This document shows positions 1-63,620 of a stretch of 63,620 bases of DNA, piece after piece; within the stretch, counting starts at the first letter, position 1, and every line of letters begins with the position of its first letter. The DNA is from Arthrobacter sp. H35-D1 (lineage in GTDB: Bacteria > Actinomycetota > Actinomycetes > Actinomycetales > Micrococcaceae). A program made the position numbers and the translations under genes. Location of the stretch: the NCBI RefSeq assembly GCF_030063185.1, contig NZ_JASISP010000024.1, forward strand, positions 1-63,620, read 5' to 3'. The notes below the pieces were generated by a model, which had not been told where the DNA came from, made no database searches, and saw only the letters and a list, made by a program, of their open reading frames with translations.

Positions 1-952
1 AACCGCCGGCAAACTGTCCGCGGGCCGAGCGCTTGGACAAATCTTCCGGCAACGTGACGGCAGCGAGGACTTTTTCCTTTTCGGCACGCAGGTGGTCGGC
101 GTTGAAGGAGATGGGTTCCTCCATGGCTGTCAGCGCCAGCAGCTGCAGCAGGTGGTTCTGCATGACGTCGCGGGCCGCACCCACACCGTCGTAGTAGCCT
201 GCACGGCCGCCGGTGCCAATGTCCTCGGCCATGGTGATCTGCACATGGTCCACGTAGTTGGCGTTCCACAACGGCTCGAAGAGCTGGTTGGCAAAGCGCA
301 GGGCCAAAATGTTCTGGACCGTTTCCTTGCCCAGGTAGTGGTCAATCCTAAACACTGCATCCGGCGGGAAGACCGACTCCACAATGTCGTTCAGGGCCCG
401 TGCAGAGGCCAAGTCGTGGCCGAAGGGCTTTTCAATGACAACACGGCGCCAGCTCTCGTCCTGGGTCTGTGCCAGTCCGTGCTCGGAGAGCTGGCGGCAC
501 ACCAATTCAAAGGCCTTGGGTGGAATGGAGAGATAAAAGGCGTGGTTGCCGCGCGTGCCGCGCACTTCATCAAGCTCGGCAAGCGTCGTCTTCAACCGTT
601 CAAAAGCGTCGTCGTCGTCAAATTCGCCCTGGACAAAACGGATGCCCTCGCGCAGCTGGTTCCACACGCTCTCGTCAAAGGGGGTGCGGCAATGCGCCTC
701 GACGGAGGCCTTGACCTCCGCGGCGAAATCTTCATCCGCCCAGGAACGGCGGGCAAAGCCCACCAGGGCAAAACTGGGCGGCAACAAGCCACGGTTGGCC
801 AGGTCGTACACGGCAGGCATGAGCTTCTTGCGTGCCAGGTCCCCCGTGACTCCAAAGAGCACCAGGGACGAAGGACCCGGAACCCGGGACAGCCGCCTGT
901 CGCGACTGTCCCGGAGCGGGTTTCCATTGGAGGTTGAGGCAGAGTTGGACAT
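1..952 (-). CDS. zwf: Glucose-6-phosphate dehydrogenase, 5' part (runs off the window)
   Basis: Oxidises glucose-6-phosphate with NAD(P)+ at the entry of the oxidative pentose-phosphate pathway. I translated the minus strand by hand: ATG at 952-950 opens a frame with no stop to the edge (about 317 codons). The nucleotide-binding signature SSLVLFGVTGDLARKKLMP follows an Arg/Ser/Pro-rich N-terminal stretch (NPLRDSRDRRLSRVPGP) that looks like a low-complexity addition. Further on, FYLSIPPK and the remaining frame fit the family. It starts 16 bp after the pgi stop and is the last visible gene of the tkt-tal-pgi-zwf cluster. The C-terminus is outside the window. Confidence 0.95.
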   Translation of the reverse strand, partial: MSNSASTSNGNPLRDSRDRRLSRVPGPSSLVLFGVTGDLARKKLMPAVYDLANRGLLPPSFALVGFARRSWADEDFAAEVKASVEAHCRTPFDESVWNQLREGIRFVQGEFDDDDAFERLKTTLAELDEVRGTRGNHAFYLSIPPKAFELVCRQLSEHGLAQTQDESWRRVVIEKPFGHDLASARALNDIVESVFPPDAVFRIDHYLGKETVQNILALRFANQLFEPLWNANYVDHVQITMAEDIGTGGRAGYYDGVGAARDVMQNHLLQLLALTAMEEPISFNADHLRAEKEKVLAAVTLPEDLSKRSARGQFAGG

Positions 953-968
953 CTGTTGGAAGGTACCC

Positions 969-2606
969 TTATGCGTCGAAGGGGCGGCCGGCAAGTGCGG
1001 CCACCGCGGTTTGAAGTTGAGCCACGCCGGCGGCCACATCCGTCATGTGCAAGCGCAGCACCGGACGTCCATGGTCTGCCAGCACGGCGGCATCGCCGGC
1101 GGCTTGGGCGGCAATCAGCTCCCCAAAGCTAAACGGCCGCTGCGGAATTGCCAAGTCCTGTGCGGCGGCACCGGTAACTTGCAGGAAGACGCCAACGGCC
1201 GGGCCACCCTTGTGGAACTGTCCCGTGGAGTGCAGGAAACGCGGGCCCCAGCCAAACGTGACGGGACGGTCCGTTGCTTCCGCCAGCCCGTCCCGGATCT
1301 CCGCCATGGAAGCGTGGGCCAGCCGGTCAAGGTACGCCTGAACGCTGAGGTAACCATCGGCCGGGAGCGCTCCGGCCAAGACGGTGAGCGCCTGGGCCAG
1401 CGTGGCGGCGCCAGCCAGCCATCCGGCGTCGTGGTTGGCTGTGCGCACCTCGATGGCACCGTCGGTGAACAGTGCCGGCGTGGGGGCCGGGGTGGCGTCC
1501 AGCATGCCGCGGGCCGCGGTCTTGGCCGCCTCTACGTCGGGCTGGTCGAAGGGGTTGATGCCGAGCAGGCGGCCGGCGACGGCGGTGGCAAATTCCCACA
1601 CCATCATCTGCGCGCCCAGGCTGCCGGCAATGCTCACTTCATTTTCGCCCAGCTCAACGTCGGCATCCCCGGACACGAGGCGGACCACAAGTACATCCGC
1701 AGCGCCTGCACCGACCTCGGGCGATGCAGGTTCGGCGACGACGGGCAGCACGCCCGTGCCCTGCTTGCCGGTGGATTCGGCGATGAGCTGCTCGGCCCAG
1801 TCGGCGAAGCCAACGATGCCCGAGCCTTCATCGACGATGACAATTTTGTTGCGCAAGGGCGCGGTTCCGCCCAGGGCGGCGCCGAGGCGCAGTCCCACGT
1901 TGTCAACGTCGTCGTCGCGCAGCATTTCAGCGGCTTCTTCGGCCGAATCAAGCAGTGCGGCGATGTCCACGCCGGCCAGGCCGGAGGGGACCAGGCCAAA
2001 GGCTGTCAGCCCGGAGTAACGCCCGCCCACGTTGGGGTCGGCGTTGAAGACCTTGCGGTATCCGGCTTCGCGGGCCGCACAGTCAAGGGGCGAGCCCGGA
2101 TCGGTGACAATGATGATGCGCGAAGCGGCATCGATGCCGGCCTTCGTGAACTCCTGCTCGAAGATGCGGCGCTGGGAATCAGTTTCCAGGGTGGAACCCG
2201 ATTTGGAGGACACCACAATGGCCGTGGTGGACAAGCGGTCGCCCACCGCCGCCCGGACCTGGTCGGGATCCGTGCTGTCCAGGACGCCGAGTTCGACTCC
2301 GGCGGTGGCCGCTATGACTTCGGGTGCCAGGGAGGAACCGCCCATGCCGCAGAGCACGATGTGGTTGATGCCCTCGGCCCGAAGTTCATCGCGCAGGGCA
2401 ATGATCTCCGCAAGCAGGGGTGCGGAAACTTCGGGTGCCTCGACCCAGCCAAGCCGGACGGCAGACTCGGCTTCGGCGTCGGCGCCCCACAAAGTGGGGT
2501 CCTTGGCGAAGATCCGGGAGGGCACCTGGTCGGCAACAAGGGACATCAGATGGGTGGCGCCGGCTTCCTGCGCGGCGCCGGTCGCTGCAAATGCCAGTGA
2601 TGTCAT
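969..2606 (-). CDS. pgi: Glucose-6-phosphate isomerase
   Basis: Interconverts glucose-6-phosphate and fructose-6-phosphate in the cytoplasm. The 545-residue protein has SIS-type sugar-phosphate binding motifs: LCGMGGSSLAPEV (about residue 86), VVSSKSGSTLETD (about 130) and GGRYSGLTAFGLVPSGLAG (about 193). It is of the divergent actinobacterial type that follows a transaldolase; the same fold occurs in fused Tal-Pgi proteins. The start lies 5 bp after the tal stop and zwf begins 16 bp downstream, so the genes are probably co-transcribed. A 684-codon frame on the opposite strand is a composition artefact. Confidence 0.93.
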   Translation of the reverse strand: MTSLAFAATGAAQEAGATHLMSLVADQVPSRIFAKDPTLWGADAEAESAVRLGWVEAPEVSAPLLAEIIALRDELRAEGINHIVLCGMGGSSLAPEVIAATAGVELGVLDSTDPDQVRAAVGDRLSTTAIVVSSKSGSTLETDSQRRIFEQEFTKAGIDAASRIIIVTDPGSPLDCAAREAGYRKVFNADPNVGGRYSGLTAFGLVPSGLAGVDIAALLDSAEEAAEMLRDDDVDNVGLRLGAALGGTAPLRNKIVIVDEGSGIVGFADWAEQLIAESTGKQGTGVLPVVAEPASPEVGAGAADVLVVRLVSGDADVELGENEVSIAGSLGAQMMVWEFATAVAGRLLGINPFDQPDVEAAKTAARGMLDATPAPTPALFTDGAIEVRTANHDAGWLAGAATLAQALTVLAGALPADGYLSVQAYLDRLAHASMAEIRDGLAEATDRPVTFGWGPRFLHSTGQFHKGGPAVGVFLQVTGAAAQDLAIPQRPFSFGELIAAQAAGDAAVLADHGRPVLRLHMTDVAAGVAQLQTAVAALAGRPFDA

Positions 2607-2611
2607 GGTGC

Positions 2612-3733
2612 TTAGGATTCCGCACCTGCAGCATCCAGGGCGTCCTGGACATGCTTGAGCAATTCTTTCCAGCTGGCAACGAACTTCTCCAGGCCTTCAG
2701 TTTCAAGCAGTGCCACAACCTCGTTGTAGGAGATGCCGAGGCCTTCGAGCTGGTTGAGCAGGGAGTTGGCTTCCGCGTAGGTGCCGGTGATGGTGTCGCC
2801 GGTGACAACGCCGTGGTCGAAGGTCGCGTCGAGGGTCTTCTCCGGCATCGTGTTCACCACGTTGGCTGCCACCAGTTCGGTAACGTACAGCGTGTCCGGG
2901 TAGGCCGGGTTCTTGACTCCGGTGGAGGCCCACAAGGGACGCTGGGGGAGGGCGCCGGCGTCGGCCAGCAGTGCCCAGCGCTCGGAGCTGAAGACTTCCT
3001 CGAACACTTGGTAGGCAAGCCGGGCATTGGCCAGCCCGGCCTTGCCCTTCAGCGCTGCCGCCTCTTCGGTGCCAAGGGCGTCCAGACGGCTGTCAATCTC
3101 CGAGTCCACGCGGGAGACGAAGAAGGATGCCACGGAGTGGATGTCGGCCAGGTTGTGGCCGTTGGCCTTGGCCAGTTCCAGGCCGCTGAGGAAGGCGTTG
3201 ACAACCGCGCGGTAGCGCTCAAGGGAGAAGATCAGGGTGACGTTGACGCTGATGCCTGCGCCGATGGTGGCAGTAATGGCTTCAAGGCCCTCAACCGTTG
3301 CCGGGATCTTGATGTAGACGTTCTTCTTGTCCACCTTGGCGTAGAGACGCTTGGCCTCGGCAATGGTGCCTTCGGTGTCCCAGGCCTTGCGTGGGTCGAC
3401 TTCGATGGAGACGCGGCCGTCAACACCCTGGGTGGCTTCGGCGACGGGGGCAAAAAGATCGCAGCCGTCGGCAACGTCGGCCGTGGTGAGTTCAAAGACG
3501 GCATCCTCGGCACCGACGCCTGCGGCGGAGAACTTCTTCAGCTCCGGCTTGTAATCGGCACTCTTGGTGATGGCTGCTTCGAAGATGCTGGGGTTCGTGG
3601 TGACCCCTACAACGTTCTTTTCCGCAATGAGCTTGGCCAGGCTGCCGCTGTTGAGGCGGGTGCGGGACAGGTCGTCAAGCCAGATGGAGACACCGGCGGC
3701 GGAGAGAGCGGCGGTGGGTGTTGAGTTTGTCAT
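2612..3733 (-). CDS. tal: Transaldolase
   Basis: Transfers a dihydroxyacetone unit between sugar phosphates in the non-oxidative pentose-phosphate pathway. 373 residues, the usual size for the actinobacterial TalB-type enzyme. Visible motifs are [10 protein letters not shown] near the N-terminus, [15 protein letters not shown] (about residue 42), [14 protein letters not shown] (about 108) and the Schiff-base lysine in [12 protein letters not shown] (about 140). The ATG is preceded by AAGGAAG. It sits between tkt and pgi on the same strand; the 148 bp to the tkt stop contain a hairpin. Confidence 0.96.
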
Positions 3734-3845
3734 ATTGCTACTTCCTTAAGTTCGAGGGTCCTGCATTCTTCAGCACTGCAGGCGGGGGTTCCATTCCCCG
3801 TGCCGCCGGGAATCGCCGACGGCACAGAGGACGGGAGGAACAGGG

Positions 3846-3867
3846 CAGGCGGTTTTTGCTCCGCCTG
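3846..3867 (-). terminator. Hairpin between tkt and tal
   Basis: CAGGCGG (3846-3852) pairs with CCGCCTG (3861-3867) around an 8-nt loop, just past the tkt stop on the minus strand. No T-run follows, so it may be a weak terminator or an RNA-processing or stability hairpin rather than a full stop. Confidence 0.4.
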
Positions 3868-3881
3868 GCGCGCCGGTGGGG

Positions 3882-6008
3882 CTAGGCGCTTGCTGCGACC
3901 AGGGAATCCTTGGCCGCGGCGGTGACGGCTTCGGCGGTGATGCCAAATTCGTTGAACAAGACCTTGTAGTCGGCGGAGGCGCCGAAGTGTTCCAGCGAGA
4001 TCGACCGGCCTGCGTCGCCGACGATTTCCCGCCAGCCCAGGGCAAGTCCGGCTTCGACGGAGACACGGGCTTTCACGGCCTTCGGCAGAACCCGCTCCCG
4101 GTACTCGGCGGTCTGGGCGTTGAACCACTCGACACAGGGCATGGAGACAACGCGGGCGGCGATGCCTTCCGCGGCCAGCGCCTCGCGTGCCTCCACAGCC
4201 AACTGGACCTCGGAGCCGGTCGCGACGAGAATCACGTGGGGGGCGACCACTGCGCCGTCGGACACTGCCTCGGCCAGCACATAGCCGCCCTGTGCCACGC
4301 CGTCGGCCGATGCGAATTCGGTGGCGGTGGCTGCGCCGGTGCCGCGTGCATAGGTGGGGATGTTCTGGCGGGTCAGCACGATGCCGGAGGGGTTGGCAGT
4401 GGTTTCCAGGATCTTCTTCCAAGCTCCAGCCACTTCGTTGGCGTCGCCTGGGCGCACCACGGCCAGGCCCGGAATGGCGCGCAGGGTAGCGAGTTGTTCG
4501 ACCGGCTGGTGGGTGGGTCCGTCCTCGCCCAGGCCGATGGAGTCGTGCGTCCACACGTAGATGGAGGGCACGCCCATGAGGGCGGAGAGGCGGATGGCCG
4601 GGCGCTGGTAGTCGCTGAAGATCAGGAACGTTCCAGAGTAGGCGCGGGTGGGGCCGCCCAGGTGGATGCCGTTGACAATGGCGGCGGCCGCATGCTCCCG
4701 GATGCCAAAGTGCAGGACGCGGCCGTAGGGTCCGCCGGACCAGGCAGCGGTCTGCCGTGAAGCGGGCACGAAGGAGCCGGTGCCTTCAAGGGTGGTGTTG
4801 TTTGAACCGGCCAGGTCGCAGGAGCCGCCCCAGAGTTCGGGCAGCACCTCGGCGATCGCGTTGAGCACCTTGCCGGAAGCGGCGCGGGTGGAGACGTCCT
4901 TGCCGCCTTCAAAGGCCGGAAGGTTCTCTTCCCAACCGCTCGGCAACTCCTTGTTCCTGATGCGCTCCAGCAGGGCTGCGTTCTCGGGATTGGACTGGGC
5001 CCAGGCGTTGAATTCCGTGTCCCAGTCCTTGTGGGCTGCGGCGCCTCGCTGCACAAGCTGGCGGGCGTGGTCCAAGACATCCGGTTCAACGTCGAAGTGC
5101 TTTTCCGGGTCAAAGCCGAGAGCTTCCTTCACTGCGGCAACTTCGGAAGCGCCCAGGGCAGAGCCGTGGATCCCGCCGGTGTTCTGCTTCTTCGGCGCCG
5201 GGTAGCCGATGATGGTGCGCAGGGAGATGATGGAAGGCTTGTTCGTCTCGGCCTTGGCTGCGGCCAACGCCGAGTGCAGCTCTTGCACGTCCTCGACGTA
5301 TTCGCCGGTCTTCGTCCAGTCCACCCGCTGCACATGCCAGCCGTAGGCTTCATAACGCTTGAGCACGTCTTCGGAGTAGGCGATGTTGGTGTCGTCTTCA
5401 ATGGAGATGTGGTTGGAGTCGTACACAACCACCAAGTTCCCCAACTCCTGGTGTCCGGCCAGGGAGGACGCTTCGCTCGTGACACCTTCTTGCAGGTCGC
5501 CGTCGGAGGCAATGACCCACACGGTGTGGTCGAACGGGCTGGTGCCCGCTGCGGCGTCGGGGTCCATCATGCCGCGCATGCGGCGCTGGGAATAGGCAAA
5601 GCCAACGGCGGAGGCAAGGCCCTGGCCCAGGGGGCCGGTGGTGATCTCAACGCCCTTGGTGTGCTTGTATTCGGGGTGTCCCGGGGTCAAGGAACCCCAG
5701 GTGCGCAGTGCTTGAAGGTCGGAGAGTTCCAAGCCGTAGCCGGAGAGGAACAGTTGCACGTACAGGGTGAGCGAGGTGTGGCCGGGGGAGAGAATGAAGC
5801 GGTCGCGGCCCAGCCAGTCGGGATCCGAGGGGTCCAGACGCATGATTTTTTGGAACAACAGGTATGCGGCGGGCGCCAGGGACATGGCGGTTCCGGGGTG
5901 TCCATTGCCCACCTTTTCAACGGCGTCGGCAGCCAAAACGCGGGCAGTGTCCACTGCACGCTGATCGTTGGCGGTCCAGGTGAACGATGGCAAATCCAAA
6001 TGTGACAC
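3882..6008 (-). CDS. tkt: Transketolase
   Basis: Thiamine-diphosphate enzyme that moves two-carbon units between sugar phosphates. From the GTG at 6008 (VSHLDLPSFTW) the protein has 708 residues. GAGAGG lies upstream of this GTG, and the frame extends 37 codons further up without family resemblance, so I chose the GTG. Motifs: VGNGHPGTAMSLAPAAY, ILSPGHTSLTLYVQLF, TTGPLGQGLASAVGFA, the ThDP-binding IASDGDLQEGVTSEA followed by NHISIEDDT, and C-terminal GLGEDGPTHQPVEQLATLRA. It heads the minus-strand cluster and is divergent from ctaB. Confidence 0.96.
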   Translation of the reverse strand: MSHLDLPSFTWTANDQRAVDTARVLAADAVEKVGNGHPGTAMSLAPAAYLLFQKIMRLDPSDPDWLGRDRFILSPGHTSLTLYVQLFLSGYGLELSDLQALRTWGSLTPGHPEYKHTKGVEITTGPLGQGLASAVGFAYSQRRMRGMMDPDAAAGTSPFDHTVWVIASDGDLQEGVTSEASSLAGHQELGNLVVVYDSNHISIEDDTNIAYSEDVLKRYEAYGWHVQRVDWTKTGEYVEDVQELHSALAAAKAETNKPSIISLRTIIGYPAPKKQNTGGIHGSALGASEVAAVKEALGFDPEKHFDVEPDVLDHARQLVQRGAAAHKDWDTEFNAWAQSNPENAALLERIRNKELPSGWEENLPAFEGGKDVSTRAASGKVLNAIAEVLPELWGGSCDLAGSNNTTLEGTGSFVPASRQTAAWSGGPYGRVLHFGIREHAAAAIVNGIHLGGPTRAYSGTFLIFSDYQRPAIRLSALMGVPSIYVWTHDSIGLGEDGPTHQPVEQLATLRAIPGLAVVRPGDANEVAGAWKKILETTANPSGIVLTRQNIPTYARGTGAATATEFASADGVAQGGYVLAEAVSDGAVVAPHVILVATGSEVQLAVEAREALAAEGIAARVVSMPCVEWFNAQTAEYRERVLPKAVKARVSVEAGLALGWREIVGDAGRSISLEHFGASADYKVLFNEFGITAEAVTAAAKDSLVAASA

Positions 6009-6045
6009 TGACGGGTCCCTCTCGTTATGGGCATAGATGGTGCGG

Positions 6046-6063
6046 GTGCATGCAGGCATGCAC
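6046..6063. promoter_or_regulatory. Palindrome in the tkt leader/promoter region
   Basis: GTGCATGC-AG-GCATGCAC is a perfect inverted repeat with 8-bp arms and a 2-bp spacer, 38-55 bp upstream of the chosen tkt start. The symmetry suggests an operator, but I do not recognise the regulator. Confidence 0.4.
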
Positions 6064-6282
6064 AACAAACTAAAAACCTGTCGCGACCGTTCTTTCACGA
6101 AAACCCCTGCCACCCCCATGATGCTTGGGGGTCATGGGTGGGGGAAGTGGATTCCCGCACGCCAAGGCTGCAGCATGCTCCGGCCGGGTCGGACGTCTCT
6201 AAAGTTACACGAGTTGGGGCCCCACATGCGATTAGTTTTCATATGTTGAGAATTTCCATCTCAATCCGTCCCTTGTGCGGCC

Positions 6283-6313
6283 TTGGTGCAGTAGTCGGGG
6301 GAACGGCTATGAT
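6283..6313 (+). promoter_or_regulatory. Candidate sigma-70-type promoter for ctaB
   Basis: TATGAT (6308-6313) is a good -10 match; TTGGTG (6283-6288) is a possible -35 with a slightly long 19-bp spacer. It lies 54 bp upstream of the ctaB start. The rest of the 358-bp tkt-ctaB intergenic stretch shows no gene. Confidence 0.4.
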
Positions 6314-6366
6314 ATGTAGAGTCCCAAACCTGTGCGTTGGCCTTTCCTTGTGGGAGCGGCGGCGTC

Positions 6367-7377
6367 ATGGGTGAATTATCTGCGCCGAATCAACAACGAA
6401 ACATGGTGACATTACCCGTGAGTGCAACGCATCGCCCGGCCGCCGAAACTTCTGCAAAAGTTTCGATCGGTTTTTCGGAAAAGGCCAAGGGCTACCTGGC
6501 CCTGACAAAACCGAGAGTCGTGGAACTGCTTCTCGTCACCACTTTGCCCACCATGTTTTATGCGCACGGCTTTGCCGGCAACATTGGCGTGCCGAGCCTG
6601 TGGCTCATGGTTGCCACCATGGTGGGCGGCGCCTTGGCAGCGGGTGCCTCCGGCGCCTTCAACTGCTACATCGACCGCGACATTGACAAGGTCATGCACC
6701 GCACCTCCAAGCGGCCGCTGGTGACGGGCGTCATCACCCCGCGTGAAGCGCTGGTGTTCTCCTGGATCCTGACGGTGCTGGCGGTGGTCCTGCTGTGGAG
6801 CATCAACCCACTCACGGGAATGCTCGGAATCGGTGCCATCTTCCTGTACGTGGTGGTGTACTCCCTGATTCTCAAGCGGCGCACCACGCAGAACATCGTG
6901 TGGGGCGGAGCGGCCGGTTGCATGCCGGTGCTGATCGCCTGGGCGGCCGTGACGAACACTGTTCAGTGGCCCGCCGTGATTCTTTTCATGATTATTTTCC
7001 TCTGGACCCCGCCGCACTACTGGCCCCTGTCGATGCGGTACAGCGACGACTACAACGCCGTGAACGTCCCCATGCTCGGCGCCGTGGCCGGTTCACGCAC
7101 TGTGGCAGTGCAGGTTGTGCTTTACACCTGGGCCATGGTGGTCTGTTCGCTGCTCATGGTCCCGCTGGGCGGGGCCGGGATCGTCTACACGGTGACCACC
7201 GCTGCCGCCGGCATCTGGTTCCTGTACGAAGCCCACACGCTCTACAACAACTCCACGAAGAACCTTGTCACCAAGCAAAACGCCATGAAGGTCTTCCACG
7301 TCTCCATCACGTATTTGACGCTCGTGTTCCTGTCCCTGGCCGTGGACCCCTTCGTCGGGTCGCCCTTGATGGGCTAG
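6367..7377 (+). CDS. ctaB: Protoheme IX farnesyltransferase (heme O synthase)
   Basis: UbiA-family membrane prenyltransferase that farnesylates protoheme to heme O, the precursor of heme A for cytochrome aa3. The chosen ATG (MGELSAPN, 336 residues) has GGGAG 10 nt upstream; an ATG at 6337 and one at 6403 are alternatives. [26 protein letters not shown] begins the core, followed by the Asp-rich prenyl-diphosphate motif [20 protein letters not shown] and the second motif [19 protein letters not shown], with about eight to nine hydrophobic helices. The partner ctaA lies at 8633-9634 on the other strand. A strong terminator follows. Confidence 0.95.
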
Positions 7378-7398
7378 CAGGTTCTTGCAGAACGACGG

Positions 7399-7439
7399 CG
7401 GACGGTGCCTCCCAGCGCGGGGGCACCGTCCGTTTTTTT
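7399..7439 (+). terminator. Rho-independent terminator of ctaB
   Basis: An 11-bp perfect stem (7399-7409 with 7422-7432, GGACGGTGCC / GGCACCGTCC core) is followed directly by seven T residues, 22 bp after the ctaB stop. Confidence 0.92.
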
Positions 7440-7561
7440 GTGCCCGCAACTGCTGTGTCACGGGGGCGAACGTTGTGTTGACACGTCGGGACGACACCGG
7501 AAGGTGCCACAACGCCAGGGGTTTGGTGGCGACGCAACTCACTTCGAACGCGGGAGGTCAC

Positions 7562-8636
7562 GTGGAACTGTTGACCAGCGCCGACACTGCTGCCTTGGCG
7601 AAGCCTGGAGCCGGGAAAACAAACGTTTCCCTGTTCATGCCGACGCACAGGTTTGGCAGGGGAGTCGAGAGGGACCGGCCTAGATTCAAGAACCTCGTGG
7701 CCGGCGTCGAGGCGGTGCTGGAGAAAACGATGCGGTGTCCCGAGATCGACTCGCCACTCGCCCCCAGCGCACCTTCCGGGTGGCGGCACCGCTGCCGACA
7801 CTTGCCACGGTTGGGGACAAGCCGGTGCTGGGCCCATGCTCCGGCTGCTCTCCGGCGACGGCCAGTTTCTGGTGCTGGCACTGAGCCAGCGTGAGATTCG
7901 TTGGATGGAAGGCAGCCGCAACACGGTGGAGGGTGTCCAGCTGACCGCCGTGCCCACCAGCCTGAAGGATGCGGTCACCCCCAAGGAGCCCCGTTCGGAC
8001 ACCATGGCCCGGCCAGCGGCGACAGGCGGCCGTGGCGGCGGTTCCGCCATCTTCCACGGGCACGGAGCAGGGGATCGTCACGTGAAGACCATAGAGGTGG
8101 AACAGTTCCTTCGGGACGTTTCCAATGGGCTGAAGGAGGTGCTGGCAGGCCAGACCGTCCCGAGGGTGTTGGTCGGGCCTGATCACCTGGTCTCCGCCTA
8201 CCGCGAGGTCAACACCTACGCGAACGCCGTCGAAGGGGCTGTCAAGCACAATCCGGACAAGCTCTCCATCGAGGAACTGCACAAGATGGCGTGGCCGCTG
8301 ATCGAACAACGGCTGCGCGCCGACCGGGCACGGGTGATCGACCGATTCCACGAACTGCAAGGTACCGGGCGTGTCTCCGGCGATCTGGCGTCCGTTGCCG
8401 AGGCGGCAGCTGCCGGCCGTGTGGAGACGCTCTTCGTCAAGGCACACCCGTGGTGCTGGGAACGAGTTGTCGGCGAAGACGTGCCTGTCGTGGAGCTCGG
8501 CGCGGACCCGCGGTTCGCGGACTATGAATTGGTTGATGCAGCGGCGGTGGCGACGCTCGCCACGAATGGGCGAATCTTCACAACCTCCGAGACAGTCGCT
8601 TCCGGCAGCGAAGTTGCGGCAATCCTGCGGTACTAG
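7562..8636 (+). pseudogene. Broken baeRF family 3-like gene (bacterial eRF1-like protein)
   Basis: Three reading frames are needed to read the protein. The N-terminus starts at GTG 7562 (GGGAGG just upstream) with NVSLFMPTHRFGRGVERDRP. Near 7765 similarity jumps to the next frame (RTFRVAAPLPTLATVGD) with a missing middle segment. At about 7835 a single-base loss moves it to the third frame, which then runs intact to 8636 (LRLLSGDGQFLVLALSQREI, then a complete C-terminal domain ending VASGSEVAAILRY). These segments resemble the bacterial archaeo-eukaryotic release-factor (baeRF) family, whose cellular role is poorly known. The last 4 bp overlap the ctaA stop on the other strand. An internal ATG at 7836 could still give the C-terminal part. 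Confidence 0.75.
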
Positions 8637-9634
8637 GAGCCGGCTGCGACGACGTCCTTGCCGCGTCGCAGCGCCACGTCGATCAAGTTGGTGGCCACGG
8701 CCAGCGTCAACGAAGCACCCAGCATGTGAACCCCCACGAGGATCACCGGGATGCCGGTGAAGTACTGCCAATAGCCGATGAAGCCTTGGAACAGCACCGA
8801 GACAACGAGCAAGAATGCTGCGTTGCGGAGCATGTCGCCGCGGGGACTGCGCCAGAGCAGGATCACCAGCAGGACGGCGGTGGCCACCAGCACATAGACG
8901 GGCACCACGTGGATGCGCGTGGTGAGGTATCCGTCCAGTTCCATGCGGGGGGAGGTGGAATCGCCGGAATGCGGCCCCGATCCGGTGACAAGGGTCCCGA
9001 GCACCACGGCCAAGTAGCTTGCGACAGCGGCGACCACGCTGAGTTGGCGCACCAGTGGTCGGGCCCGGACAGCCGTGGCCGGGGACGTGCTTCCCGTGCG
9101 TCCATAGGCGCGGTTCACAAGCAACATGGAGACCACAACCAGGGCCGCCGAGACCAGGAAGTGCAGGCTCACCACATACGGGTTCAGGCCCGTCAGCACT
9201 GTGATGCCGCCGATGACGGCCTGCGCCGGAATGCTGGCCAGCAGCCCAAAGGCCAGCCAGAACAAGTCCTTGCGCTCCTTGCGCAGATTCCACAGCATCA
9301 CCAGCAAGGCAAGCCCGACGGCGGCCAGGGCGAAAGTGAGCGTGCGGTTGGCGAACTCGATGAAGCCGTGAATGCCCATTGCCGGAGTGTTGGTCAGCGA
9401 TTCGGCCGTGCACTTGGGCCAGGTGGGGCAGCCAAGCCCGGAACCCGTGACACGAACAACGCCGCCGGAGACAATCAGCACGCCCTGGCCGAGCAGCGAG
9501 GCAATGCTCAGGCGCCGGATGGCAGGGGTGACCGCTGTGGGAAGTTTGCCGGTGATGTTCCGCACCGTATTTGGCAATGGTGGTTGCGGCGCTCCCTGCG
9601 ATGTTCCTTGTGATGCCTTGCTGCTATGACTCAC
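8633..9634 (-). CDS. ctaA: Heme A synthase (COX15/CtaA family)
   Basis: Multi-pass membrane enzyme that oxidises heme O to heme A. Eight hydrophobic segments are visible, with VSGGVVRVTGSGLGCPTWPKC (note the Cys pair region), IHGFIEFANRTLTF (conserved EFxNR with His), LHFLVSAALVVV and VGVHMLGASLTLAVA, where the conserved heme-ligand histidines lie. I chose the GTG at 9634 because GAAAGG lies about 10 nt before it; ATGs at 9658 and 9667 would add 8 to 11 residues and overlap or touch the permease stop at 9649. It is last in a probable three-gene operon with the ABC exporter, 333 residues. Confidence 0.9.
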   Translation of the reverse strand: MSHSSKASQGTSQGAPQPPLPNTVRNITGKLPTAVTPAIRRLSIASLLGQGVLIVSGGVVRVTGSGLGCPTWPKCTAESLTNTPAMGIHGFIEFANRTLTFALAAVGLALLVMLWNLRKERKDLFWLAFGLLASIPAQAVIGGITVLTGLNPYVVSLHFLVSAALVVVSMLLVNRAYGRTGSTSPATAVRARPLVRQLSVVAAVASYLAVVLGTLVTGSGPHSGDSTSPRMELDGYLTTRIHVVPVYVLVATAVLLVILLWRSPRGDMLRNAAFLLVVSVLFQGFIGYWQYFTGIPVILVGVHMLGASLTLAVATNLIDVALRRGKDVVAAGS

Positions 9635-9648
9635 TTCAGTGACGCCTT

Positions 9649-10419
9649 TCAATTCCATTTGAACCATTTGACTGCAGCGACGGAGGCCATTGCTGCCCAC
9701 GCCAGCAGAACGAGGAGACCCCACAGGTCAAGCCGGCTTTCGATCAGGGCCGCCCGCATGAGGTTGCCCAACGCCCCCGAGGGCAGCCACTGCACGATTC
9801 CTTCGAGGGTGCTGGAGAACTTGCCCGCCGGCAGCACAATCCCGCCCACGGCTGCAAACAAGATCCAGCCCAGGTTGGTGATGGCCAACGTGGCTTCCGG
9901 GCGCACCGTGCCAGCAATGAGCAGGCCAAGGGCGGTGAATGCGGCAGCGCCCAAGACCAACAGGGGGATGCCCAGCAGTACCCCGGCCAGCGGCGGACGC
10001 CAGCCCATGAACGCGGCAACTGTGGAAATCAACACCACTTGAAGACTCAATGCCACCAAAACGGCCAGGACCTTGCCCGCTATCAAGCCGCCCTTGCCCA
10101 GTGGAGTGGTGGAGAGGAATCGCAGCACGCCGTAGCGCCGGTCGAATCCGGTGGCAATGCCCTGGCCCGTGAACGCGGTCGAAAGCGCGCACAACGCAAG
10201 GATGCCCGGAGCCGCGATGGCCACGCGCGAATAACCCATGCCGTCAAGCAGGGGAGTGGCGACCAAGGCCACCAGGCCCAACAACGGCATGACCACCATC
10301 AGCACCAATTGTTCCCCGTTGCGCAGCATGGTGGCTGCTTCATACTTGCCTTGGCTGATGATTCGGCTCGTCAGTGATGCCGCCTGGCCGCCAGGGGCTT
10401 GGTGGAATAGCGTGCTCAT
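9649..10419 (-). CDS. ABC-2 type exporter permease
   Basis: 256-residue membrane subunit with six hydrophobic segments (first LVLMVVMPLLGLVALVATPLL). It contains the ABC-2 feature FDRRYGVLRFLSTTPLGKGGLIAGKVLAV before a run of helices. Its start overlaps the ATPase stop by ATGA, and ctaA follows at once, so the transporter is probably linked to cytochrome or heme maturation. That link is inferred from position only; the substrate is unknown. Confidence 0.88.
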   Translation of the reverse strand: MSTLFHQAPGGQAASLTSRIISQGKYEAATMLRNGEQLVLMVVMPLLGLVALVATPLLDGMGYSRVAIAAPGILALCALSTAFTGQGIATGFDRRYGVLRFLSTTPLGKGGLIAGKVLAVLVALSLQVVLISTVAAFMGWRPPLAGVLLGIPLLVLGAAAFTALGLLIAGTVRPEATLAITNLGWILFAAVGGIVLPAGKFSSTLEGIVQWLPSGALGNLMRAALIESRLDLWGLLVLLAWAAMASVAAVKWFKWN

Positions 10420-11435
10420 GAAATCCCCATGGTTTCAGTTTTGGCGGCCAGATCCGATTCAGCTGGTTCGTCCGGTTCAGCTGAAAGGCCGCCGTTGGAG
10501 ATGGCCAGGAACACATCCTCCAGCGACTGCGACGCCAGGTGGACCGCAGTGGGCATGATGTGGTGCTGTGCGCACCAGGAACCGAAACGGCCCAAGTCCG
10601 CCGATTCCAGCTCGCCGGCAAGGCTGTAGCTCCCGGGACGGGTCTCGGTGCAGGAAAGTCCGGGGCGCAGCAGGGCAGAGACGTCCAGCCCCGCGGCAGC
10701 TTCAAAAGTCATGACGCGGTGCTTCTGGGCCGACGTCGAGTGTTCCAGCAGCTCCTGCACGGTGCCTTGGGCCACGGACTCGCCCCTGTCGACGATGTAG
10801 ACGTAGTCGGCGAGGCGCTGGGCGTCGTCGAGCAGGTGGGTGGTGAGAACAATCGCCTTGCCGCTGTCGCGCAGTTCCCTGATCAGCTCAAAGACCATCA
10901 GACGCGACTGCGGGTCCAATCCGGCGCTTGGCTCGTCAAGGAACAGTACCTCGGGATTGCCCAGCAGGCTCGCTGCCAGGGCGACGCGCTGCTTTTGCCC
11001 CCCGGAGAGTCGACGGATGGTGGTGTCGGAAAAATCGCCGATGCCCAGTCGGGCAACCAAGGCGTCGACACCGAGCGGGTTGGCATACAGGCCGGCAACG
11101 TGGCGCAGCAAAGGAAGCGGGCGGGAGGCAGGAGGAAGCCCTCCATCCTGCAACATGACGCCCACCCGGGCACGAAGGCCGGCGTCGGCGTGTTGCGGAT
11201 CATGCCCGAGCAGCGAAATGCTGCCTCCGGTCCGCTCCTGCAGGCCCTGCGCACACTCAATGGTGGTGGTTTTGCCTGCCCCGTTGGCGCCGAGCAGCGC
11301 GGTGACTGCCCCGAAGTGCGCTTTGAGGCTAATGTTGGAAACGATGCGTTTCATCCGGCCGTCCAACGCCGCAAGGGGCCCCACGTCCTTGATGAGCCCC
11401 GAGATTTCCAGGGCAGGGGAAAGTGTCTTTGTCAC
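10416..11435 (-). CDS. ABC transporter ATP-binding protein
   Basis: ATPase partner of the adjacent permease. Walker A is LLGANGAGKTTTIECAQG, the Q-loop VGVMLQDGGLPPA, the signature [19 protein letters not shown], Walker B VLFLDEPSAGLDPQ and the switch His VLTTHLLDDAQ. A C-terminal extension of about 110 residues follows the ATPase core. The GTG at 11435 (VTKTLSPALEISGL, 339 residues) is the best start: a TACAAT box lies only 6 nt upstream, which suggests a leaderless mRNA, and the longer frame upstream looks non-coding. Confidence 0.9.
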   Translation of the reverse strand: MTKTLSPALEISGLIKDVGPLAALDGRMKRIVSNISLKAHFGAVTALLGANGAGKTTTIECAQGLQERTGGSISLLGHDPQHADAGLRARVGVMLQDGGLPPASRPLPLLRHVAGLYANPLGVDALVARLGIGDFSDTTIRRLSGGQKQRVALAASLLGNPEVLFLDEPSAGLDPQSRLMVFELIRELRDSGKAIVLTTHLLDDAQRLADYVYIVDRGESVAQGTVQELLEHSTSAQKHRVMTFEAAAGLDVSALLRPGLSCTETRPGSYSLAGELESADLGRFGSWCAQHHIMPTAVHLASQSLEDVFLAISNGGLSAEPDEPAESDLAAKTETMGIS

Positions 11436-11441
11436 GCGGCC

Positions 11442-11447
11442 ATTGTA
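11442..11447 (-). promoter_or_regulatory. -10 box for a probable leaderless transcript of the ABC operon
   Basis: TACAAT on the minus strand ends 6 nt before the GTG of the ATPase gene. That is the spacing expected if transcription begins at the start codon. No convincing -35 is seen. Confidence 0.45.
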
Positions 11448-11501
11448 CGCGAAACACTTGGGTGTTCCGTCCGCAAATGCGGGGACGGGGCGACGTCGGG
11501 G

Positions 11502-11520
11502 CGTGGGTAGGCTCACCTTA
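11502..11520. promoter_or_regulatory. DtxR/IdeR-like iron box
   Basis: The 19-mer CGTGGGTAGGCTCACCTTA matches the DtxR/IdeR consensus (TTAGGTTAGGCTAACCTAA) at about 13 of 19 positions, including the core TAGGCT-ACCT. It lies between the divergent ABC-ctaA operon and sufR, so iron control of SUF synthesis is likely. Inference from similarity only. Confidence 0.5.
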
Positions 11521-11596
11521 GTGGAAACGGTACCTCAATTACGGCATACTTGTGTTGTCTATTGTTGTGCATTATTTCCATTGTGCGGAGGTGTTA

Positions 11597-12385
11597 ATGA
11601 GTCAGCACGTTGAACCCGGGAAGCTTCCCGCGCTCGAGCCGGATGAACGGACCCGAGACCGCGTCTTAACAGCTGTGCTTGAACAAGGACCTGTCAGCGC
11701 GGCACAACTGGGCACCTTTTTGAAGTTGACCCCGGCAGCCGTGCGCCGCCACTTGGACACGCTCACGCGTGAAGGGTTGATCGAGGTCAAGCTCATCAGC
11801 AACGCCAAATCAGGTGCCGGACGGCCCGCGCGACGCTATGTTGTTTCGCGCCGCGGGCAAACGGAAATTGGCGACGACTACCTGGAGATCGCACGGCTAG
11901 CACTGGAAGAAATTTCCGGTCTTCGCGGCGAGGCAGGCGTCATCGAATTTGCCCGGCGCCGCTTTGCGAAGATGGAGGCGAAATACCAGCCTCTCGTTGA
12001 CGCCGCCGGCAGCGACGTTGCGGCACGGTCCAAGGCCTTGGCTGCAGCATTGAACACCGACCAGTTTGTGGCCAGCTCCAATTCCCTCAACGCGGGAACG
12101 GCCATGGCAGCGGAGCAATTGTGCCAGGGGCACTGCCCCATCCAGGAACTGGCCAGTACCTTTCCCCAATTTTGCGACGCGGAGACCGAAGTGTTTGCCC
12201 GGCTCGTAGGCGTCGACGTTCGCAGGCTCTCCACGATGGCGAGTGGCGGACATGTCTGTACCACGCACGTGCCCACCGGCCGTGCCGTGGTCCGAAAACT
12301 TGCCGGAACACCGGCACAGAATGTTCCGACGGGTGCTCAGAGCCCGTCGAAGCGAATTTCCACCCATCAGCAAGAAAGGCCGTGA
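11597..12385 (+). CDS. sufR: SufR-type iron-sulfur transcriptional regulator
   Basis: Winged-helix regulator of the SUF operon, expected to bind a [4Fe-4S] cluster as sensor. The helix-turn-helix is [24 protein letters not shown] with wing [12 protein letters not shown]. The cluster cysteines are in [20 protein letters not shown] and GGHVCTTH in the C-terminal half. The ATG at 11597 has GGAGGTG just upstream; a frame continues 15 codons further without family resemblance. 262 residues. Its TGA overlaps the sufB ATG, so it is probably translationally coupled and autoregulatory. Confidence 0.92.
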
Positions 12386-13860
12386 TGACGGATCAACTAG
12401 CGCAGGATGTAGGCGCCGAGGCTGCTGTCGAAGACACCACACTCCACCACATCCTCGATGCAAACCCCGAACTGGAAGGCTTGGGAAACTATGCCTTCGG
12501 CTGGTCGGACAAGAACGAGGCCAGTGACAACGCACGCCGAGGCATCAATGAAGAGGTAGTCCGCGACATCTCAGCCAAGAAGGACGAGCCGGCATGGATG
12601 CTGGACATGCGCCTGAAGGGCTTGAAGTACTTCGACCGCAAGCCCATGCCCACATGGGGTGCGGACCTGTCGGGCATTGACTTCGACAACATCAAGTACT
12701 TTGTGCGCTCCACGGAGAAGCAGGCCACCACGTGGGAAGAACTGCCGGAGGATATCCGCAACACCTACGAAAAGCTGGGCATCCCGGAAGCTGAGCGCAA
12801 CCGCCTTGTCGGTGGTGTGACGGCACAGTACGAATCCGAGGTTGTCTACCACCAGATCCGCGAGGATTTGGAGGAGCAGGGCGTCATCTTCACCGACACC
12901 GACACCGGCCTGCGTGAATACCCGGAACTGTTCCAGGAATACTTCGGCACCATGATTCCGGTGGGCGACAACAAGTTCGCCTCGTTGAACACCGCTGTTT
13001 GGTCCGGCGGTTCCTTCGTGTACGTCCCCCCGGGCGTCCATGTGGAAATCCCGCTGCAGGCCTACTTCCGCATCAATACCGAAAACATGGGCCAGTTTGA
13101 GCGCACCCTCATCATCGCCGATGAAGGCAGCTACGTGCACTATATTGAAGGCTGCACGGCACCGATCTACACCTCGGACTCGTTGCACTCCGCCGTCGTC
13201 GAGATCGTGGTGAAGAAGAACGCCCGCGTTCGCTACACCACCATCCAGAACTGGTCCAACAACGTGTACAACCTGGTGACGAAGCGCGCCATTGCCCACG
13301 AAGGCGCCACCATGGAATGGGTCGATGGCAACATCGGTTCCAAGGTCACCATGAAGTACCCGGCCGTCTACCTTGTGGGCGAGCACGCCAAGGGCGAGAC
13401 CTTGTCGGTGGCTTTTGCCGGCGAGGGACAGCACCAGGACACCGGTTCAAAGATGGTCCACATTGCGCCGAACACGCAGTCGTCGATCATTTCCAAGTCG
13501 GTGGCACGTGGCGGCGGGCGCTCTGCGTACCGCGGCTTGGTTCAGATCCGCGAGGGTGCCAACCACTCGGCCAACACTGTTCGCTGTGATGCGTTGCTGG
13601 TGGACACCATTTCACGCTCCGACACCTACCCCTACGTTGACGTTCGCGAAGACGACGTCTCCATGGGCCACGAGGCAACCGTCTCGAAGGTCAGCGAAGA
13701 GCAGCTGTTCTACCTGCAGTCCCGCGGCATGCCCGAGGACGAGGCCATGGCCATGATTGTGCGTGGCTTTATTGAGCCCATCGCCAAGGAACTGCCCATG
13801 GAATATGCGCTTGAACTGAACCGCCTGATTGAACTGCAGATGGAAGGGGCCGTCGGCTAA
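12385..13860 (+). CDS. sufB: Fe-S cluster assembly scaffold SufB
   Basis: Scaffold subunit of the SufBCD complex that builds Fe-S clusters. 491 residues from the ATG overlapping the sufR stop, with AGAAAGG upstream. Family blocks are [11 protein letters not shown] at the N-terminus, [26 protein letters not shown] in the middle, [23 protein letters not shown] (conserved Cys) and [24 protein letters not shown] near the C-terminus. sufD starts on the base after the stop. Confidence 0.97.
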
Positions 13861-15177
13861 ATGACCGAGCTCACGCAAGAACACGCAACAGATTCAAAAG
13901 CCTGGTCACAGGACTTCATCAAGGGAATGACGGAGGAAGGCGAAAGCCTGTCCGAAATCAACCCCGAATCCGGTCCCCTGGGCGGCAGTGCCGCAAAGGC
14001 CCACAGCCACGGCGGCGACAGCCACGGCGGCGGCGTCGGGGTTCCCGACAGCTCAAGGGCAGGTCGGCTGACCTCCTACAAGCTCGCCGACTTCCCGGCC
14101 ATCACCGGACGCGAGGAGGACTGGCGCTTCACCCCGCTCAAGCGCCTGCGGGGCCTTGACCGGGTTGGCATCAAGGGCCAGGAAATCAATGGCCCGGCAC
14201 CCCTGGTCGAGTTTTCCTCGCCCGACGCCGTGAGCGTTGAGACGGTGGGCCGCGACGACGTGCGCATCGGCTCGGCCGGCATCCCGGAGGACCGTGTGGC
14301 AGCAGCCGCATGGGAGCACTTCAGTGAAGCCACCATTGTCACCTTGCCGGCCAACTACGAAGGCACCATCGATGACATCACCACGCTAACGCTGACAGGC
14401 CAGGGCGACGCCCCTGCCGCAGCGCACGTTGTGATCGAAGCCAAGCAGTTCGCCACCGGCGTTGTGGTCCTCGACCACCGCGGTACGGCCGTGTTGAGCG
14501 AGAACGTGGAAGTCCTCGTTGGGGACGGCGCCAACCTGACAGTTGTCAGCATCCAGGACTGGAACGACGACGCCGTGCACGCAAGTGCCCAGCACATCAA
14601 GGTGGGCCGCGACGCCAAGGTCAAGCACGTTGTGATCAACCTTGGAGGCAACCTGCTGCGCACCACGCCTTCGGCCCGCTACACCAGCACCGGCGGCGAC
14701 GTGGAAATGTTGGGCCTGTACTTTGCCGATGCCGGCCAGCACCTCGAGCAGCGCTTGTTTGTGGACCACTCCACCAAGCACTGCAAGTCGCGCGTCACCT
14801 ACAAGGGTGCACTGCAGGGCGATTCCGCCCACGCAGTGTGGATCGGCGATGTGCTGATCCGTGCCGAGGCAGAGGGCACCGACACCTACGAGCTGAACCG
14901 CAACCTGATCCTGACCCGTGGAGCCCGCGCCGACTCGGTGCCCAACCTGGAGATTGAGACGGGCCTGATCGAGGGCGCCGGGCACGCAAGTGCCACGGGA
15001 CGTTTTGACGACGAGCAGCTGTTCTACCTGCAGACCCGCGGCATTGAGGAAAGCGTTGCCCGCCGCCTTGTGGTGCGCGGCTTCCTCAACGAGGTCATCC
15101 AGCAGATTCGGGTTCCCGCCCTTGAAGAGCGTTTGCGCGAATCGGTGGAACGCGAATTGGCGGCGACCCCCGTATGA
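13861..15177 (+). CDS. sufD: Fe-S cluster assembly protein SufD
   Basis: Partner of SufB and SufC. 438 residues with the SufD core EDWRFTPLKRLRGLDRV at the N-terminal side, the beta-helix middle, HSTKHCKSRVTYKGALQGDSAHAVWIGDVLI, and EEQ-like DDEQLFYLQTRGIEESVARRLVVRGFLNEV near the C-terminus. An unusual His/Gly-rich linker (KAHSHGGDSHGGGVGV, about residues 46-62) precedes the core and could bind metal; this is speculative. It overlaps the Rieske gene by 4 bp. Confidence 0.95.
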   Translation: MTELTQEHATDSKAWSQDFIKGMTEEGESLSEINPESGPLGGSAAKAHSHGGDSHGGGVGVPDSSRAGRLTSYKLADFPAITGREEDWRFTPLKRLRGLDRVGIKGQEINGPAPLVEFSSPDAVSVETVGRDDVRIGSAGIPEDRVAAAAWEHFSEATIVTLPANYEGTIDDITTLTLTGQGDAPAAAHVVIEAKQFATGVVVLDHRGTAVLSENVEVLVGDGANLTVVSIQDWNDDAVHASAQHIKVGRDAKVKHVVINLGGNLLRTTPSARYTSTGGDVEMLGLYFADAGQHLEQRLFVDHSTKHCKSRVTYKGALQGDSAHAVWIGDVLIRAEAEGTDTYELNRNLILTRGARADSVPNLEIETGLIEGAGHASATGRFDDEQLFYLQTRGIEESVARRLVVRGFLNEVIQQIRVPALEERLRESVERELAATPV

Positions 15178-15530
15178 GCGATTCCTCCACGCCCGCCGGC
15201 GTCGTGGTCTGTCAGGACGGCGACGTGTCGGTGAAGTCCGCCATGCTGGTCGAGATTGACGACTACCCCGTCGCCATCGTCAGGGACTCCCATGGAGAAC
15301 TTCACGCGATCGGGGATACCTGCTCGCATGCGGAAATCTCGCTCAGCGAAGGCGACGTGGAGGACTGCACCATTGAATGCTGGGCCCATGGCAGCTCTTT
15401 CGACCTGAAAACAGGTCAACCGCTGACCTTGCCCGCGTTCGAGCCCGTGCCCGTCTTCGCCCTGGCGATCCAGGGCAGCGACGTCTATGTCGACGTCACC
15501 AACATTCTTAACGGCGTCAGCACGCAGTAG
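15174..15530 (+). CDS. Rieske [2Fe-2S] ferredoxin of the SUF operon
   Basis: 118-residue soluble Rieske protein with both ligand pairs: CSH in GDTCSHAEISLSEG and CWAH in IECWAHGSSFDLKTGQPL. It is probably an electron donor for cluster assembly, since it lies between sufD and sufC with an ATGA overlap to sufD. It resembles the non-heme ferredoxin subunits of dioxygenases, but no oxygenase is nearby. Confidence 0.93.
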   Translation: MSDSSTPAGVVVCQDGDVSVKSAMLVEIDDYPVAIVRDSHGELHAIGDTCSHAEISLSEGDVEDCTIECWAHGSSFDLKTGQPLTLPAFEPVPVFALAIQGSDVYVDVTNILNGVSTQ

Positions 15531-15572
15531 CGTTTGCGACCCGCACAACAAATTTTTAGGAGAAAATAGAGT

Positions 15573-16340
15573 ATGTCTACTCTGGAAATCAAGGACCTGC
15601 ACGTCAGCATTACCACTGAGCAGGGCACCAAAGCCATCCTCAAGGGTGTCAGCCTGACCATCAAGACCGGCGAAACCCACGCCATCATGGGCCCCAACGG
15701 TTCAGGCAAGTCAACCCTCGCCTCCACCATTGCCGGGCACCCCCGCTACAATGTGGACAGTGGCACGATCACCCTCGACGGCGAAGACGTCCTGGCGATG
15801 ACCGTCGACCAGCGTGCCCGCGCCGGCCTGTTCCTGGCCATGCAGTACCCGGTGGAAATCCCCGGCGTCACCATGACCAACTTCCTGCGCACCGCCAAGA
15901 CGGCCATCGAAGGCGAAGCCCCCAAGCTGCGCACCTGGACCAAGGACGTCAAGGCGGCCATGGCGCAGCTGCGCATTGAGCCGGAGTTCGCGGAGCGCAA
16001 TGTCAACGAAGGCTTCTCCGGTGGTGAGAAGAAGCGTCACGAGATCCTCCAGCTGGAGCTTCTCCACCCGAAGTTCGCAGTCCTGGACGAGACCGACTCC
16101 GGACTGGACGTGGACGCGTTGAAGGTTGTCTCCGAAGGCGTGAACCGTGCCATCGACGCCGGCGGCCTGGGCACCATCCTCATCACCCACTACACGCGCA
16201 TCCTGCGCTACATCAAGCCCGACTTTGTGCACGTTTTTGTTGACGGCAGCATTGCCGAGCAGGGTGGCCCCGAGCTTGCCGACCGTCTGGAAGCAGAAGG
16301 TTACGACCGCTACCAGGTGGCCGAGACCGCATCCGCCTAA
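15573..16340 (+). CDS. sufC: Fe-S assembly ATPase SufC
   Basis: ABC-type ATPase that drives SufBCD. 255 residues: Walker A MGPNGSGKSTLASTIAG, the SufC-type signature FSGGEKKRHEILQLELL, Walker B FAVLDETDSGLDVDALK, and switch ILITHYTRILRYIKPDFVHV. The start is preceded by TTAGGAGAAAA, a strong ribosome site. It precedes the SufT-like gene by 35 bp. Confidence 0.97.
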   Translation: MSTLEIKDLHVSITTEQGTKAILKGVSLTIKTGETHAIMGPNGSGKSTLASTIAGHPRYNVDSGTITLDGEDVLAMTVDQRARAGLFLAMQYPVEIPGVTMTNFLRTAKTAIEGEAPKLRTWTKDVKAAMAQLRIEPEFAERNVNEGFSGGEKKRHEILQLELLHPKFAVLDETDSGLDVDALKVVSEGVNRAIDAGGLGTILITHYTRILRYIKPDFVHVFVDGSIAEQGGPELADRLEAEGYDRYQVAETASA

Positions 16341-16375
16341 TCGACGCGCAACCCAACCACCGCGAAGAAGGAACC

Positions 16376-16726
16376 ATGACTGACATCAGCGAATCAAGCC
16401 AGGCCGTTGCGCCGGGTCAGACTGATCTCGAAGACGTTGAAGAAGCACTCAAGGACGTCATTGACCCGGAACTCGGCGTCAACATCGTTGACCTGGGTCT
16501 GCTGTACGGCCTGCGGTACGGCGACGATGGAGCCTTGCTGTTGGACATGACGCTCACCACGGCGGCCTGCCCCCTGCAGGACGTCATCGAGGAGCAAGTG
16601 GAAAACTCACTGAATCCCATCGTTGACGAATGGCGCATCAACTGGGTGTGGATGCCGCCGTGGGGTCCGGAACGGATCACCGACGACGGTCGCGACCAGA
16701 TGCGGGCCCTCGGCTTCAACATCTAG
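16376..16726 (+). CDS. sufT: MIP18/DUF59 family metal-sulfur cluster factor (SufT-like)
   Basis: 116-residue auxiliary factor for Fe-S cluster maturation. The DUF59 core is EEALKDVIDPELGVNIVDLGLLYGL, then LDMTLTTAACPLQDVIEEQV with the reactive Cys, and WVWMPPWGPERITDDGRDQM. It is the last gene of the operon before a strong terminator. No cysteine desulfurase (SufS) or SufU gene is found in the cluster. Confidence 0.92.
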   Translation: MTDISESSQAVAPGQTDLEDVEEALKDVIDPELGVNIVDLGLLYGLRYGDDGALLLDMTLTTAACPLQDVIEEQVENSLNPIVDEWRINWVWMPPWGPERITDDGRDQMRALGFNI

Positions 16727-16753
16727 CATTGGTGCTGCGGCGCCAACCTTCTG

Positions 16754-16804
16754 AACCGCCGTCGTGCGTGGCATTTGCCAGGCACGACGGCGGTTCTCTG
16801 TTTT
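16754..16804 (+). terminator. Terminator of the SUF operon
   Basis: A perfect 14-bp stem, 16754-16767 with 16782-16795 (AACCGCCGTCGTGC and its complement), is followed by TCTCTGTTTT, 28 bp after the sufT stop. Confidence 0.88.
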
Positions 16805-16840
16805 GGACGGCGGCACACAGTGTCGTTGATGTGATCTACC

Positions 16841-18346
16841 ATGAAAACCATGCCCTTCATTGACAAGCTCAGGTACTGGGCCAAGAACGACGGCGGCCGG
16901 GCGGCGCTGTCGGTGGGCGGTCCCCTGCTGACGTACGCCGAGCTTCTGCAGGCAGCCGAAGCCGGGGCGACAGGTTCCGCGGCTGCCGAGGGTCCCGCTC
17001 GCAGCGTAGCCGCCATCGACAGGCCCACGAGCGTTGAGCTGGTGATTGATTTCTGTGCAGCGCTGCTCCGGGGCCGAACCGCCATGGTCATGGACACCGG
17101 CTGGCCCGCAACCCTGCGTCGGCAGTTGACGGAGTCGGCAGAAATGTGGGCCGGCTCCCACGACTTCATTGCGCGGCCCTTCCTGCTGGGACTTTCCTCG
17201 GGGACCAGCGGGCTGCCCAAGGCCTTTGTTCGCAGTGCAGTCTCCTGGAGTGAATCCTTTGTGCGCAGCACCGAGTACTTCAATCTGGGGGCCACCAGTG
17301 TCACGCTTGCGCCGGGGCCGCTGGCGGCCAGCATGAACCTCTATGCGCTGGGGGAGTCGATCCACGCCGGTTCCACTTTTGTGGCGCTGCCGCGTTTCAG
17401 CCCGGATGCCGCCTTGGACGCCATGGCAGAGCACCCGGTGAACCGGCTCGTGCTGGTGCCGACCCTCTTGGAGATGATGGCAGCCCGCGGCATGGAGACG
17501 GGACGGGACGGTGGGCAACTGGAGTCGATCGTATGCGCCGGCTCTGCGTTGCCCGAGAGGACCTTGGCCCTGACACGACAATGGGCGCCCAATGCACTCG
17601 TCCAGCACTACTACGGGGCGGCGGAGCTCGGTTTCGTGGCAGCCTCGACAGTGCAGCCCGCAACGATTGAACCCTCCACCGGAGCAGGTGTGGGCACGGC
17701 AGCTGTGGGCACAGCTTTCCCCGGAGTTGAAATCAGCATCCGCGACGACCACGGCCACGAGGCGGCAAGGGGACAGCAAGGCAACATCTGCGTCCGCAGC
17801 CCCTACGTTTGCAGCGGTTATGCCTGGGGCGACGACGGCCTCGCCTTCAGCCCCCTGTCCCCGAGCCCCCTGTCCTCGAGCCTCCTGTCCCCAGGCTCTC
17901 TTTCTCCGGGCCTGCGTGCCTCCGAACCCCAAACCACACAGTGGCACACGGTCCACGACCAGGGACACGTCGACGGAAACGGGGTCCTGCACGTGGCCGG
18001 CCGTGCCAGCGAGATGATCATCAGGTCCGGGGCCAATGTCTATCCGCACGCTGTGGAGGAGGGGCTCGCCGCGGGCTGCGACGAAGCTGCCACCGTGGTG
18101 GTGACAGGGGTTGCCGACCCGCTGCGCGGCCAACGCATCGCCGCTGGAATATTTGTCCCGGAGGGCGGCGGACACCTCGACGTGGCGGCACTGCGCAGGG
18201 CCGCGGCCCTGCTGCCCGCCCACCATCGGCCGGGCTTGTACTTTTCCCTGGGCGCCATGCCGCTGACCGGAAGTGGCAAACCGAGCCGTGCACTCCTTGG
18301 CCAATGGATCACCGAGGGGGACGCCCGTGCGCAACGTATCCGCTAG
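16841..18346 (+). CDS. AMP-forming acyl-CoA synthetase (ANL superfamily)
   Basis: Adenylates a carboxylic acid and probably transfers it to CoA. 501 residues, a little short for the family. The P-loop-like motif is LGLSSGTSGLPKAF, then VQHYYGAAELGF (A5), the Asp-bearing VHDQGHVDGNGVLHVAGR (A7/A8) and the catalytic-Lys region TGSGKPSRALL (A10). The substrate cannot be read. About residues 337-361 are five degenerate 5-residue repeats (SPLSP type) encoded by a 15-bp tandem repeat. It overlaps the thiolase start, which suggests a two-step acyl-CoA pathway. Confidence 0.85.
   Translation: MKTMPFIDKLRYWAKNDGGRAALSVGGPLLTYAELLQAAEAGATGSAAAEGPARSVAAIDRPTSVELVIDFCAALLRGRTAMVMDTGWPATLRRQLTESAEMWAGSHDFIARPFLLGLSSGTSGLPKAFVRSAVSWSESFVRSTEYFNLGATSVTLAPGPLAASMNLYALGESIHAGSTFVALPRFSPDAALDAMAEHPVNRLVLVPTLLEMMAARGMETGRDGGQLESIVCAGSALPERTLALTRQWAPNALVQHYYGAAELGFVAASTVQPATIEPSTGAGVGTAAVGTAFPGVEISIRDDHGHEAARGQQGNICVRSPYVCSGYAWGDDGLAFSPLSPSPLSSSLLSPGSLSPGLRASEPQTTQWHTVHDQGHVDGNGVLHVAGRASEMIIRSGANVYPHAVEEGLAAGCDEAATVVVTGVADPLRGQRIAAGIFVPEGGGHLDVAALRRAAALLPAHHRPGLYFSLGAMPLTGSGKPSRALLGQWITEGDARAQRIR
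17849..17923 (+). repeat. 15-bp degenerate tandem repeat, five units, inside the acyl-CoA synthetase gene
   Basis: Units start at 17849, 17864, 17879, 17894 and 17909. The first is AGCCCCCTGTCCCCG; units 2 and 3 differ by one to three bases and units 4 and 5 are more divergent. The frame is kept, giving SPLSP, SPLSS, SLLSP, GSLSP, GLRAS in a surface-loop position before the A7 motif. Confidence 0.85.
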
Positions 18347-19574
18347 CCCTACCAACTCTCACACTGCCACCGGCTTTCACGCCGCCACTGAGACTCACAC
18401 GGACGCCGCCGGCACCACAGCCGTCATCCTTGCCGCGAAGCGGCTGCCCACGGCCAAGGCCGGCGGGCCCTACAAGGAATACCGGGCCCACGAGCTGGCC
18501 GCTGCCGTCATCGAAAGTCTCGTGGCCGCCAACCACTTTCCGCCCGAGGAGATCAAGGACGTCATTTTGGGCAATGCCACCGGCGGCGGCGGGAATGTTG
18601 CAAGGCTCGCCGCTCTGACGGCAGGCCTGCCCCAGGAGGTGCCCGGCCTCACGGTCGACAGGCAGTGCGGCTCCGGGCTGGAAGCCATTGTGCTGGCCTG
18701 CCGGCTTGTTCAGGCTGGCGCGGGGGACCTTTATTTGGCCGGGGGAGTGGAGAGCATCAGCACAGCTCCGGCACGGGCTCATCGCGCCGCGGACGGCACT
18801 CTCGAGTTCTTCCAGCGCGCCCAATTCGCCCCGCGGGAAACCGGAGACCCCGATGCCGGGCAAGCTGCGGAAAACGTCGCCGCCCACTACGGGATCACCC
18901 GAAAACGCCAGGACGCCTACGCACTTGCCAGTCATGTCAAGGCAGTCTCCGCAGCCCAGCGCGGACACTTCAGCGCCGAGCTCATTCCCTTTGCCGGGCT
19001 CAACGCCGACCAAGGCCCCCGCAGGCACCTCACCCCGGAGCTCATGGCCCGTTTCCCGGCCGCGTTTGTCCCCGGCGGAACGGTCACGGCAGGCAATTCA
19101 TGCCCGTACAGCGACGGTGCCGCAGTGGTGGTCGTCACGTCGCTGGCGCGGGCACGTGCCATCGCGGCGAGCGACAACACAATCGTCATGGGCCTGGTTT
19201 TCCGCGACAGTGCCACGGCAGGCAACGATCCCACGTTGCTCGGGGCTGGTGCCGCCCATTCAACGCGGCAGCTGATGGCCCGCACTGGTTGGGGCGCAAA
19301 AGAGCTGGGCGGCGCCTTGGTGGAGTTCAATGAGGCGTTTGCCGCCCAAGTCCTTGCCGTTGCCGACCTCCTTGACGTTGATCCCGGCCTGTTCAACCAC
19401 GACGGCGGCGCGCTGGCCTTGGGGCATCCCTACGGTGCCTCCGGCGCTGTCCTGGTGACGCGGCTGTTGGCGCGGGCGCGTCGCGGGGCCGCAACCGGCA
19501 CGGACGCACTCGCGATGATCAGCATGGCAGGCGGCATGGGCATTTCCGCCCGGTTCCAATGGCAGTCGCTTTAG
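18327..19574 (+). CDS. Thiolase family protein (acetyl-CoA acetyltransferase-like)
   Basis: Predicted to cleave or form 3-ketoacyl-CoA. The GTG at 18327 has GAGGGGG upstream and overlaps the end of the synthetase gene; 415 residues. The nucleophile Cys is in VDRQCGSGLEAI (C114). FNEAFAAQ and GGALALGHPYGASG carry the Asn and His of the active site. The usual second catalytic Cys near the C-terminus (CxGGG) is replaced: the protein reads MISMAGGMGIS. Either it is a variant thiolase or catalysis is altered. Confidence 0.85.
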   Translation: MRNVSASPTNSHTATGFHAATETHTDAAGTTAVILAAKRLPTAKAGGPYKEYRAHELAAAVIESLVAANHFPPEEIKDVILGNATGGGGNVARLAALTAGLPQEVPGLTVDRQCGSGLEAIVLACRLVQAGAGDLYLAGGVESISTAPARAHRAADGTLEFFQRAQFAPRETGDPDAGQAAENVAAHYGITRKRQDAYALASHVKAVSAAQRGHFSAELIPFAGLNADQGPRRHLTPELMARFPAAFVPGGTVTAGNSCPYSDGAAVVVVTSLARARAIAASDNTIVMGLVFRDSATAGNDPTLLGAGAAHSTRQLMARTGWGAKELGGALVEFNEAFAAQVLAVADLLDVDPGLFNHDGGALALGHPYGASGAVLVTRLLARARRGAATGTDALAMISMAGGMGISARFQWQSL

Positions 19575-19641
19575 CAGACGCTGCAGCAGACGGAAAGGAT
19601 CATGCACCAAGTTCGGGCGCCCACGCCTGGAGGCCCGGTTT

Positions 19642-19743
19642 CTACGATTCGTGGGCGAAGACGCGCTTCCAGTCGTTCGCCACGCTGATCGTCGTCCAGC
19701 CTTGGTCCTGCGCTTTCTCGAGTGCCGCCTCTGCACCGGCGGC
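19642..19743 (-). pseudogene. C-terminal tail of a HAD-family phosphatase split by insertions
   Basis: On the minus strand this stretch reads AAGAEAALEKAQDQGWTTIS, then VANDWKRVFAHES and stop (19642-19644). That is the typical C-terminus of the HAD-like hydrolase family whose remainder lies at 38596-39325. The last five bases (GCGGC, 19739-19743) are the left copy of the target duplication of the 9.3-kb insertion. Confidence 0.8.
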
Positions 19744-20296
19744 TGTAGGATCCCAAGTTGTCTGTCACCGTCGGATCGCTCTGACCTGCGTCGATGCTCA
19801 ACGCTGGATCTGCGGAATTCTCAAATTCATGTCACTTTCCTACGGGGCGCATCATCGTTGGTGGAGACGCGCCATCCAGTTCCACGTGCCATGACCAAAT
19901 CAACTGGGGTCAGGCGGTATTGGCGAGCATCGGGCCAGCGCCTGTCGGAGTCAGAAGAATGGACTCGTGGCGGGCGGAAATTCTGCCCCGGATAAGGTCC
20001 GGGCATTATTGCGGGCGGGTCTTACGGGAATCGGAGGTCAGTGGATTATCGTGGATTTCTGTTTGGGAAAATTTTGGTTGCACTTGCGCCTCCGATGGAC
20101 CGGCTTGCGGGACGCATCTCGCTATCTATATGGGACACCCATTGCGGAACGGTATGGCTCTTGGTGGGATCAAGGTTTGGCGGAATTGGATTCGCTGTTC
20201 GCGCTGGCAGCGACTCACCGTCTCTGTTGGCGAATGGGCACTTCGGCTACGCTAATTGCCATGCAACCCTTACCACCGCACGAGGCCATTGCTGAT
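19744..20296. other. Left end of the 9.3-kb insertion, no convincing gene
   Basis: About 550 bp of lower-GC DNA. An open frame from 19967 runs into the lipoprotein gene, but its first 98 codons resemble no family I know and are not needed for it. TTGGCG (near 20227) and GCTAAT (near 20251), 18 bp apart, could be the lipoprotein promoter. Confidence 0.5.
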
Positions 20297-20914
20297 ATGG
20301 ACTTGAGTCTTCGAGCCACGTGGCGGGGCCAGTCTTGCTTGGGAATTTTTGGGCTCACGGCACTGCTGATCGTACTGACAGGGTGCGCCAGCCCTCAACC
20401 CGCCCCAACCACATCCCAACCTGTCAGCTCGGCCTCACCTTCACCCATCCGAGTTGCCGCCTTACCAGAGGCCAAAACGACCGTTGACTGTGCCATGTCT
20501 CGGCCCCAAAAGGACTCTCTCCCAATCCAAGCGGACGACCTGGCGCTTGGCCCCTTGTTGTATCCAGGAATCCTCGATGGGTATAAATCACCGCGCCCGG
20601 ATGCGGTGAACGGGATCATCTTTGCCAAGATAGGGCCCGAGCTCTCTCCGGATGCGACTGTTGCGGTGTCCATAGCCCCGGAAGCCAGTAGCTGGGCCAG
20701 TATCGTCACTGAAAAGGGTCCGCCAGCCGGCTACCTGTCCGTGACGTACAAAAGCTGCCCCTCCTCCCAGCATGCAGCGGGCTCCTGGTGGGTCGGCGGA
20801 TTCGCACTCAGGAACCAAACTTCTGGATGCTTACTCCTCAACGTGCAGGTTGAAGGAGAAACTTCTATCCGCAGGGTCAGCATTTCCTTCTGGGATAAGA
20901 CGTGCGGCTCATAG
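20297..20914 (+). CDS. Putative secreted lipoprotein
   Basis: 205 residues from ATG 20297. A hydrophobic stretch SCLGIFGLTALLIVLTGC ends in a lipobox (LTGC), followed by a Pro/Thr/Ser-rich linker (ASPQPAPTTSQPVSSASPSP), so a lipid-anchored extracellular protein is expected. The mature domain has four Cys and no family I recognise. An ATG at 20261 would add 12 residues. It is alone in its orientation between the insertion end and the broken EamA gene. Confidence 0.65.
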   Translation: MDLSLRATWRGQSCLGIFGLTALLIVLTGCASPQPAPTTSQPVSSASPSPIRVAALPEAKTTVDCAMSRPQKDSLPIQADDLALGPLLYPGILDGYKSPRPDAVNGIIFAKIGPELSPDATVAVSIAPEASSWASIVTEKGPPAGYLSVTYKSCPSSQHAAGSWWVGGFALRNQTSGCLLLNVQVEGETSIRRVSISFWDKTCGS

Positions 20915-21015
20915 TTCCACCGACGGACTGTTCCGTCTTCGGTTCCCCAGCGGGCATCTGCTCACTGGGTCGCAACAGGGCTTTTGCGGGCTGCCTGAAT
21001 CGCCGCCATCTGTTA

Positions 21016-21912
21016 TCAAACGAAGGGCTGGGCGGCTCGTTTATCGAAGAGTTTTTCGTTGCCTCCAAGTGGTTTGGTGCTCTTGGTGATGATCCCGGCC
21101 GATATGGAACCTAGCACAATGACGATGCCAGCATCTGCATGGGTGTGAAGACTTCACCGGCGACCGCCCAGCCAAGGAGTATTGCCACAACCGGGCTTAG
21201 CAGCCCAAGGAAAGCTGTGGTGCTTGCCGGAAGTCGGGCGATGCCGGGGAACCACATGACGTAGGCGAATGCGGTGCCGACGATGGAAAGATATGCGTAT
21301 CCGCCAAGATTTGACGGCGTTAGGGGCGTTGTGGGAGGCCCCTCGAAGGTGAGCATCACGATTAGGAGCGTAAGTCCGCCGGTGATGAGGTGCCAGGCTG
21401 TCATGGTCAGCGGGGCTGCGGGTTGCCCCCACTTCTTGGAAAGTACGATCCCGGTTGCCATGGAAAGGGTTCCGCCGACTGCGGCCAAGATACCGATGGC
21501 ATCCAAGCGGGCTTGGGCTTGAAGCGCTATCAAGCCCACCCCGAGGACACCTGTCATCCCAGCCGCCACGATGCGGGTTGTCAGCCGTTCGTGGAGGAGC
21601 CGACTGGCCAACAAGGCGACAATGAGCGGCTGAACGCCGCCAACAATCGCTGCAACCCCGCCCGGAAGCCGGTACGCCGCAATGAAGAGCAATGCAAAGA
21701 AGGCCCCGATATTCAGCACTCCGAGGATCCAAGATTTCCACCACCATTCACCAAGGGGCAGCTGGCGGCAAACCACCAGGAGCAGGACTCCTGCGGGAAG
21801 CGCACGCAACGTCGCGGCCAACAACGGACGATCGTCCGGCAGGAACGTAGTAGTGGTGAGGTAGGTGGTGCCCCAAAGCGCGGGCGCCAGGGCAGTGGTG
21901 AGGATGAGGAAC
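21016..21912 (-). pseudogene. EamA/DMT-family permease, decayed at both ends
   Basis: The central frame gives a typical drug/metabolite transporter with paired EamA repeats (LRALPAGVLLLVV; SMATGIVLSKKWG; YVMWFPGIARLP). At the N-terminus the family sequence LILTTALAPALWGTTYLTT is in frame back to about 21909, but no ATG, GTG or TTG precedes it before an in-frame TAA; the first TTG is at 21824. At the C-terminus a one-base loss near 21125-21128 gives an early stop (MLASSLC). In the next frame the expected end continues as IVIVLGSISAGIITK and stops at 21016-21018. Probably inactive. Confidence 0.7.
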
Positions 21913-21921
21913 CAACGATTA

Positions 21922-21954
21922 CTAAGTACTTAGCCATTATGGCTAAGTGCTTAG
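21922..21954. promoter_or_regulatory. Two MarR-type operators between eamA and marR
   Basis: CTAAGTACTTAG (21922-21933, perfect palindrome) and CTAAGTGCTTAG (21943-21954, one mismatch pair) have centres 21 bp apart, two helical turns. They lie in the divergent intergenic space of a MarR regulator and the permease it probably controlled. Confidence 0.7.
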
Positions 21955-21974
21955 CAAAAGCATGGACTTGGTTC

Positions 21975-22463
21975 ATGACCGACCAAGTAGATCGTATTCT
22001 TGAGCAGTGGCACGCGGAGAAACCAGGCCTTGATATCTCCTCCATGGCCGTTATAGGACGCTTGAGCCGCACAGCCCTAGCCGTCGAATCCCGCTTGGAG
22101 GCTACCTTCGCACGGCACGGCCTGGACGCATCGTCCTTCGATGTGCTCGCAACCCTGCTACGGAGCGGTGGCCCCTACCTAATGACCCCGGTGGAACTGT
22201 CACGTGAAGCAATGATCACCACAAGTGCCGTAGCGCAACGATTAAACAAGTTGGAAGGTCGTGGACTCGTTGCGCGCGAGGCCAACCCACACGACGGCCG
22301 CGGCACTCTCGTTTCGCTCACCAACGCTGGCAAAGAGCTCATCGACCGGGCATTGCCTGACCACCTCGAAACTGAACGAACCATCGTGACGGCGCTCAGC
22401 ATCAAAGAGCAAAAGGTCCTCGCCCAACTACTTGCACGGATCAACGACGCGGCAGGTTCCTAA
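21975..22463 (+). CDS. MarR-family transcriptional regulator
   Basis: 162 residues from ATG 21975 (MTDQVDRILEQW). Winged-helix features are FDVLATLLRSGGPYLMTPVELS, MITTSAVAQRLNKLEGRGLVAREANPHDGRGTLVSLTNAGKELID, with the MarR wing around DGRGTLV. Divergent from the broken EamA permease and directly next to two palindromes, so it most likely represses that permease and itself. An upstream ATG at 21939 lies inside the operator and is less likely. Confidence 0.88.
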   Translation: MTDQVDRILEQWHAEKPGLDISSMAVIGRLSRTALAVESRLEATFARHGLDASSFDVLATLLRSGGPYLMTPVELSREAMITTSAVAQRLNKLEGRGLVAREANPHDGRGTLVSLTNAGKELIDRALPDHLETERTIVTALSIKEQKVLAQLLARINDAAGS

Positions 22464-22570
22464 GAACACGGATGCTCCTCGCATGGCTGTTCCGCAGGAG
22501 GTTCCCCTTCGGACCTGCCGGAAGCAGGGGGAGACGGCATCGTCTTTGTACGAAAGAACCATCGTGGTAA

Positions 22571-22582
22571 TTGTGTACACAA
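22571..22582. promoter_or_regulatory. Palindromic operator of the toxin-antitoxin operon
   Basis: TTGTGTACACAA is a perfect 12-bp palindrome 16 bp before the antitoxin ATG, the place expected for autorepression by the antitoxin. TACTGT (22588-22593) may be the -10. Confidence 0.55.
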
Positions 22583-22598
22583 GTGCTACTGTGGTTAC

Positions 22599-22862
22599 AT
22601 GAACACGATTACTTCATCCGTCACAATTCGGGCACTTCGCGAGGGTCTCGCTGATGCTGTGGGCCGTGCCAGCTACGGGCATGAACGCGTGCAGATCACG
22701 AAGAACGGCAAGCCGGCGGCTGTGCTTATTGGCCCCGATGATTTTGAACTGCTGGAGCAACTGGAAATGCTCCGTGATGTCGCTGAATACCGGGCAGCTA
22801 AGTCGGCTGATGACGGCGGGCGCGTCAGCCTGAGTGAACTGCGTGCTGAGCTAGACGCGTGA
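22599..22862 (+). CDS. Phd/YefM-type antitoxin
   Basis: 87-residue antitoxin: TITSSVTIRALREGLADAVGRA and the conserved ERVQITKNGKPAAVLIGPDDFELLEQLE are the Phd/YefM DNA-binding fold, with a C-terminal helix (VSLSELRAELDA) that should bind the toxin. It overlaps the toxin gene by 4 bp. It likely represses its own promoter at the palindrome upstream. Confidence 0.92.
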   Translation: MNTITSSVTIRALREGLADAVGRASYGHERVQITKNGKPAAVLIGPDDFELLEQLEMLRDVAEYRAAKSADDGGRVSLSELRAELDA

Positions 22863-23119
22863 GTTCTTACCGCATTGAATTTACCACTGCGGCCGCGAAA
22901 GAACTCAGAAAGCTTGGCCCTGGAATCCGGCGCCGCATCCTGTCCGGCATCGCCGAACTTGAGCAGGACCCCCGCCCTGCTGGTTGTAAAAAGCTGGCCG
23001 GCGAAAGTACCGCTTGGCGGATTCGTGTTGGTGACTACCGGATACTCTACGAAGTTGTCGACAACCCTCTCGTCGTTACCGTGATTCGAGTGGCCCACCG
23101 CCGCGAAGTCTACAAATAA
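22859..23119 (+). CDS. RelE/ParE-family toxin
   Basis: 86-residue toxin: YRIEFTTAAAKELRKLGP at the N-terminus, CKKLAGESTAWRIRVGDYRILYEVVDN in the middle and VIRVAHRREVYK at the end, the hallmarks of RelE mRNA interferases (basic residues, RxGDYR, C-terminal Arg/Tyr). GTG start overlapping the antitoxin stop. It may stabilise the insertion it lies on. Confidence 0.92.
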   Translation: MSSYRIEFTTAAAKELRKLGPGIRRRILSGIAELEQDPRPAGCKKLAGESTAWRIRVGDYRILYEVVDNPLVVTVIRVAHRREVYK

Positions 23120-23436
23120 CCATCCGGTTGCGTGATAATTACTTTGATGTCCAAAACATCGTGCATTCTCAACGCGCATCATCGGATGGGATTGCCAGTA
23201 GCAGAACGTGCAGCACCTCTATTCCTGGGGGCCTCAGCCTCGATGAGCGCCAAATCGCAGTAAGCAGTCCCGCAGGGGTTCGGGATACGGGGCTGTGGAG
23301 ACCGCAAATCGGACCTTCGGTGTAGTGGCCGAACGAAGTCACCGGCTACAGGACATGTCTCGCTATGGAGGGAGTACTCGCGCTCCGCGATTGAAGAAGA
23401 ATTCCCGGTGTTGTAGTTGCCGGTTACGGACGTTGC
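23120..23436. other. Intergenic, no gene seen
   Basis: 317 bp between the convergent ends of the toxin gene and the DUF4166 gene. No frame or hairpin of note. Confidence 0.5.
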
Positions 23437-24120
23437 CTAGCCCCGTTTTTCCTCCCGGGCGGGTTTGAGGCCTGCCGGCGTTGCATCGCCGACAGTGGCG
23501 GGGAATTGGCAGGTGAATTCGCCCTTGTACCCGAAGAGGAAACCAAAACACGGGCTCCGTACCTGCATCTGAATTGTGTACACACCGCGGGCCTCGTCGT
23601 AGCTTTCATAGAGGTCGGCGGTGCCGGTGCCGATGGCAGGAAAGTTGAATGCCACCGGTCCCTCGTAGAACCGCTGCCCGCTGGTTTGCAGATGCAGGGA
23701 CCCATCGGGGAGAACTTCCAGAAGCAGGTCGGTGGCAAGGTGCTGATGAGTGCCGAGGTAATCCACAATTGCGCCGCGACTCTTGTTGTGCACCATGGTG
23801 GCGTCGAAACGGCGTTTCTTGGCCCCGGGCAGGTGCAGGGTCCGGACAAAGGTGACGGTATGGCGGCCGAATCCGTCGATGTAGGGATAATTCTCGATCG
23901 TGAACGGGATGTTGGTTCCATGATCCGGAAACAGGATGTTACGGAAGGCACCTAAACGCAGAAAGGGCACCGTCCACCAAGCACCACGGCGAACTTCAGA
24001 AAAGACGCCTGTCCCCACGCAGGCATAACCAGCCTCCACATCCACACCGAAGCGTTTCTGCATCATGGGATGCAGGCGATGGAAGTCTTCCCCCAGTCCA
24101 ATTTCAAAGATTGAGGCCAC
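23437..24120 (-). CDS. DUF4166 domain protein
   Basis: 227 residues; starts with GTG 3 bp after the SRPBCC stop (GGAAATGGAATAG upstream). The N-terminus MASIFEIGLGEDFHRLHPMMQKRFG is the DUF4166 signature, followed by RNILFPDHGTNIPFTIENYPY and FPAIGTGTADLYESYDEARGVYTIQM. Function unknown. In other genomes this domain often lies near SRPBCC or membrane proteins, as here. Confidence 0.82.
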   Translation of the reverse strand: MASIFEIGLGEDFHRLHPMMQKRFGVDVEAGYACVGTGVFSEVRRGAWWTVPFLRLGAFRNILFPDHGTNIPFTIENYPYIDGFGRHTVTFVRTLHLPGAKKRRFDATMVHNKSRGAIVDYLGTHQHLATDLLLEVLPDGSLHLQTSGQRFYEGPVAFNFPAIGTGTADLYESYDEARGVYTIQMQVRSPCFGFLFGYKGEFTCQFPATVGDATPAGLKPAREEKRG

Positions 24121-24122
24121 AG

Positions 24123-24926
24123 CTATTCCATTTCCGTAGGCTGCTTGTTATCAAGACCCGACTGGCCGGGTTCTCGTAGGCTCGCCAGTGTCGAGGGGGC
24201 TCGTGCTGATCTTGCATCCGGTGCATGGCGCAGGCATCGACTGGCCCGTGGGACTGACCAATGGGGCTTGGCGAGGTAAGAGAGCGCAACGGCCGCCGCA
24301 CCCAATGCTGCCATCGTCGCACTGCGTTTAGCGAGGGCTCGGCGGAAAAGCCCAACTGCCACCAGCGCGCCGCCTATCCTGGCTCCGGCGTCCAGGAACC
24401 AGCGGTTCCGGGAATGACGGGGGTCCAGGCCCGATTCGGCCCACAACCGCAGCCGATCAAAGCTCAGCGCGGTGGCCCAGCCCAGTGCCGGACGAATGGC
24501 CCGGCTATCGAAGGCCTTTCCCGCCAACCCCAGGCCCGGCTCATAGTTGTATCCAGTGATGAACCGGAGTCCGTCATCGGTGGGGATGTAGCGCCAGTAT
24601 CCCGACCCTGGGCCAATGGGCGAGAGTACGTCTGCCGTATCGAACTTGAGTACCGACGTTGCCTGTCCATCCGCCCGATGACGGTGCCCCAACGACGCCC
24701 CTGTCCCCTTGATCGTGTGCAGCGGAAGCAGGAACTCATAGCAAAAGCGGACCTGGCGCTGCTCATCTTCGTCGATAGGAACAATACGTGAGAACCGAAG
24801 ATCCCATCGGGGGTGTGACTTCGGATCCTGACTCAGCTCCCATACCCGCTCCATAGAGGCCCTGATGCGAATCTCAATGTAGAGCGGCTTGCGGGCCGCT
24901 ACGGTCCTCCCCAATTTTTCCCCCAT
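24123..24926 (-). CDS. SRPBCC-fold protein with C-terminal hydrophobic segment
   Basis: 267 residues from ATG 24926. The N-terminal half reads as a START/polyketide-cyclase-like SRPBCC domain (LYIEIRIRASMERVWELSQDPKSHPRWDLRFSRI). A hydrophobic segment at about 195-230 (GGALVAVGLFRR; MAALGAAAVALSYLA) could anchor it in the membrane. Arg/Ser-rich tail. Overlapping or abutting with the DUF4166 gene, so co-translated. Ligand unknown. Confidence 0.7.
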   Translation of the reverse strand: MGEKLGRTVAARKPLYIEIRIRASMERVWELSQDPKSHPRWDLRFSRIVPIDEDEQRQVRFCYEFLLPLHTIKGTGASLGHRHRADGQATSVLKFDTADVLSPIGPGSGYWRYIPTDDGLRFITGYNYEPGLGLAGKAFDSRAIRPALGWATALSFDRLRLWAESGLDPRHSRNRWFLDAGARIGGALVAVGLFRRALAKRSATMAALGAAAVALSYLAKPHWSVPRASRCLRHAPDARSARAPSTLASLREPGQSGLDNKQPTEME

Positions 24927-25384
24927 CAAATCATCTTAAACCCGGGATATACATTGTCTTCTGCCGGCAGTCGGTCTTGTTCGCGTAGGCGCCGCCCCAT
25001 CCTTTCAGAATGGCACCAAATCAAGCCGTCGCCCCACTAGCAGCCACAGATATCACCCATCTCGACGCTGCCATAGCAATCAGGAAACGCAAGGACACTC
25101 CCGACGGCAAGGGACCATCCGGTCCCGATTGCGGCTACAACGACGTCGCCAACACGCATGGCCTTGTGCCACGAAATCGGGCCTATCCGATCAACCAGTC
25201 AGGCCGGCCGACAACCGTCCCGCAGGCGGTTCCCCGTGCAGACGGTGAGTCGATGCCCAAGGGCTTTGGCTCATTCAGGGCCACCGGCCCGTCACTTGCG
25301 TACTCCGGAATTCAGTCAGCATCGGACATTGCCTTAGCATGGGAGCAACCGAAACCGGTTGCGGCAGATGAGGCGGGGATTTGG

Positions 25385-26262
25385 GTGACCGATGGGGACC
25401 TTCAGCTAGTGGTGCCGTTGTGGCAAGGCAGCGGCGAACCTAGAATTTCGGAGGGTTCCACTCGTCTGGCCGCGATGCTCGCGTCCTCGGTCGTGCGGCA
25501 CGTCGTGAATCCGGATCTTGGTACACTCGACGCACCCCCGGACAGCGGTGCTGCCTCCTTGGTCGAGAGCCACGATGCCGTGGAAGCTCATCTGGTCGCG
25601 GCATCCGAAATTTTGCAGGACCTTGGGCCGCGCAGTCTACTGACCCTGGGAGGAGACTGCACCGTGGAAGTTGCCTCGGTGTCGCACATGGCCTCTATCC
25701 ACCCGGATTTGCGCTTGGTGTGGATCGACGCGCACGGGGATTTGAACACCCCGGAATCCAGCCCCAGTGGACATGCGCACGGCATGGCACTGCGCATTCT
25801 GTTCGGTGAGGGCCACCCCGCTTGGTACCGACCACTACCATGTCACCGCAGAGATGCGCCCTGATGGGCACCCGCTCCATGGACCCGCCCGAGCAGGCAT
25901 TCGTCGAATCCCACGAGCTGCCACTACTCGACCCCGAGCAACTGCAGAACGAACCGGACCTCCTGGAACGGCTCCTGGAACAGTGGTTGCCCGACGGTGC
26001 GCCGCTCTACGTACACCTGGATCTGGACGTCCTGGACCCACAGGTGTGGCCAGCAGTCGCGGTTCCCGAGCCCGACGGGCTGGACATCAATACCTTGGTC
26101 GAAGTTATCAACAAGCTTCGAGCCCGGGGCAAACTCGTAGGTGTCGGCATCACCGAATACGTCCCCGCAGTGGAACACGACCCTTCAATGCTGGGGCCGG
26201 TGATGGACGCATTGGTCATCGCCGTCCATGACAGGGAAGACAGCGAAGCTCCCCGGGGATGA
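25385..26262 (+). pseudogene. Arginase-family gene with a frameshift
   Basis: The first frame gives DLQLVVPLWQGSGEPRISEG, LLTLGGDCTVEVASVS and WIDAHGDLNTPESSPSGHAHGMALR, the arginase metal-site motifs (with GGDC in place of GGDH). It then stops at 25862-25864. The continuation is in the next frame from about 25818: MSPQRCALMGTRSMDPPEQAF, VHLDLDVLDPQVWP and GVGITEYVP, ending at 26262. A one-base loss near 25818-25822 explains this. The open frame extends back to 25010, but those 125 codons do not resemble the family; GTG 25385 is the likely start. Confidence 0.75.
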
Positions 26263-26924
26263 TGGTGGTTCAGACGAATACCGCGGATATTGAGGAACAG
26301 CCGGAACCCGACGTAAGGGTCTGCTTCATCGGCGACTCATTCGTTGCCGGAGTCGGCGACGCCCGGCACCTGGGCTGGGCCGGACGTCTGGCCGCCCACA
26401 GCCATGCGCAAGGGCAAGCACTAACCTCGTACAACCTGGGCATTCGACGTGACACCAGCGCCGACATCCTTCGCCGCTTCCAGGTCGAATGCACACCCCG
26501 TCTGCCTTTCGGAAGCCACGCGGGAGTCGTGCTGTCTTTCGGCGTCAACGACACCATGAACGAATCCGGCATATCCCGGGTAGAGACCGAAGCGTCGATC
26601 TCCCATTTGCGTGAGCTTTTGAAGCAGCTCAGCAAGGCGGGGTGGCCCGTCCTGATTGCAGGTCCGCCAGCGGTTGATGATGAATCGCACAATGAACGCG
26701 TCGTTGCCCTGGATACTTTGCTGGAGGCTGAGTGCGCCCGCCATTCCGTGCCCTACGTGAGTGTCGTGAGGCAGCTGCAGGGACATGATGTTTGGCGGCG
26801 TGAAGTGCGTGAGGGCGATGGGGCCCATCCCGGAGCGGCTGGCTACGATGTCCTGGCCACGCTGCTGCGCCCGGCTTGGGATAACTGGCTTGTTGCCCTG
26901 CAAGCCGAGCGGTCCAGAAAGTAA
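26259..26924 (+). CDS. SGNH/GDSL-family hydrolase
   Basis: 221-residue esterase/lipase-like protein with all four blocks: CFIGDSFVAGVGD (Ser), YNLGIRRDTS (Gly), LSFGVNDTMNES (Asn) and EGDGAHPGAAGYDVLA (Asp-x-x-His). No signal peptide, so cytoplasmic. It overlaps the last 4 bp of the arginase-like gene. Substrate unknown. Confidence 0.88.
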   Translation: MMVVQTNTADIEEQPEPDVRVCFIGDSFVAGVGDARHLGWAGRLAAHSHAQGQALTSYNLGIRRDTSADILRRFQVECTPRLPFGSHAGVVLSFGVNDTMNESGISRVETEASISHLRELLKQLSKAGWPVLIAGPPAVDDESHNERVVALDTLLEAECARHSVPYVSVVRQLQGHDVWRREVREGDGAHPGAAGYDVLATLLRPAWDNWLVALQAERSRK

Positions 26925-27133
26925 AATCACCTAACATCAGGGATCGCCTCGGCAGTGTCTCGAGGTAACCGCTCCTCCCGATTCATCCGAAACGCTCCAG
27001 CGAGCCGACACGTCACATCGGCTGTACCACGAAAGTTCATTGCCGTCCCATGGGATGTTCCCCTCTGGAACTGCCATGGTGAGATTTTTCAGCACGAGCG
27101 CTGGCATAAATCCATAGGGCGGTCTCCGGCCGC

Positions 27134-27364
27134 TTAGCGGACGGCCCCGAGACTTACGGCCAACACGAAAGCCAGCAGTGCTGACAGAAGAACCCATTTT
27201 GGTTTGCGCAGCCCTTTGAGGGAATACCGTCCGACGGCCAGAGCAAGGATTGTGCATGTGACCACAAGCAGCGTAAAAATGACCCATGCCATCGGTTGGT
27301 TGAGTCGGATGGACAAAGATAGATAGAACCAAACGGCAATGGCGAGGACTACCCATTGAAGCAT
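27134..27364 (-). CDS. Small membrane protein, unknown function
   Basis: 76 residues from ATG 27364, almost all in three hydrophobic segments (LQWVVLAIAVWFYLSLSI; WVIFTLLVVTCTILALAVG; VLLSALLAFVLAVSLGAV) separated by basic loops. The frame is open further upstream without hydrophobic or family signal. No family recognised. Confidence 0.55.
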   Translation of the reverse strand: MLQWVVLAIAVWFYLSLSIRLNQPMAWVIFTLLVVTCTILALAVGRYSLKGLRKPKWVLLSALLAFVLAVSLGAVR

Positions 27365-27804
27365 TGCTATCGCTGGTCTTGCTCGAGTAAGTTCAGCCAA
27401 GGCGGACGCACTCCTTATTGCTGGTGACCCACGGCTAGGGATGCCAAGCCGATTCGATGAATGTATAGCCAACAATATCCGCCAACGGATATATGCGGCC
27501 GCAATTCGACGTCTTCGCCCAGGACAGTCATCAAAGCCTGTGCTCTCGATAGAGGTCGCCATTCCCACACCGATCGGTGTAAGAAGCCCCCGACTGCGCC
27601 AAGGCCCGACATTTGGACCGAGAAGTTCGGATGCCAAGCGCTCCAGCGCATTGCCCCATGGCTTCTCGCTGTCCCATAGCGGGTTCCCCAGCGGACGCGC
27701 CAGCTACGCGGACGACGTCAGAGATTCTGCGCAGTCAGCTTCTGAAAGTGACTATCGTCGCTACGACGTTTTGGCCGGCCGCAGCCGCATGCAAGTATGA
27801 ATTC
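27365..27804. other. Intergenic, no gene seen
   Basis: 440 bp between divergent genes. Open frames here are Arg/Ser/Pro-rich and look non-coding. Confidence 0.45.
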
Positions 27805-28833
27805 ATGAAGATTCGATACCCCCGGCCGTTAGTACGAGGCGACGTCATTGGTGTTACGTCACCGTCAAGCGGTGTACCCAAGCCGCTCGTGGGGCGCCTT
27901 CACTTCGCTGTGCAGCAATTGCGAGAACGCGGTTTTGAGGTAGATATGGGCGACTGTCTAGATGGTTCCACGCACATCAGTGCACCCGTTGAACAGCGTG
28001 CCGGAGAACTCATGCGGATGCTTTTGGACCCGAAGATCAAAGCCGTTGTTCCTCCATGGGGAGGAGCGACGGCCATCGATCTTATTCCTCATCTTGATTT
28101 CGATGCGCTCAAGCTCGCTGAACCAACCTGGTTCGTGGGGTACTCCGATATTTCAACCCTACTCACCCCAATCACGCTTAAGGCAGGGTTGGCAACTCTC
28201 CACGGGAGCAACCTCATGGACACTCCATATCGGGTCCCAGAGTCGTTGATGTCATGGATCGACATTGCTTCGCTCCCGTCGGGCGCAAGATTTAGGCAGA
28301 CATCGCCAGGCGTTCATCGTGTCAACGACTGGGACGACTGGGAAAATGAGCCCGAAGTGGCGTATCAGGCATGGAACGGCAACGGGGGCTGGGAACGGCT
28401 CGACAAGGGTCAGGAGGACGTTGATGTTACTGGCCACTTGATCGGCGGATGCATTGAGACTTTGGCCAACCTCGCAGGAACCCCGCATCTCAACACCAAG
28501 GCGTTGTGGGAGGACCCGGGAGATTCCTTGATCGTCTATGTAGAAGCTTCTGGTGTTGAGGCAACCACGATTTGCCGTCATCTCCACGGGATGCGCTTGG
28601 CCGGATTCTTCGACGGAGCTAAAGCCATCCTCGTAGGACGTACCGGCGCACCTGACTCGCCGGCCCTGACCCAGTCTGAAGCGGTCCTCGATGCCCTGGG
28701 AATGTTAGGCATACCCATCATCGGCAACGTGGAATGCGGCCACGTTCCGCCACAACTGCCAATCGTCAACGGAGCCCAAGGCCACCTGGTGTTCAACGAA
28801 AACGACCAATACCTGGAACAGACACTGGCCTGA
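27805..28833 (+). CDS. S66 peptidase family protein (LD-carboxypeptidase/MccF-like)
   Basis: 342 residues from ATG 27805. N-terminal RPLVRGDVIGVTSPSSG, then MLLDPKIKAVVPPWGGATAIDLIPHLDFDAL, FVGYSDISTLL, and C-terminal VYVEASGVEA (Glu) and GHVPPQLPIVNG (His). The family cuts LD-peptide bonds of murein or inactivates microcin C-like compounds. The usual nucleophile Ser after GGxx is not evident (GGATA). Last gene of the 9.3-kb insertion. Confidence 0.82.
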   Translation: MKIRYPRPLVRGDVIGVTSPSSGVPKPLVGRLHFAVQQLRERGFEVDMGDCLDGSTHISAPVEQRAGELMRMLLDPKIKAVVPPWGGATAIDLIPHLDFDALKLAEPTWFVGYSDISTLLTPITLKAGLATLHGSNLMDTPYRVPESLMSWIDIASLPSGARFRQTSPGVHRVNDWDDWENEPEVAYQAWNGNGGWERLDKGQEDVDVTGHLIGGCIETLANLAGTPHLNTKALWEDPGDSLIVYVEASGVEATTICRHLHGMRLAGFFDGAKAILVGRTGAPDSPALTQSEAVLDALGMLGIPIIGNVECGHVPPQLPIVNGAQGHLVFNENDQYLEQTLA

Positions 28834-29024
28834 GCTGACTCATCGATTTCCCGCAGTCACTCATCGGAACTGAAATTGATGGCTGACAAATGATCATGTC
28901 CCGCTCATGGTTCCCCTTACGGAACGACCACCAACTCACGTCTTGCCAACACCACACCGTACGCGTGTGATGGGCGCTGGTGACACGAAACTGGGACAAG
29001 TGTCATCCAGCTCGGGATCCTACA

Positions 29025-29040
29025 GCGGCATAGGCAACTT
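29025..29040 (-). pseudogene. 16-bp piece of the HAD gene between the two insertions
   Basis: GCGGCATAGGCAACTT reads on the minus strand as part of the HAD codons for EVAYA. Its left five bases are the right GCGGC copy and its right five (AACTT) are the left target duplication of the Tn3-family transposon. Confidence 0.75.
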
Positions 29041-29078
29041 GGGGTCTGAGTAGTAATGGATCGGTTTTGTGTGGTTAG
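29041..29078 (+). repeat. Left terminal inverted repeat of the Tn3-family transposon
   Basis: 38 bp, matching 38558-38595 in inverse orientation except position 21 (T against A). The usual Tn3-family length. Confidence 0.9.
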
Positions 29079-29335
29079 TGGTTTTGGGTGTAGTTGAGGT
29101 AGCCGTTGATCGGGGGACGTTGAGCAGCTCGCTGATTTGTTGGACGGTGGTGGTGTCCGTTGTAGAGCTCTTGGGTGTGGGTGGCTTGTTCTGGGGTGAG
29201 TTCTGGGCGGTGGGCTCGTGAGCCGCTCGTGGTCGATGTAGATGTTGGTCGACTCGACGCCGGCGCGGGTGAGGGCGTCGATTTGGTGGTCGACGTTTTT
29301 GTTCCGGAGTAGAGACTCTGGCGTATTCAGGCTTG
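29075..29335 (-). pseudogene. Remnant of a serine resolvase gene
   Basis: The minus strand reads EYARVSTPEQ, then after a one-base shift NVDHQIDALTRAGVESTNIY, then jumps to the C-terminal end (RTHPRTSHPHPRAL in a shifted frame; NYTQNH before stop). It is a copy of the resolvase at 32883-33509 with the middle deleted and frameshifts. It marks a second left end of the same transposon type. Confidence 0.75.
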
Positions 29336-29652
29336 TGAAAGGTGAAATATCCGATGTCATGGTTTTGGTGGATGTCTACTGTATGGCTGGGGCCGGTTAA
29401 ACCGGGAATCCCAAATGCTTGTGGTTCCGTGGTGGCGAGTCGGCGCCGCGGAATCGTCATTGGTCGAACAGCAAAAGTGCTCCGGCCCTCGCGCTGCCGT
29501 CAAGAAATTGGCTGAGCTCGGTGGTCTGCTCATCGCGTGGGGGAATTGACTGCCATCTCATCCATTCACCAGCCACCGCATCCTTAGGCGTGAATATGCG
29601 GGCCGATCCTCCGGTTCTTGGTGGGGGCCGGGTGTTCCCCTGCGTCGTGGTG
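29336..29652. other. Between resolvase remnant and MarR gene, no convincing gene
   Basis: 317 bp. A short minus-strand frame contains DAVAGEWMRWQSIPP and TTELSQFLDGSARAGALLLF, which looks protein-like and may be a gene remnant, but I cannot assign it. Confidence 0.35.
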
Positions 29653-30132
29653 TTATTTCTTGCTGTGGTTTTCCAGGGTCTGGGCAAGGTGTTCCAGGAT
29701 TGTTGTGAGCTGGTCGATTGGCAGGCCCTCGGTGGTGGCCAGGCTTTGTTTGAGGGCGGCGTCGGATTGCTCGTAGACCCATTCCATGGCGTGCCGCCCG
29801 GCGGGGGTGGCGTTGATCAGCAGGCTTCGGCGGTCCTCCGGATTGGTGCCACGCACGATGAATCCGGCTTTTTCGATCCGGTCCAGTAGGGCGGTGATGG
29901 TCCCGGATGTCAGGCTCAGTGCCGCGCCCAGTTCCCGGGGCGCGGTGGGTCGGTGGTTGTATACGTGTTCCAGGGCGGCCAGGTCGCTTGTGCCCAGACC
30001 CAGCTCTTTCGCGTAGTTGTCCTGGCAGTGTTGGCTGGCCAGGACCAGGCGCCGCAGGCTCATCGTCATGGCCCGCAACTTCTCTTTCTCTGTCATGTGG
30101 GGGTTTTCCGCGGTCATTACCATTGCCGTCAT
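29653..30132 (-). CDS. MarR-family transcriptional regulator of the transposon cargo
   Basis: 159 residues; AGAGGA lies 5 nt before the ATG. The winged helix is visible in LGTSDLAALEHVYNHRPTAP, RELGAALSLTSGTITALLDRIEKAGFIVRGTNPEDRRSLLINATPAGRHAMEWVY. Divergent from the WxL operon across a 358-bp region with direct repeats, so it probably controls that operon. The signal it senses is unknown. Confidence 0.88.
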   Translation of the reverse strand: MTAMVMTAENPHMTEKEKLRAMTMSLRRLVLASQHCQDNYAKELGLGTSDLAALEHVYNHRPTAPRELGAALSLTSGTITALLDRIEKAGFIVRGTNPEDRRSLLINATPAGRHAMEWVYEQSDAALKQSLATTEGLPIDQLTTILEHLAQTLENHSKK

Positions 30133-30173
30133 TTCATCCTCTTGAAGATCGAGTTACTTGATCCCCCTAGAAC

Positions 30174-30211
30174 AAGAGTACCAGAACGATGAAGAAGAGT
30201 ACCAGAACGAT
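30174..30211. promoter_or_regulatory. Direct repeat, candidate MarR operator
   Basis: AAGAGTACCAGAACGAT occurs at 30174-30190 and again at 30195-30211, a 21-bp period (two helical turns), 42 bp upstream of the marR start. It is the best candidate for regulator binding in this region. Confidence 0.5.
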
Positions 30212-30383
30212 ATCGCATACGAACCAAGAGCAATATTCCTTCGGGCCTTTTGATGAATCATTTTGTTTGTTGGCCAAGCATATTGCTTGTTGGTCTTATT
30301 GTTGTTATGGTCAGGGTTGGCTTGTTTTAGCGGTGCTGGGGGGCGTGAAGCCTTGGCCTGTCTGCGGGGAGCCGACTGTAATA

Positions 30384-30423
30384 CCCTTGCCGAGCAAGGG
30401 CTCTCCGGGTCGTCTCAACCCGG
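30384..30423 (+). promoter_or_regulatory. Two hairpins in the leader of the WxL operon
   Basis: CCCTTGC-CGA-GCAAGGG (30384-30400) and CCGGGT-N7-ACCCGG (30405-30423) stand in tandem, 67 bp upstream of the first WxL-like gene. They form a structured 5' leader if transcription starts upstream. No known riboswitch class fits. Confidence 0.4.
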
Positions 30424-30490
30424 GGCAATCGATGTCTGTGGGTCCCTGCTGGGGGTGTCCCGGGCAGTACTGATCAGAAGGTCTCATATT

Positions 30491-31030
30491 ATGCGTACAT
30501 CCATTAAAACCTTTGCCGTCGCCGCGCTCACGGTCGGCGCCCTCGTTGCCGCACCGGCCGCTTTCGCCGCCGATACCACGGTGAGCCAGGCAGTGACCAG
30601 CGGAGGGCTCGCCGCGTCGGTCGCCGGCGAGCTGGCGGGGGTCACCGCCTCACACACTAGCCAGTCGAGCGTGGCTTCGTTCACCTTGACCGCGGACGAC
30701 CTCTCTGGTACCGCCGCTGGCTGGAACGTCACCCAACAGATCACAGAGTTGGCATACGACGGAACCAACGGCACCAACGCTGCCATCGGCGCCGCGAACT
30801 TCTCCGTCGCCCCCGGAGCGATCATCGCCAACGGGGGAGCAAGCACCACCGGCGTCGCTGCCGGCATCGGGGGGTCCCTGGAAACGGCTAAGAAGGTGCT
30901 GGCCGCCGAGGTCGGCTCCGGGGTGGGAAACTACACGCAGACCATCGCCGCGACCCTGACGGTGCCCGCCGACAGTCGGGTAGGTAACTACACCGGTACG
31001 CTGACCACCACCATGACGACCGCTCCGTAA
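30491..31030 (+). CDS. WxL-like secreted surface protein 1
   Basis: 179 residues with a clear Sec signal peptide (MRTSIKTFAVAALTVGALVA, then APAAFAAD cleavage region). The mature part is Thr/Ala/Gly-rich with the WxL-type motif GWNVTQQITELAYDG and the terminal beta strand YTGTLTTTMTTAP, where the second Trp of classic WxL is missing. WxL domains bind peptidoglycan non-covalently and are best known from Firmicutes. Its partner candidate is the WxL-interacting protein two genes on. Confidence 0.65.
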   Translation: MRTSIKTFAVAALTVGALVAAPAAFAADTTVSQAVTSGGLAASVAGELAGVTASHTSQSSVASFTLTADDLSGTAAGWNVTQQITELAYDGTNGTNAAIGAANFSVAPGAIIANGGASTTGVAAGIGGSLETAKKVLAAEVGSGVGNYTQTIAATLTVPADSRVGNYTGTLTTTMTTAP

Positions 31031-31053
31031 GGCATCCAGCTCAGCTAGTGGAA

Positions 31054-31097
31054 AAAGGTGCGGGGCCGGACCGGTAACGGGACGGCCCCGCACCTTT
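31054..31097 (+). terminator. Strong hairpin between the two WxL-like genes
   Basis: A 15-bp perfect stem, 31054-31068 with 31083-31097 (GGTGCGGGGCCG core), is followed by GCG, with T residues only at the end of the stem. It may be a partial terminator that lowers expression of the downstream genes, or it may protect the mRNA of the first gene. Confidence 0.5.
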
Positions 31098-31149
31098 GCG
31101 TGGTCGCGTGGATCTGCGACACCAGGGCCATTAAATTAGGGGATTTTTC

Positions 31150-31728
31150 ATGTTCACTCATCGGTGGCGTCCGGCCGTGGTGGCGCTCGTACTGCTGGGG
31201 GCCGGGTTCTTGCCCCTGGTGGCAGCTGTGCCTGCATCGGCGGACCTGAGTGCCAGCCTGGACGCCCTGACCCTGCCAGCTGTGGTGACCTCCCATACAC
31301 CCCAGACCACGACGGGCAGGATCGTGCTTACCGCCACCGACACCTCCACCTACACCCCGCCGGACCCGCCGGCGACCGAGGGTGTCGGGTCCGGTGTGGG
31401 CTGGCATGTGACCGAACAGGCCTCGGAGCTGGTGTACAGCGGACCGAACCTGGGAACGAACATCCCGGCAGCGAATCTGGCCATCGTCTCCGTTGACACC
31501 CCGACCATGGTTTCCGGTCAGCCCGTGGACCCGGTCAACGGGCCCATGGTGCCCGCCACCTCACCGGCTGGCCCGCTGGACAGCCCCCGGATGGTCCTGC
31601 ACGCCAATTCTGGGTACGGGGCCGGGACCTACGCCCAGGGCATTGAGCTGTCCCTGACGATCCCGGGGGATACCCGGGCCGGTACGTACACCTCCACGAT
31701 CACCACCACCATCGGGGTCGGGCCATGA
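31150..31728 (+). CDS. WxL-like secreted surface protein 2
   Basis: 192 residues. Signal peptide with hydrophobic core AVVALVLLGAGFLPLVAAV and cleavage near PASAD. GVGWHVTEQASELVYSGPNL matches the WxL motif region of protein 1, and the end GTYTSTITTTIGVGP is the same terminal strand. It thus appears to be a distant paralogue in tandem. The ATGA-overlapping or closely following gene encodes the WxL-interacting protein. Confidence 0.65.
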   Translation: MFTHRWRPAVVALVLLGAGFLPLVAAVPASADLSASLDALTLPAVVTSHTPQTTTGRIVLTATDTSTYTPPDPPATEGVGSGVGWHVTEQASELVYSGPNLGTNIPAANLAIVSVDTPTMVSGQPVDPVNGPMVPATSPAGPLDSPRMVLHANSGYGAGTYAQGIELSLTIPGDTRAGTYTSTITTTIGVGP

Positions 31729-31787
31729 CAGCCCAGCACGCCGACAGCGATGCTCACCCCGCGATCCTTGCGAAGGAACACACTCCC

Positions 31788-32882
31788 ATGCCCACAGCCA
31801 CCACCCCCAGCACCAGGTTCGGGACCGTCTGGTTCCTACTCGTCCTCGGTTGCCTCCTGGCTGCCCTGATGGTGCCGGTGGCATCGGCGGTGGCCGATGA
31901 CCATCAACAGGTCAAACTCAGCCTTGAACCCGTCGATCAGGCCGGCGCCTACTTCGCCCTGACCATGGACCCGGGCCAGTCCCGGGAGCTGAAAGTCGAA
32001 CTGGGAAATCACGGCACCGGCCCGATTGCGGCACGGACCTATGCAGCGGACGCCTACTCGATCATCAACGGCGGCTTCGGCGCCAAGGGCCGCGAGGGCA
32101 CCCCCACCGGGACCACGACCTGGCTGTCCTACCCCGAACAGGTCCTGGATCTGGCGGCCGGTCAGGCCAGCATCCGCTCCTTCACGCTCACCGTTCCCCC
32201 CGGCACAGCCCCCGGGTACTACCTCAGCAGCCTCATCCTGGAAAATGATGTACCCATCCAGGGCACAGGATCGGTGTCCTTGAACCAGATCGTCCGTCAT
32301 GCCCTTGCGGTGTCCATTCAGGTACCGGGGCCGCTCCAGCCCGCCTTCGGATTCGGGCAAGCCGGCCACAAGATCTCCGCAGAGCATTCGGTGGTCGATA
32401 TCGGCATCGCCAATACCGGCAACACCAATCTCAAACCCGCCGGAAACCTGACAATCACTGACGACAACGGAAAAACCGTGTCCCAAGCCCCCATCACCAT
32501 GGGCTCGTTCTACGCGCATTCGGACACCAAGGTCGAAACCATCCTCGACGGTATACTCCAGCCCGGGGACTACACCGTCAGCATCACCTTGACCGACGCT
32601 GGGACAAAAACCACCGCCACCGGCACGGACTTGCCCTTCACCGTCGCCAAGCCCCAGGCCAACACGGACAACAAAGCCCAACCCCGGCCACTGCCCCAGA
32701 TCATCCAGGACGCCGGCACCGGAATCACCCCCTACCTCATCGCAGCACTCCTCCTAGTCGTCCTGGCCGTCTTGTTCCTGCTCGTTCGCAGAAACCGGCG
32801 CTTGCGTCCACGCGACGGCGAGAGCACAAACACGACACAGGAGCCAGTATCCCCACCGACAGAACACGACCGTGCTGACTGA
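31788..32882 (+). CDS. WxL-interacting protein (DUF916-type), membrane anchored
   Basis: 364 residues from ATG 31788 (GAAGGA 10 nt upstream); an ATG at 31725, overlapping the previous stop, would add 21 residues. Signal/N-terminal helix RFGTVWFLLVLGCLLAALMV. Two immunoglobulin-like domains follow, as in DUF916/WxLIP proteins: LTMDPGQSRELKVELGN, TWLSYPEQVLDLAAGQ, TVPPGTAPGYYLSSLI, and VDIGIANTGNTNLKPAG. C-terminal helix YLIAALLLVVLAVLFLLV with basic RRNRRLR, so the bulk is outside the cell. It ends next to the resolvase stop. Confidence 0.75.
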   Translation: MPTATTPSTRFGTVWFLLVLGCLLAALMVPVASAVADDHQQVKLSLEPVDQAGAYFALTMDPGQSRELKVELGNHGTGPIAARTYAADAYSIINGGFGAKGREGTPTGTTTWLSYPEQVLDLAAGQASIRSFTLTVPPGTAPGYYLSSLILENDVPIQGTGSVSLNQIVRHALAVSIQVPGPLQPAFGFGQAGHKISAEHSVVDIGIANTGNTNLKPAGNLTITDDNGKTVSQAPITMGSFYAHSDTKVETILDGILQPGDYTVSITLTDAGTKTTATGTDLPFTVAKPQANTDNKAQPRPLPQIIQDAGTGITPYLIAALLLVVLAVLFLLVRRNRRLRPRDGESTNTTQEPVSPPTEHDRAD

Positions 32883-33509
32883 TCAGCACGATCTTTCCGT
32901 CCCCGGCAGCAGGGAAGAAGCCGGGGTTTGAGTAGTAATGGATCGGTTTTGGGTGTGGTTGAGGTAGCCGTAGATCGTTGATCGGGGGACGTTGAGCAGC
33001 TCACCGATTTGTTGGACGGTGTGGTGGTGTCCGTCGTAGAGCTCTTGGGCGTGGGCGGCTTGTTCCGGGGTGAGTTTGCGGCGTCGTCCGCCAGTGCGTC
33101 CGCGGGCCCTTGCGGCGGCGAGTCCATCGCGGGTGTTGGCGATGATGAGTTCACGTTGGAACTCGGCGAGTACGGAGAGCATCCCGAACATGGCCCGTCC
33201 TTCGGCGGTGGTAGTGTCGATGCTTTGTTCCAGGACGCGCAGGCCGACGCCTTGTTCTTGGAGTGCGGCGCCGAGGGTGACGAGGTGGAGCACGGAGCGG
33301 CCGAGCCGGTCCAGGCGGGTGATAACGAGTTGGTCACCGACCCGGTTGGCAGAGGCCAGGGCCTTGTCCAGTTCCGGGCGGCTGGCGCGTGAACCGCTGG
33401 CGTGGTCGATGTAGATGTTGGCCGGCTCGACGCCGGCGCGGGTGAGGGCGTCGATTTGGTGGTCGACGTTTTGTTCCGGTGTAGAGACTCTGGCATATCC
33501 GATGAGCAT
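32883..33509 (-). CDS. tnpR: Serine resolvase (TnpR-type)
   Basis: 208 residues from ATG 33509. Catalytic Ser in MLIGYARVSTPEQNVDHQID, then VITRLDRLGRSVLHLV and MLSVLAEFQRELI, and a C-terminal helix-turn-helix (AAHAQELYDGHHHTVQQIGELLNVPRSTIYGYL). Resolves cointegrates of the Tn3-family element. Its last codons run through the internal copy of the transposon end at 32923. The catalytic domain is complete. Confidence 0.92.
   Translation of the reverse strand: MLIGYARVSTPEQNVDHQIDALTRAGVEPANIYIDHASGSRASRPELDKALASANRVGDQLVITRLDRLGRSVLHLVTLGAALQEQGVGLRVLEQSIDTTTAEGRAMFGMLSVLAEFQRELIIANTRDGLAAARARGRTGGRRRKLTPEQAAHAQELYDGHHHTVQQIGELLNVPRSTIYGYLNHTQNRSITTQTPASSLLPGTERSC
32923..32955 (+). repeat. Internal copy of the transposon end
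   Basis: GGGGTTTGAGTAGTAATGG and the bases after it match the left terminal repeat at 29041 (one change in the first 29 bases, T for C at position 6). It is in the same orientation, directly next to the intact resolvase. It is probably the original left end of the tnpR-tnpA core before the WxL cargo was captured. Confidence 0.75.
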
Positions 33510-33652
33510 GTGCCGAGAATAGCAGTGGGCGGGGTTTTTCGTCGTTGATTTCCGACGCCGGTTATCGACGCCATTTTGTGGGCGTGTCGCGGGTAGGGTG
33601 TGAGTGTCGGCAGAGGATCGTTTGTCGACATGGGCGAATGTCGAGGAATCCA
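33510..33652. other. res-like recombination site between tnpR and tnpA
   Basis: The 143 bp between the divergent tnpR and tnpA genes hold repeated TGTCG/CGACA half-sites (GTGTCGCG, TGTCGGC, TGTCGAC, TGTCGAG, and an inverted pair around 33564-33592). This is the position and make-up expected for resolvase subsites. Confidence 0.55.
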
Positions 33653-36548
33653 ATGCCGGTCAACTTTGTTCCCGAGGATCAGCGCGAGCACTATGGCCGG
33701 TATTCCACTGACCCGGATCAGGGACAGTTGGACCGCTTCTTTCATCTGAGCTCTACCGATCGCGAGCTCATCGCCCGGCGGCGTGGTCCCCACAATAGGC
33801 TCGGGTTCGCGGTCCAGATTGGAACCGTGCGTTTCCTGGGTGTGTTTCTCCCGGACCCGTCGGATGTGCCGGACGTTGTTGCAGCGTATGTTGCATCTCA
33901 GCTTGGAATCTCCGATTGGCGTGCAATTGAGAACTATCCGCGCGATGGAACGAACCGTTTGCATGCAGCGGAAATTCGTGCGGCCTTCGGGTATCGAGAC
34001 TTCACAAATGAGGACAGCCAGGCGGTGTTCTTGGGGTGGTTGCGTGCGCGGGTGCAGATTGGTGCGGAGCGGCCGTCAGTGCTGTTCGATGTGGCGACGG
34101 CGTGGCTATTGGAGGCGAAGATTCTTCTACCGCGGCCCTCAACCTTGATGAGGACGATTTCTCAGGCCCGCGAGGAGAGTAACGCACGAGTATGGGACGA
34201 GCTCGCAGCGCTGCCGAACCGGGTACAGCGGTCGCGGCTGGAAGGACTGGTGGTGGTGGATACCGGGGCAAGGTCTTCGCCTTTGGACCGGCTACGCCGG
34301 GCACCAACGAGGGTATCAGCGGTGGGACTGTTGGGGGCACTGACCCGGCTGGAAGAGATTCGAGCGCTGGGCGTTGGTGGCCTGGACGTGTCCAAGATCC
34401 CGCCCAGTCGAATCGCCGCCCTGGCCCGCCATGGGGTCGCGGCAAAAGCACAGACGATAGAACGGATGACCACGAAGCGGCGGATCGCGACACTTCTCGC
34501 GGCCGCTCAACAGCTGGAGATTGTGGCAACCGATGATGCGTTAGATCTCCTGGACCAGGTCCTCAACGCGCTCTTATCCCGTGCGGCGAAGGCGGGGAAG
34601 AAGGATCGTATCCAGTCCCAACCGGCGATGGACAGTGCGGCGTCCGCCTTATCAAAAGCCGTTCAGATACTCCTTGACCCGCCCGAGGGTGACGTGACGG
34701 TGTTGTGGGCTGCGATCATCGGGCAAGTCTCACGCAACGAGCTCGAAGCCGCGATCGCGACGGTGGCTCGGATCGACATTGAACCGGTCGACGCGCATCT
34801 GAATGATCTCATGAGTCGCTACAGCTCGGTGCGTCGTTTTCTCCCGACGCTGCTGCGGACAATGGACCTCCGGGCCGCCCCGGGCGGCCAATCGGCACTG
34901 GAAGCATTCACCGCTCTGAATCGTTTGGAGGGCCGTCACACCATCCGGGTCGATGATGTGCCCATGGATCTTGCCACAGCGGCGTGGAGGCAACGTATCG
35001 AAGGTGAAAATGGGGTCCTGGACCGCCGGTCCTATACGTTCCTGGTGCTGGAGAAACTACGAGAGGGGCTGCGTCGACGTGATGTATTCGCGCCGGGAAG
35101 TGAGCGCTGGGGTGACCCGAGGGCGAAGCTTCTTCACGGCGCAGCCTGGGAAGCCGCACGCCCGGCGATCGCCGCCGGCTACGGACACCACCTCGATGCC
35201 CGCGAACAGATCAACGCCCTCGCGTCCGAGCTCGACGACGCCTACCACGCCGTGGAAAGCCGTATCAACGACAACCCGGCGGTGCGCATCGACTTCGTTG
35301 ACGGCCATGCGAAACCGGTCCTCACCCCTCTTGACCGTCTGGAGGAACCTGACTCCCTCATCGCTCTTCGCGAGGCTGTCAACGCGCTGATCCCTCACGT
35401 TGACCTTCCCGAGCAGATCCTGGAAGTCGCTGACTGGACCGGCTGCATGGCCAAGTTCACCCACATCTCCGAAGGTTCCACCCGTGCCAAGGACCTGGAC
35501 CTGAGTATCTGTGCCGTGCTGCTCGCCGAAGCCTGCAACATCGGTTTGGAACCTGTGGTCCAACCCGGTAATCCGGCCCTGACCCGTGCCCGTCTATCCT
35601 GGGCCGACCAGAACTACATTCGCAGTGAAACGATCACCGCCGCCAACGCCCGCCTTGTCGAGGTGCAAAGCAAAATTCCGATCACGACCGCTTGGGGCGG
35701 AGGCGACGTCGCCTCCGCTGACGGCATCCGCTTCGTTGTTCCCGTCCGCACGCTCAATGCCGGCCCCAACCCGCGATACTTCGGCGCCGGCCGCGGAATA
35801 ACCTACCTGAACTTCCTCTCCGATCAATTCGCCGGATTCCATGGCATCGTCGTCCCAGGCACCCTCCGCGACAGCCTGTATATCCTCGATGGCCTCCTGG
35901 AACAACAAACCAGCCTCCAACCCACCGAGCTCATGACCGACACCGCAGGCTACTCCGACCAAGTCTTCGGCCTCTTCCGCCTCAACGGATACCAATTCAG
36001 CCCCCGTCTGGCCGACATCGGCGCCACCCGATTTTGGAGGATCAACCGCGAAGCCGACTACGGATCTCTCAACGAACTCGCCAGACACCGCATCAACACC
36101 GATCTCATCGCCACCCACTGGGACGACCTGCTACGCATCGCCGGCAGTCTGGCCACCGGCACCGTTAAAGCCTCTGAACTCCTCCGTGTCCTCCAAGGCG
36201 GCGGGCGCCCCACACCACTTGGCCGTGCCCTGGCCGAATACGGCCGCATCGCTAAAACGACCTACCTGCTGGCCTACCTCAACGATGAGAGTTACCGACG
36301 CAGGATCCTCACCCAACTCAACCGCACCGAAGGACGCCACGCGCTAGCCCGCAACGTTTTCCACGGACACCGAGGACAGCTCAGACAACGCTACCGAGAA
36401 GGCCAGGAAGACCAGCTCGGAGCCCTCGGTCTCGTCGTCAATGCCATCGTTTTATGGAACACCCAATACATCAACGCCGCCATCGAACAACTACGATCCG
36501 AAGGCTTCCCGATCAACGACGAGGACTTGAAACGGCTCTCACCACTAG

Positions 36549-38444
36549 CGGGAGTTTCCGAGTTTTCTGGTGAAACGCGGCGTTTTACCGTGTGATCACG
36601 CGAAAAATCGTGTATTACCTATATATGACTTCCATCGTATCCAAGAAGCAGGGAAACAAGACCTACCTGTACGCCGTGGAATCGGCACGCGTCGATGGGA
36701 AACCCCGCATCGTCTCGCAAACGTATCTGGGCTCCTCCGAGGAGGTCCTGGCCAAACTCACCGGTGCCGAAGCTTCCGGCACCACGCTGCGCAGCGCCCA
36801 CCACACGTTCGGTGACAGCGCCGCCGTCTGGGGCATGCTCGAATCCCTGGGCATCGCAAAGATCATCGACGACGTCGTCTCCGGCACCGATCCGGTCAAG
36901 GGCGTTAGCGTGGGCCAGTTCCTGGCCATCGCAGCACTGAACCGGGTCGTGGCCCCCTGCTCCAAAGCGCAAATCGCCGATTGGTGGGCCACTACCGCCG
37001 GACCTCGCTTCACCAAAATCAGTGCCGCGAAACTGGACCACCGCCGCTTCTGGGACGCGATGAATCAACTCACCCCCACCCATCTGGAGGACATCAGCGC
37101 CCGCATCGCGGCCCGCATCGTGAAGGAGCACGACCTGGACACCTCCGCCCTGGCCCTGGACATGACCAACTTCGCGACGTGGGTCGATACCAACAATGAC
37201 GCCGCCGCCTTGCTGGCCCGTGGCAAATCCAAGCAGAAACGCGCCGACCTGCGCCTACTGGGTCTGGGCCTGGTCGTCACCCGCGACGGGTCCGTCCCGC
37301 TGGCCTGGCACCCGTACCCGGGCAACCGGCCCGATGTCTCGGTGTTCACCCAAACCCTGAACACCCTCACCAAGAGCTTCCATGCCATCACCGGCACCCC
37401 GGAGCCCACCCAAGACGGCGCGGTGGTGCCCGGCTACGAGGGCATGACCGTGGTCTTCGACGCCGGACAAAACAGCGCCAAGAACTTCACCCACCTCATC
37501 AACACCGGAGCCCGCTACGTCGGATCCACCCCGCCCTCGGACCACCAGGAACTCCTGAAAGTCCCCAAGACCCGCTTCACCGCCGTTGAGGACTACCCCG
37601 GGGTCACCGCCCACGAAACCACCAAGACCGTTTACGGGCACGCCCAACGCATCGTGCTCACCCATTCCGATACCCTGCACCGGGCCCAGTCCCGCGGTTT
37701 CGACCAGACCCTGGCCAAGGCCACCGCCAAGCTGGAGGAACTGGCCGACACGCTGACCCGTGGCAAGTCCCGTCGCAACGCCACGGCACTGGCCGCGCAC
37801 ATCAACTCCATCACCCATGACACGTGGGTGAACGAGGTTCTTCACACGACCCTGACCGGGGACACGCCCGCCACGTTCATCCTCACCCACACCGTGGATG
37901 CCGGAGCCCGCAAGAAACTGGAGCACCGGGTGTTCGGCAAGCGGATCCTGATCACCAACCAACCGGATTGGTCCCCGGCCCAGATCGTGGCGGCCTACCG
38001 TTCACAGTCCCATGTTGAAGATTCCTTCCGGCAGCTCAAGGACCGCCAGGTAGTCTCCTTCTCACCGATGCACCACTGGACCGATGACCACATCCGTGTG
38101 CATACCTTCACCTGCGTCCTGGCCTTGCAGATCGCGCACCTGATGACCCGCACCGCGGCCAAAGCCGGTCTCCCGCTCTCGACCCGGGCGTTACTTGATG
38201 AGTTGGGAAGCATCCAGGAGACCGTCCTGCTCCACCATGACGGCGCCAAGGGACGTCCTCGTGCCCAACGCCTGCTCACCGAGCATTCAAAGACAGCCGA
38301 GAAACTCAGTGGACTTTTCACTCTGGAAACCTACGCACCAAACCGCTGACAACCACCGAAAGGAAGCCACTGGGTAATACACCCCTAAAGTGAACCTGAC
38401 TAGGACAAACAAACCAAAATCAGGTCACCTTTCGGAAACTCCCG
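36549..38444 (+). mobile_element. IS1634-family insertion sequence in tnpA
   Basis: 1896 bp with 13-bp perfect inverted ends (CGGGAGTTTCCGA and its complement) and a 4-bp duplication CTAG. It carries one transposase gene in the same direction as tnpA. The transposon was therefore present before the IS. Confidence 0.9.
36625..38349 (+). CDS. IS1634-family DDE transposase
   Basis: 574 residues from ATG 36625; a frame from 36592 would add 11. Family features: KKQGNKTYLYAVESARVDGKPR at the N-terminus, SALALDMTNFATW and MTVVFDAGQNSAKN with the two catalytic Asp, and YRSQSHVEDSFRQLKD with the Glu of the DDE triad. Appears intact, so this IS may still be active. Confidence 0.93.
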   Translation: MTSIVSKKQGNKTYLYAVESARVDGKPRIVSQTYLGSSEEVLAKLTGAEASGTTLRSAHHTFGDSAAVWGMLESLGIAKIIDDVVSGTDPVKGVSVGQFLAIAALNRVVAPCSKAQIADWWATTAGPRFTKISAAKLDHRRFWDAMNQLTPTHLEDISARIAARIVKEHDLDTSALALDMTNFATWVDTNNDAAALLARGKSKQKRADLRLLGLGLVVTRDGSVPLAWHPYPGNRPDVSVFTQTLNTLTKSFHAITGTPEPTQDGAVVPGYEGMTVVFDAGQNSAKNFTHLINTGARYVGSTPPSDHQELLKVPKTRFTAVEDYPGVTAHETTKTVYGHAQRIVLTHSDTLHRAQSRGFDQTLAKATAKLEELADTLTRGKSRRNATALAAHINSITHDTWVNEVLHTTLTGDTPATFILTHTVDAGARKKLEHRVFGKRILITNQPDWSPAQIVAAYRSQSHVEDSFRQLKDRQVVSFSPMHHWTDDHIRVHTFTCVLALQIAHLMTRTAAKAGLPLSTRALLDELGSIQETVLLHHDGAKGRPRAQRLLTEHSKTAEKLSGLFTLETYAPNR

Positions 38445-38557
38445 CTAGGACATGACCACATCAACCTCCTGGGCCGCTACCACTTCAGCACCAACGACTT
38501 ACCCAAAAAAGGCCTCCGACCCCTCCGAAACCCCACCACCTCAAACTAGCCAAACCG

Positions 38558-38595
38558 CTAACCACACAAAACCGTTCCATTACTACTCAGACCCC
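38558..38595 (-). repeat. Right terminal inverted repeat of the Tn3-family transposon
   Basis: Complementary to the left end at 29041-29078 with 37 of 38 identical. AACTT follows at 38596-38600. Confidence 0.9.
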
Positions 38596-39325
38596 AACTT
38601 CGCGCGTTCCATCGTCGTGGTGGACCAGCAGCGCAAGCGTCGGGCCGGGCTGGTCCGTTGTGAACTGCAGCATCGGCACATCACCGTTGGCTTTTCCAGG
38701 GGCAAGAATGGGGCGGTGCCCAATGGGCTCCCATTTCTGGAGCGGCTTCGTCGGGCCGTCGTCCAGGATTCCCAACGCGGTGGTGCGGATGATCCGCGTC
38801 CCCGAATCATCGGCCATGAAACGCAGCCCGGGGGAGCTGCCCGCCACCCGGTCGGCGGGAACCCCCTACATCACCTCGGTCACGGGCCGCATGAAGTCGC
38901 GCCCACCGCCGGACACGATGTAGCTCGTGAACTCGTGAACTCGTGTGCTTCGAGGTAGCCGAGCAGCTCGATCATGGGAACGAACCCGAGCTCGGTGTAC
39001 GGGCGCCGATGGCCTGGGTGCTCCGCTGTTGCCAGGAAGTCTGCGGCCGACCTCGCGAAGTCTTCAACGTCGACGTCACCGAACGCGCCTTCCACGGCTG
39101 GGCCTGCTGCAGGGACGGATCTTCACGAGCCATCCCTGCCAAGCGTTGGGCGATGAACACCCCTTGTGCAAGCGGCTTTTCACACCACAAGGTGCCGTCG
39201 TTGTCGAGGACGGCAACCCGATCGCGTGGCTGCTCGTGGGGCGAGAGATCTTGGCGACGGGCGACACCGGCCAAATGGTTCAGAGTGCTGCAGAAGTCGC
39301 TGAACTTCAAATCTTCCAAGGACAC
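38596..39325 (-). pseudogene. HAD-family phosphatase gene, main part, several lesions
   Basis: Reads as the HAD-like hydrolase with DRVAVLDNDGTLWCEKP (motif I), then a deletion with frameshift near 39090, then DVEDFARSAADFLATAEHP and YTELGFVPMIELLGYLEAHEF. An 8-bp tandem duplication near 38930-38945 shifts the frame into SYIVSGGGRDFMRPVTEVM. An in-frame TAG follows, then DDGPTKPLQKWEPIGHRP and MLQFTTDQPG to HHDDGTREV at the transposon edge. The C-terminal tail is at 19642-19743. Only the insertions, not the other lesions, keep the frame. Confidence 0.8.
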
Positions 39326-39404
39326 GCGACAGGCGCATCATCCATCCGGGGTGAGGTTACGTGCTCCGGCCACCAACGAGACCGGCCCGGTTGGTGGCGT
39401 GAAG

Positions 39405-40091
39405 CTATTCGCCGTCGTCGGCAGAATCCACCGAATCTACAGGACCTACAGGGTCGGCAGGGTCGCCAAGCCCGCGGGCGGCGAGGGCCTCGCCGGTGGC
39501 GCGGGCATAACCCACCGTGGCAATCACCACGGGAAGGGAACGGGCCACGAGGTTGCGTTCCAGGCCCCTGGCACGGGCGGCGTCGCGCACGTCGCCAAAG
39601 GCCCCGATGACAAAGGGGATGCTGCGCAGCATCAGTGCCACGGTGAGCGCGAAACGCTCGGGGTCGGCGCCAAACCTGGCCAGCGGCTGCACCATTGCAG
39701 CCAGCCCGTCGAGAAGCTCGTCAACGGGGGTGGTGGCCGTGAGAATATTCGAGGCAAGCACCGTGGACACAATGGCTGCAATGACCTGCCAGGCAACCCA
39801 TGGCCCGTTCTGCCACCATTGGTAGCCGCCAATGAGGACAAGAAAGATCAGCATCATGCGCACGGCCCGCCACATCCGCAGCCAGGGAAGCCCGGCCAGG
39901 AAATGTGCGCCGGCGACCACTGCCAAGGTTGCGGTCGTGGCGATCACGCCCGCCCACAGCGAGACAAACGGCGAGGCCAGGCACAATACGGCCACCGCCA
40001 ACAACAGCACAGCCTTCGCACCCAGCGGCATCCGGTGGACGGGGGAGGTGCCCGGCACATATCCGGCGACCAAAAAGGCGTGTCCGCGCAC
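39405..40091 (-). CDS. bioN: ECF transporter transmembrane subunit (EcfT/BioN-like)
   Basis: 228 residues; GTG start overlaps the ATPase stop (TAGTG). Membrane coupling subunit of the biotin ECF importer. Helices such as AVLLLAVAVLCLASPFVSLWAGV, and the coupling motif FGDVRDAARARGLERN (Ala-Arg-Gly type) that contacts the ATPase. The C-terminus ends in a degenerate 3-residue repeat (DPADPVGPVDSVDSADDGE), encoded by a 9-bp tandem repeat. Confidence 0.88.
   Translation of the reverse strand: MRGHAFLVAGYVPGTSPVHRMPLGAKAVLLLAVAVLCLASPFVSLWAGVIATTATLAVVAGAHFLAGLPWLRMWRAVRMMLIFLVLIGGYQWWQNGPWVAWQVIAAIVSTVLASNILTATTPVDELLDGLAAMVQPLARFGADPERFALTVALMLRSIPFVIGAFGDVRDAARARGLERNLVARSLPVVIATVGYARATGEALAARGLGDPADPVGPVDSVDSADDGE
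39424..39468 (-). repeat. 9-bp degenerate tandem repeat at the 3' end of ecfT
   Basis: Five units (39424, 39433, 39442, 39451, 39460) of the form GAATCCACC / GGACCTACA / GGGTCGGCA on the plus strand. In frame, giving three-residue units ending the protein. Confidence 0.8.
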
Positions 40092-40813
40092 TACGCGCCC
40101 ACCAGCGTCCTGTACCGGGCAATCGCTTCCCGGGGGTCGCCGTCGTACGCCACGTCACCGTTGTCAATGACCAGGACACGGTCAAAGCCTGCCGCCAGGG
40201 CGAGGTCGTGGGTGGACATGACGATTTGTTGCGGTAGGGCGTCGAGCCGGTCCATGAGCAGTTTCGTGTTGCGCAGGTCGAGCAGCGTGGACGGCTCGTC
40301 AAGGACCAGGATGTCGGGTGCCACGGCCAGCACCGTGGCCAGGGCTGTGAGCTGGCGTTCGCCGCCGGACAGCTCGAAAATGCTGCTCTGTGCCAGGTGC
40401 CCCAGCCCATGGTCGGCAAGGATCGCCGCGGCCTTGTGCGCGCGTTCCTTCTTGCCCAATTTTTGCCGCCGCAGGGACAGTTCAAGATCCTCCTGCGGGG
40501 TGGGCATCACCAGCTGGGACAGGGGATCGGTGAACACGAAACCGACGCTGCGCCGCACGGCCGTGGCCTCGGTGCGGGTGTTGCGCCCATTGACGTGCAC
40601 TGTCCCGGTCGAAGGAAGCACAAGTCCATTGATGAGGCGCAGCAGCGTTGACTTCCCTGAACCATTGGCACCAATCACGGCAATGCGCTGTTCGGCCAGG
40701 GTCAGGGAGAGCGGTGCAAGGATGACCTTGTCTTCGGCGACGCGCGGGTCCGACGGCGGAATGCTCACCCCGGCACCGGCCATGACTATCGAGTTTGGTG
40801 CTGACGTGTTCAC
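40091..40813 (-). CDS. bioM: ECF transporter ATPase (BioM-like)
   Basis: 240 residues from GTG 40813, overlapping the bioY stop (GTGA). Walker A AVIGANGSGKSTLLRLING, Q-loop VGFVFTDPLSQLVMPTPQED (typical of ECF ATPases), signature FELSGGERQLTALATVLA, Walker B ILVLDEPSTLLD, switch IVMSTHDLALAAGF. Powers biotin uptake together with EcfT and BioY. Confidence 0.92.
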   Translation of the reverse strand: MNTSAPNSIVMAGAGVSIPPSDPRVAEDKVILAPLSLTLAEQRIAVIGANGSGKSTLLRLINGLVLPSTGTVHVNGRNTRTEATAVRRSVGFVFTDPLSQLVMPTPQEDLELSLRRQKLGKKERAHKAAAILADHGLGHLAQSSIFELSGGERQLTALATVLAVAPDILVLDEPSTLLDLRNTKLLMDRLDALPQQIVMSTHDLALAAGFDRVLVIDNGDVAYDGDPREAIARYRTLVGA

Positions 40814-41460
40814 TTGCGGCGGCGCACCAAGAGGTCGGGGAAGGCACGGTGCAGGCTGAGCGCGACCACCACGGCCAAGACGTTCTTCAGGATGTCTCCC
40901 GGCAGGAAGACGACGTCGGCAAGCACGGCAGTTTGGACGCCCATGCCCTTCATGACAAATCCCACAATGCCGAAGATGTGTATGACGACGGTGCCGGCCA
41001 TGGCAGCACCGAACAAAGCCGCGGTACGCCACCGGCTGCGAACGGCCAAAACTGCAAGCAAACCGACCACCGCAGCACCGAAGACGAAGCCCACAATGTA
41101 GCCGGCCGAGGGGCTTGCCAGGACGGCCGGACCGGCGCGGAAACCGCTGAAGATGGGCAGCCCCACCAGTCCCAGCAGCACGTACAGGCCCACTGCGGCG
41201 GTGCCGCGGCCAAATCCAAGGACAAGTCCGCACAAGCTGACCACCAGTGTCTGCAACGTGATGGCGACGCCGAATGGGCCCACGTTGATGCCCGGAACGG
41301 CGATGGAGGCGGCCAGCAGCGCCGCAAAAACGGCAATGAGTGACAAGTCCATGGCGCCCCAGCGTTGACGCACAAAGCCACGCTGCGGCTTGCCTGGGCC
41401 GGCCCCGGGGAGAGGGTTTGGTGTGTTCAAGGTCTCATCCACAGGCCGTGAAGAAGTCAT
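40810..41460 (-). CDS. bioY: Biotin transporter substrate-binding subunit BioY
   Basis: 216 residues from ATG 41460; an ATG further in (MDLSLIAV) or a longer frame upstream are possible. Six membrane segments with the BioY features VAITLQTLVVSLCGLVLG, YVLLGLVGLPIFSGFRAG, SPSAGYIVGFVFGA and LPGDILKNVLAVVVA. S-component for biotin; the order bioY-bioM-bioN with overlapping stops shows one operon. Confidence 0.92.
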   Translation of the reverse strand: MTSSRPVDETLNTPNPLPGAGPGKPQRGFVRQRWGAMDLSLIAVFAALLAASIAVPGINVGPFGVAITLQTLVVSLCGLVLGFGRGTAAVGLYVLLGLVGLPIFSGFRAGPAVLASPSAGYIVGFVFGAAVVGLLAVLAVRSRWRTAALFGAAMAGTVVIHIFGIVGFVMKGMGVQTAVLADVVFLPGDILKNVLAVVVALSLHRAFPDLLVRRRK

Positions 41461-41611
41461 TATTGCTGCTTTCGCTAGATTTGGAACAGGCGGGGATTTC
41501 CACTGTCCCGGAACCTCGTTAGACTGGATTGGTTGTTCAACGCTGCTCGCTGCCGATTTGCCGGGGGGTTCGTTTCTCGGCATCTACCCACTTACGTGAA
41601 AGGTTACTACG

Positions 41612-43210
41612 TTGATATCGGTCCAAGACCTTGAGTTACGTGCCGGAGCGCGCCTGCTCATGGACGAAGTATCCTTCCGCATCGACAGCGGTGACAAGAT
41701 CGGACTGGTGGGTCGCAACGGTGCCGGCAAGACCACCCTGACCCGTGTTTTGGCCGGAGAGGGGCTCCCCGCCGGTGGCAAGGTCACCCGCACGGGCGAG
41801 ATCGGCTACCTGCCGCAGGACCCCCGCACGCCTGACATGGAGCAGCTGGCCAAGGACCGCATTCTCTCCGCACGCGACCTGGACAAGGTCATCACGAAGC
41901 TGCGCAAGGCCGAAAGCGACATGGCCAGCGAGGACAATGGCATCCGCGACAAGGCCATGCGCCGCTACGACAGGCTTGAAGTCGAGTTCCTGGCCAACGG
42001 CGGCTATGCCGCCGAGGCCGAAGCCGCTGCGATCTCCTCCAACCTGGCCTTGCCCGAACGCATCCTCAACCAGCCGTTGAAAACACTTTCCGGTGGCCAG
42101 CGCCGACGCGTGGAGCTGGCCAGGATCCTGTTTTCCGGCGCCAAGACCATGCTGTTGGATGAGCCCACCAACCACTTGGATGCCGACTCCATCGCGTGGC
42201 TGCGCGACTTTTTGAAGAACCACAACGGTGGCTTGATCGTGATCAGCCACGACACCGAGCTGCTTGAGGCGACGGTGAACAAGGTCTACCACCTTGACGC
42301 CAACCGGGCCACCATCGACCAGTACAACCTGGGCTGGAAAAAGTACCTGGCACAGCGTGAAACCGACGAACGGGCACGACGTCGGGAACGCGCCAATGCT
42401 GAAAAGAAGGCCGGCGTCCTGATGGACCAGGCCAACAAAATGCGTGCCAAGGCCACCAAGGCCGTGGCAGCACAGAACATGGCCAAGCGCGCCGAGCGCC
42501 TGTTGGCCGGGCTGGAAGAGGTCAGGGCGCAGGACAAGGTTGCGGCGCTGCGCTTCCCCGATCCTTCCCCTTGCGGCAAGACACCGCTCATGGCCGAGGG
42601 CCTGAGCAAGTCCTATGGTTCGCTGGAGATCTTCACCGATGTCAGTTTGGCCATCGACCGCGGATCCAAGGTGGTGATCCTCGGCCTGAACGGTGCGGGG
42701 AAGACCACCTTGCTGCGCATGCTTGCCGGCGTGGCTGCGCCTGACACCGGCGAAGTCATTGCCGGCCACGGACTCAAGGTTGGCTACTACGCCCAGGAGC
42801 ACGACACCCTTGACGTCACCCGGACCGTGCTTGAAAACATGCGTTCGTCAGCCGGGGGCATGAACGACGCCGAGGTGCGCGGCATCCTGGGCTCGTTCCT
42901 GTTCTCCGGCGATGACGTGAACAAGCCCGCCGGTGTGCTCTCCGGTGGAGAGAAGACTCGTCTGGCCCTTGCCACCATCGTGGCTTCGAGCGCCAATGTG
43001 TTGCTGCTCGATGAGCCCACCAACAACCTTGACCCCGCGAGCCGTGCGGAAATTTTGGGTGCGTTGAAGAACTACACGGGCGCCGTGGTGCTTGTCAGCC
43101 ACGACGAGGGCGCTGTTGCCGCCCTTGACCCCGAACGCGTGGTTTTGTTGCCCGACGGCGACGAGGACCTGTGGAACCAGGACTACCTGGACCTCATCAC
43201 GCTGGCCTAA
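41612..43210 (+). CDS. ABC-F family ATPase
   Basis: 532 residues; TTG start with GAAAGG 8 nt upstream. Two ABC domains: VGRNGAGKTTLTRVLAG ... TLSGGQRRRVELARIL ... MLLDEPTNHLDADS, and LGLNGAGKTTLLRMLAG ... VLSGGEKTRLALATIV ... LLLDEPTNNLDPAS, joined by a charged linker (ERARRRERANAEKKAG). No membrane segments, so it acts on ribosomes (translation factor or resistance protection type); the subtype cannot be fixed here. Confidence 0.9.
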   Translation: MISVQDLELRAGARLLMDEVSFRIDSGDKIGLVGRNGAGKTTLTRVLAGEGLPAGGKVTRTGEIGYLPQDPRTPDMEQLAKDRILSARDLDKVITKLRKAESDMASEDNGIRDKAMRRYDRLEVEFLANGGYAAEAEAAAISSNLALPERILNQPLKTLSGGQRRRVELARILFSGAKTMLLDEPTNHLDADSIAWLRDFLKNHNGGLIVISHDTELLEATVNKVYHLDANRATIDQYNLGWKKYLAQRETDERARRRERANAEKKAGVLMDQANKMRAKATKAVAAQNMAKRAERLLAGLEEVRAQDKVAALRFPDPSPCGKTPLMAEGLSKSYGSLEIFTDVSLAIDRGSKVVILGLNGAGKTTLLRMLAGVAAPDTGEVIAGHGLKVGYYAQEHDTLDVTRTVLENMRSSAGGMNDAEVRGILGSFLFSGDDVNKPAGVLSGGEKTRLALATIVASSANVLLLDEPTNNLDPASRAEILGALKNYTGAVVLVSHDEGAVAALDPERVVLLPDGDEDLWNQDYLDLITLA

Positions 43211-43211
43211 C

Positions 43212-43253
43212 CAGCCGGGCCTGATCAGCCAGGCCTAGCCAGCCGGGCCTAGC
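43212..43253 (+). repeat. 14-bp tandem repeat, three units, between two convergent genes
   Basis: CAGCCGGGCCTGAT, CAGCCAGGCCTAGC, CAGCCGGGCCTAGC at 43212, 43226 and 43240. It fills the gap after the ABC-F stop and reaches the stop codon of the YbaK gene. Confidence 0.85.
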
Positions 43254-43740
43254 GCACGGCCGTTTCCGTTGCCCCGGTAACTTCCAGAAGCGCCGGATAG
43301 GCCATGGAAAGCATGGCCTGGTGGCTGCCTGCCCCGGCCCACAGGACCGGATACTGGGCCAGCTCGGTGTCAAGAAAAGCGCGGATGGGCCGGGGGTGGC
43401 CCAGCGGGGCCACCCCTCCCACGGGCTGTCCGGCGTGCGCCAAGACGAATTCGGGGCCCGCCCGATTGATCTTGGGCAGTCCGTGCTCTTGCGCGAGTTT
43501 TTTCACGTTGACTTTGGCGGCTCCGCTGGCCAGAATCAGCAATGGTTCCCCGGCGCACTCAAAGATCAGACTGTTGGCGATCGCCCCGACGTGGCAGCCA
43601 AGCACAGCCGCAGCGGTGGCAGCAGTCGCCACGGAATCCGGGACAACCACCACGGTGTCGGCCAGCCCAGCGGCGAGCAGCGCCGAGCGCACATTCTCAA
43701 CAACGGGGTTCACCGGGTTGCCCTGGTTTACGGACGGCAT
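43249..43740 (-). CDS. YbaK/EbsC-family aminoacyl-tRNA deacylase
   Basis: 163 residues from ATG 43740, which overlaps the SURF1 stop region. AAAVLGCHVGAIANSLIFECAGEPLLILASGAAKVNVKKL with the conserved Lys, and APLGHPRPIRAFLD (GxxH loop) are typical of the editing domain that removes wrong amino acids (mostly Cys or Ala from tRNA-Pro/Cys). C-terminal WAGAGSHQAMLSM. Confidence 0.88.
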   Translation of the reverse strand: MPSVNQGNPVNPVVENVRSALLAAGLADTVVVVPDSVATAATAAAVLGCHVGAIANSLIFECAGEPLLILASGAAKVNVKKLAQEHGLPKINRAGPEFVLAHAGQPVGGVAPLGHPRPIRAFLDTELAQYPVLWAGAGSHQAMLSMAYPALLEVTGATETAVR

Positions 43741-43741
43741 T

Positions 43742-44635
43742 CTAGAAGCCCTGCGAATCCAAGAGGGCGTCCTCGGCTTCTTCAGCGGTGGGGCGTGCGC
43801 CGGGCTTGCGCACCTTCTGGTGCTTGCGCGGGTGGAAGGCCGAGCCCCTGCCATAAAGCTCCTCCACGGGAACTCCGGATTCGGCCGCCTCGAGGGCGTC
43901 AAAGTCGTCATTGCGTCGTTGCATGCGCGCCGCGTAGCCAAAGCCAACGAAGGCCAAGATGCCAAAGGCAATCCACTGCAGGGCATAGCTCAGGTGGGAG
44001 CCTTCATCAATGGACGGCGCCGGGAAGGCAACAGGGTTGCGGGCAGCAGCGGGGGATTCGCTGGCCAGTTGCCCGTAGGCTCCGGTTTTGATGGGATAGT
44101 CAAGCTGCGCGGCGTAGTCGTCGAGCTCAATGGAAGCCAACTGGCCTTCAGGGGCACCGCGATCTAGTCGGGGTTCAACCGGCTTGAGCCGGGCAACCAC
44201 TGTGACAACGCCGGGTTCCGGTTGCGGGACTACATCAGGGTGGCCGGGCTCCTTGTTGCCAATGGGCAGCCAGCCGCGGTCGATGACAACGGTGTCGCCG
44301 TTCTCCAGTTTCAGCGGCACCAGCACCTCGTAGCCGGCGGCCCCGTTGAGCGGCCGGTTGCGCACAATCCGCTCATCGGCAGTTTGATAGGTGCCCTTCA
44401 AGCGCACCTGGGTCCACTCCTTGGCCGGATCCAGCGTGTCAAAGTTGGCGGCCTCATCCGGATAGTCCACTGCTGTGCCGGAGTAGTTTTGCTGGATCTT
44501 GTTGATGTTCTCCACCACGGCATTGCGGCGATTCATCTGCCAGTTGCCCAAGGCCACACAGGCCACTGCAAAGACCAACGCCATCGCAAAATAGCCCAGC
44601 CACCTGCTGGAGAACAAAAATTTGTACGTCTTCAT
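43742..44635 (-). CDS. SURF1-family cytochrome oxidase assembly protein
   Basis: 297 residues. Two membrane helices at the ends, WLGYFAMALVFAVACVALGNWQ and LQWIAFGILAFVGFGYAAR, around the SURF1 core: QVRLKGTYQTADERIVRNRPL, GYEVLVPLKLENGDTVVIDRGWLP. Assists heme a insertion in aa3 oxidase, so it fits with ctaA and ctaB elsewhere in the window. Downstream of the small zinc-finger gene on the same strand. Confidence 0.92.
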   Translation of the reverse strand: MKTYKFLFSSRWLGYFAMALVFAVACVALGNWQMNRRNAVVENINKIQQNYSGTAVDYPDEAANFDTLDPAKEWTQVRLKGTYQTADERIVRNRPLNGAAGYEVLVPLKLENGDTVVIDRGWLPIGNKEPGHPDVVPQPEPGVVTVVARLKPVEPRLDRGAPEGQLASIELDDYAAQLDYPIKTGAYGQLASESPAAARNPVAFPAPSIDEGSHLSYALQWIAFGILAFVGFGYAARMQRRNDDFDALEAAESGVPVEELYGRGSAFHPRKHQKVRKPGARPTAEEAEDALLDSQGF

Positions 44636-44638
44636 GAA

Positions 44639-44884
44639 TTAGGCGGAATCCTTAGGGCTCAAGGGCAGGGTTTCCTTCCACAGGGACCGGCTTTTCAGAT
44701 AATCTGCCAGCCATTCCGCATGGTCGGTGCAGGCCAGCCAAATCTTACGGCGGTCAGCTGTGTGAATCTTGGGATTGTTCCACAACAGTTGCGTGGTGGC
44801 GTGGGCACGGCAGCCCTTGCGCGAGCAGATGGGCGCTTCCGGTTCTGTTTGCCCCGCGCCGGGGAGCATGTCAAGGATGTCCAT
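44639..44884 (-). CDS. Small Cys-rich conserved protein, unknown function
   Basis: 81 residues from ATG 44884, overlapping the end of the DUF3099 gene by 14 bp. CSRKGCRAHATTQLLWNNPK and IWLACTDHAEWLADYL give a C-x4-C-x2-H and C-x2-H pattern that could bind zinc. Proteins of this kind have sometimes been annotated acetone carboxylase, which I do not support. Cotranscribed with surf1. Confidence 0.78.
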   Translation of the reverse strand: MDILDMLPGAGQTEPEAPICSRKGCRAHATTQLLWNNPKIHTADRRKIWLACTDHAEWLADYLKSRSLWKETLPLSPKDSA

Positions 44885-45419
44885 GGTCCTCTTCCTTCGT
44901 GTAATTGCCATGCTGCGGATCGGCAGCACTCTCCTCCGCAGCACTCTCCTCCGCAGTACTCTCTTGCGCGGCACTGCCTTCCTCGGCGCTGTTCGCCACA
45001 GGGCGCTCTTCATCGGGGACAATTTCCCCGTCGAGGATGTCGCCCGGGGCGGGGGCACCATCGTCCATGGCAGGATCGGTGCCAGTCACCGCATACAAGG
45101 GAGCCTCATCGAGAAGATCCACACTTTCCTGGTGGTTGACGTCGGCGCCCCCGTTGGCCAGGATTACGGCAACCCATGGCAGCAGCACTGCGCCGACGAT
45201 GGGGATGATCTTGTACCAGCCGTCAAAGACGAAGATGGCAACCAAACACACCATGCGAATGCCCATGGTGACTGAGTACTTCACCATGCGCTGGTGCATT
45301 TCTTCGCTGTGTGGCGCGGCGGCGTTGGTAATTGCCTGAACTTCGGGTGCGGAGGAGGCATGGCGGAACTTGTTGTGCCGACCGCCACCGAACTTCGGCG
45401 TAGCTGATTGCTGTTTCAT
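44871..45419 (-). CDS. DUF3099 membrane protein
   Basis: 182 residues from ATG 45419 (GTG 45422 is an alternative; GGAGG lies just before). ITNAAAPHSEEMHQRMVKYSVTMGIRMVCLVAIFV is the DUF3099 core with a first helix; a second helix is IIPIVGAVLLPWVAVILA. The C-terminal tail is acidic, with four EESAA-type units from a 15-bp repeat. Function unknown; linked here with surf1. Confidence 0.82.
   Translation of the reverse strand: MKQQSATPKFGGGRHNKFRHASSAPEVQAITNAAAPHSEEMHQRMVKYSVTMGIRMVCLVAIFVFDGWYKIIPIVGAVLLPWVAVILANGGADVNHQESVDLLDEAPLYAVTGTDPAMDDGAPAPGDILDGEIVPDEERPVANSAEEGSAAQESTAEESAAEESAADPQHGNYTKEEDHGHP
44926..44985 (-). repeat. 15-bp tandem repeat, four units, at the 3' end of the DUF3099 gene
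   Basis: GCACTCTCCTCCGCA at 44926 and 44941 is exact; 44956 and 44971 are degenerate. In frame, giving EESAA-type units in the acidic tail. Confidence 0.88.
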
Positions 45420-45518
45420 CACCCTCCAAGGGACAAGCCCATTCTCTCACTGCCGGGTTGCACGGCCAAAAGCAAACTGTGTTCCGCGGCAGCTTTCCCC
45501 GTAGGATTCGGTAACTAG

Positions 45519-46292
<774 letters not shown>

Positions 46293-46333
46293 GGCCTGCT
46301 CCTCGACAAGAGGCCGGTGTACGGGCGCGCACC

Positions 46334-46354
46334 GGCACTGGTGCCCAGTTTTTT
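46334..46354 (+). terminator. Possible attenuator between fabG and the SDR
   Basis: GGCACTGGTGCC is palindromic and followed by CAGTTTTTT. It overlaps a competing stem, GCCGGTG (from 46311) with CACCGGC (46330-46336). Suggestive, not decisive. Confidence 0.4.
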
Positions 46355-46387
46355 GAATTGCATTAGCTAAAACGAAGGAAGTTCTTT

Positions 46388-47128
46388 ATGGGAAAGCTTG
46401 ATGGAAAGACAGCCATTGTCACCGGTTCCTCACGGGGCGTTGGCGCTGATGTGGCCAAGTATTTGGCTGCAGAAGGCGCAGCCGTGGTGGTCAACTACCG
46501 CCAGAAGGCGCCGCGCGCCAACAAGGTGGTGGCCCAGATCGTTGAAGCCGGTGGACGAGCCGTGGCCGTGGGAGCCGATTTGACCACGCAGGAAGGCGTG
46601 CAGGGGCTTGTCAGCGCAGCACTGGAGAACTTTGGCTCCCTTGACCTGGTGGTCTTGAACGCGTCAGGGGGCATGGAAAGCGGCATGGCAGAGAACTATG
46701 CGCTCATGCTCAACCGCGACGCCCAGGTGAACCTGCTCAACGCGGCGTGGCCCGTTCTCACACCCGGCTCACGTGTGGTGTTTGTCACAAGCCACCAGGC
46801 GCACTTCATTGAAACCGTGCCGACCATGCCCGAATACGAGCCCGTCGCCAAGAGCAAGCGCGCCGGCGAGGATGCGCTGCGCGCGTTGATCCCGAATCTG
46901 GCCACCGAGGACATCTCCCTTGTGGTCGTCTCGGGCGACATGATTGAGGGCACTGTGACGGCCACTCTGCTGGACCGCGCCAACCCGGGCGCCATCGAGG
47001 CCCGACGCGCGGAGGCCGGCCGGCTGTACACAGTGGCCGAGTTTGCCGCCACGATTGCTGCGGCGGCCACCGCAGAGGTCCCCAGCGGGCACACGGAGTA
47101 CGTGGGCGGCGCCGACTACTTCAAGTAG
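46388..47128 (+). CDS. SDR-family oxidoreductase
   Basis: 246 residues, GAAGGAAG upstream. TAIVTGSSRGVGADVAKYLA is the nucleotide-binding loop, LDLVVLNASGGMES and VVFVTSHQAHF follow. The usual YxxxK appears as YEPVAKSK (one residue longer), a variant seen in some SDRs. Possible role in lipid synthesis next to fabG, in the place where mycobacteria carry an enoyl reductase, but it is not a convincing FabI/InhA. Confidence 0.8.
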   Translation: MGKLDGKTAIVTGSSRGVGADVAKYLAAEGAAVVVNYRQKAPRANKVVAQIVEAGGRAVAVGADLTTQEGVQGLVSAALENFGSLDLVVLNASGGMESGMAENYALMLNRDAQVNLLNAAWPVLTPGSRVVFVTSHQAHFIETVPTMPEYEPVAKSKRAGEDALRALIPNLATEDISLVVVSGDMIEGTVTATLLDRANPGAIEARRAEAGRLYTVAEFAATIAAAATAEVPSGHTEYVGGADYFK

Positions 47129-47149
47129 CTCATCCGCCACAAACACAAC

Positions 47150-47200
47150 AAGCCTGTGCTGAACTGCTTCTTGCAGTTCGGCACAGGCTTGAAACTTTTT
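47150..47200 (+). terminator. Terminator of the fabG-SDR operon
   Basis: AAGCCTGTGC (47150-47159) pairs with GCACAGGCTT (47181-47190), and an inner stem GAACTGC/GCAGTTC extends it. It ends in GAAACTTTTT. Confidence 0.88.
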
Positions 47201-47258
47201 AATGCCCTTGGTCGCTCTGGGTTGCCCTCAATGCCCCTGGCCACCGAAGTGTGGAGTC

Positions 47259-48182
47259 TCAGACATCCGGGATGTTGGCCAGGGCCAGCGCTATGTCAAG
47301 GTTGGGCATGTTGATCTGGGCATCGGCAGCTTCCCTGACGGCAGGCTGGGCGTTGAAGGCTACACCCAGTGCGGCTGCGGCCATCATGTCGAGATCGTTG
47401 GCGCCGTCGCCCAGGGCCATGCAGGCACCCGGGGAAATGCCCGCTTCGGCGCTCCACTCGCGCAGCTTTGCAGCCTTGGTGGCGCGGTCCACAACGGCAC
47501 CGCTGACCTTGCCGGTAAGGTGGCCGTCAACGATCTCCAGGTCGTTGGCCAGTGCGTGGTCCAGGCCCAGCCGCTCGGCCAGGGGTGCCAGAATTTGGGA
47601 GAATCCCCCCGACACGGCAGCAACAACATGTCCTGCCGCCTTGGCATGTGAAACGAGCCGCTCGGCACCAACCGAGAGCTTGATTTTGGCCCCCACCTCG
47701 GCCAGCACGCTCTCCGGCAGGCCAGCGAGAGTGGCCACGCGGTGATGAAGACTTTCGGCAAAGTCGAGCTCCCCGCGCATGGCAGACGCCGTGACCTTGG
47801 CCACTTCGGCCTCCGTGCCTGCGTGGGCCGCCAGCAGCTCAATGACTTCCTGCTGGATCAGGGTGGAGTCAACATCCATGATGATGAACTTGCGTGCCGC
47901 GCTGCGCAGCGAGTCGGGCACAATGGCGGTACTGACGTCTTGTGCCCCGGCGGCAGCAATGGCTTTGCGCACTCGTGCCAGGCGGGCCGCCGCCTGGGCG
48001 TCACTGGTCCCGCTGGGGTTCAAGGAGCCCAGTTCACGCACCACGGCTTCAAACCCGGTGTGGTTTTCACGCCGTTCCGAGGCAATGGTGTAGCCGTGGT
48101 CGACAAGGACCACCCTGACCTCTTCGAGGGCTTCGGGGGAGAGCGTTTCGGCATAGCTGACTGCTGTAAATGTGGAGGGCAT
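47259..48182 (-). CDS. serB: Phosphoserine phosphatase SerB
   Basis: 307 residues from ATG 48182; an ATG at 48200 would add six. Motif I KFIIMDVDSTLIQQEVIELLA, motif II AAVSGGFSQIL, Lys in VVDRATKAAKLREW and motif IV MALGDGANDLDMMAAA. Last step of serine synthesis. N-terminal ACT-like segment (about residues 1-85) precedes the HAD domain. Confidence 0.93.
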   Translation of the reverse strand: MPSTFTAVSYAETLSPEALEEVRVVLVDHGYTIASERRENHTGFEAVVRELGSLNPSGTSDAQAAARLARVRKAIAAAGAQDVSTAIVPDSLRSAARKFIIMDVDSTLIQQEVIELLAAHAGTEAEVAKVTASAMRGELDFAESLHHRVATLAGLPESVLAEVGAKIKLSVGAERLVSHAKAAGHVVAAVSGGFSQILAPLAERLGLDHALANDLEIVDGHLTGKVSGAVVDRATKAAKLREWSAEAGISPGACMALGDGANDLDMMAAAALGVAFNAQPAVREAADAQINMPNLDIALALANIPDV

Positions 48183-48242
48183 GCTCACGATTCTATCCAT
48201 TGTCTGCTGTGCACCGACGATTCTCGTGCTCGCGCGTCATGT

Positions 48243-48599
48243 TCACCGCCCTTCCGGGCGCTCCAAAGGCAGGGCCGCCGGCTCCGGCAGGCCTGCCGCT
48301 ATGGCCTGGAGTGCGGCCATGTGGCGTTGCAAGGCTTGGCGTCCTTGGGGCGTCGCCATCAGCCAGGTGCGCGGCTTGTTGTGGACATATCCCTTGCGCA
48401 CCAAAACATAGCCACGTTGTGAGAGCACAGTCATGGACTTGCTCAGTGCCGAGTCTTCGGTTTCCAGCAGGTCCCGCAGTGTCTTGAAGTCAATTTCTGC
48501 TGGCTGCCCCAGCGCTGCCATCAGCGACAGCCTGATGGGAGTCATGAGGGCATCGTCAAGCTGGTGGCGGGGGTGGTTCCTTTCGGCGCCGGCTTTCAA
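48243..48599 (-). CDS. Winged-helix transcriptional regulator
   Basis: 118 residues from TTG 48599, which overlaps the stop of the membrane protein (TTGA) and has GAGGTGG 7 nt upstream. MTPIRLSLMAALGQPAEIDFKTLRDLLETEDSALSKSMTVLSQRGYVLVRKG is a MarR/ArsR-like winged helix. Translationally coupled to the membrane protein, so it probably controls that pair. Confidence 0.8.
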   Translation of the reverse strand: MKAGAERNHPRHQLDDALMTPIRLSLMAALGQPAEIDFKTLRDLLETEDSALSKSMTVLSQRGYVLVRKGYVHNKPRTWLMATPQGRQALQRHMAALQAIAAGLPEPAALPLERPEGR

Positions 48600-49513
48600 G
48601 TCGCTTCCACCTCGACGTCCCGGAGGACGATACCACCAACGGTGAGGGGCAGCGCCCCAATGATCCCGGCTGCAATGGTCCATGGCAGCCACCCGGCGGA
48701 AGTCGGCGGACTGCCCATGCCCAGGGCGGCAGCCACGGCGGATCCCCCCATCACAACGGCTCCCACGGCGAAGGCCACCCAGTGTCCGGCTCGCCAGTAC
48801 GAGGACACGTTGGCGAGGCCCCACTGCCGTCCAGTGAATGAAATTGCGACTGCGGCGAAGAGGGCCAGGACGAATCCGGCTGCTGCGTGCCAGCTCAAGC
48901 CAGCTGCTGCCGTTCCCGCGCCAAGGTAGAGGCCCATTGCGCCGGTCATCCACCGAACGATGCCCGGAGCGGTCCTTCCACTGGCGGCGGGCCGGGGCAG
49001 GAACGTTTTGTGTGCGTCCGGCTGCTGGACATGGCCAGAGGACCGCAGGACCCTCAGGGCGCCGAGCGTCATGGGACTAACAAGAACTGCTGCCACGAGT
49101 CCAAGCAACCACCACGGGGCCGTGTATCCGGCACTGACAGCTGCAAAGGCTGCGACCGGTCCCAGCAGGGCCGGGACGGCGGAGGCCACATGCCACAGCG
49201 AGATCCGCAGCACTGGCGCCTCGGGGAACTTGTTCCGGATGCCTTGCAGGAGTACTACGAAAGGGACTACGGGCAACAGCAAAAAGACCGTGTAGGAACT
49301 GCGAGAAGCTGCGGTCAAGTTCTCGTTGCCGAAGGCGGTGGCAGCAAAGAGCATCATGAACCCGGCGAGGAAGAGGAACGCGGCCAATGAAGCCCAAAGC
49401 TGAAGAATGGCAACCTTACGGTGGCCATCGGTCCTTGCCCGCCCCGTGGCGAACAACTTCGTCTCCTCGAGCATTTTTTGGGCCTGCTCGGGGGTCGGAT
49501 TCCTGTTCGCCAC
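48596..49513 (-). CDS. Multi-pass membrane protein, unknown function
   Basis: 305 residues, about eight hydrophobic segments (SLAAFLFLAGFMMLFAATAF; TVFLLLPVVPFVVLL; WLLGLVAAVLVSPMTLGAL; AAGFVLALFAAVAISF; VAFAVGAVVMGGSAVAAALG; TIAAGIIGALPLTVGGIVL). Soluble N-terminus (NPTPEQAQKMLEETKLFATG). No family recognised. Operon with the winged-helix regulator. Confidence 0.8.
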   Translation of the reverse strand: MANRNPTPEQAQKMLEETKLFATGRARTDGHRKVAILQLWASLAAFLFLAGFMMLFAATAFGNENLTAASRSSYTVFLLLPVVPFVVLLQGIRNKFPEAPVLRISLWHVASAVPALLGPVAAFAAVSAGYTAPWWLLGLVAAVLVSPMTLGALRVLRSSGHVQQPDAHKTFLPRPAASGRTAPGIVRWMTGAMGLYLGAGTAAAGLSWHAAAGFVLALFAAVAISFTGRQWGLANVSSYWRAGHWVAFAVGAVVMGGSAVAAALGMGSPPTSAGWLPWTIAAGIIGALPLTVGGIVLRDVEVEAT

Positions 49514-49662
49514 GTCCGTCTCCTGCCTGTTCGTCCAATAATTTGGCTTGCATTGCCAAATCCATCTGTTTGCAGACTAGCATTAACTTTCCATGTGGAA
49601 AGTAGAGTGTCCAAGCGAGCTGGTTAGCGCTGGCCGCCCCTCGTGCCATAGGCTCAGTCCTT

Positions 49663-50448
49663 ATGAGTGAAGTTTTGGGATTGGCCGGTGTCAGCGTGGT
49701 TCGCGGCACCAAAACACTGTTGGACAACATTGATTGGCGCGTTGCGGAAGGCGAACGGTGGGTGATCCTTGGGCCCAACGGGGCAGGCAAAAGCACCCTG
49801 CTGCAAATTGCCGGTGCGCGCATGCACCCCACCCGCGGCGTTGCCGGGATCCTGGACGAGGTATTGGGCGCCGTCGACGTCTTTGAGCTGCGCCCGCGCA
49901 TCGGGGTGGCCTCCGCCAGCCTGGCGCACCAGATCCCGGAGAGCGAAAAAGTCCTCAACGTGGTTGTTACCGCCGCCTACGGAGTCACGGGACGCTGGCG
50001 CGAGGCCTACGAGCGCGACGACGAGCGCCGTGCCTTTGGGTTGCTCGATGAGTGGGGAGTTTCCACGTTCTTCAACAGGGCCTTCTCTTCCCTCAGCGAC
50101 GGCGAACGCAAGCGTGTGCAGATCGCTCGCGCGCTCATGACCGACCCTGAACTGCTGCTCCTGGACGAGCCCGGAGCCGGCCTGGATCTGGCCGGGCGCG
50201 AAGGCCTGGTCCGGCGCCTCAGCGAACTGGCTGCCGATCCGATGGCCCCCAGTACCATCCTGGTGACGCACCACCTGGAGGAAATTCCTCCGGGCTTTAC
50301 CCATGCGTTGCTTATGCGCGAGGGGGGCATCGTGGCCCAGGGCCCCATCGCCGAGGTCCTGACCGAAGACAACCTCAGCACCACCTTTGGCCTGCCGTTG
50401 GCCGTGACAAGCAGCGCCGGCCGTTACACGGCAACGGCACGCAGCTAG
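49663..50448 (+). CDS. ABC transporter ATP-binding protein
   Basis: 261 residues. Walker A VILGPNGAGKSTLLQIAGA, signature FSSLSDGERKRVQIARALM, Walker B LLLLDEPGAGLDLAGRE, switch ILVTHHLEEIPPGF. No permease gene adjoins it, so it either works with a distant partner or has a regulatory role. Divergent from the membrane protein, and followed by TSUP 72 bp on. Confidence 0.86.
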   Translation: MSEVLGLAGVSVVRGTKTLLDNIDWRVAEGERWVILGPNGAGKSTLLQIAGARMHPTRGVAGILDEVLGAVDVFELRPRIGVASASLAHQIPESEKVLNVVVTAAYGVTGRWREAYERDDERRAFGLLDEWGVSTFFNRAFSSLSDGERKRVQIARALMTDPELLLLDEPGAGLDLAGREGLVRRLSELAADPMAPSTILVTHHLEEIPPGFTHALLMREGGIVAQGPIAEVLTEDNLSTTFGLPLAVTSSAGRYTATARS

Positions 50449-50520
50449 CCCGCCCCGCACCAGCTCGCCCCCGCACCGCTGCGGGCCAGTGAAGCCCAAA
50501 GAACCCGGTGAGGGGCCTGC

Positions 50521-51300
50521 ATGAACGCGATTGAGTCATTCTTCATCCTGCTTGGCGGGCTCTGGGCAGGCACCATCAACACCGTGGTGGGCTCGGGAAC
50601 CCTTGTTACGTTCCCTATCCTGATAGCTCTGGGCATCACGCCCGTCATGGCAGTTGTCAGCAACGCCATGGGCCTGATCGCCGGGGGAGTCTCCGGTGTC
50701 TGGGGATACCGCAGCGAGCTGCGCGGCATGAAGCACAACCTCCTGCGCCTCATGCCCGCCTCGCTGCTGGGCGGGGTCACCGGCGCCTACCTCTTGCTGC
50801 ACCTGCCTGAAAAGGTGTTTCTGTATGTGGCGCCCATACTGATCGTGCTCGCGTTGCTGCTCGTGATCTTCCAGCCAAAACTGCAGCGGGCCATCAAGGC
50901 TCGCCGTGCCGGAGCCCCCTCGGCCCGTTCGCATGAAGTGCTCATGTTCGCGCTGATATTTCTGACCGGCGTCTACGGCGGATATTTTGTGGCAGCCCAG
51001 GGCGTGCTGCTCGTGGCCATTCTGGGCATCTTCATGAGCGGCACACTGCAAAACGCCAACGCCGTCAAAAATGTGCTGACCCTGACGGTCAACTGCGTGG
51101 CGGCCGTTTCCTACCTGATATTTGCCCCCGACAAGATCATCTGGATCGTCGTGGGCCTGATCGCCGTCAGCTCTCTGGTCGGCGGATTCGTTGGTGCAAA
51201 GATCGGCCGACGACTGTCGCCGATCGTCCTGCGCAGCGTCATTGTGACCCTTGGCCTGGTGGCTTTGTACTTCATGGCCATTAAGCTACTCGAGGCATGA
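50521..51300 (+). CDS. TSUP-family permease (sulfite exporter TauE/SafE-like)
   Basis: 259 residues, about eight helices. FFILLGGLWAGTINTVVGSGTLVTFPILIALGITPVMAVVSNAMGL is the typical first repeat (GxxxG..GSG.L.TFP..), and FLTGVYGGYFVAAQGVLLV the second. Probably moves sulfur-containing or organic anions. Stop overlaps the TrmH start. Confidence 0.87.
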   Translation: MNAIESFFILLGGLWAGTINTVVGSGTLVTFPILIALGITPVMAVVSNAMGLIAGGVSGVWGYRSELRGMKHNLLRLMPASLLGGVTGAYLLLHLPEKVFLYVAPILIVLALLLVIFQPKLQRAIKARRAGAPSARSHEVLMFALIFLTGVYGGYFVAAQGVLLVAILGIFMSGTLQNANAVKNVLTLTVNCVAAVSYLIFAPDKIIWIVVGLIAVSSLVGGFVGAKIGRRLSPIVLRSVIVTLGLVALYFMAIKLLEA

Positions 51301-52112
51301 TCATCCCCATCGAGGACGCGGGCGATCCGCGCCTCAGTGACTACCGCAACCTCACCGATGTGCAATTGCGCAAAATCAAGGAGCCTGCCGAAGGACTGTA
51401 CATTGGTGAAAGCAGCAAGGTCATCCGCCGCGCCCTTGCCGCGGGGCATGTGCCTCGTTCGTTTTTCCTGAGCGAAAAATGGCTCCCTGCGCTTGCCGAC
51501 GTGCTCGGCGAATGGGACCACGTGCCGACTTTCCTTGGCACGCCGGGCATGCTCGAGCAGGTCATCGGATTCAACCTGCACCGCGGTGCCCTCGCAGCCA
51601 TGGAGCGTCCGGCACCGGTCGACGTCGGGACGCTGCTGTCCGGTGCCCGCCGCGTTGCCGTGCTGGAGGACATTGTGGACCACACCAACATTGGGGCCGT
51701 TTTTCGCTCGGCTGCGGCGCTGGGAATCGACGCTGTCCTCGTCAGCCCACGCTGCGGGGACCCCTTGTACCGCCGCAGCATCCGGGTCAGCATGGGAGCC
51801 GTTTTCCAGGTCCCGTGGGCACGGCTGCCCGAGTGGCCGGCAGGCCTGGAATTGCTGCATTCGGCCGGATTTGCGACGGCGGCGCTTGCCTTGGCGGACG
51901 ACTCGCTCACCATCCATGAGCTGGCCGCGCGCAACGAGGAAAAACTTGCCCTGATCCTGGGCACCGAAGGCGACGGGCTCAATGCCGCGACACTGGCAGC
52001 TGCCGACTTCTCCGTCATGATCCCCATGGCTGCCGGCGTGGATTCGCTCAATGTGGCGGCAGCCAGTGCCGTGGCCTTTTTCGCTACGCAATTTCCGCAG
52101 GCCAGCCGGTAG
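51297..52112 (+). CDS. TrmH-family RNA methyltransferase (SpoU)
   Basis: 271 residues. Substrate-binding N-terminal part (AEGLYIGESSKVIRRALAAG), then knotted methyltransferase motifs VLEDIVDHTNIGAVFRSAAALG (motif 1, Asn/Arg), ALILGTEGDGLN (motif 2) and IPMAAGVDSLNVAAASAVAFF (motif 3). 2'-O-methylates tRNA or rRNA ribose; target unknown. Confidence 0.92.
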   Translation: MIIPIEDAGDPRLSDYRNLTDVQLRKIKEPAEGLYIGESSKVIRRALAAGHVPRSFFLSEKWLPALADVLGEWDHVPTFLGTPGMLEQVIGFNLHRGALAAMERPAPVDVGTLLSGARRVAVLEDIVDHTNIGAVFRSAAALGIDAVLVSPRCGDPLYRRSIRVSMGAVFQVPWARLPEWPAGLELLHSAGFATAALALADDSLTIHELAARNEEKLALILGTEGDGLNAATLAAADFSVMIPMAAGVDSLNVAAASAVAFFATQFPQASR

Positions 52113-52121
52113 GGTGAAGGC

Positions 52122-52583
52122 ATGAAGATTGGTGAGAAAGCCCAGGATTTCCAGCTGCCCGACCAGCACGGCAACCTTAGGAAGCTCTCGGAGCTGCTGG
52201 CAGCCGGTCCGCTGGTCATTTTCTTTTACCCCCTGGCAAGCAGCGGCGGCTGCACCAAGGAAGCCTGCCACTTCCGTGACCTTGAATCCGAGTTTGCCGC
52301 GGCGGGAGCATCCCTGGTGGGCATCAGCACGGACTCGCCCGCCAAACAGCTGGCTTTCGCCACTGAGAACCATTTTTCCTACCCGCTGCTCAGCGACACC
52401 AAGGGTGAGGTGGCAGACCAATTCGGCGTCCGGCGTCGTCTGCTGGCAAGGACGCTGCCCACCAAGCGGGCCACTTTTGTTCTCGACGGCGACGGCACAC
52501 TCCGCTTCCAGGTCTCCAGTGAGACGAACATGAGCGTGCATGCCAATGAGGCGTTGGCCGCACTGTCCGGCCGGGCTTGGTGA
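52122..52583 (+). CDS. bcp: Peroxiredoxin (BCP/thioredoxin-dependent)
   Basis: 153 residues. FFYPLASSGGCTKEACHFRDLESEF has the peroxidatic Cys followed by a resolving Cys five residues on, typical of BCP. Reduces hydroperoxides. It begins 10 bp after the methyltransferase stop. Confidence 0.93.
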   Translation: MKIGEKAQDFQLPDQHGNLRKLSELLAAGPLVIFFYPLASSGGCTKEACHFRDLESEFAAAGASLVGISTDSPAKQLAFATENHFSYPLLSDTKGEVADQFGVRRRLLARTLPTKRATFVLDGDGTLRFQVSSETNMSVHANEALAALSGRAW

Positions 52584-52678
52584 TTTCGCCGCGAACCGGT
52601 AAAGTTTCCAGCTGGACCTTGTGTCCATAACATTCATCAGTCTGGCAAAAACCAGACGATTACACTTTGAGGTTTACA

Positions 52679-52936
52679 GTGAAGCAGAACGCCCACCCCA
52701 AGTATGAAGCAATCGTTTTCAACGACCTGGCTTCAGGCACCAAGTTCCTGACGCGCTCCACCGCGACGTCCAAGAAGACCATTGAGTGGGAAGACGGCAA
52801 CACCTACCCCGTCATCGACGTGGAAATCTCCTCGGAGTCGCACCCGTTCTACACGGGCAAGCAGCGCATCATGGACAGCGCAGGCCGTGTGGAGCGCTTC
52901 AACGCCCGCTTCGCAGGCTTCGGCGGCAAGAAGTAA
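52679..52936 (+). CDS. rpmE2: 50S ribosomal protein L31 type B
   Basis: 85 residues from GTG 52679, with TTTGAGG 6 nt upstream; a TTG at 52667 would add four residues. [26 protein letters not shown] and [26 protein letters not shown] are diagnostic; no CxxC, so this is the zinc-free type. Followed by a strong terminator. Confidence 0.95.
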
Positions 52937-52958
52937 CTCTTCTTCCCCAGTATTTTCA

Positions 52959-53001
52959 AACAGGGCCCGCACCGTCTGGTGCGGGCCCTGTTGTCGTTTA
53001 A
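52959..53001 (+). terminator. Terminator of rpmE2
   Basis: AACAGGGCCCGCACC (52959-52973) pairs with GGTGCGGGCCCTGTT (52978-52992) around a 4-nt loop, then GTCGTTT. Confidence 0.88.
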
Positions 53002-53047
53002 CAACCCGGTTTTGGCTATCTGACGGATTGCCGGGGAAAATGAAGCC

Positions 53048-54109
53048 ATGGCTTCTCAACTTCACGGTGAATACAAGGTCCACGGCGGCAAATTGGTGGT
53101 GGTGGACTGCTCGGTGGCGGACGGGGTGCTCCGGGACGTGCGCGTCAGCGGGGACTTCTTCCTTGAACCCGACGAGGCGCTCGAGGACATCAACGCAGCT
53201 CTCAACGGCCTGCCCGAGGACCTTTCCGCTGCTGCCCTGGCCGACGCCGTCACCGACTCCCTGCGTTCCGGGGCAGTGCTCTTTGGTTTTTCCGCACAGG
53301 CAGTGTCCATCGCCGTCCGCCGCGCACTGACACGGGCCAGCAGCTGGGTGGACCACGAATGGGACATCATCGCCCCCACCATCCTGCCGACCGCCGTCAA
53401 TGTGGCGCTGGATGAGATTTTGACGGAGGAAGTAGGGGCGGGTCGGCGCAATCCCACCTTGCGCTTCTGGGATTGGGAGGAGCCCTCGGTGGTCATCGGA
53501 AGCTTCCAGTCGGTGCGCAATGAGCTGGACGCGGAAGGCGTTCAAAAGTACGGCATCAAGGTGGTTCGCCGGATTAGCGGCGGTGGCGCCATGTTCATGG
53601 AAGCCGGAAACTGCATCACCTACTCCTTGTACATCCCGCAAACCCTCGTGGACGGGCTCAGCTTCGAGGACTCGTACAAGTTCCTCGACGCGTGGGTGCT
53701 GGCAGCCCTTGAATCCATGGGAATTGAAGCGTTTTACATTCCGCTCAACGACATCGCCACCGCACAGGGAAAGATTGGCGGGGCGGCACAAAAGCGGCTC
53801 AGCAATGGCGCCATGGTCCACCACGTCACCATGAGCTACGACATCGACGCGGAAAAAATGGTCAAGGTGTTGCGCATTGGCAAGGAGAAGCTCTCCGACA
53901 AGGGCACCCGCTCGGCCAAAAAGCGGGTGGACCCGCTGCGTCGCCAAAGCGGACTGGCCCGCGAAGAAATCCTGCAGCGCATGTCCGCGACGTTCGTCGA
54001 CCGCTACGGTGCACGCCCGTCCGTCCTCCGCGACACCGAACTGCAGGAAGCCCGGCGCCGGGTGGAGAGCAAATTTGGCACGGACGAATGGTTGCTGCGC
54101 ATCCCATGA
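53048..54109 (+). CDS. Lipoate-protein ligase family protein
   Basis: 353 residues. Residues 1-95 look like the accessory lipoate-ligase domain (GEYKVHGGKLVVVDCSVADG; FFLEPDEALEDINAALNGLP), here in front of the catalytic domain instead of behind as in E. coli LplA. Catalytic part: VVRRISGGGAMFMEAGN (RRxSGGG) and ATAQGKIGGAAQKR with the active Lys. Attaches lipoate or octanoate to 2-oxoacid dehydrogenases. Confidence 0.86.
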   Translation: MASQLHGEYKVHGGKLVVVDCSVADGVLRDVRVSGDFFLEPDEALEDINAALNGLPEDLSAAALADAVTDSLRSGAVLFGFSAQAVSIAVRRALTRASSWVDHEWDIIAPTILPTAVNVALDEILTEEVGAGRRNPTLRFWDWEEPSVVIGSFQSVRNELDAEGVQKYGIKVVRRISGGGAMFMEAGNCITYSLYIPQTLVDGLSFEDSYKFLDAWVLAALESMGIEAFYIPLNDIATAQGKIGGAAQKRLSNGAMVHHVTMSYDIDAEKMVKVLRIGKEKLSDKGTRSAKKRVDPLRRQSGLAREEILQRMSATFVDRYGARPSVLRDTELQEARRRVESKFGTDEWLLRIP

Positions 54110-55197
54110 GTCCACACACTGAGCAAGGATCGGCCAAGGTCTCCCACTGGCCCAACCAGCCACCGGCTTCCTTTGCCTTCGTCATGGCCACGGGCATAGT
54201 TTCATCCGCGCTGCTCGATGCCGAGTGGCCGCTTGCCGCGGCGGTGCTGTTGTGGATAGCCGTTGCCGGCCTCGTGCTGTTGCTGGTGGGCTTGGTGGGT
54301 CGGATCATCCTCCACACGGCCGATGCTGTGGCGGACTTCCGCGACCCGCACAGGGGCTTCGGCTACCTGACAATGGTGGCTGCCATCAATGTGGTCGGCA
54401 TCGGGTTCCATCCCGTGGCGCCGAGCGTGACCTGGATTCTTGCGTTTTCCAGCATTCCGCTGTGGCTGTTTCTGGCCTATGGGGTGCCGCTTTCCATGAT
54501 GCTCCGGACGGAGATCGGCGAAAGCCTGCGTCCCCGTCTGCTGCCTGTGGACGGCACATGGTTCCTGTGGGTGGTCTCGACCCAGTCCCTGTCGATGGCC
54601 GCAGCGTCGCTGGCTTCCGGGGGCAGTTCGGTGCGCCTGCTCAGCGATGCTGCCGTGGCGTTCTGGGGCATTGGCATCATGCTGTACCTGACACTGACCA
54701 CCTTGGTGATCCTGCGCCTGTTGACGGGCGGTGAAAACCTGGGCGGCATTGTGCCAACCAACTGGATATTCATGGGTGCCACCGCCATTACAGTTCTGGC
54801 CGGCTCCATGATCCTGCACCTGCCCGGGGAACTTCCCGTGGTGCACATGGCAGGGCCCACGGTGGGCGGTATCAGCTACCTGCTGTGGGCCTTCGGGCTG
54901 TGGTGGGTTCCGCTGTTGGTGGCGTTCGGTTTTTGGCACCATGTGGTCCGGCGCGAACCGCTTCGGTACACCACAGCGTTGTGGTCGATCGTGTTCCCGC
55001 TGGGCATGTTTGCCGTGGCCACTTTCAGGTTTGGGCGCGAAAATGAGATGCCGCTCGTGCAGTTCGTTGGACAAGGCGCCACCTGGATTGCCGTCTTCGC
55101 GTGGGTTGTGGTGGCTGGAGGCATGGCCATGGCCTTTCTGCGCTGGTTGCGGCGACTTTGGCATAGGCGCGTGCAGGCCAGGCGCCTCCCTGCCTAG
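54106..55197 (+). CDS. TDT/SLAC1-family transporter
   Basis: 363 residues from ATG 54106, which overlaps the lipoate-ligase stop (ATGA). About ten helices: ASFAFVMATGIVSSALL (typical first segment), IVMA-like FGYLTMVAAINVVGIGF, NWIFMGATAITVLAGSMIL, WSIVFPLGMFAVATFRFG. Related to tellurite/dicarboxylate transporters and anion channels; substrate unknown. Confidence 0.87.
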   Translation: MSPHTEQGSAKVSHWPNQPPASFAFVMATGIVSSALLDAEWPLAAAVLLWIAVAGLVLLLVGLVGRIILHTADAVADFRDPHRGFGYLTMVAAINVVGIGFHPVAPSVTWILAFSSIPLWLFLAYGVPLSMMLRTEIGESLRPRLLPVDGTWFLWVVSTQSLSMAAASLASGGSSVRLLSDAAVAFWGIGIMLYLTLTTLVILRLLTGGENLGGIVPTNWIFMGATAITVLAGSMILHLPGELPVVHMAGPTVGGISYLLWAFGLWWVPLLVAFGFWHHVVRREPLRYTTALWSIVFPLGMFAVATFRFGRENEMPLVQFVGQGATWIAVFAWVVVAGGMAMAFLRWLRRLWHRRVQARRLPA

Positions 55198-55255
55198 CCT
55201 GCCACTTGGGCCAAGCACCTGTGGCCTGGGTTAAGCGCCTGCGGCCTGTGCCCGG
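55197..55255. repeat. 20-bp degenerate repeat, about three units, at the 3' ends of TDT and pepN
   Basis: GCCTGCCACTTGGGCCAAGC (55197), ACCTGTGGCCTGGGTTAAGC (55217), GCCTGCGGCCTGTGCC (55237). The pepN stop at 55231 lies inside it. Confidence 0.65.
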
Positions 55256-57873
55256 AGCGCGCGGAGCAGGTGGTCGCGCTTTTCGAGCACGATCCGACGC
55301 AGCCCGTTGGCGGCGTTCGGGTGGCAGGCCAGCCAGGCATCCGTGCGAACAAGCACGGGGTGCGCTTCCGGGCTGGATCCCGCTGCAAGGTCCTGCCGGG
55401 CTGGGAAAAGTCCGCGAACGATTCGTCCGGAAATCTCAAGGCTCCGTTCATCCCAAACCCCTGCGATGGAGGCAAAGTAAGGCTCCACGAACACCTCGAG
55501 GGCTTCCACCGGGGCCATGTTGAACCCGGCAATGGTGGCGCTAAGCAGTTCATTGCTGAGGGCGTTCCCGGCAACTGCACCGTCCCAGAGCTCCTGCCTG
55601 CGCCCGGCATCCGGAAAAGCCGCCAGCGCAGTGCGACGGGCAGCACGGTATTCGGCTGTGGTCTCCGCCGCCAGTTCGCCGTCAAGTTCGGCAGTGCTCG
55701 CCGCACCGCGGGCAGACAGCGCCTGCCACAGAAGCCAGCGCAAGTTCCTGTCGACCAGCAAGCCATCGGGTACATTCACGCCGTCCAGGAGCCCGCGGAG
55801 GCGTGGTACCAAGGCGTCGCTGCTGCGTCCAAGGGCGGCCAGGGCACGGGCCCAGACAAGCTGTTCATCGCTGCCGGGCAGGGCACCGACCAAGTGGCGT
55901 TCGACGCCGTTTGCCAGGCGCTCTGCTTCCTCGGCCCTGAGCTGCGGGGGAGTGTAACGGCCCAAGGCGAAAAGTGCGTTGTCCACAAGGGTCTGGAGGA
56001 GGTTGATGTCCCTTTCCCCCGTGGTCTGCTCCACGACGGCTTGCAGGTAGCTGACGGCGGGCAGAATGCTATCGCGGCAAGCGTTCCACAGCGCGGACCA
56101 AACAAGGCTTCGGGCCAATGTGTCGCGCACAGTGCCCACGCCAGCCAGTGCCGTGGCGAGCGACCCGGCGTCGAGCCTGACCTTGGCATAGCTGAGGTCC
56201 TGGTCGTTGAGCAGGACGAGATCCGGGGCCGGCAGTCCTGCTGCGGCTCCCACTTCCGTCACTTCGCCCACCACGTCCAAAGGCAGCGAATGGCCGCGCA
56301 CCAATCCTTCGCCGTCGTAGTTGAAAAGGCCGACGGCGAGGCGGTGCGGTCGCACGGACGAAAGGCCGGTGATGGGATCCACCGAATCCTGGCCGATGGA
56401 GAGGGAGGAAATGCGGCCGTCGGTGGTGGTAAGTGCAGGTGTCAGGGTGGACATGCCGGAAGTTTGCAGCCAATGGCCGGCCCAGGTGCCCAAATCTCGT
56501 CCCGAGGCGGTGCCCAGCGGGAGCAGCAAGTCCTGCAGCGACGTGTTGGAGTAGGCGTGCGCCTTGAAGTATTCGCGCGAGCCGGCGATGAAGGCATCAC
56601 GTCCCACGTAGGCCACCAATTGTTTGAGCACCGAGGCGCCCTTGGCATAGGTGATGCCGTCGAAGTTGGCCTTGGCGGCTTCGAGATCGGGGATGTCGGC
56701 CACGATGGGGTGTGTGGTGGGCAGCTGGTCCTGGGTGTAGGCCCAGGCCTTGCGGCGGCTGGCGAACAAGGTCCAGGACTTCTCCGCCCAGGGGGTGGCT
56801 TCGGCGACGGCCAAGTGGCCCATGTAGTCGGCGAAGGACTCCTTTAGCCACAGGTCGTCCCACCAGCCCATCGTGACAAGGTCGCCGAACCACATGTGCG
56901 CCATCTCGTGCATGATGGTGGTGGCACGCAGTTGGTACGCGGTGTCGGTTGCGCGTGAGGCGTGAATGTAGGATTCCGTGAACGTGACGAGACCCGGGTT
57001 TTCCATGGCGCCCAGGTTGTATTCGGGCACGAAGGCTTGGTCGTACTTGCCGAAGGGGTAGGGGTGGTCAAAGAGTTCGTTAAACCACGCCAGACCGGCC
57101 TTGGTGACTGTGAAGATCTCCGCCGCATCGAAGTGCGGGGCCAGGGACGCACGGCAATAGGCTGCCAACGGGATGTCGAGGTGCTGGCCGGTGTGTTCAC
57201 TTTCGGGACCGAAAACCATGGAGAAGTGGTCTTCGGCCTTGAAGTACGGCCCTGCCAGAACTGTTGTGATGTAGGTGGAAATGGGCAGGGTGGGGGCAAA
57301 ATCCCAGCGCAAGATGCCCTCCGCCTGCTCGGTGCCCTGGGCCGGCGATTGGTTGGAGGCGACCTCCCAGCCGGCCGGTGCCGTGACGTGGAAGGTGAAG
57401 GGTGCCTTCAGGTCGGGCTGTTCGAAGTTGGCAAAAACCCGGCGTGCGTCGGCCGGTTCGTACTGGGTGTAGGTGTACACCTGCCCGTCGCTGGGATCCT
57501 GAAAACGGTGCAGGCCTTCCCCTGAGGTGGAATAGGCGGCCGTGGCATCAACCACCACCTCGTTCTCCGCGGCCAGGTTGGGCAAGTGGATCCGGGAACC
57601 GTCAACCACTTCGGCAACATCCAGCTCCGCGCCGTTCAGGACCACAGACTCAACGCTGAGCCCAATGAAGTCAAGGAACGTTGCCGGGGCGCCGGAAGCG
57701 GAGCCAACCTCTCCGGACGGATCTGCTGAAAAGATGATGCTGCTGCGAGTAGGGAATCCCGCGACGGTGAGGTCCCCGGCGCGGCTCAGATCGAGTCCGA
57801 CGTCGTACTTGTGGACAGTGATGAGGGACTTGCGGGCTGCGGCTTCACTGCGCAGCAGATTAAAGTTCGGCAC
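55231..57873 (-). CDS. pepN: Aminopeptidase N
   Basis: 880 residues from GTG 57873; a TTG at 57885 would add four. M1 metallopeptidase: NLGAMENPGLVTFTE (exopeptidase motif GAMEN) and TIMHEMAHMWFGDLVTMGWWDDLWLKESFADYMG with HExxH-x18-E zinc ligands. C-terminal helical domain runs to the end. Trims N-terminal residues of peptides in the cytoplasm. Confidence 0.94.
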   Translation of the reverse strand: MPNFNLLRSEAAARKSLITVHKYDVGLDLSRAGDLTVAGFPTRSSIIFSADPSGEVGSASGAPATFLDFIGLSVESVVLNGAELDVAEVVDGSRIHLPNLAAENEVVVDATAAYSTSGEGLHRFQDPSDGQVYTYTQYEPADARRVFANFEQPDLKAPFTFHVTAPAGWEVASNQSPAQGTEQAEGILRWDFAPTLPISTYITTVLAGPYFKAEDHFSMVFGPESEHTGQHLDIPLAAYCRASLAPHFDAAEIFTVTKAGLAWFNELFDHPYPFGKYDQAFVPEYNLGAMENPGLVTFTESYIHASRATDTAYQLRATTIMHEMAHMWFGDLVTMGWWDDLWLKESFADYMGHLAVAEATPWAEKSWTLFASRRKAWAYTQDQLPTTHPIVADIPDLEAAKANFDGITYAKGASVLKQLVAYVGRDAFIAGSREYFKAHAYSNTSLQDLLLPLGTASGRDLGTWAGHWLQTSGMSTLTPALTTTDGRISSLSIGQDSVDPITGLSSVRPHRLAVGLFNYDGEGLVRGHSLPLDVVGEVTEVGAAAGLPAPDLVLLNDQDLSYAKVRLDAGSLATALAGVGTVRDTLARSLVWSALWNACRDSILPAVSYLQAVVEQTTGERDINLLQTLVDNALFALGRYTPPQLRAEEAERLANGVERHLVGALPGSDEQLVWARALAALGRSSDALVPRLRGLLDGVNVPDGLLVDRNLRWLLWQALSARGAASTAELDGELAAETTAEYRAARRTALAAFPDAGRRQELWDGAVAGNALSNELLSATIAGFNMAPVEALEVFVEPYFASIAGVWDERSLEISGRIVRGLFPARQDLAAGSSPEAHPVLVRTDAWLACHPNAANGLRRIVLEKRDHLLRALRAQAAGA

Positions 57874-57930
57874 CGCTTCATTCAATCACGGCTTGCAGGC
57901 GGTGTGGCCACGCCCGTTGGTGGCCTGTAC

Positions 57931-57957
57931 CTGCTGTGCCTGCTGTGCTTGCTGTGC
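57931..57957. repeat. 9-bp tandem repeat upstream of pepN
   Basis: CTGCTGTGC, CTGCTGTGC, TTGCTGTGC at 57931, 57940 and 57949, in the gap between pepN and the YeiH gene. A looser Cys/Ser/Pro-rich stretch follows on. Confidence 0.75.
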
Positions 57958-58012
57958 CTTCCGACACTCAGGACTTCCCCGGACTCCCGAAACTCTGGAC
58001 TTCCTCTGCCGG

Positions 58013-59089
58013 CTACGCCGACATCAGGTGAACCGCGCCAAACGCCAACGCCGCGATCAGCGCCCAAGCGCACATGGCCATGACGGTGGCGCGCAGGCCG
58101 GTGTTGAGCAGTTCGCGCACCCGGACACTGGAGCCGAGCCCAAAGAGCGCAGCGCCAAGGGCAATGTCCTGGGCCAGGGCACCTGCCTCGATGACGCCGT
58201 CGGACATCCAGCCTGTGGTGCGCAGGGCGGCCATGAGCAGGAAGCCAACCACGAACAGCGGAACGACGGGTGGGAAACGCGGGGCTGCCGCGGCCTCGGG
58301 GCTGCCCGACTCCAACAGGGCCAGCGCCCGCGCATGACGCTTGCGTTCAATCGCCCCGGCCACGCCCACAATGGGCGCCAGGAGCACCACGCGCGTCAGC
58401 TTGACCACCACGGCGGCGCTCAGGGCAACGGCGCCGGCAGTCTGGGCCGTCGCCACCACTTGTCCCACGTCGTGGACGCCGGCGCCCACCCATTGGCCAA
58501 AGTGCAGGGTGGAGAGGCCCAGCGGATGCATCAGCAGCGGCAACACGCCAATGGCGAGTGTGCCGCAGAGTGTCACCAGGGCCACGGGAAGCACGGTGTC
58601 TTCGTGTTTGGTGTTCTTCACAGCCGCCATGGCGCCAATGGCGGAGGCACCGCAGATCGAGAAACCGGTGGCAATCAACAGGGGAGTGTCGCCACCGAGC
58701 TTGAAGAGCTTGCCCAAGGCGAACGTGCCGGCAAAACTCAGCAGTACCACGGCAATGATCAGGGCCACACTGATCCAGCCCAGGTCCATGATGTCGCCCA
58801 GGCTGAGCTTGAGGCCCAGGAAGACGATGCCGGCGCGCATGAGGTGTTTGCCGGCGAAGTTCAGTCCCGGCCGCAGCGGCCCCTGGCACCATTGCGAGGT
58901 GACTGGCACGTTCGCGGCTGCAATGCCCAGGACAACGGCGATGGTCATCGAGGGAAGCGCCGGGACGACGGTGTGCAACAGCAGGGAGACGGCGACTGCG
59001 GCAAGGGCCGCTGCCAGGCCGGGCGCCAGATCGTGCACCGTGGTTTTCTGGGTCCCGTTGGTGACGGGACCGGCGTCGGGCTTCACCAT
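58013..59089 (-). CDS. YeiH/UPF0324-family membrane protein (putative sulfate/anion exporter)
   Basis: 358 residues from ATG 59089, with AAGGTGAG upstream and overlapping the SDR stop. About ten helices: SMTIAVVLGIAAANV, GKHLMRAGIVFLGLKLSLGDI, ATGFSICGASAIGAMAAVKN, GVHDVGQVVATAQTAG and ALGAALFGLGSSVRVRELL are family signatures. Function not established. Confidence 0.9.
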   Translation of the reverse strand: MVKPDAGPVTNGTQKTTVHDLAPGLAAALAAVAVSLLLHTVVPALPSMTIAVVLGIAAANVPVTSQWCQGPLRPGLNFAGKHLMRAGIVFLGLKLSLGDIMDLGWISVALIIAVVLLSFAGTFALGKLFKLGGDTPLLIATGFSICGASAIGAMAAVKNTKHEDTVLPVALVTLCGTLAIGVLPLLMHPLGLSTLHFGQWVGAGVHDVGQVVATAQTAGAVALSAAVVVKLTRVVLLAPIVGVAGAIERKRHARALALLESGSPEAAAAPRFPPVVPLFVVGFLLMAALRTTGWMSDGVIEAGALAQDIALGAALFGLGSSVRVRELLNTGLRATVMAMCAWALIAALAFGAVHLMSA

Positions 59090-60522
59090 GGGCTCACCTT
59101 GTAGTCCTTCAGGAAGACGCCGAACTGGTCTTCGCCGGATTCGCCCATCACGATGGGGTCGTAGACGCGGGCGGCTCCGTCCACAAGGTCCAAGGGCGCG
59201 TGGAAGCCTTCTTCGGCCAAGCGCACCTTGGTGTAGTGCGGGCGTTCGTCGGTGATCCAGCCGGTGTCCACGGCCGTCATCAGGATTCCGTCCGCCTCGA
59301 GCATCTCCTTGGCGCTGGTTCGGGTGAGCATGTTCAGCGCGGCCTTGGCCATGTTGGTGTGCGGATGTCCGGGGCCCTTGTATGCGCGAGAGAACTGTCC
59401 TTCCATGGCCGAGACATTGACAATGTACTTGCGGCGGGCGTTCGAGGCATGCATGGCCGGGCGGAGCCGGGACACCAGCAAGAACGGTGCCGTGACGTTG
59501 CACAGCTGAACTTCGAGCATTTCCAGCGGGTCGACCTGGTCAACCACCTGCGTCCAGCTGTTGATGCTTGCAAGATCGGGGACCAGGCCGCCGGCGTCGA
59601 TGGCAGTCCCAGCCGCAATGCGGTCAAGGGACGCCGAACCCATGGAAAGTGCCAGGGCAGCGATTTCATCGCCGGCCAGCTGGGGGTTTTCCATCATTTG
59701 GGTGGCCAGGGCCAGCGGGTGCTTGTCGTGGGCGTGGCCGAAGGTGACAAGTTCAGGCACGGGGGAGTGGGTGGGGAGATCTTCGAGTTCGGCATCCACC
59801 AGCGGCTTGTACGCGTTTCCTGTTCGGCGAACGGTCTGAGCGGCATTGTTGATGATGATGTCAAGGGGGCCGGCTTCGTTGAGCGAGTCGGCCAAGGCCA
59901 CAACTTGGCTGGGGTCGCGCAGGTCGATGCCGACAACCCGGAGACGGTGCAGCCACTCGCTGCTGTCTTCCATGGCTGCGAAACGGCGGGCTGCGTCCTT
60001 GGGGAAGCGTGTGGTGATGGTGGTGTGGGCGCCGTCGCGCAGCAGCCGCAAGGCGATGTACATGCCGATTTTGGCACGTCCGCCGGTCAGCAGCGCCCGC
60101 TTGCCGGAAAGGTCGGTGCGGGCATCGCGCTTGGAATGGTTGAAGGCCGCGCAATCCGGACACAGCTGATGGTAGAACGCATCAACCTGGGTGTAGTGCT
60201 GCTTGCAGATGTAGCACGGGCGGGAACGCAAAAGCGTTCCCGCCGTGTCGCCCGTTGCTGACGGTTTGAGCTTGTTTCCCCGGGTTTCATCATCGATGCG
60301 ATCCGGAGCCGCCGTCGCGGTCTTTGCAATGACCGCCCGGTCAGCGTCATTGACCGCGTCCCGCTTGGCGGTCCGGCGGTAGCGTTTGACGGCTTTGAAC
60401 ATCTTTCCCGTGGCCCTGCGGACCTTTATGTAGTCGGGATGTTCTTCATCGTAGACATGGATGTTCTCCAAGACTCTCAAACACTGTTGAATCTCTTCGG
60501 GGGTAAAATCTGCGGCAGTCAC
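59083..60522 (-). CDS. SDR oxidoreductase with zinc-ribbon-like N-terminal region
   Basis: 479 residues. Residues 1-140 are an extra N-terminal region with a helical charged part and CYICKQHYTQVDAFYHQLCPDCAAF (two CxxC-like pairs that may bind zinc). Then the SDR domain: RALLTGGRAKIGMYIALRLLRDGA, LDIIINNAAQTVRRTG and KYIVNVSAMEGQFSRAYKGPGHPHTNMAKAALNMLTR. The place of the catalytic Tyr reads YKGPGHPHTNMAK. Unlike a standard 250-residue SDR. Confidence 0.85.
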   Translation of the reverse strand: MTAADFTPEEIQQCLRVLENIHVYDEEHPDYIKVRRATGKMFKAVKRYRRTAKRDAVNDADRAVIAKTATAAPDRIDDETRGNKLKPSATGDTAGTLLRSRPCYICKQHYTQVDAFYHQLCPDCAAFNHSKRDARTDLSGKRALLTGGRAKIGMYIALRLLRDGAHTTITTRFPKDAARRFAAMEDSSEWLHRLRVVGIDLRDPSQVVALADSLNEAGPLDIIINNAAQTVRRTGNAYKPLVDAELEDLPTHSPVPELVTFGHAHDKHPLALATQMMENPQLAGDEIAALALSMGSASLDRIAAGTAIDAGGLVPDLASINSWTQVVDQVDPLEMLEVQLCNVTAPFLLVSRLRPAMHASNARRKYIVNVSAMEGQFSRAYKGPGHPHTNMAKAALNMLTRTSAKEMLEADGILMTAVDTGWITDERPHYTKVRLAEEGFHAPLDLVDGAARVYDPIVMGESGEDQFGVFLKDYKVSPW

Positions 60523-60554
60523 TGGACAATTTTAGCCCTTCCGGCAGGAACGGC

Positions 60555-61970
60555 CTACCTGGTTGCGCTGGCCCTCTCCTCCACGGCAGTTTCTGCCGTT
60601 TCCTGTTCAACTTCGGTAGTCTCCCGCGTATCGCCGCGGGTGTCTATGGCATCGAGAAATTGGCCCTGGATTTTAGCGATGGTTCTCTTGGCCAAGGCCC
60701 GCTCGGCTTCATCCGGAGCCGACACCACCTGCCCCTTGCTCAAGACGGTCAAGCCCGACTCGGTGATAACAAAGCCCCGAGCCCTGTCCAGCTCCACGTC
60801 CACGCCGATGGTCGCCCCGGCAGGGATCTTCACGTTTTTGTCAATGATGGCCTTGCGCACCATGGCGCCTTCGCCAACGGTGACCCGGTCCATCAGCACG
60901 GAGTCTTGCACCAGGGCACCATTGCCGACGTAGACATCGGTGGATAGCACGGATGTGTCCACGATACCGCCTGAAACGACCACTCCCGATGCGACGATTG
61001 AGTCCAGTGCAGTGCCCACGGAGTTGTTCTCGCCGTGGACGAACTTCGCCGGTGCGGACAGCGTGTTGCGGGTGTAGATGGGCCAAGCCGTGTTGTAGAG
61101 GTTGAATATGGGCAGCGGGGAGATGAGGTCCATGTGTGCGTCGTAGTACGAATCGATGGTCCCCACGTCACGCCAGTAGTTTCTATCCCTGTCTGTGGCC
61201 CCGGGGATGTCATTGGTGGAGAAGTCGTAGACGAAGGCTTCGCCGCGTTCCACAAAGTGCGGGATGATGTCCCCGCCCATGTCGTTCTTCGTGTCGCTCT
61301 TGGCTGCGTCCAAGTCAAGCGCCTCGACCAGGGCGTCGGTGTCGAAAACGTAGTTGCCCATGGAGGCAAGGAACTGGTCGGGAGCATCCGGCAAACCGGG
61401 CGTGGTGTCCGGCTTTTCCACAAAGGCTGAAATTTTGTGGGCGCCAATTGCGCCGGGAATCTCGGCATTGTCAATTTCAATGACACCGAACTGGTCTGCC
61501 ATGTCCAGCGGCTGGCGCACGGCGGCAACGGTTGCCCTGGCGCCGGACTTGATGTGGCTTTGCACCATCTGCTCAAAATCCATGCGGTAGACGTGGTCCG
61601 CGCCAACCACCACCACGATGTCTGGTTCGGCGTCAACGATCAGGTTCATTGACTGGTAGATCGCGTTGGCACTTCCCAGAAACCAGCTCTTGCCGCGTCG
61701 CTGCTGGGCAGGGACGGAGGCAACGTAGTTGCCCAGCAGCGTTGACATCCGCCATGTTTCAGAGATGTGGCGGTCCAGGCTGTGTGACTTGTATTGGGTC
61801 AGCACAACCATTTTCAGATAACCGGAATTGGCCACATTGGATAAGGCAAAATCAACCAGGCGGAACCCGGCAAAGGGCACCGCAGGTTTGGCCCTGTCCG
61901 CTGTCAACGGCATCAATCGCTTACCCTCGCCACCTGCTAGTACGATCGCCAAGACTTTTTTTACTGACAT
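60555..61970 (-). CDS. glgC: Glucose-1-phosphate adenylyltransferase
   Basis: 471 residues. Makes ADP-glucose for glycogen. [28 protein letters not shown] (pyrophosphorylase loop), [34 protein letters not shown] and a C-terminal left-handed helix region. The enzyme is usually about 405 to 415 residues; here a tail of about 58 residues follows, rich in Glu, Thr and Ala ([20 protein letters not shown]). Divergent from glgA. Confidence 0.95.
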
Positions 61971-62004
61971 GATCCACCCTCCGCCAGCTTTATTTTTGCA
62001 TTTG

Positions 62005-62028
62005 GTTGTGACCTCCGAGGGTCACAAC
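62005..62028. promoter_or_regulatory. Palindrome in the glgC-glgA intergenic region
   Basis: GTTGTGACC-N6-GGTCACAAC is a perfect inverted repeat with 9-bp arms. It lies 34 bp from the glgC start and 40 bp from the glgA start, the only symmetry in the 98-bp gap. Probably an operator for joint control. The spacing does not match CRP/GlxR sites. Confidence 0.6.
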
Positions 62029-62068
62029 AACTTCACACTAGAACAAATGTGTCCCGACAGACTACCTT

Positions 62069-63277
62069 GTGAGTGTGCGTATAGATATTGTGACAAAGGA
62101 ATTTCCGCCCGAGATTTATGGAGGGGCCGGTGTGCACGTCGCCGAGCTCAGCCGTGTGCTCGCTGCGAAGGCTGATTTGCGCGTCCATGCGTTCGGAAAA
62201 GATAGGGAAAAGGATTTCCACGGGGCCACTGTTGCCTCGTATGAACCCCTTCCTGAACTTTCCGGTGCAAACGCCGCCATTCAAACGCTGGGGGTGGATT
62301 TACAGATCGTGCCTGCGGTTGCGGGTTCCGATCTTGTGCATTCCCACACTTGGTACGCGAACATGGCCGGCCATATTGCCGCTCTGATGCATGGCATTCC
62401 GCATGTGCTCAGCGCCCACAGCCTAGAACCGTTGCGTCCGTGGAAGGCCGAGCAGTTGGGCGGCGGTTACACCGTTTCTTCATGGGTGGAGAAGACGGCT
62501 TATGAAGGCGCCGCAGCCATCATTGCCGTGTCCGACGGTATGCGCCAGGACATTCTGCGCAGCTACCCCGACGTGGATCCGGCCAAGGTCAAGGTCATTC
62601 ACAACGGTATTGATGTTTCCGAGTGGCAGCGGGATGAGAAGGACGACGTCGTCCGGTCCCTCGGGATTGACCCGGACCGTCCCAGCGTCGTTTGGGTTGG
62701 AAGGGTGACGCGCCAGAAGGGCGTGCCGTACCTCTTGAAGGCAGCGGCAGCTCTTCCTCCCGAGGTTCAACTGGTCCTGTGCGCAGGTGCTGCGGACACC
62801 CCCGCACTTGGTGCCGTGGTCAACGAACTGATTGAGGGGCTAAAGGCTCAGCGTGACGGCGTTGTTGTCATCGAAAGAATGCTTCCTCGTGCCGAACTGA
62901 TTCAGGTGCTCAGCCACGCAACTGTGTTTGCCTGCCCCTCAATTTATGAGCCCTTGGGCATCGTGAATCTGGAGGCCATGGCGTGTGGCGCAGCTGTGGT
63001 CGCAAGCGCTACAGGCGGCATCCCCGAAGTGGTTGCCCACGGCGAGACGGGTTTGCTGGTCCCATTGCAGCAGGTCGGCGACGGAACAGGCACACCACTG
63101 GATCCAGAGAAGTTCGTTGCGGATTTTGCCGCCGCGATGATTGAGGTTGTGAACGATCCCGCCCGTGCCCGTGCCATGGGTGAAAATGGTCGGCAGCGCG
63201 CCTCGGATCATTTCTCGTGGGAATCGATTGTCGAGCAAACCTTGGAAGTGTACAAAAGCGTACTTTCAGAGAATTAA
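62069..63277 (+). CDS. glgA: Glycogen synthase (actinobacterial GT4 type)
   Basis: 402 residues from GTG 62069. GT4 fold with TKEFPPEIYGGAGVHVAELSRVL at the N-terminus, VHSHTWYANMAGHIA, VWVGRVTRQKGVPYLLKAAA and CPSIYEPLGIVNLEAMACGAAVVAS (EPxGxxxLEAMA). In this group the enzyme may make maltose-1-phosphate or elongate glucan from ADP-glucose supplied by GlgC. Confidence 0.94.
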   Translation: MSVRIDIVTKEFPPEIYGGAGVHVAELSRVLAAKADLRVHAFGKDREKDFHGATVASYEPLPELSGANAAIQTLGVDLQIVPAVAGSDLVHSHTWYANMAGHIAALMHGIPHVLSAHSLEPLRPWKAEQLGGGYTVSSWVEKTAYEGAAAIIAVSDGMRQDILRSYPDVDPAKVKVIHNGIDVSEWQRDEKDDVVRSLGIDPDRPSVVWVGRVTRQKGVPYLLKAAAALPPEVQLVLCAGAADTPALGAVVNELIEGLKAQRDGVVVIERMLPRAELIQVLSHATVFACPSIYEPLGIVNLEAMACGAAVVASATGGIPEVVAHGETGLLVPLQQVGDGTGTPLDPEKFVADFAAAMIEVVNDPARARAMGENGRQRASDHFSWESIVEQTLEVYKSVLSEN

Positions 63278-63340
63278 ATTTCTCTGATCCGCAAGTAATT
63301 GGCATCTAATTCGTATCTAATTATTTGCGTGTTCTTTGTG

Positions 63341-63368
63341 AAGGCCCTGATCCATGGATCAGGGCCTT
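63341..63368 (+). terminator. Palindromic hairpin after glgA
   Basis: AAGGCCCTGATCCATGGATC and its complement form a perfect 28-bp palindrome 64 bp after the glgA stop, without a T-run. It could end transcription from both sides. Confidence 0.55.
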
Positions 63369-63429
63369 CACTGACTTAACGCTGCTCGAACTTAACTCCG
63401 TTCTAAGCATTTGCTGCTTGAATTTCCAG

Positions 63430-63620
63430 TCACCATGGGTTTGGGTTGTTGGTTGGTTTTTTGGGGAGGCCGTGGTGGTAGTGGTTGCGGCGTGGTGTTT
63501 GTTGGGGGTCCAGGAGGTAGGGGGCGGTGTAGTGGGGTGTGCCGTGGATGAGGGTGGCGTTCCAGTTGCTGTTGTGGAGCAGGGTGTGGTGGTGGCTGCA
63601 GAGCAGGCAGGCGTTGTCGA
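63430..63620 (-). CDS. HNH endonuclease (DUF222-type), C-terminal part
   Basis: The minus strand from the window edge reads NACLLCSHHHTLLHNSNWN (HNH motif with Cys), then HYTAPYLLDPQQTPRRNHYH and NNPNPW-stop at 63430-63432. Typical C-terminus of the DUF222/13E12-repeat HNH proteins that abound in Arthrobacter and mycobacteria. The N-terminal part is outside the window. Confidence 0.85.
   Translation of the reverse strand, partial: DNACLLCSHHHTLLHNSNWNATLIHGTPHYTAPYLLDPQQTPRRNHYHHGLPKKPTNNPNPW

Follow-up and report, generated by a model that had tools for sequence, protein, structure and literature searches.

Among the passenger genes of Tn3-family transposons, those for resistance, metal handling and catabolism are the most familiar. 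The locus described here raises the question of whether an element of this family can also carry a set of genes for proteins of the cell wall. It was found in an Arthrobacter draft genome (4.46 Mb in 86 contigs); the window, by which we mean the whole stretch of DNA analysed, is one entire contig of 63,620 bases. Taken jointly, the data are best explained by a composite Tn3-family transposon carrying a small surface operon, a reading that we consider probable. A surface operon in such an element implies that wall-associated proteins can travel like other passenger genes. It is one decayed instance of a cargo that is unusual for a Tn3 element, and a search of its own genome detected a single copy.

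Architecture of the transposon

The region 29041-38595 is a Tn3-family insertion, as documented by its terminal inverted repeats of about 38 bp, a perfect 5-bp target duplication, and genes for a Tn3-type transposase and a serine resolvase (PF00239), the latter putatively serving cointegrate resolution (Table 1). The outer terminal repeats are identical at 37 of 38 positions, with position 21 as the sole mismatch, and unrelated 38-mers of the window reach at most 23/38 to the right repeat. AACTT abuts both outer ends exactly; given the base composition, two prescribed sites would share their 5 bp by chance with p ~0.0013. The repeats with a single mismatch and the perfect duplication had been reported in the initial annotation of this DNA and are both borne out.

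Table 1. Features of the transposon and its cargo (positions refer to the window)
Feature	Position	Strand	Evidence or remark
Target-site duplication AACTT, left copy	29036..29040	.	sequence
Outer left terminal repeat, 38 bp	29041..29078	+	37/38 to right repeat
tnpR relic (resolvase 3' part) with left repeat	29041..29326	-	large internal deletion, frameshifts
MarR-family regulator	29653..30132	-	PF01047 46.8 bits, cut-off 24.6
WxL-like protein 1, small, secreted-type N-terminus	30491..31027	+	PF13731 24.8 bits, cut-off 25.0
Strong RNA hairpin between WxL-like genes	31054..31097	+	intergenic fold z -5.4
WxL-like protein 2, small, paralogue of WxL-like protein 1	31150..31725	+	37% identity, E 2e-17
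WxLIP: signal helix, two Ig-like domains, C-terminal membrane helix	31788..32879	+	PF06030 31.9 bits, cut-off 27.3; model and fold match
tnpR, serine resolvase	32886..33508	-	PF00239 145 bits; C-terminus reads through damaged repeat
Damaged inner left repeat (minimal Tn3 element)	32923..32960	+	30/38 to right repeat
tnpA, Tn3-family transposase	33653..36548	+	NF033527 961 bits (cut-off 500); PF01526 483 bits; cut near C-terminus by IS
IS1634-family insertion sequence, 1896 bp	36549..38444	+	NF033559 303.5 bits (cut-off 100); CTAG on both sides
Right terminal repeat, 38 bp	38558..38595	-	sequence comparison
Target-site duplication AACTT, right copy	38596..38600	.	sequence

The composite anatomy of this transposon is directly visible in the sequence. 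Its right part, 32923-38595, comprises tnpR and tnpA between two repeats, a minimal Tn3 element that begins about 40 bp past the WxLIP stop codon and has a damaged left end, the inner part of the internal repeat having been removed by a 17-bp deletion between two GGTTTTG stretches, as read from the alignment. The 5-bp flank of this internal repeat is AAGCC, unlike AACTT; thus, only the outer pair fits the duplication, and this pair alone combines two intact repeats with matching flanks. The cargo sits between the minimal element and a resolvase-plus-repeat relic, in which 259 of 275 aligned columns (94%) are identical to the sequence from 32923 onwards. The third repeat copy at 32923, the decayed resolvase copy and the IS1634-family insertion had been overlooked in the initial annotation.

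The transposase gene is incomplete, being interrupted near its 3' end by the IS1634-family insertion, which bears on the present autonomy of the element and not on its membership of the family. Comparison with the DNA of a related copy in another genome (G154, see below) indicated that about 33 C-terminal residues are absent from the window transposase. Since the insertion severs the end of tnpA, any mobility of the element would probably depend on help in trans. With this 1.9-kb element inside the transposase, the unit that moved was perhaps only about 7.7 kb, and the element is probably inactive today. The earlier proposal that the entire 9555 bp, cargo included, moved as a unit is therefore not adopted in that form: a Tn3 insertion with the cargo between the outer repeats is supported; joint movement of all 9555 bp is not established, as the IS1634-family insertion may have occurred later. 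A relative of this insertion sequence is present elsewhere in the same genome (G000:C11 33171-33914, 92-93% identity), as is a second Tn3-type transposase (G000:C42 148-1974, 35% identical).

The surface-protein cargo

By homology and predicted features, the cargo would encode, next to a MarR gene, a membrane-anchored WxL-interacting protein (WxLIP) with a pair of small partners associated with the wall. The WxLIP was modelled with a mean pLDDT of 69 from a three-sequence alignment, yielding two beta domains with a helix at either terminus, the C-terminal one (314-338) qualifying as a membrane helix. The three best PDB matches of this model were Enterococcus faecium WxLIP chains (9i1y, 9i25; E 1.2e-09 to 8.5e-09); the WxLIP alignment extended over some 270 columns, at low global TM-scores (0.29-0.40). 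The 240 PDB matches at E <=0.001 were to various Ig-like proteins, including the pilus chaperones Caf1M and FimC. PF11797, the second, host-binding WxLIP domain, reached 14.1 bits, below its cut-off of 28.9, and a PDB sequence search with the WxLIP alignment returned no WxLIP chain at E <=1 and matched a human protein over one short stretch (E 0.0003). The identification of a WxL-interacting protein made in the initial annotation is supported by PF06030 and by the best structural matches; together with the repeats and the Tn3 genes, this profile and fold evidence also upholds the broader claim of a Tn3-family transposon with a surface-protein cargo.

The two small proteins proved more difficult to classify. 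Neither exceeds the cut-off of the WxL profile, WxL-like protein 1 falling just under it and WxL-like protein 2 having no WxL Pfam match. Seven small proteins were aligned: the pairs of the window, of A. wenxiniae and of a Chloroflexi metagenome-assembled genome (MAG), and a single one from genome G004. The first motif is W-x-V in all seven, and the second is devoid of Trp in all seven. As the published definition demands two Trp-x-Leu motifs, both proteins are designated WxL-like and not WxL, and the cargo points to WxL-like proteins without the name-giving motif of the family. What remains of the earlier description is a homologous pair whose first member lies close to the Pfam cut-off. Profile support for the two families was likewise partial, with PF06030 above its threshold, PF13731 and PF11797 below theirs, and WxL-like protein 2 unmatched. 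NCBIfam gave zero matches for both WxL-like proteins and the WxLIP, and none for the seven aligned small proteins. The predicted structure of WxL-like protein 1 was poor (mean pLDDT 52), had no PDB match at E 0.001 and thus provided no fold support, and the best hit of a PDB sequence search with WxL had an E-value of 0.27.

These proteins might instead represent another Ig-like surface or pilin-like family that also partners WxLIP-type proteins, a possibility to be taken seriously even if it is not the one we favour. The absence of Trp from the second motif, the sub-threshold or missing Pfam matches of the window pair and the lack of NCBIfam hits all agree with it, as do weak DUF4402 matches in three of the seven sequences (best E 0.0049). 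It is opposed by PF13731 matches at E <=1 in five of the seven (best E 6.2e-07), the match of the window protein spanning the C-terminal portion of the profile, and by the position of the small genes, which adjoin a WxLIP gene in all four loci aligned. Within the order, 25 of 396 genomes matched a profile built from these small proteins; most matches fell in open frames at least several hundred residues long, so larger actinobacterial relatives exist.

Judging from homology and sequence, the WxLIP, probably anchored by its C-terminal helix, would hold the two small WxL-like domains at the peptidoglycan, an arrangement analogous to that proposed for the WxL clusters of Enterococcus. The divergent MarR regulator may control the surface operon. 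Two candidate MarR operator sites lie upstream of its start codon: positions 30147-30163 form an imperfect palindrome of 17 bp, and a 21-bp unit is repeated in tandem at 30170-30211. The hairpin that follows the first small gene would probably raise the abundance of the first product. A strong hairpin also occurs between the small genes of A. wenxiniae (z -3.5); the corresponding value in the Chloroflexi MAG (z -1.6) is not significant, 15 of 200 shuffles being as stable. A promoter scan of 29300-33000 detected no sigma-70-type site, against 0.8 expected. Third-position GC of codons is 0.79-0.83 in the cargo and 0.70 in tnpR and tnpA; for most host genes measured in the window it is 0.74-0.82, with two at 0.62-0.63. 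The cargo thus resembles host genes, and composition gives no sign of a foreign origin.

The insertion site

When the outer flanks are rejoined, they form one frame resembling a HAD phosphatase, and one of five homologues (L131) aligns to a few residues past the joint. The HAD-phosphatase-like gene adjoining the insertion (window 38600-39330) contains further stops and frameshifts besides the transposon, so it was probably already decaying.

Where the flanks match plasmids, the genes concerned are mostly of housekeeping type (zwf, tal, tkt and suf, for example), and other flanking genes are presumably glgC and glgA, as named by eye from their translations. With central-metabolism genes on its flanks, the insertion site looks chromosomal. 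A plasmid location of the window was considered and rejected, the plasmid matches of the flanks being mostly of housekeeping type and the open frames looking chromosomal. At the start of the window, positions 3-2704 are 78% identical over 2.7 kb to a part (L068 13260-15948) of the G154 contig that also has the related transposase and a ParA-type gene; zwf is annotated beneath a plasmid match of the same stretch.

Distribution of the cargo and of related Tn3 elements

The initial annotation described WxL and WxLIP loci as studied mainly in Firmicutes. Published figures do assign 91% of 938 WxL-domain sequences to this phylum (PMC9772566). For WxLIP this emphasis is misleading: of 394 genomes sampled in the class, 83 have a PF06030 match, which exceeds the cut-off in 72. 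The window WxLIP was matched in 36 of 197 relatives, including its own genome, which has just the one. Its presence is patchy, with matches in 7 of 22 other genomes of the genus, and WxLIP matches were found in only three of 72,556 plasmid records, at about 26% identity. A viral collection searched with two short peptide patterns contained no relative, and on this basis a phage origin was rejected.

The closest operons were found in A. wenxiniae (58%) and in the Chloroflexi MAG (42%), and in each a WxLIP gene follows a pair of small WxL-like genes; the contig search used two short peptide patterns and missed more distant operons. Within 10 kb on either side, neither operon has a match to the window transposase or resolvase. 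Carriage by Tn3 elements is one possible route to the patchy presence of WxLIP in the genus and to closest operons as scattered as these two. Tad or type II secretion-like genes lie upstream of the WxL-like and WxLIP genes in A. wenxiniae (L055 2751-5791), and Tad genes are grouped with a MarR gene (41%), a WxL-like gene and a WxLIP gene in G004 (L056 660-3658). Tad queries derived from these two loci matched just the same two among 48 WxLIP loci.

A recurrent transposable module is not supported. None of 48 other WxLIP places lies near related Tn3 genes or the repeat. All were taken with flanks of at most 10 kb on either side (contig ends shortened eight, and two overlap) and were searched with the window tnpA, tnpR and IS1634 proteins and three other transposases (E <=1e-6), and with 28 bases of the repeat, allowing up to 8 mismatches; at this sensitivity, WxLIP itself was recovered in 32 of the 48. 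When up to 3 mismatches were allowed, three of 395 genomes of the family contained the initial 28 bases of the repeat: the source genome of the window, G154 with an exact copy and G022 with 3 mismatches.

Among the matches listed, the transposase has one close relative. Contig C76 of G154, a genome from another genus of the family, encodes a stretch of the same transposase, with protein identity of 97.6% over 340 and 94.8% over 135 residues, and 96.3% identity to the window DNA over 1419 bases. This copy is free of the IS1634-family insertion; it is itself interrupted by IS21-type and ISL3-type elements and one frameshift, and its left half is missing. The contig also encodes a ParA-type gene. 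At E 1e-50, 50 of the 395 family genomes have a transposase match, and among those listed, all besides the window and G154:C76 are at most 53% identical. Searched as a whole against plasmid records, the transposon gave a single match, a 4% stretch at the resolvase.

Origin of the composite element

The repeats, the duplication and the gene order are observed, and from them we infer a route by which the cargo could have been enclosed. The relic, remnant of a second, related copy, would have contributed the intact left repeat beyond the cargo, and a transposase acting on the outer pair of repeats would have moved the intervening DNA into the decaying phosphatase gene, leaving AACTT behind. The IS1634-family insertion has cut off the end of tnpA, probably immobilising the element unless it is helped in trans. 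The composite Tn3 reading draws on the repeats with their duplication, the Tn3 genes, the third repeat and relic, the frame across the rejoined site, the WxLIP profile and fold, the shared operon order in A. wenxiniae and the Chloroflexi MAG, and the IS-free, 97.6% identical transposase in another genus. It is weakened by the single copy, the lack of a second case among 48 places, the host-like GC of the cargo, the low PF11797 score, the lack of fold support for WxL-like protein 1 and a PDB sequence search that retrieved no WxLIP.

The surface operon could alternatively be native to this place and flanked by two related Tn3 insertions, the AACTT pair being due to chance or rearrangement. The host-like composition of the cargo and a Tn3 copy on each side would fit, yet the duplication lies exactly at the outer ends, the broken phosphatase frame aligns across the rejoined outer flanks, and the closest relative of the operon, in A. 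wenxiniae, has different neighbours. We therefore regard a native operon as unlikely. Next to the resolvase relic, at 29328-29356, is a degenerate Tn6516-type match, a possible second Tn3-family end of which part is perhaps resolvase sequence. If the cargo had been brought by a Tn6516-like Tn3 element of which this is the relic end, the composite would result from later nesting. Against the inner portion of the Tn6516 repeat, the match reaches 19/24 (18 or fewer in 200 shuffles of the window); however, it was noticed post hoc, the outer part of the repeat is missing, and some of it (ATATCCGATG) aligns to the resolvase gene too, making such an origin quite improbable. Most doubtful of all would be a self-contained surface-fibre or coat module travelling by Tn3, in which a membrane-anchored, chaperone-like WxLIP, in line with the Caf1M and FimC matches of its model, would hand over tandem WxL-like subunits without the second Trp, the hairpin would set the subunit ratio, and lineages would exchange coats.

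Relation to known systems

The composite transposon can be compared with three described systems. Tn6516 and Tn6517 are described as Tn3-family transposons with passenger genes on Arthrobacter plasmids, and share with the window element the genus, 38-bp repeats starting with GGGG, a 5-bp duplication, a transposase and a serine resolvase (PMC6305408). In contrast to their copper-resistance or hypothetical genes, the window element carries a WxL-like/WxLIP operon, and it differs further in its three repeats and IS-broken transposase (PMC6305408). In the literature searched, WxL and Tn3 did not occur together as whole words in any paper, and among the titles and abstracts listed none concerned a surface-protein cargo of this kind in a Tn3 element.

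The cargo resembles the WxL/WxLIP clusters of Enterococcus and its relatives, for which a WxLIP with a peptidoglycan-binding domain, a second Ig-like domain and a membrane helix is described, with small WxL-like proteins adjacent in the window (PMC10599100, PMC9772566). By the definition given in these sources, WxL clusters comprise proteins with two Trp-x-Leu motifs, one small and one large (PMC9772566, PMC10599100). The window locus departs from them in having two small WxL-like genes and no large WxL protein, a W-x-V first and Trp-less second motif, an adjacent MarR gene and a transposon as its carrier (PMC10599100, PMC9772566). The third system, TIME-COMP, also has cargo within Tn3-derived sequences, outer repeats and a 5-bp duplication; as described, it is bounded by two miniature Tn3-derived elements without transposase, whereas the window has a full tnpR-tnpA element on the right and a decayed one-repeat fragment on the left (PMC13367494).
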